From Candidatus Thorarchaeota archaeon (GTDB taxonomy: Archaea; Asgardarchaeota; Thorarchaeia; Thorarchaeales; Thorarchaeaceae): 14,941 bases of DNA. The notes under the pieces are model-generated. The model saw only the letters and a program-made list of their open reading frames with translations. It searched no databases and was not told where the DNA came from. The position numbers and the translations under genes were made by a program. This document shows positions 1 through 14,941 of the stretch, piece by piece. Numbering within the stretch: position 1 is the first letter of the stretch; every line of letters begins with the position of its first letter. Location: NCBI GenBank assembly GCA_016840965.1, contig JAEORI010000356.1, positions 1 to 14,941 on the forward strand. The letters run 5' to 3'.

Positions 1-3000
1 AGACTGACATTTAGAGTGAATGCTATCACTGATACACAGTATGGAATAAACGCAATAAACACACCTTCTGGACCTTCAATAATCTGGGATGCTTTATCTA
101 TTTCAATTACAGTCGCAGATAACAGAATAAACATAGGAAATATGGCGTCTGTTAACCCAGAGGCCACATATCTCTATGATGGAGCAACATATGATGGCAC
201 TCTTATTCTAAACGATACTGTATTCATTTACGCTGTTGCACAGCAGCACTGGTACACAGTAGATTCAGCACTTGGAGATGACGGTTACGGAATTACTGCA
301 ATCGAAATCAATGATGAGGTATACTGCATCTGGGACAGCCTTACAATCCTGATAACAGGTCCTTCAGATCAACGAATCAATGTGAATACTAATGCCTCTG
401 GGATTGTTGTGAGTGCTACTTATGACTTTGATAATACTCCCTATGATGGCTCCCTTATTCTGAACAATACGGTCTTCATGTATGATTTTGCTAAGAAAGA
501 AGGATATAGAGTGCTATACGCGTCAGGCGATGATTCCTATGGAATAACTGCCATAAAACAAAATGCAGAAACTTATTGCATATGGGACTCCCTCACAATT
601 ACCATGACAGACCCACTTGACCAGAGAATAAACATAGGTGAGAATGCTAGCGGGATTGTAGTAAGTGCCACCTATGATTATGATGGAATGCCATATGATG
701 GAATGTTGGTCTTGAATAACACTCAGTTCGTCTATGCATCCGTGGGCAAACGAGGATATGAGGTTTTGACAGCTAGCGGAGATGATATTCATGGCATTAC
801 ATCAATATCAACTCCTGACTATACGTTTTGTATCTGGGACCAGCTCAGAATTAGTATCACAGTGGATAGCGCCTCACTATATAATGGGCAACAAGCAAAC
901 TTCACACTCACTGTCAGTTATGATTACGACTCGATGCTCTGTACGACCTATGAAGTGATTATGTCCCGAAACTCTACGGTGTGGCTTGCGTTCACCAATT
1001 CTAATAAGACCCTATTTAATGACATCAATTCAAACCTAGTCTATTACTATAATGCTAGTCTAATCAGCTATGAAACTCTCTACGGAATAACCGCCTTCTT
1101 TACAACAACTCAAAAGGTTACTTGGTCAGAAGCGCCCAATCAAGTCCCTTCAAATGATACAGAGTTTCTATCTATGCTTAGTAATCCTGATGATTCTGAC
1201 AACATGTACGCGATGTACAGATTCTATGTTTTAACCACTAATGTAAGCGATGGAAATGGCTATGATCAAATCGAGTATGTGGAGGTAACATTATATGATA
1301 ACTTCAGAAGTCAGGTTGTTTGGACTATTAGATACACTGTAGCAACTGATACATTCTCAATCCAACAAGGTCCAGAATCAATTATTCTTGCTTCATGGTC
1401 CTCAGCTGTAGGAATTGGTAATCGACTTGAAATCAAATGGGTTATCAAGATCAATTGGAACCACCTAGATCTTACAGACGTTGACATCAGACAATTCGTA
1501 ACAGATGGGATTGATACAGACGAAGATTTCTATGAAGTAAACTGGGATGTAGAAACACGTTTAGAAATAATCAACCTAACTATTTCTGATGGACTTGGGA
1601 CGAATAATAGAGGAGATCTCGATGGAAGTATTTCAGTAAGTGGCACACTGATTTATCTCGGGTCTGGGAACAATAATCCATTGTCAAATGAAACTGATAT
1701 TTGGGTGATTAGCTCCGGATATGGATTGAATGTAGGTCCTTGGAGTGATCTAACATTAGTTACCGGACAATTCAGCTTGATAGTCTTCGCAGATAATGAA
1801 GTTGGCCAGGATACATTAACAATCAAGGCTGTTGAAGAAGGAGCCGGTAATGGTGGCCAAGATCTTCTCTCAGTACCGAGCCAGAACAGCTATATCGCGG
1901 ACAGAATCTTGGTGCAATCTTATTCCCCTGATGACTCCAGAGTCAATATTAATGATAATGTGAACCTGGACTTAACACTCAGATATGCGTATGACTCTAG
2001 TCCGGTCTTAGATGGAACAGTAACAGTCAACTCTGTTGCGGCCAGTCATATTGGTAGTGGAGTCTGGCGCATCACTGTTTCCAGGTCTTCAGTGCAAGAG
2101 GTCTTCTATAACACCGTTGTTTACAATGGTGGTACGCATGGTCTCACGCAAGTTGACCAGAATAGTCAGTCTCAGAATATTATCTGGGATAGTCTAACAA
2201 TTACTATATCTAATCCAACTGACAACAGAATCAACATCTTTGAGAATGCATCGGGAATTGTTATTTCTGCAACATATGACTTCGACAACGTTGCTTACGA
2301 TGGTACGCTTGTCCTGAACAACACTCTCTTCAGTTATGATTTTGCACAGAAACAGGGATACAAGGTGTTATTTGCATCTGGAGATGATTCTTACGGAATC
2401 ACAGTAATATCACAAAATGGTGAAACATTCTGTATTTGGGATTCTCTTACTATCTCAATAACCGACCCATCTGATCAAAGAATCAACATTGGTACTAATG
2501 CATCGGGTATTGTTGTATCAGCAGTATATGATTATGACAACACACCATTCGATGGTGTGTTAACTCTAAACAATACACAGTTTGAATCTGGAGTGACTCA
2601 GAGGATAGCTTATGGACTCCAGAGTGTTTCAGGAGGAACATATGAGATAACTGCAATTTCTGTGGATGATGAAACCTTCTGCATTTGGGATGCTATCATA
2701 ATTTCAATGACTAACCCAACTGATCAGAGAATCAATGTAAATCAGAATGCATCAGGTATTGTCATCAGCGCATGGTATGACTATGATGATTTGCCATATG
2801 ATGGAACACTGAATTTGAATGATACCTCCTTCGTATCAGCATTTGCTACCAAGAAAGGTTACACTGTTCTTAACGCGCTCGGGGACGATACCCACGGAAT
2901 CACATACATTCTGACAAACTCTGAAACTTGGTGCATATGGGATCAAATCATTGTTCTATCATATCAGGCAAGTGATGCACGCGATAACGTTGGTGACTAT

Positions 3001-5886
3001 ATCTGGGTTATCGTCAATTTGCAGTATGCATATGATAACAAACCACTCACCGATGGTACAGTGACTATCAATGGATTCGTCTTTCAACATCTTGGTTCCG
3101 GATTTTGGAGACACAATAGGACAGAACTGTCCGTCATAGATATCACATTTGATACAGTTTCGTGCACTGGTAATTTCTATGGAATACAAGCGGTGAATCA
3201 AAACTCCAAGTCCCAACAGATCATTTGGGACATGATTTCAGTAACAATCTCAGTCACTGATAGGCGTATTGATGTTGGAACTACTGCATCGATTGTTGTA
3301 AGTGCGACCTATGATTATGATGGCGAGTCATATGATGGGATTCTGACACTTAATGACACTACAGTCATGCATAACGATGTTGGTCGTTGGAATTACACGG
3401 TAGCGTCAGCATTTGGCGACTCTTATGGAATAACATTGATTGGATCTAATGATGAAGATTATGTGATATGGGACAGGCTACTAATATTATCATACTATAT
3501 CGACATGGATGATGATCGAATCAATGTTGGTGCAATACAACATGTGTATGTCGAAATTGTATACGAGTATGATTCGGTTATGTTCCAAGGGATTTACGGT
3601 TTTGTCTATATGAATGGGTCTGCGATGACTTGGGATCCAGGAAACCAATATTGGTATCGAAGCTATTCCTATAGTAATCCTGTTGGCCATACATTCCAAG
3701 TATCAGCGATTACAGATCTGATTCATGGATTGACTGAAATACGCGAGCTAGTTAGTCCTAAATTCATTATCTGGGATAAATTGAGCATCATGATTGAATC
3801 CAATGTTACAATGGCACATTTTGGTGATTCAGTCAGCTTTACAATCACTGCAACGCGTCAATATGATAACAGTAGAGTAAGCATATTATCTGTTGAAACC
3901 TTAAGAAATGGTACGTTCCTTTTCATGAATAATTTCACTGATACATGGAATGGACCTGGAGATGTTCACCAGCAATATCTCGTCATTGATGCTACAGATG
4001 GCACATATGGCATTACGGAATTTGATACTCAAATGATTGAGGTATTCTGGACAGATGCTCCGATAGTAAAAGTCGATCTTGCATTTACCAGCGACGATGG
4101 ATATGTCAACGGACGTGTTGACATTGGGACCGTGATTTCAATCTATTTCCATTGTGTATGGTTGGAGAATTCAAGTGATGTTGAATCTGGATTTCTCTAT
4201 GTGAATTCTGCGCCGTATACAATTAATGAAACAGGATGGGTAGTCATCACTGATTCAAGTTCAGATGTTGTTCTCCGATCGTGGGTGGTAACGGGAGTAG
4301 ATGCATATGGAGTCATCCTTTTTGAAGCACCTGCAGAGAACCCGTCAATGATATGGGATGCTATAGCAATACGAGATATGTGGGCTGATGATAGTAGAAT
4401 CAATCTATTTGATGAAGCTGAACTTCATGTTGATGCTCGATATATGTATGATAATGACAAATATAGTGGCATTTTAGAATTCAATAATACAATCTTAAAC
4501 TACTCTACTGTTGGTCGAAGAGGATATTCAGTGTTATCAGCTTTTGGAGATACTTATGGAATATCAGTTATTCTTCTAAATAATGAAACGAGTGTGATTT
4601 GGGATGCGCTTATTATTACTCTATCAGCGGATCGCAACAGAATTAATGTTGGCAGTTCAGTTTTTATCCAACCATCTGCGGTCTATGCTTACGATGGAGC
4701 TAAATTCAATGGAACACTTCCACTGAATTACATTGACTATGTTCAATTTTCTGTAGGAATGCGCGCATATACTGTTCTTGAAGAATTCATTACAGTAGGA
4801 GTTTACGGTATCAAATATGTCATTAGTAATGATGTGGAAATAGTAATTTGGGATGAGTTTGAGGTCTACTGGAGTGATAGAGACCTAAGGCGATACGATC
4901 TAGGCGCTTCAGTGCAAGTAAAATTCAAGGTAAGATATTCTTACGATCAAGTACCTTATACTGATACCAATGGTAGATTATGGATAAATGGGATTGAAGC
5001 CACCTATGATTTGGTCAATCAATCTTGGTTTATCTCAGTATCCTACAATGAACCTGGTTCGTTTGATTACCAAGTTGATGTGATAGTAGATCAAACAACA
5101 GCTGTCAATGCTCTAGATGCAGACGATGATTTCATTGTAACTGTAATATTTGATAGTGTCTATGTCTGGAAAGCCGGAGTTAGCAATTCAGAGAGAGAAG
5201 TAAATGCCCCAGCTACTTTCAATGCTACAGTAGGGAGTAGCGTCATTGTATATTTCCACCTACGTTATGCCTCAGATGAAACAGATATCGATGATCCATA
5301 CACCATAGTCTTCATTGATAGTGTTCAAGCGTCATTTAATACTGAAACCCAGCGATGGGAAGCGTCATTTGAGGGGTTAAGTGTTGGCACTGTGGTTTAT
5401 GAAATTGATATGTTTCTGGACCAATATGGACTGACCCATGTAGACCATAAAACCAAGATACCTAGTGTGTATTGGTATATTCCTCCACTACCGAATGAGG
5501 TTCTATATCTTGGTTTTGCTGGATTGGCTGGCATTGCTGTTGTTTTATTTGTCGCAAGAACAAGAAAACGAGTCACAAAACTTGAACATGCACTAACACC
5601 TGAAGAGTTGCTCTCCCTTGAAGAAGTGGGTATTTCTGCAGCGATGAGAGAACAGATGGTAACACAGCTCGAGTGGCTACGAGACGTGTCAGATGAGATT
5701 CAATTTACAGGAACAGATGTCCTCCGGGTGTTGAATGAAGAATTGATTAAAGCTAAACAGATGTACACTCGAGCATTTGAACTAGAATCTCCAACTGAGC
5801 CAGCAGGTCAACGCCTAAAAGAGATGCTTCTTGAACGCATTGACTCTGTTCTGGAAGCAATTGATAAAGAATTGGAACGTCGTTAA
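1..5886 (+). CDS. Giant repetitive cell-surface protein, C-terminal membrane anchor (5' partial)
   Basis: The frame is open from base 1. The first in-frame start-like codon is GTG at 16, but bases 1-90 already encode the end of a repeat unit, so the true start and signal peptide lie upstream. Counting from that GTG (1956 residues), about 17 repeats of 81-105 residues fill residues 26-1820, interrupted at about 372-630 by an unrelated insert. Typical units run D-x-RIN, NASGIV, a YDYD..PYDG turn, LNNT, GDD-x-YGIT and end in IWD. This reads as Ig-like beta-sandwich modules, a fold inference with no database match available. A hydrophobic helix at about 1829-1847 is followed by RTRKR, then a charged helical tail of about 109 residues, so the repeats should face outside and the tail the cytoplasm. 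Many N-x-S/T sequons suggest glycosylation. Likely role: surface layer, adhesion or cell-cell contact; the specific function is not known. Confidence 0.9.
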   Translation, partial: RLTFRVNAITDTQYGINAINTPSGPSIIWDALSISITVADNRINIGNMASVNPEATYLYDGATYDGTLILNDTVFIYAVAQQHWYTVDSALGDDGYGITAIEINDEVYCIWDSLTILITGPSDQRINVNTNASGIVVSATYDFDNTPYDGSLILNNTVFMYDFAKKEGYRVLYASGDDSYGITAIKQNAETYCIWDSLTITMTDPLDQRINIGENASGIVVSATYDYDGMPYDGMLVLNNTQFVYASVGKRGYEVLTASGDDIHGITSISTPDYTFCIWDQLRISITVDSASLYNGQQANFTLTVSYDYDSMLCTTYEVIMSRNSTVWLAFTNSNKTLFNDINSNLVYYYNASLISYETLYGITAFFTTTQKVTWSEAPNQVPSNDTEFLSMLSNPDDSDNMYAMYRFYVLTTNVSDGNGYDQIEYVEVTLYDNFRSQVVWTIRYTVATDTFSIQQGPESIILASWSSAVGIGNRLEIKWVIKINWNHLDLTDVDIRQFVTDGIDTDEDFYEVNWDVETRLEIINLTISDGLGTNNRGDLDGSISVSGTLIYLGSGNNNPLSNETDIWVISSGYGLNVGPWSDLTLVTGQFSLIVFADNEVGQDTLTIKAVEEGAGNGGQDLLSVPSQNSYIADRILVQSYSPDDSRVNINDNVNLDLTLRYAYDSSPVLDGTVTVNSVAASHIGSGVWRITVSRSSVQEVFYNTVVYNGGTHGLTQVDQNSQSQNIIWDSLTITISNPTDNRINIFENASGIVISATYDFDNVAYDGTLVLNNTLFSYDFAQKQGYKVLFASGDDSYGITVISQNGETFCIWDSLTISITDPSDQRINIGTNASGIVVSAVYDYDNTPFDGVLTLNNTQFESGVTQRIAYGLQSVSGGTYEITAISVDDETFCIWDAIIISMTNPTDQRINVNQNASGIVISAWYDYDDLPYDGTLNLNDTSFVSAFATKKGYTVLNALGDDTHGITYILTNSETWCIWDQIIVLSYQASDARDNVGDYIWVIVNLQYAYDNKPLTDGTVTINGFVFQHLGSGFWRHNRTELSVIDITFDTVSCTGNFYGIQAVNQNSKSQQIIWDMISVTISVTDRRIDVGTTASIVVSATYDYDGESYDGILTLNDTTVMHNDVGRWNYTVASAFGDSYGITLIGSNDEDYVIWDRLLILSYYIDMDDDRINVGAIQHVYVEIVYEYDSVMFQGIYGFVYMNGSAMTWDPGNQYWYRSYSYSNPVGHTFQVSAITDLIHGLTEIRELVSPKFIIWDKLSIMIESNVTMAHFGDSVSFTITATRQYDNSRVSILSVETLRNGTFLFMNNFTDTWNGPGDVHQQYLVIDATDGTYGITEFDTQMIEVFWTDAPIVKVDLAFTSDDGYVNGRVDIGTVISIYFHCVWLENSSDVESGFLYVNSAPYTINETGWVVITDSSSDVVLRSWVVTGVDAYGVILFEAPAENPSMIWDAIAIRDMWADDSRINLFDEAELHVDARYMYDNDKYSGILEFNNTILNYSTVGRRGYSVLSAFGDTYGISVILLNNETSVIWDALIITLSADRNRINVGSSVFIQPSAVYAYDGAKFNGTLPLNYIDYVQFSVGMRAYTVLEEFITVGVYGIKYVISNDVEIVIWDEFEVYWSDRDLRRYDLGASVQVKFKVRYSYDQVPYTDTNGRLWINGIEATYDLVNQSWFISVSYNEPGSFDYQVDVIVDQTTAVNALDADDDFIVTVIFDSVYVWKAGVSNSEREVNAPATFNATVGSSVIVYFHLRYASDETDIDDPYTIVFIDSVQASFNTETQRWEASFEGLSVGTVVYEIDMFLDQYGLTHVDHKTKIPSVYWYIPPLPNEVLYLGFAGLAGIAVVLFVARTRKRVTKLEHALTPEELLSLEEVGISAAMREQMVTQLEWLRDVSDEIQFTGTDVLRVLNEELIKAKQMYTRAFELESPTEPAGQRLKEMLLERIDSVLEAIDKELERR
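91..5475 (+). repeat. Tandem protein-coding repeats ending in Ile-Trp-Asp
   Basis: Fourteen exact IWD codon triplets start at 82, 328, 580, 832, 2182, 2434, 2683, 2935, 3223, 3466, 3769, 4351, 4597 and 4846. Adjacent ones are mostly 243-252 bases apart (81-84 residues), with longer units of 288-303 bases. Two units end instead in a W-x-x-AP form near 1120 and 4045, and the last two units (to about 5475) are degenerate. Short units carry YDYD..PYDG and LNNT. Long units carry YAYD and DGTVT with a GSG-x-W turn. The blocks at 337-840 and 2191-2691 are the most alike and look like a more recent internal duplication. Confidence 0.9.
1129..1905 (+). other. Non-repeat insert domain within the surface protein
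   Basis: This coding segment of about 260 residues has none of the IWD, RIN or YDYD signatures. It begins after the VTWSEAP end of a repeat and runs to the next repeat start at DDSRVNIN. It has alternating hydrophobic beta-like stretches (for example VVWTIRYTV and LEIKWVIKINWNH) and an acidic centre rich in Asp. It may be a ligand-binding, glycan-binding or processing domain inserted into the stalk. I do not recognise the family. Confidence 0.55.
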
Positions 5887-5888
5887 TT

Positions 5889-6935
5889 CTAGTCGCTTTT
5901 GGGTGCAGGTAACATCAGGTCTCGGAAAGTTTTGACGACTAAGAAATTAGCTTCTTGTTTAACTTCTTGATTGAGGACCTGTCCATGCCACTGTTCAGGT
6001 GGAACAATATCTACGAACCCTTTGAGAAAATTGCTGAGGGAAATTCTTGCTCTGAAATTCTCTTTCTCTGCAATCAATGCGCCCATATATTCTCCTTCAT
6101 GTTCCATGATGATTGTCTTTCCCTCATGAGATAAAGATCTAATCTGACCAGCATCTGGGAAAATCTCTAATCCAACAGATGTTACTGCAGACAATAACCC
6201 ATAAACCAAGAAATCAGCCATCTGCAATTCAGCATCAAAGTCATATGCGAATACAGGAAGTCCGTCCTTTGGCTTCATAACAACAAGTCGATAAAGTTTC
6301 ACTGGTACCAATATTGGCTTACGCGAGAGCTCCATTTCCATGAGTCTAGCAAATACTCCAGGTATTTCTTCCAAACTTTCTTCTAAATCCGTGTCTTCCG
6401 AATATTCAATATCATATTTGAGGCTAGGTTTCTCTAGCTTTTGAATCTCCACAATTTCGTGGTTAATCACCTTCACAACAGTGGCAAGTTTGTTGTCAAG
6501 AGCCAAAGCTTTTGCTCTCAATAGATCATGCTTTGCTCCGACCATATCTTTTGCTGTTCGTTTTAGGATTGCTCGGAGCAGTAATGATTCAACAATGCCC
6601 GGAGCAAGGTTTTGTTCCTCGGCAATTTGAGCGAGATTCTCGGAATAGTTTAGGGCAATTTTGTAGTCATTTTCCTCGCCATGAATCTGGTACCTTTTCA
6701 AATGAACCGATGCTAGCTGGACTTGTGACTTGATGACGTAATCAAACATATCGCCTTCAACAGCTAAATTGAGAGCCTCTTCAAGCAGTTTGATTGCTTC
6801 ATCCAGATTCATCCTCTGGTGTTGAAGAACTCCCCTTGTATAATTCATGATGACATTCCCTGCATCGAAGGCTTTTTCGCCTTCACTCTTATCGAATAGA
6901 GAACTGCGGGGTTCATCAGTCAAGAGCTCTTTCAC
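5889..6935 (-). CDS. TPR protein with longin/roadblock-like C-terminal domain
   Basis: The protein has 348 residues. Residues about 25-168 are helical with TPR-like pairs (AIKLLEEALNLA, IALNYSENLAQIA, AKHDLLRAKALALD), which suggests protein binding. An acidic linker (about 175-192) leads to residues 213-310. There two strands (LYRLVVMKP, PVFAYDF), a helix (DFLVYGLLSAVTSVGLEIF), three strands (IRSL, TIIMEHE, YMGALIAE) and a second helix (SLSNFLKGFVDI) follow the beta-beta-alpha-beta3-alpha order of longin/roadblock folds. Asgard archaea are known to carry many such domains, often linked to small GTPases and membranes, but that assignment here is inference. It is predicted cytoplasmic. The start is GTG at 6935 with GGAG touching it and a GGAAAGGAG about 20 bases upstream; an ATG at residue 30 is an alternative. 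Its stop lies 2 bases from the stop of the surface gene, convergently. Confidence 0.85.
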   Translation of the reverse strand: MKELLTDEPRSSLFDKSEGEKAFDAGNVIMNYTRGVLQHQRMNLDEAIKLLEEALNLAVEGDMFDYVIKSQVQLASVHLKRYQIHGEENDYKIALNYSENLAQIAEEQNLAPGIVESLLLRAILKRTAKDMVGAKHDLLRAKALALDNKLATVVKVINHEIVEIQKLEKPSLKYDIEYSEDTDLEESLEEIPGVFARLMEMELSRKPILVPVKLYRLVVMKPKDGLPVFAYDFDAELQMADFLVYGLLSAVTSVGLEIFPDAGQIRSLSHEGKTIIMEHEGEYMGALIAEKENFRARISLSNFLKGFVDIVPPEQWHGQVLNQEVKQEANFLVVKTFRDLMLPAPKSD

Positions 6936-7008
6936 TCCAATATAATTTTGAAACTCCTTTCCATATTTATTGGAAAAAGTATGTCAAAAAGTTATTCCAG
7001 ATTGATTT

Positions 7009-7034
7009 GTATATAGTGAATTTTTATATTTTCC
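7009..7034 (-). promoter_or_regulatory. TATA-like region upstream of the TPR-longin gene
   Basis: On the minus strand this stretch holds AAATATAAAAATT followed by TATATAC, about 75-100 bases before the GTG at 6935. It is the best archaeal TATA-like sequence in the 218-base gap between the permease and the TPR gene, and would let the TPR gene be transcribed separately. The rest of that gap shows no supported gene. Confidence 0.35.
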
Positions 7035-7153
7035 TTTTAACCATTCGATATCTGGATCTAGACCAACAAGATTGTTCAAAATTCGCTATTCCACATGAAT
7101 GATTCACGATGTTCTTGATAAGAATTCGATGAGTTTCTGCTAGACTTGTGAAC

Positions 7154-8215
7154 CTATCCATATTTAATGCGTGGATCAAGAAACCCATAGAGCAAGTCTG
7201 CAACAAAATTTGCTAGGATTGTGACTATAGCAATTATCATGAAGATTGCCTGCACAACGGGAAAGTCTTGTTTCATCAAGCTATCAAAGATAAATCGACC
7301 AAGACCACGCCATGAAAAGACAGTTTCTATCAGAACAGTTCCGGTGATAAGACTACTAAAGGTGAATGCGATAGCAGTAACCATTGGCAGCATTGCATTT
7401 TTCATGCCATGTTTGTATAGCACTTGGTTCTCATCCAATCCTTTTGCACGGGCTGTCAGAATGTAGTCCTCGGTTAGGACATTTACTAGATTATTCCTCA
7501 TGTAAAGAAACCAATATCCGTATGCTCCAATTGCTAAGGTCATCATTGGAAGAATAAGATGGTATAGAACATCACCCGCCACTATTAATGCTCCGAAAGG
7601 ACTTGTCCTGGCAGTTTCCCATACCTCATAGCTGATTGTACCAAACTGAGGGAAGCCAATAGCAACTCCAAACGTTGCTTCAGTCCATACGGGAAGCATA
7701 TATCCAAAGACCAAGAGTAGAACCATCCCTATCCAAAAAAATGGTAATGAGTATAGAAACAGTGATAGTGTAATTGCTCCAATGTCTTTCTTTGAACCCG
7801 GGTCAGCTGCCACCTTGACACCAGTCCAGATGCCCATAAGAATTGAAATCATAGAAGCAGTACCCATCAGCAATAATGTGTTGGGCAAACGTTCAACAAT
7901 TGAATCCATTACTGGCCTTTTTGTCAGAAATGAAATTCCAAAGTTCCCAGTGAACATACTGACAAGATAACGCCAGAACATATAGATCCAGTCAAATATG
8001 TCAGGATTCATTACTAGTCCAAAGTTAACATACATTTGTTCTAGGAGGTCTTGGGTCAAGTTACGACGAAGCTCATCAGTGAGCATAAGGCTAATCGGAT
8101 TGGCACCAAACAAAAAGGTTGGGAGCCGAAACAAGAAGAAGTTGAAGCAAACAACAGCTACTATTAGAAGAAACATGTACGCACATCTTCGTATCACATA
8201 TTCGCGCAGACCCAT
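7154..8215 (-). CDS. ABC transporter permease, DppB/OppB peptide-nickel type
   Basis: This is an integral membrane subunit of a type I ABC importer for peptides, nickel or similar solutes, forming the channel with a DppC-type partner. It has 353 residues, a little above the usual 306-340. Membrane segments are visible at about 11-30, 113-135, 147-173, 213-239, 280-299 and 318-342. Family signatures are FGISF (92-96) and ERLPNTLLL (108-116). The EAA loop has DYILTARAKGL (250-260) and MKNAMLP, which contacts the ATPase. ETVFSWRGLGRF (297-308) and the family C-terminus LYGFLDPRIKYG are also present. ATG at 8215 has a GGGGAG ribosome site 7 bases upstream. No DppC, ATPase or binding-protein gene lies on either side in this window, so it is an orphan here. 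The substrate cannot be told from sequence. Confidence 0.93.
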   Translation of the reverse strand: MGLREYVIRRCAYMFLLIVAVVCFNFFLFRLPTFLFGANPISLMLTDELRRNLTQDLLEQMYVNFGLVMNPDIFDWIYMFWRYLVSMFTGNFGISFLTKRPVMDSIVERLPNTLLLMGTASMISILMGIWTGVKVAADPGSKKDIGAITLSLFLYSLPFFWIGMVLLLVFGYMLPVWTEATFGVAIGFPQFGTISYEVWETARTSPFGALIVAGDVLYHLILPMMTLAIGAYGYWFLYMRNNLVNVLTEDYILTARAKGLDENQVLYKHGMKNAMLPMVTAIAFTFSSLITGTVLIETVFSWRGLGRFIFDSLMKQDFPVVQAIFMIIAIVTILANFVADLLYGFLDPRIKYG

Positions 8216-8222
8216 TAACGAG

Positions 8223-8228
8223 CTCCCC
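8223..8228 (-). promoter_or_regulatory. Ribosome binding site of the permease gene
   Basis: GGGGAG on the minus strand sits 7 bases before the ATG at 8215 and supports that start. Confidence 0.7.
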
Positions 8229-8270
8229 TACGAAACGCAATACCTAGTAACACTATGTACATTTATTCCT

Positions 8271-8281
8271 TAAAAATATAT
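8271..8281 (-). promoter_or_regulatory. TATA-like box of the permease gene
   Basis: ATATATTTTTA on the minus strand lies about 56-66 bases before the ATG at 8215. A start of transcription some 25 bases downstream would give a leader of about 30-35 bases holding the GGGGAG site. The remainder of the divergent gap (8282-8340) shows nothing I can name. Confidence 0.45.
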
Positions 8282-8343
8282 CAATTCATGGAGATGATAA
8301 TCGATTTGGTTCAATACTAGATGTAGGATTCATGCATGCCAAA

Positions 8344-8372
8344 AAACCGACGACCTTATCTAAAGCCTCTGT
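8344..8372 (+). promoter_or_regulatory. Conserved upstream element, copy 1 (STAND gene 1)
   Basis: This 29-base element is built as AAACCGAC, a three-base variable part, CTTATCT, then a variable part and TCTGT. It recurs before all three STAND genes with 24 of 29 positions invariant. Its CCGAC begins 60 bases before the GTG at 8407. CTTATCTAAA could act as a TATA-like box with the AAACCGAC part as a factor site. This copy lies in a divergent gap with no upstream gene on its strand, so it belongs to the gene that follows and is not a terminator of a preceding one. Confidence 0.7.
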
Positions 8373-8394
8373 CCATGTCAATTACAGCATGTAA

Positions 8395-8399
8395 GAGGT
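8395..8399 (+). promoter_or_regulatory. Ribosome binding site of STAND gene 1
   Basis: GAGGT lies 7 bases before GTG 8407. An in-frame TAA at 8392-8394 just before it rules out an earlier start, so the GTG is fixed. Confidence 0.65.
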
Positions 8400-8406
8400 C
8401 AGGAGT

Positions 8407-11400
8407 GTGTACGAGCGTTTTGAGCCATCTGAACGAATTTTTGTAGATCGTGAGGAGTATCTCGAATGGATGGATCGAGCTCTAGCACGATGTCAGAATA
8501 AAAGTGTTGTACTACATCTCAAAGGAATTGGTGGTATTGGTAAATCATCACTGCTTGACCATTGGGCAAACACAATTCAAACGACAATCCGAGTAGACTG
8601 CGAACAGCATTCTGAGTTCTATGATCGACTGAACATGATAGCTAAAGGGGTGACGCTCCAAGGTGTGAAACTACAACGCTTTGATGTTCTCTGGCAGATT
8701 AGACAGCGGTTCGTTGAAGGAGTTGAACCTGTTCAGGAAGCAGGTCGCCAATGGGCAAAGGAAGTGTTCATGGCAATTCCTTTCATTGGCACTTTAACCA
8801 TTATTGGCAGTGCGATTTCAGCTGTTGGTTCTCAGGTAACTCCGAAATTGAAGGGAAAGTTTAGTATAGTCGGAAAATGGTTGCAAGAAAGATTAGGAAA
8901 GAATCATGTTGAAAGACTTCTCGAGATTTTATGGAAAGAACCCCATCATGCAGAGTTCTTGTATCTCGATGCGTTGCTCGAAGATATCAATCTTAGAGGT
9001 AGTATTAATGTTCCACTTCTCTTTCTATTGGACAGCTTTGAATATGTTGACAATGAGAAAGCAAAGTGGAGGTATGGCGGCAGACAGATTACAGAAACTG
9101 AACTCTGGAGTGTCTTTCTCTGTTCGCTATCTAACTGCGTTGGAGTGATTGCTGGTAGACGAGCAGTAATCGCAGAAATGAAAGACCAAGTGGAAGAATC
9201 CGAGCTGCTTGAATTGGATGCAAAGAGTAGCAATGAGTTGCTTAGGTTAAGAAAAATATCTGATTCAAAGCTTCAAGAAAAGATAGTGAGTGTGAGTGGT
9301 GGAAATCCATTTGTGATTGGTGCTATCTGTGACTTAATTGATACAGGAAATACTTCGTTCGAAGACATTGAAGATCTCGGAGCAGACACCCTCGAGGAAG
9401 TCCGAATCAGAACTTGGCGTCGTCTATTCAATGAAGCACATGACTTGACACCTTTCATTGATCGCGCTGGAATTTTGCCATTCTTCAACAGACATGTAAT
9501 GAACATTATTGCACCAGACATGAAAGCTGAACAATGGGACAGATTGACTCGACTCAGCTTTGTCAGAAATATAGGAGATGAAACCTATGTTCTGCATGAT
9601 TTAGCTGAGGAGTTGGTCATTGCAGAACTCAGTGACCGACTTGAGGCACTGAGTGAAGAAGTCGCTGCTAGACTGGAAAAGACTTCAAAGGATAAATCCG
9701 ATTTAATTTTGTTAGGTCTAGCTATATCTTCTCTTGCAAGAACAAGTCCTCGAAATGCGATTGATAAAGTTGCTCTTGAGTTCCAAGTCCAAATCGCAAC
9801 AGGAGCAAGTGCGACTGTTGCAGATTTCCTTGAGATGCTGGAGGTACTTAGGATAGACACGAGTGAAGGAATGTTAGCAATTCAAGATTGGCGAGGATAT
9901 TGTCTATTTCAACTTGGTAGATTTGCTGAGTGTGAGCCTATGTTGCAGGAAGCTCTTTCCAACGCGCGAGAGCTTGCAAACTATCGACCTGATGATTACT
10001 TGCTTTATGTGGGTAGAATCTTGTATCACTTAGCACAGTTCTATATGAGACTAGGAAGATGGCGAGAAGCTGATGAGTCCTACAAAGAAAGTCTCTCTAC
10101 CTTTAATGACTTACTAGGAAAATCAGATCTACTAGACCCAAGACTGGAGCTACCACGAACTCTTGGGGCTTGGGGAGTTCGTCTGAATTATGGGATGTTT
10201 CTAATGAATACAAACCGACTAGTAGAAGCGGAGAAAATGTTGCAAGAATCGTTTGAATTTAGCAAGGAAATACCAGAGTCAGGTTTTTGGTGGAGTCGAC
10301 AATCTGCAACAAATCTAATTCTCTCTAGCTTGGCAGCTATAAGGATATCAATAGGAAAACCATTGGATGCAGAATTTATAACAAGGCAAATTGTCGAATC
10401 ACCTACTTTTCAACAATTGGATCCCGTATTCAGGGGAACGATTTTTGGACATCTGTGTCGTGCCCTTCGGAAAACCAATAGACCTTATGATGCAGAGGAG
10501 TATTTGCGTAAGTCTTTGGAGATAACAATGGTCCTATACCAAAAAGAACCAGCAGTAGAATGGGACATTATCGCTGAGAAATCTCTGACACTTGGAACAT
10601 TAATGATACAGACATGCAGATATGCAGACGCAGATGAAATGTTCAATAGAGCCCTCAAACTCACAAAGGAGTACGCTGTAGAAAAAGATCTCATTTTAGC
10701 CCTCACTCACGCACATTTAGGCTTCCTCAATACAGAATTGAATAGATTTTCACAAGCTGTAAATTCCCATGATACCTCTCTGAAGATATTCAGAAACTTA
10801 ACGGAAACATCTCCAGGACATTATGGTACCAATATTGCTGATTGTCTGAACAACTATGCATTGTTATTACAAAAAATAGGGAAATTTAAGAATGCAGCAG
10901 ACAGATACATAGAATCACTCCAAATATCTAGGGATCTGTGTAAAAACAATCCCGAAGATGTCGAAGTTCAAAACCGTGTCGGTTCGGTTCTCAACAATTA
11001 TGGTGTTCTTCTTGGAAAGATGGGCAAGTTGGAAGAAGCTGAGAAGTTACTGAATGAGGGTCTAGATATCCGGAAGAAGCTGGTCAAGGTTTCCCCAGAT
11101 ATGTTCGACAAACATCTCGCCTGGACTCTGAACAATCTTGGTATCGTGTTCCTCGACAAAAAAAATCTAACCAAGAGTATGAAGTATCTCAAGGATTCAC
11201 TCAAGCTACTAAGGAAATTGGTTGAAAAGACGGAAGTGATGTTTCTCCCAAGCTTAGCAGCTGTTCTTACCAATCTAAGCATGGTTTACAAGCAATCTGG
11301 AAACAACGAAGAAGCTGAGAAAATTGCAAGTGAAGTAGCTAAAATCAAGGATGAATTGGTGAGTAAAGATCCTCGAGTCTTCAAAGACAGATTCACAATT

Positions 11401-11442
11401 GAAACCCCAGAAGAGATTGAGGAAGTACTTCTTGACTTCTAG
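8407..11442 (+). CDS. STAND NTPase (NB-ARC-like) with C-terminal TPR array, copy 1
   Basis: The protein has 1011 residues and is a predicted cytoplasmic ATP-driven switch of the STAND class, which includes NLR-type immune receptors and MalT-type regulators. Visible in order: Walker A GIGGIGKSS (40-48); a glycine-rich hydrophobic stretch at 120-141; Walker B LLFLLD (204-209); a sensor-like GVIAGR (246-251); GNPFVI (299-304), equivalent to the NB-ARC GLPL motif; a winged-helix region with VLHDLAEEL, whose LHD (396-398) matches the MHD motif. From about 445 to the end come TPRs, the last with 46-48 residue period starting at 814, 862, 908 and 954 (LNNYALL, LNNYGVL, LNNLGIV, LTNLSMV). No effector domain precedes the P-loop. 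The ligand and output are unknown; defence, signalling or transcription control are all possible. It heads a tandem array with its own upstream element. Confidence 0.9.
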   Translation: MYERFEPSERIFVDREEYLEWMDRALARCQNKSVVLHLKGIGGIGKSSLLDHWANTIQTTIRVDCEQHSEFYDRLNMIAKGVTLQGVKLQRFDVLWQIRQRFVEGVEPVQEAGRQWAKEVFMAIPFIGTLTIIGSAISAVGSQVTPKLKGKFSIVGKWLQERLGKNHVERLLEILWKEPHHAEFLYLDALLEDINLRGSINVPLLFLLDSFEYVDNEKAKWRYGGRQITETELWSVFLCSLSNCVGVIAGRRAVIAEMKDQVEESELLELDAKSSNELLRLRKISDSKLQEKIVSVSGGNPFVIGAICDLIDTGNTSFEDIEDLGADTLEEVRIRTWRRLFNEAHDLTPFIDRAGILPFFNRHVMNIIAPDMKAEQWDRLTRLSFVRNIGDETYVLHDLAEELVIAELSDRLEALSEEVAARLEKTSKDKSDLILLGLAISSLARTSPRNAIDKVALEFQVQIATGASATVADFLEMLEVLRIDTSEGMLAIQDWRGYCLFQLGRFAECEPMLQEALSNARELANYRPDDYLLYVGRILYHLAQFYMRLGRWREADESYKESLSTFNDLLGKSDLLDPRLELPRTLGAWGVRLNYGMFLMNTNRLVEAEKMLQESFEFSKEIPESGFWWSRQSATNLILSSLAAIRISIGKPLDAEFITRQIVESPTFQQLDPVFRGTIFGHLCRALRKTNRPYDAEEYLRKSLEITMVLYQKEPAVEWDIIAEKSLTLGTLMIQTCRYADADEMFNRALKLTKEYAVEKDLILALTHAHLGFLNTELNRFSQAVNSHDTSLKIFRNLTETSPGHYGTNIADCLNNYALLLQKIGKFKNAADRYIESLQISRDLCKNNPEDVEVQNRVGSVLNNYGVLLGKMGKLEEAEKLLNEGLDIRKKLVKVSPDMFDKHLAWTLNNLGIVFLDKKNLTKSMKYLKDSLKLLRKLVEKTEVMFLPSLAAVLTNLSMVYKQSGNNEEAEKIASEVAKIKDELVSKDPRVFKDRFTIETPEEIEEVLLDF

Positions 11443-11448
11443 TGACAA

Positions 11449-11477
11449 AAACCGACTAGCTTATCTAAAACCTCTGT
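11449..11477 (+). promoter_or_regulatory. Conserved upstream element, copy 2 (STAND gene 2)
   Basis: This has the same 29-base layout as the element before gene 1, differing at four positions. It lies 6 bases after the stop of gene 1 and its CCGAC begins exactly 60 bases before the GTG at 11512. It implies that gene 2 has its own promoter or control site and is not simply read through from gene 1. Confidence 0.7.
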
Positions 11478-11499
11478 TTATGATGGTCATTGCGTGAGA

Positions 11500-11504
11500 G
11501 AGGT
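11500..11504 (+). promoter_or_regulatory. Ribosome binding site of STAND gene 2
   Basis: GAGGT lies 7 bases before GTG 11512, as in gene 1. The in-frame GTG at 11494 has no such site, which favours 11512. Confidence 0.6.
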
Positions 11505-11511
11505 CAGGAGT

Positions 11512-14500
11512 GTGTACAAGCACTACGAGACATCCGATGAGGTGTTCGTGGACAGAGAGGAACATATCGGATGGATGAACGATGCTCTTAAGAGATGCAA
11601 GCAGAAGAGTGTCGTTCTTCACCTCAAAGGGATAGGCGGAATTGGAAAGTCATCACTCCTTAATCACTGGGTTAACACACACGAGAAGACAATACGCCTC
11701 GATTGCGAGCAATACTCTGAGTTCTATCAGCGTCTGAACATGCTTGCTAAAGGAGTCGTCATACAGGGAGTGAAGCTACAGAGGTTCGACATACTCTGGC
11801 AGATACGTCAGCGATTTGTTGAGGGAGTTGAACCAGTAAGGGAGGAGGGACGAGAGTGGGCGAAAGAAGTTGTTATGTTGATCCCCTTCATTGGGACTCT
11901 TGCTAGTATTGGGAGTGCAATCGGTGCTGTTGGTTCGAAGGTCACTCCGAAGTTGAAAGGGAAATATAGCACAGTTGGAAAATGGCTTCAAGAGACCTTA
12001 GGCAAGAACCACATTGAGGAACTTCTTCAAATCCTTTGGAAAGACCCAAGACGTGCAGAGTTCCTGTATTTAGAAGCGTTTTTGGAAGACATCAACAACC
12101 GGGGTGATTCAAGCACTCCACTTCTCTTTTTGTTAGACCATTTCGAGTATGTGGATGATACAAAGGCTCAGTGGAAATATCAACGGCAGAAAATAAACGA
12201 AACTCAACTCTGGACTATCTTCCTCTCTAACCTCATCAATTGCGTTGGTGTACTAGCTAGTAGACGATCTGCTTCCGATGGTAAACTTATCGAAGTTGAA
12301 GAAAGCGAACTCACAGAACTGGATAGAGATAGCTGCTACGAGATGCTCGAACTCCAGAATGTCACAGACCAGAAACTGCAAGAGAAGATTGTGAGTGTCA
12401 GCGGCGGAAATCCGTTTGTGATTGATGCAATCTGTGACTTGATTAATGCTAGTGATGTTACAGTTTCAGACATAGAAGATCTACGGGGAGATACACTTGC
12501 TGAAGTAAGACTTCAGGTATGGAGACGGCTGTTCAGTCACACTGAAGGATTATTGGACATCATAAACAGAGCTGGATTGGTTCCATTCTTCACCAAAGAA
12601 ATCATCAAGATGATTACGCCAACATTCAACTTGGATTATTGGAATAGAATGATTCGATTGAGCTTTGTAAAAGACCAAGGTGATGGAAAATTCGTATTAC
12701 ACGACCTAGCTGAGGATCTTGTTAAAGCCGAACTTGGATCAAGACTGAAAGACTTAGCCAAAGAAGTTGCTAGATTTCTTATGGAGGGGTATGAAACTAC
12801 CAATGACTATACCCTGTTAGGTATGTCATATAATGCAGAAGCGTATGCCTCTTTAATGGAGGCATGTGAGAAAATCTTCTATAAATCAAATGACTTCAGT
12901 TGGAAGGCAGAGTTCAGGGAAGCTATTACTTTCCTTAATGTAATTTCTATTGACAACGATTTTGCTCGTGCAGTAGTGAATATATGTCGAGGCTGGCACC
13001 TCAATTTCTTAAATAGGGTAACTGAGGGAGAGCAAGCAGCCTGCTTAGCAATCGAATCATTCAGAACAATGGGAGGAATCTCCAATAATGAAAGGAATCG
13101 TTTTCTCGCATTATCTTTGGCATATTCAGGAGCATTAAAACGTAGACTGGGAAAAGAAAATGAAGCTGAGGAATTACTTGTAGAAGCAATCGGCCTATAT
13201 CAGAAGGTTGTGGAAGATCCACCAGACAAGATGACTCCTGGTAGAGAGTTATTGGAAGAAGCAGGAATTCTTTCTGGGTTGGGAGACTTGTTGTATTCAA
13301 GATGGGATTTTCAGAAAGCGCGGCAAAATTATCTTTCTGTTTTAGAAAAGCTCGAAAATTGGGCTAATATTGAGAAACAAATGTCAGAAGAGGAAATCAA
13401 GAGGGAAATAGCTCTTATTCTTTGGAATTTAGGCATGCTATCAAATTCAATGAACCAGCTCTCTGATGCAGAAGCTTTCAGTCGAAGAGGACTGGAACTT
13501 TCAAAGACACCGATATCTCAAATCCAACACCTCGACATTCTTGGAACATCCCTCATGTTGAGAGGGCGTTTGAAAGAAGCTAGACAAATGAAAGAGAAGG
13601 AAATTGAACTTTCTAAAAGAATGACCGAGTCCTCAATTGAATTCCCAAGATATCTAGGATCTTTAATGGGGTTACACCAGATTCAAAGTCTGAGTGGAGA
13701 GTATAATCAGGCAATTCAAACAGGTGAGCAACTTCTACTTTTGATAAAAGATTATGTGGAAAAAGCACCTGATGTCTACCTCCCCGATAGTGTTGCTTTT
13801 CTTCGAATGCATGGTAATATTCTAATGAAAACTGGCAATCTTAGCAAGGCAAAACAAGCATTTCATAATTGTATTGAACTTGCAGAAGAATATATACAAC
13901 GAACAAGTCCATTGAATAAGTGGGTAAAGCTAAAACCATTAAACGACTATGGTGTTCTTCTCTATTACATTGGTGACATGACGGATGCAGAAGTGTATTT
14001 GAGAGAAGCAATTGAGATTTCTAGGTGGTCTTTGAATGAATTACCTGTATCAACAATTCGCACTCGCCAGCTAAGTACATGTCTATTAAACATTGGAGCA
14101 TTAATGCTTGAAAGTGGAAAAGAAGAGGAAGCTGAAAAGGTTTTGAAAGAATCCCTTGGTCTACGAGAGAAGGTTCATGATGAAGCTCCTGAAGTTTTCT
14201 ATTACCACAATTATATAGCATCATCAATGAACAACTTGGGAGTATTATTCTCTAAAATTGGGAAAGACAATGATACGGAAGGATATCTCAACAAAGCATT
14301 GCAAATCAGAATTAAGAACCGTACAGAGGAAACATCAGAGATCTTTGATTCAGGAATTGTAACAGTCCTAAGCAACATTGGTGTGCTAAAAGCTCAATCC
14401 GGACATATCAATGAATCAAAAGATGCATTCAAAAAAGCCATAGTAGCTGCAAGAGAGTTATGGAAGAGAAATCCAGAAACACATCGGCAGGCTCTGATTA

Positions 14501-14649
14501 AGACTCTCAGTAACATGTATGTCGTTGCATCAGAAGATGAAACAGACGGGGATTTTGTAAAAGAAACTCTGTCAGAACTTCGAGATTTGGGATACAAAGG
14601 AATTCCTGATCAACTGAAGTGGTTTGTAGAAACCACTGAGATGTTCTGA
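11512..14649 (+). CDS. STAND NTPase (NB-ARC-like) with C-terminal TPR array, copy 2
   Basis: The protein has 1045 residues from GTG 11512; an in-frame GTG at 11494 would add six. I prefer 11512 because gene 1 is forced to the same codon, the ribosome site fits, and the upstream element keeps its 60-base spacing. The NTPase half is collinear with gene 1 and keeps the same residue numbers: Walker A at 40-48, hydrophobic stretch at 120-141, Walker B LLFLLD at 204-209, GNPFVI at 299-304 and LHD at 396-398. About 65% of the first 400 residues are identical and there is no indel. The TPR half is much less alike and longer, with late repeats of 47-48 residues (LLNIGAL, MNNLGVL, LSNIGVL). It is expected to respond to a different partner or ligand through the same switch. 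It has no N-terminal effector. Confidence 0.9.
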   Translation: MYKHYETSDEVFVDREEHIGWMNDALKRCKQKSVVLHLKGIGGIGKSSLLNHWVNTHEKTIRLDCEQYSEFYQRLNMLAKGVVIQGVKLQRFDILWQIRQRFVEGVEPVREEGREWAKEVVMLIPFIGTLASIGSAIGAVGSKVTPKLKGKYSTVGKWLQETLGKNHIEELLQILWKDPRRAEFLYLEAFLEDINNRGDSSTPLLFLLDHFEYVDDTKAQWKYQRQKINETQLWTIFLSNLINCVGVLASRRSASDGKLIEVEESELTELDRDSCYEMLELQNVTDQKLQEKIVSVSGGNPFVIDAICDLINASDVTVSDIEDLRGDTLAEVRLQVWRRLFSHTEGLLDIINRAGLVPFFTKEIIKMITPTFNLDYWNRMIRLSFVKDQGDGKFVLHDLAEDLVKAELGSRLKDLAKEVARFLMEGYETTNDYTLLGMSYNAEAYASLMEACEKIFYKSNDFSWKAEFREAITFLNVISIDNDFARAVVNICRGWHLNFLNRVTEGEQAACLAIESFRTMGGISNNERNRFLALSLAYSGALKRRLGKENEAEELLVEAIGLYQKVVEDPPDKMTPGRELLEEAGILSGLGDLLYSRWDFQKARQNYLSVLEKLENWANIEKQMSEEEIKREIALILWNLGMLSNSMNQLSDAEAFSRRGLELSKTPISQIQHLDILGTSLMLRGRLKEARQMKEKEIELSKRMTESSIEFPRYLGSLMGLHQIQSLSGEYNQAIQTGEQLLLLIKDYVEKAPDVYLPDSVAFLRMHGNILMKTGNLSKAKQAFHNCIELAEEYIQRTSPLNKWVKLKPLNDYGVLLYYIGDMTDAEVYLREAIEISRWSLNELPVSTIRTRQLSTCLLNIGALMLESGKEEEAEKVLKESLGLREKVHDEAPEVFYYHNYIASSMNNLGVLFSKIGKDNDTEGYLNKALQIRIKNRTEETSEIFDSGIVTVLSNIGVLKAQSGHINESKDAFKKAIVAARELWKRNPETHRQALIKTLSNMYVVASEDETDGDFVKETLSELRDLGYKGIPDQLKWFVETTEMF

Positions 14650-14654
14650 GATTG

Positions 14655-14683
14655 AAACCGACGAGCTTATCTCAAACTTCTGT
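14655..14683 (+). promoter_or_regulatory. Conserved upstream element, copy 3 (STAND gene 3)
   Basis: This is the third occurrence of the 29-base element, with AAACCGAC, CTTATCT and TCTGT all intact. It starts 6 bases after the stop of gene 2, and its CCGAC begins 61 bases before the GTG at 14719. The sequence between the element and the ribosome site has diverged from the other two copies, so the element itself appears to be under selection. Confidence 0.7.
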
Positions 14684-14706
14684 TTTTGATATTTATCACA
14701 AATTGT

Positions 14707-14710
14707 GAGG
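14707..14710 (+). promoter_or_regulatory. Ribosome binding site of STAND gene 3
   Basis: GAGG lies 8 bases before GTG 14719, matching the position of GAGGT in copies 1 and 2. Confidence 0.5.
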
Positions 14711-14718
14711 CATGTAGT

Positions 14719-14941
14719 GTGTACAAGCACTACGAAAAATCGGATGACATATTCGTGGACAGGGAAGAACACATCGAGTGGATGAATACCGCTCTTGAGA
14801 GATGCAAGCAGAAGAGTGTCGTTCTTCACCTCAAAGGAATAGGTGGGATTGGAAAGTCATCTCTCCTGAATCACTGGGTCAACACGCACGAGAAGACAAT
14901 ACGCCTCGATTGCGAGCAATACTCAGAGTTCTATCAACGTC
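14719..14941 (+). CDS. STAND NTPase, copy 3 (3' partial, cut by window end)
   Basis: An open frame runs from GTG 14719 to the window edge, 74 codons plus one base. The product begins MYKHYEKSDDIFVDREEHIEW and holds the intact Walker A GIGGIGKSS at residues 40-48, then the HEKTIRLDCEQYSEFYQR stretch seen in copy 2. By hand count 198 of 223 bases match copy 2 (about 89%), including an identical block of about 40 bases, so copies 2 and 3 split more recently than copy 1. A TTG at 14686 is an in-frame alternative start but lacks the ribosome site. From the other two copies I expect a protein of about 1000 residues ending in TPRs; that part is outside the window. Confidence 0.88.
   Translation, partial: MYKHYEKSDDIFVDREEHIEWMNTALERCKQKSVVLHLKGIGGIGKSSLLNHWVNTHEKTIRLDCEQYSEFYQR

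Follow-up and report, generated by a model that had tools for sequence, protein, structure and literature searches.

MalT, which activates transcription in bacteria, has its DNA-binding domain at the C-terminus, and the antiviral Avs and bacterial NACHT STAND proteins carry attached effectors. No known archaeal group is more closely related to eukaryotes than the Asgard archaea, a point of interest for the origin of NLR-type innate immunity. An archaeal STAND protein with TPRs, PH0952 of Pyrococcus horikoshii (PDB 6mfv), is presented in the available part of PMC6468293 as a putative transcription regulator, and the same text treats an effector domain at one end of STAND proteins as general, though not universal. 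STAND sensors diversified by DGRs exist in multicellular bacteria (PMC10907252). No prior description of the Thorarchaeota family analysed here was found in the accessible portion of the open-licence PubMed Central literature.

The window, by which we mean the whole 14,941-nt stretch of DNA that was analysed, contains two complete genes (A and B) and the start of a third (C) in head-to-tail order (Table 1), in agreement with an earlier note which had read an array of at least three STAND-TPR genes from the sequence. Both stop-to-GTG gaps (A-B and B-C) measured exactly the 69 and 69 nt given there, and the reported repeat unit of 3105 and 3206 bases holds for the starts of the upstream elements, the gene starts being 3105 and 3207 nt apart. 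The upstream stretches of genes A, B and C can be aligned with each other. The same element, ribosome site and GTG had been assigned to each gap; the element and the GTG are indeed present, but the AGGAG adjoining the GTG is absent from gene C, and the purine tract common to all three upstreams, GAGG, lies 12 nt ahead of the GTG. Gene B has a second in-frame GTG upstream at 11494, and GTG 11512 was assumed as its start. Gene C is 92% identical to gene B in amino acid sequence over its 74 codons. We saw no signs of misassembly in the window: it is free of N runs, and genes A and B share no exact stretch longer than 14 nt (B and the partial C share one of 40 nt).

Table 1. Positions in the window of the array genes, their parts and the neighbouring permease.
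Feature	Position	Strand	Description or basis
OppB-type permease (BPD_transp_1), array neighbour	7154..8215	-	77-78% identical to permeases beside the L003 and L001 arrays
Element of gene A	8346..8363	+	ACCGACGACCTTATCTAA, one mismatch to ACCGACNNGCTTATNTNA
GCATG before gene A	8387..8391	+	One-mismatch GCGTG variant, 41 nt after element start; predicted transcription start region
Gene A	8407..11442	+	STAND-TPR protein, 1011 aa, TPR type T5
Gene A switch core, residues 12-443	8440..9735	+	Predicted NBD-HD-WHD and arm helices; model, fold matches, motifs
Gene A hydrophobic stretch, residues 120-138	8764..8820	+	VFMAIPFIGTLTIIGSAIS; peak hydropathy 1.91
Gene A TPR sensor half, type T5	9736..11439	+	TPR profile matches, typing
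Element of gene B	11451..11468	+	Exact match to ACCGACNNGCTTATNTNA
GCGTG block before gene B	11492..11496	+	41 nt after element start
Gene B	11512..14649	+	STAND-TPR protein, 1045 aa from GTG 11512, TPR type T8
Gene B switch core, residues 12-443	11545..12840	+	Alignment with gene A
Gene B TPR sensor half, type T8	12841..14646	+	TPR profile matches, typing
Element of gene C	14657..14674	+	Exact match to ACCGACNNGCTTATNTNA; GCGTG block not recognisable at +41
Gene C	14719..14941	+	GTG start, 5' end only, 74 codons, runs off window

Structure prediction of the switch core from an 86-row input gave a predicted STAND core (NBD-HD-WHD) at residues ~12-443 with a pLDDT of 87, followed by TPRs. MalT, the archaeal STAND-TPR protein PH0952, plant NB-ARC and Apaf-1 were the best fold matches among the matches listed, and the predicted fold could be aligned through the WHD of MalT, PH0952 and Apaf-1. 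In gene A, Walker A lies at residues 40-47, the Walker B strand, which carries the invariant D209, at 204-209, GGNP at 298-301 and LHD at 396-398. Across the family, the Walker A pattern G.GGIGK[ST] is present in 122 of 123 proteins, GGNP in 119 and [LM]H[DE]LA, the motif with the phosphate-contacting His of the STAND-specific winged-helix domain, in 105; GGNP corresponds to the GxP motif of the helical domain, whose role in STAND proteins is dealt with in the available part of PMC6468293. The P-loop, GxP motif, WHD His, C-terminal repeats and structural model support the STAND identity of genes A and B, as had been proposed. The hydrophobic stretch is strongly conserved in the family and forms part of the long segment that separates strand 2 from Walker B. 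No effector domain was detected at either end of genes A and B, where only NTPase and TPR-type models scored above the cut-off.

The family is centred on Thorarchaeota and has many copies, some dispersed and others in head-to-tail arrays that recur in other assemblies, which bears out the earlier description of a tandem family in an archaeon and gives it an Asgard origin. The syntenic array of MP5_2600 (L003) has three copies, and the next three genes lie on the opposite strand and do not belong to the family. The first slot of the array is occupied by a stable orthologue in the window, L003 and L001. In all three assemblies it adjoins the same permease, which in L001 sits between family copies 1 and 2; in the window and L003 the 348-aa TPR-like and surface proteins beside it are also shared. 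A single-copy, syntenic family had been named as evidence against a diversifying system: the family is multi-copy, while slot 1 is syntenic in the three assemblies. Synonymous sites between genes A and B are saturated, and the two are therefore an old pair. This rules out recent expansion or gene conversion for A and B within the window array, and the idea of an expanding family was not supported. Comparison of gene A with its L003 orthologue gave a sensor dN of 0.04 and a pS of 0.20, and the compared slot-1 orthologues are under purifying selection. Two further protein searches for distant relatives of the switch, with ~8000 candidates scored in each, returned TPR-dominated matches and two proteins, none of them useful.

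The sensor halves matched TPR_12/TPR_10 in Pfam, and that of gene B was modelled with high confidence; it is only 22-23% identical to the slot-2 sensor of L003. On the switch tree, we counted 29-31 changes among the 12 shared TPR types, compared with the minimum of 11 needed without exchange, indicating that switch and sensor halves recombine. Exchange between the two halves has thus occurred repeatedly, in keeping with the variable sensor half suggested at the outset. The breaks lie mostly at residues 408-441, outside the most conserved stretches, and the nearest switch relative bears a different sensor type in 21 of 119 proteins (four rows with N runs dropped). Type T5, that of gene A, forms one clade on the switch tree, and hence no exchange was seen for it; the one-clade tests of T8, T2 and T10 were run on 60 rows. 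Variability at concave versus convex TPR positions was 1.45 versus 1.36 bits in T1, 1.43 versus 1.46 in T2, 0.85 versus 0.83 in T5 and 0.92 versus 0.72 in T3. Concave positions were not clearly more variable, and diversification is thus not clearly focused on the groove; hypervariability of the groove was not seen in three of the four types tested and was weak in T3. The idea that headless copies in bin8 are silent sensor cassettes was dropped, as the three examined coincide with 100-N joins.

Such joins, which lie inside family genes in two chromosome-sized records, could indicate that the mosaics are assembly artefacts uniting the halves of different paralogues, and that the family consists of ordinary old paralogues. 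Many of the rows do come from metagenome assemblies, and most of the proteins are known without their DNA. However, eight paralogue pairs from the window, L003 and L001 had exact stretches of at most 23 nt in common (40 nt in the case of B with the partial C), too short to join reads. The position of the breaks and the persistence of the 21 mismatched proteins without the four N-run rows also speak against this explanation, which we consider very improbable.

Most family copies, arrayed and lone alike, have the sequence ACCGACNNGCTTATNTNA ~60 nt ahead of their start. All 11 sites with at most one mismatch in two chromosome-sized genomes precede family genes, and the same holds for each of the 13 exact sites in 47 genomes. 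Allowing up to two mismatches, the element was found in 35 of 41 core-family upstreams (it is missing from six) versus 0.06% of shuffled-upstream draws, far more often than chance would give. A GCGTG block follows at a distance of 41 nt in 21 of the 35 sites, 18 of them exact, and the distance from block to start varies between 18 and 21. No clear motif emerged as a general promoter consensus in 92 control upstreams (ACCGAC 0, GCTTAT 1). By its genome-wide placement and spacing, the element is a family-private, promoter-like signal. An RNA element in the gaps was rejected: Rfam gave nothing at gathering thresholds, and the window contains no tRNA. Gene A bears the element, though no family gene precedes it.

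The earlier note had seen a fixed cassette format here; lone copies carry the element too, which makes it look like a promoter and not an array-specific cassette. It could still be a site of recombination or insertion by which gene cassettes move, since it is found at the 5' border of most copies, which are scattered among mostly unrelated neighbours. Inspection by eye after the stop codons, however, revealed nothing in common except the element of the next gene, and the spacings described above are those of a promoter with a start site. Lone copies and another lineage (L131-L133) have also conserved the element, and we regard a role in cassette movement as very improbable.

The earlier note had also asked whether copies cluster near defence genes. 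In bin8 and bin27, 63 PADLOC models were matched among 148 flank proteins versus 72 among 131 control proteins, counting models rather than proteins, with the best 25 of each list inspected; no excess was seen in the flanks, and a defence island found no support in this comparison. Genes A and B themselves matched only generic TPR models of PADLOC, and no curated antiviral STAND. Mobile or viral carriage was rejected, as family copies had no match in phages, plasmids, viral contigs or PHROGs. The DGR reverse transcriptase PF00078 was found in none of four genomes searched, all other than the window's own, and in three of 14 control genomes.

Among the best 25 of 210 Pfam families in the flanks, the commonest are metabolic, transport and small GTPase families. 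This would suit ligand-responsive regulators of cell physiology similar to MalT or PH0952, each copy sensing a different metabolite or protein state and acting on a common target, so that sensor variety would serve regulation and not recognition of invaders. MalT and PH0952 are the closest folds among the matches listed, the latter a putative archaeal transcription regulator (available part of PMC6468293), and purifying selection on the slot-1 orthologues fits as well. On the other hand, no HTH or ArsR model, and hence no DNA-binding domain, was found for genes A and B in Pfam or NCBIfam, and patchy presence with many exchanged sensors would be unusual for core regulators. We view such regulators as a possible but rather unlikely explanation.

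The best explanation overall, which we favour with slightly better than even confidence, is a lineage-specific constant STAND switch joined to many interchangeable TPR sensors under a family-only promoter, likely serving NLR-like surveillance. Most family genes would form their own transcription unit under that promoter. By analogy with known STAND proteins, the resting switch would hold ADP, and binding of an inducer, probably a protein or peptide, to the TPR half would lead to the replacement of ADP by ATP and to multimerisation. With no attached effector domain, the common output would have to come from the constant module, for example from the long NBD segment that contains the conserved hydrophobic stretch, or from a partner able to recognise the multimer. 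The most likely role would be intracellular surveillance by an NLR-like repertoire, different recognitions leading to one shared response. An immune role is plausible, and the family is a promising candidate for a recognition repertoire. More doubtful is the full form of an archaeal NLR-like repertoire, in which a hidden membrane-active NBD effector would act on multimerisation, with at least a dozen exchangeable TPR sensors, a promoter class of its own and a dedicated transcription factor.

If the repertoire is real, a 'one switch, many sensors' strategy is present in Thorarchaeota outside the catalogued defence systems, and methods based on defence islands would miss such a family. The private element provides a handle for finding members in genome scans and a route to the factor that reads it.

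STAND-TPR proteins themselves are already known; what is new is a variant with arrays, a private promoter-like element and sensor exchange. These three features of the Thorarchaeota family are absent from the description of PH0952 in the available part of PMC6468293. MalT (PDB 8bob) matches in fold, but its DNA-binding domain was not found in genes A and B. Plant NLRs (NRC NB-ARC) and Apaf-1 differ in that no CC, TIR or CARD was found in the Thorarchaeota family, which has TPRs in place of their LRR or WD40 repeats. Avs and bacterial NACHT antiviral STANDs likewise combine a STAND switch with a C-terminal repeat sensor, and Avs3 was among the Foldseek matches listed (8dgc, E 1.3e-4); effectors are attached in those proteins, whereas genes A and B match PADLOC only through generic TPR models. 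The DGR-diversified STANDs share with the Thorarchaeota family a constant STAND core and a diversified sensor. In the Thorarchaeota family, in contrast, where none of the four genomes searched gave a PF00078 match, the sensor is replaced as a module.

On the forward strand, the window carries two complete genes (A and B) plus the 5' end of a third (C, 74 codons), placed head to tail with 69-nt gaps, and it contains no runs of N. Overall identity between genes A and B is 41%, with 64% over the first ~425 residues and 26% over the remainder. At synonymous sites both halves have reached saturation (pS 0.80 and 0.79), indicating that the A/B duplication is old. Genes B and C are 88% identical across a 235-nt stretch spanning their starts.

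A surface-repeat protein, a 348-aa TPR-like protein and a permease lie beside the array both in the window and in the locus L003 (MP5_2600), and the permease is also found with the array of L001 (AB_25). In L001 the permease falls between copies 1 and 2, within a gap of 1303 nt, indicating that copy 1 and the permease have swapped places. The L003 array comprises three copies followed by opposite-strand genes. Among the other loci compared, flanks resembled one another in scattered matches only (23-44% identity). Adjacent neighbours are unequally conserved relative to L003, the permease being the less conserved. The repeat protein, which is likely a surface protein, has a hydrophobic segment near its C-terminus followed by a charged tail.

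Genes beside the array in the window, with identity to their L003 counterparts
Gene	Position in window	Length	Features	Identity to L003
Large repeat protein	1-5886	1961 aa	5' end beyond window; ~84-aa repeats, 252-nt spacing	85-86%
TPR-like protein	5889-6935	348 aa		94%
Permease	7154-8215			77%

The first slot is orthologous across the window, L003 and L001. Gene A is 94% identical to its L003 counterpart in the switch half (the NBD-HD-WHD core) and 91% in the C-terminal sensor half, and the corresponding values for L001 are 84% and 62%. In slot 2, gene B and copy 2 of L001 bear sensor type T8 and copy 2 of L003 bears T4; gene B and the second L003 copy share 82-83% identity across the switch and 22-23% across the sensor.

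We then compared the two halves across the family. When pairs with switch identity of at least 80% were taken from 133 full-length rows, which include some duplicates of one protein, sensor identity was below 35% in 98, at or above 40% in 454, and between 35 and 40% in none. The split was the same without duplicates and N-run rows (78, 342 and 0 of 420 pairs). For example, P0010 and P0011 share 91% identity in the switch and 29% in the sensor, and P0011 and P0074 share 62% and 64%, respectively. The sensors of 123 non-redundant proteins clustered into 16 types, 12 of them with two or more members, and the nearest switch relative bore a different type in 22 of 123 proteins (21 of 119 without N-run rows). 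Mapped onto the switch tree, these 12 types change 29 times (31 when N-run rows are dropped), where 11 changes would suffice without exchange; in 200 shuffles the mean was 78 and the minimum 73 (77 and 71 when those rows are dropped). Tests for a single clade rejected T4 (p 4e-79) and, on 60 rows, T2 (2e-61), T10 (9e-7) and T8 (0.0098), p values that are indicative since the sensor groups were defined on the same data; T5 forms one clade. In ten exchanged pairs, picked for low sensor identity, change points fell between residues 342 and 441, within the WHD or at its end: three in the range 342-384, six in the range 408-428 and the last at residue 441. These sequence comparisons indicate that switch and sensor halves have been exchanged, whichever half was replaced. 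Several aligned members carry an acidic tail (W-S-E-E-E-E pattern) after the TPRs, and gene A has no such tail.

Head-to-tail pairs or triples were present in the window, L001, L003, L005, L006, L011 and L131, and 10 of the 12 inter-copy gaps in these seven loci, computed from coordinates, measured 65-90 nt; copies 1 and 2 of L131 are 1886 nt apart. Counting family places that cover the beginning of the switch domain, there were eight in bin8 (CP070658) and six in bin27 (CP070761). Both records contain 100-N joins, several within family genes, and truncated copies in them are thus no evidence of pseudogenes; the truncated or headless members inspected were accounted for by such joins. Loci L006, L011, L016, L002, L007, L008, L009 and L013 lie in 100-N-joined records labelled as chromosomes, and the window, L001, L003, L005 and L131 are N-free. 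At L114 (G018:C66, 11497-14581) the family gene is broken between switch residues 154 and 166 into two frames that overlap, one of 186 aa and the other of 876 aa; this is a frameshift, from mutation or sequencing error.

The consensus ACCGACNNGCTTATNTNA was found near -62 in nearly all family upstream regions compared, L014 being without it. Allowing one mismatch, all 11 sites in bin8 and bin27 (7 and 4, respectively) lay directly before family genes, compared to 2 sites for a reversed-pattern control. This search missed 3 of the 14 family places, two of which have two-mismatch sites and one of which (L109) has none. Across 47 genomes, where sites were assigned by comparing coordinates with profile-search matches, there were 34 sites: all 13 exact ones preceded family genes, as did 11 of the 21 with one mismatch. 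The reversed pattern gave 27 sites in total, so that the 10 one-mismatch sites elsewhere are within chance. With up to two mismatches, the element was present at -55 to -64 in 35 of 41 core-family upstreams (shuffled-sequence rate 0.06%), the six without it being L014, L109, L119, L131 copy 1, L134 and L136. Divergent relatives (L057, L120, L135 and L137-L140) matched at 4-6 mismatches.

A GCGTG block lies 41 nt past the element start in 21 of the 35 (18 exact, 3 with one mismatch), and its distance to the start codon in these varies from 18 to 21 nt. The block is at 39, 40 or 42 nt in 5 more and has its best match elsewhere in 5, gene C included; the remaining four sites, each from G115 or G116, have none. 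A fixed distance from element to block and a variable one from block to start codon are as expected of a core promoter; according to PMC8553660, the archaeal TATA sits roughly 25-28 nt upstream of the site where transcription starts. Judged from sequence, the element is private to the family and promoter-like, and its CTTATNT would serve as TATA, with ACCGAC as a special upstream or BRE part. Loci L131-L133 of another Asgard lineage (G115, G116) keep the element as ACCGGCGGGCTTATGAGG or ACCGACGCGCTTATTGGG, without GCGTG.

Residues 1-430 of gene B, used as the query of a protein search that scored at most 7994 candidates, retrieved at least 244 proteins with E no higher than 0.001, the organism names among the matches listed being Thorarchaeota, Sifarchaeia or Promethearchaeota. 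Scanning genome contigs with two short peptide patterns gave 18 loci, every one in Thorarchaeota records. In the order of bin8, a full-length profile, with no more than 17 candidates considered in each genome, matched 27 of 47 genomes, many matches being to TPRs only. Rows read by eye placed core-type switch domains in 12 of the 47 (G001, G002, G009, G013, G018, G019, G025, G026, G027, G029, G031 and G033); G007, G021, G024 and G043 have divergent ones only, and G036 a 33-residue fragment. Phylum-wide, with up to three candidates scored per genome, 59 of 227 genomes matched; outside this order, switch-domain rows came from G115, G116, G117 and, weakly, G218, and the remaining rows were TPR matches. 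Searches of viral contigs, plasmids and phages gave no matches.

That the switch is constant while its sensors are exchanged points to many inputs feeding a single output. No effector is attached, so that the output would be built into the protein or supplied by a partner. Sensor exchange and patchy presence lead us to prefer an immune-like reading of the role. The neighbourhood, selection on orthologues and the TPR groove, where clear hypervariability was looked for and not seen, do not add support to the immune-like reading. In bin8 and bin27, the 148 proteins flanking family loci matched 63 PADLOC models and 131 control proteins matched 72, a coarse comparison since models rather than matched proteins were counted. 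Among the matches listed were mads_2/3, type II methyltransferases and Cas12f/Cas12u-like proteins for flanks, and mads, DndA/SspA, methyltransferases, a helicase and others for controls. The 25 most frequent of 210 Pfam families in the flanks were chiefly those of metabolism, transport and small GTPases, and two DNA methylases were among them. The combined explanation, namely a switch family with exchanged sensors, a private promoter and a surveillance role, seems to us slightly better than an even bet; the fold, the private element and the exchange, each taken alone, are much more certain.

In open-licence PubMed Central, Thorarchaeota, STAND and tetratricopeptide were joined by a spliceosome paper only, and Thorarchaeia and tetratricopeptide by none. 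The available portion of an Asgard defence survey lists NLR among the systems and contains neither Thorarchaeia, tetratricopeptide nor TPR (PMC11291487); that of an archaeal survey has neither Thorarchae nor NLR, and tetratricopeptide once, with viperin (PMC12988326). AP-ATPase/TPR proteins are described in bacterial conflict systems (PMC7159879), and STAND sensors diversified by DGRs in PMC10907252. According to PMC6468293, STANDs at rest keep ADP bound between NBD-HD and WHD, the inducer-binding site has been located in the sensor in several cases, and multimerisation belongs to the ATP form. Modelled on these proteins, the Thorarchaeal family would hold ADP at rest, meet its inducer at the sensor and be multimeric in the ATP form.
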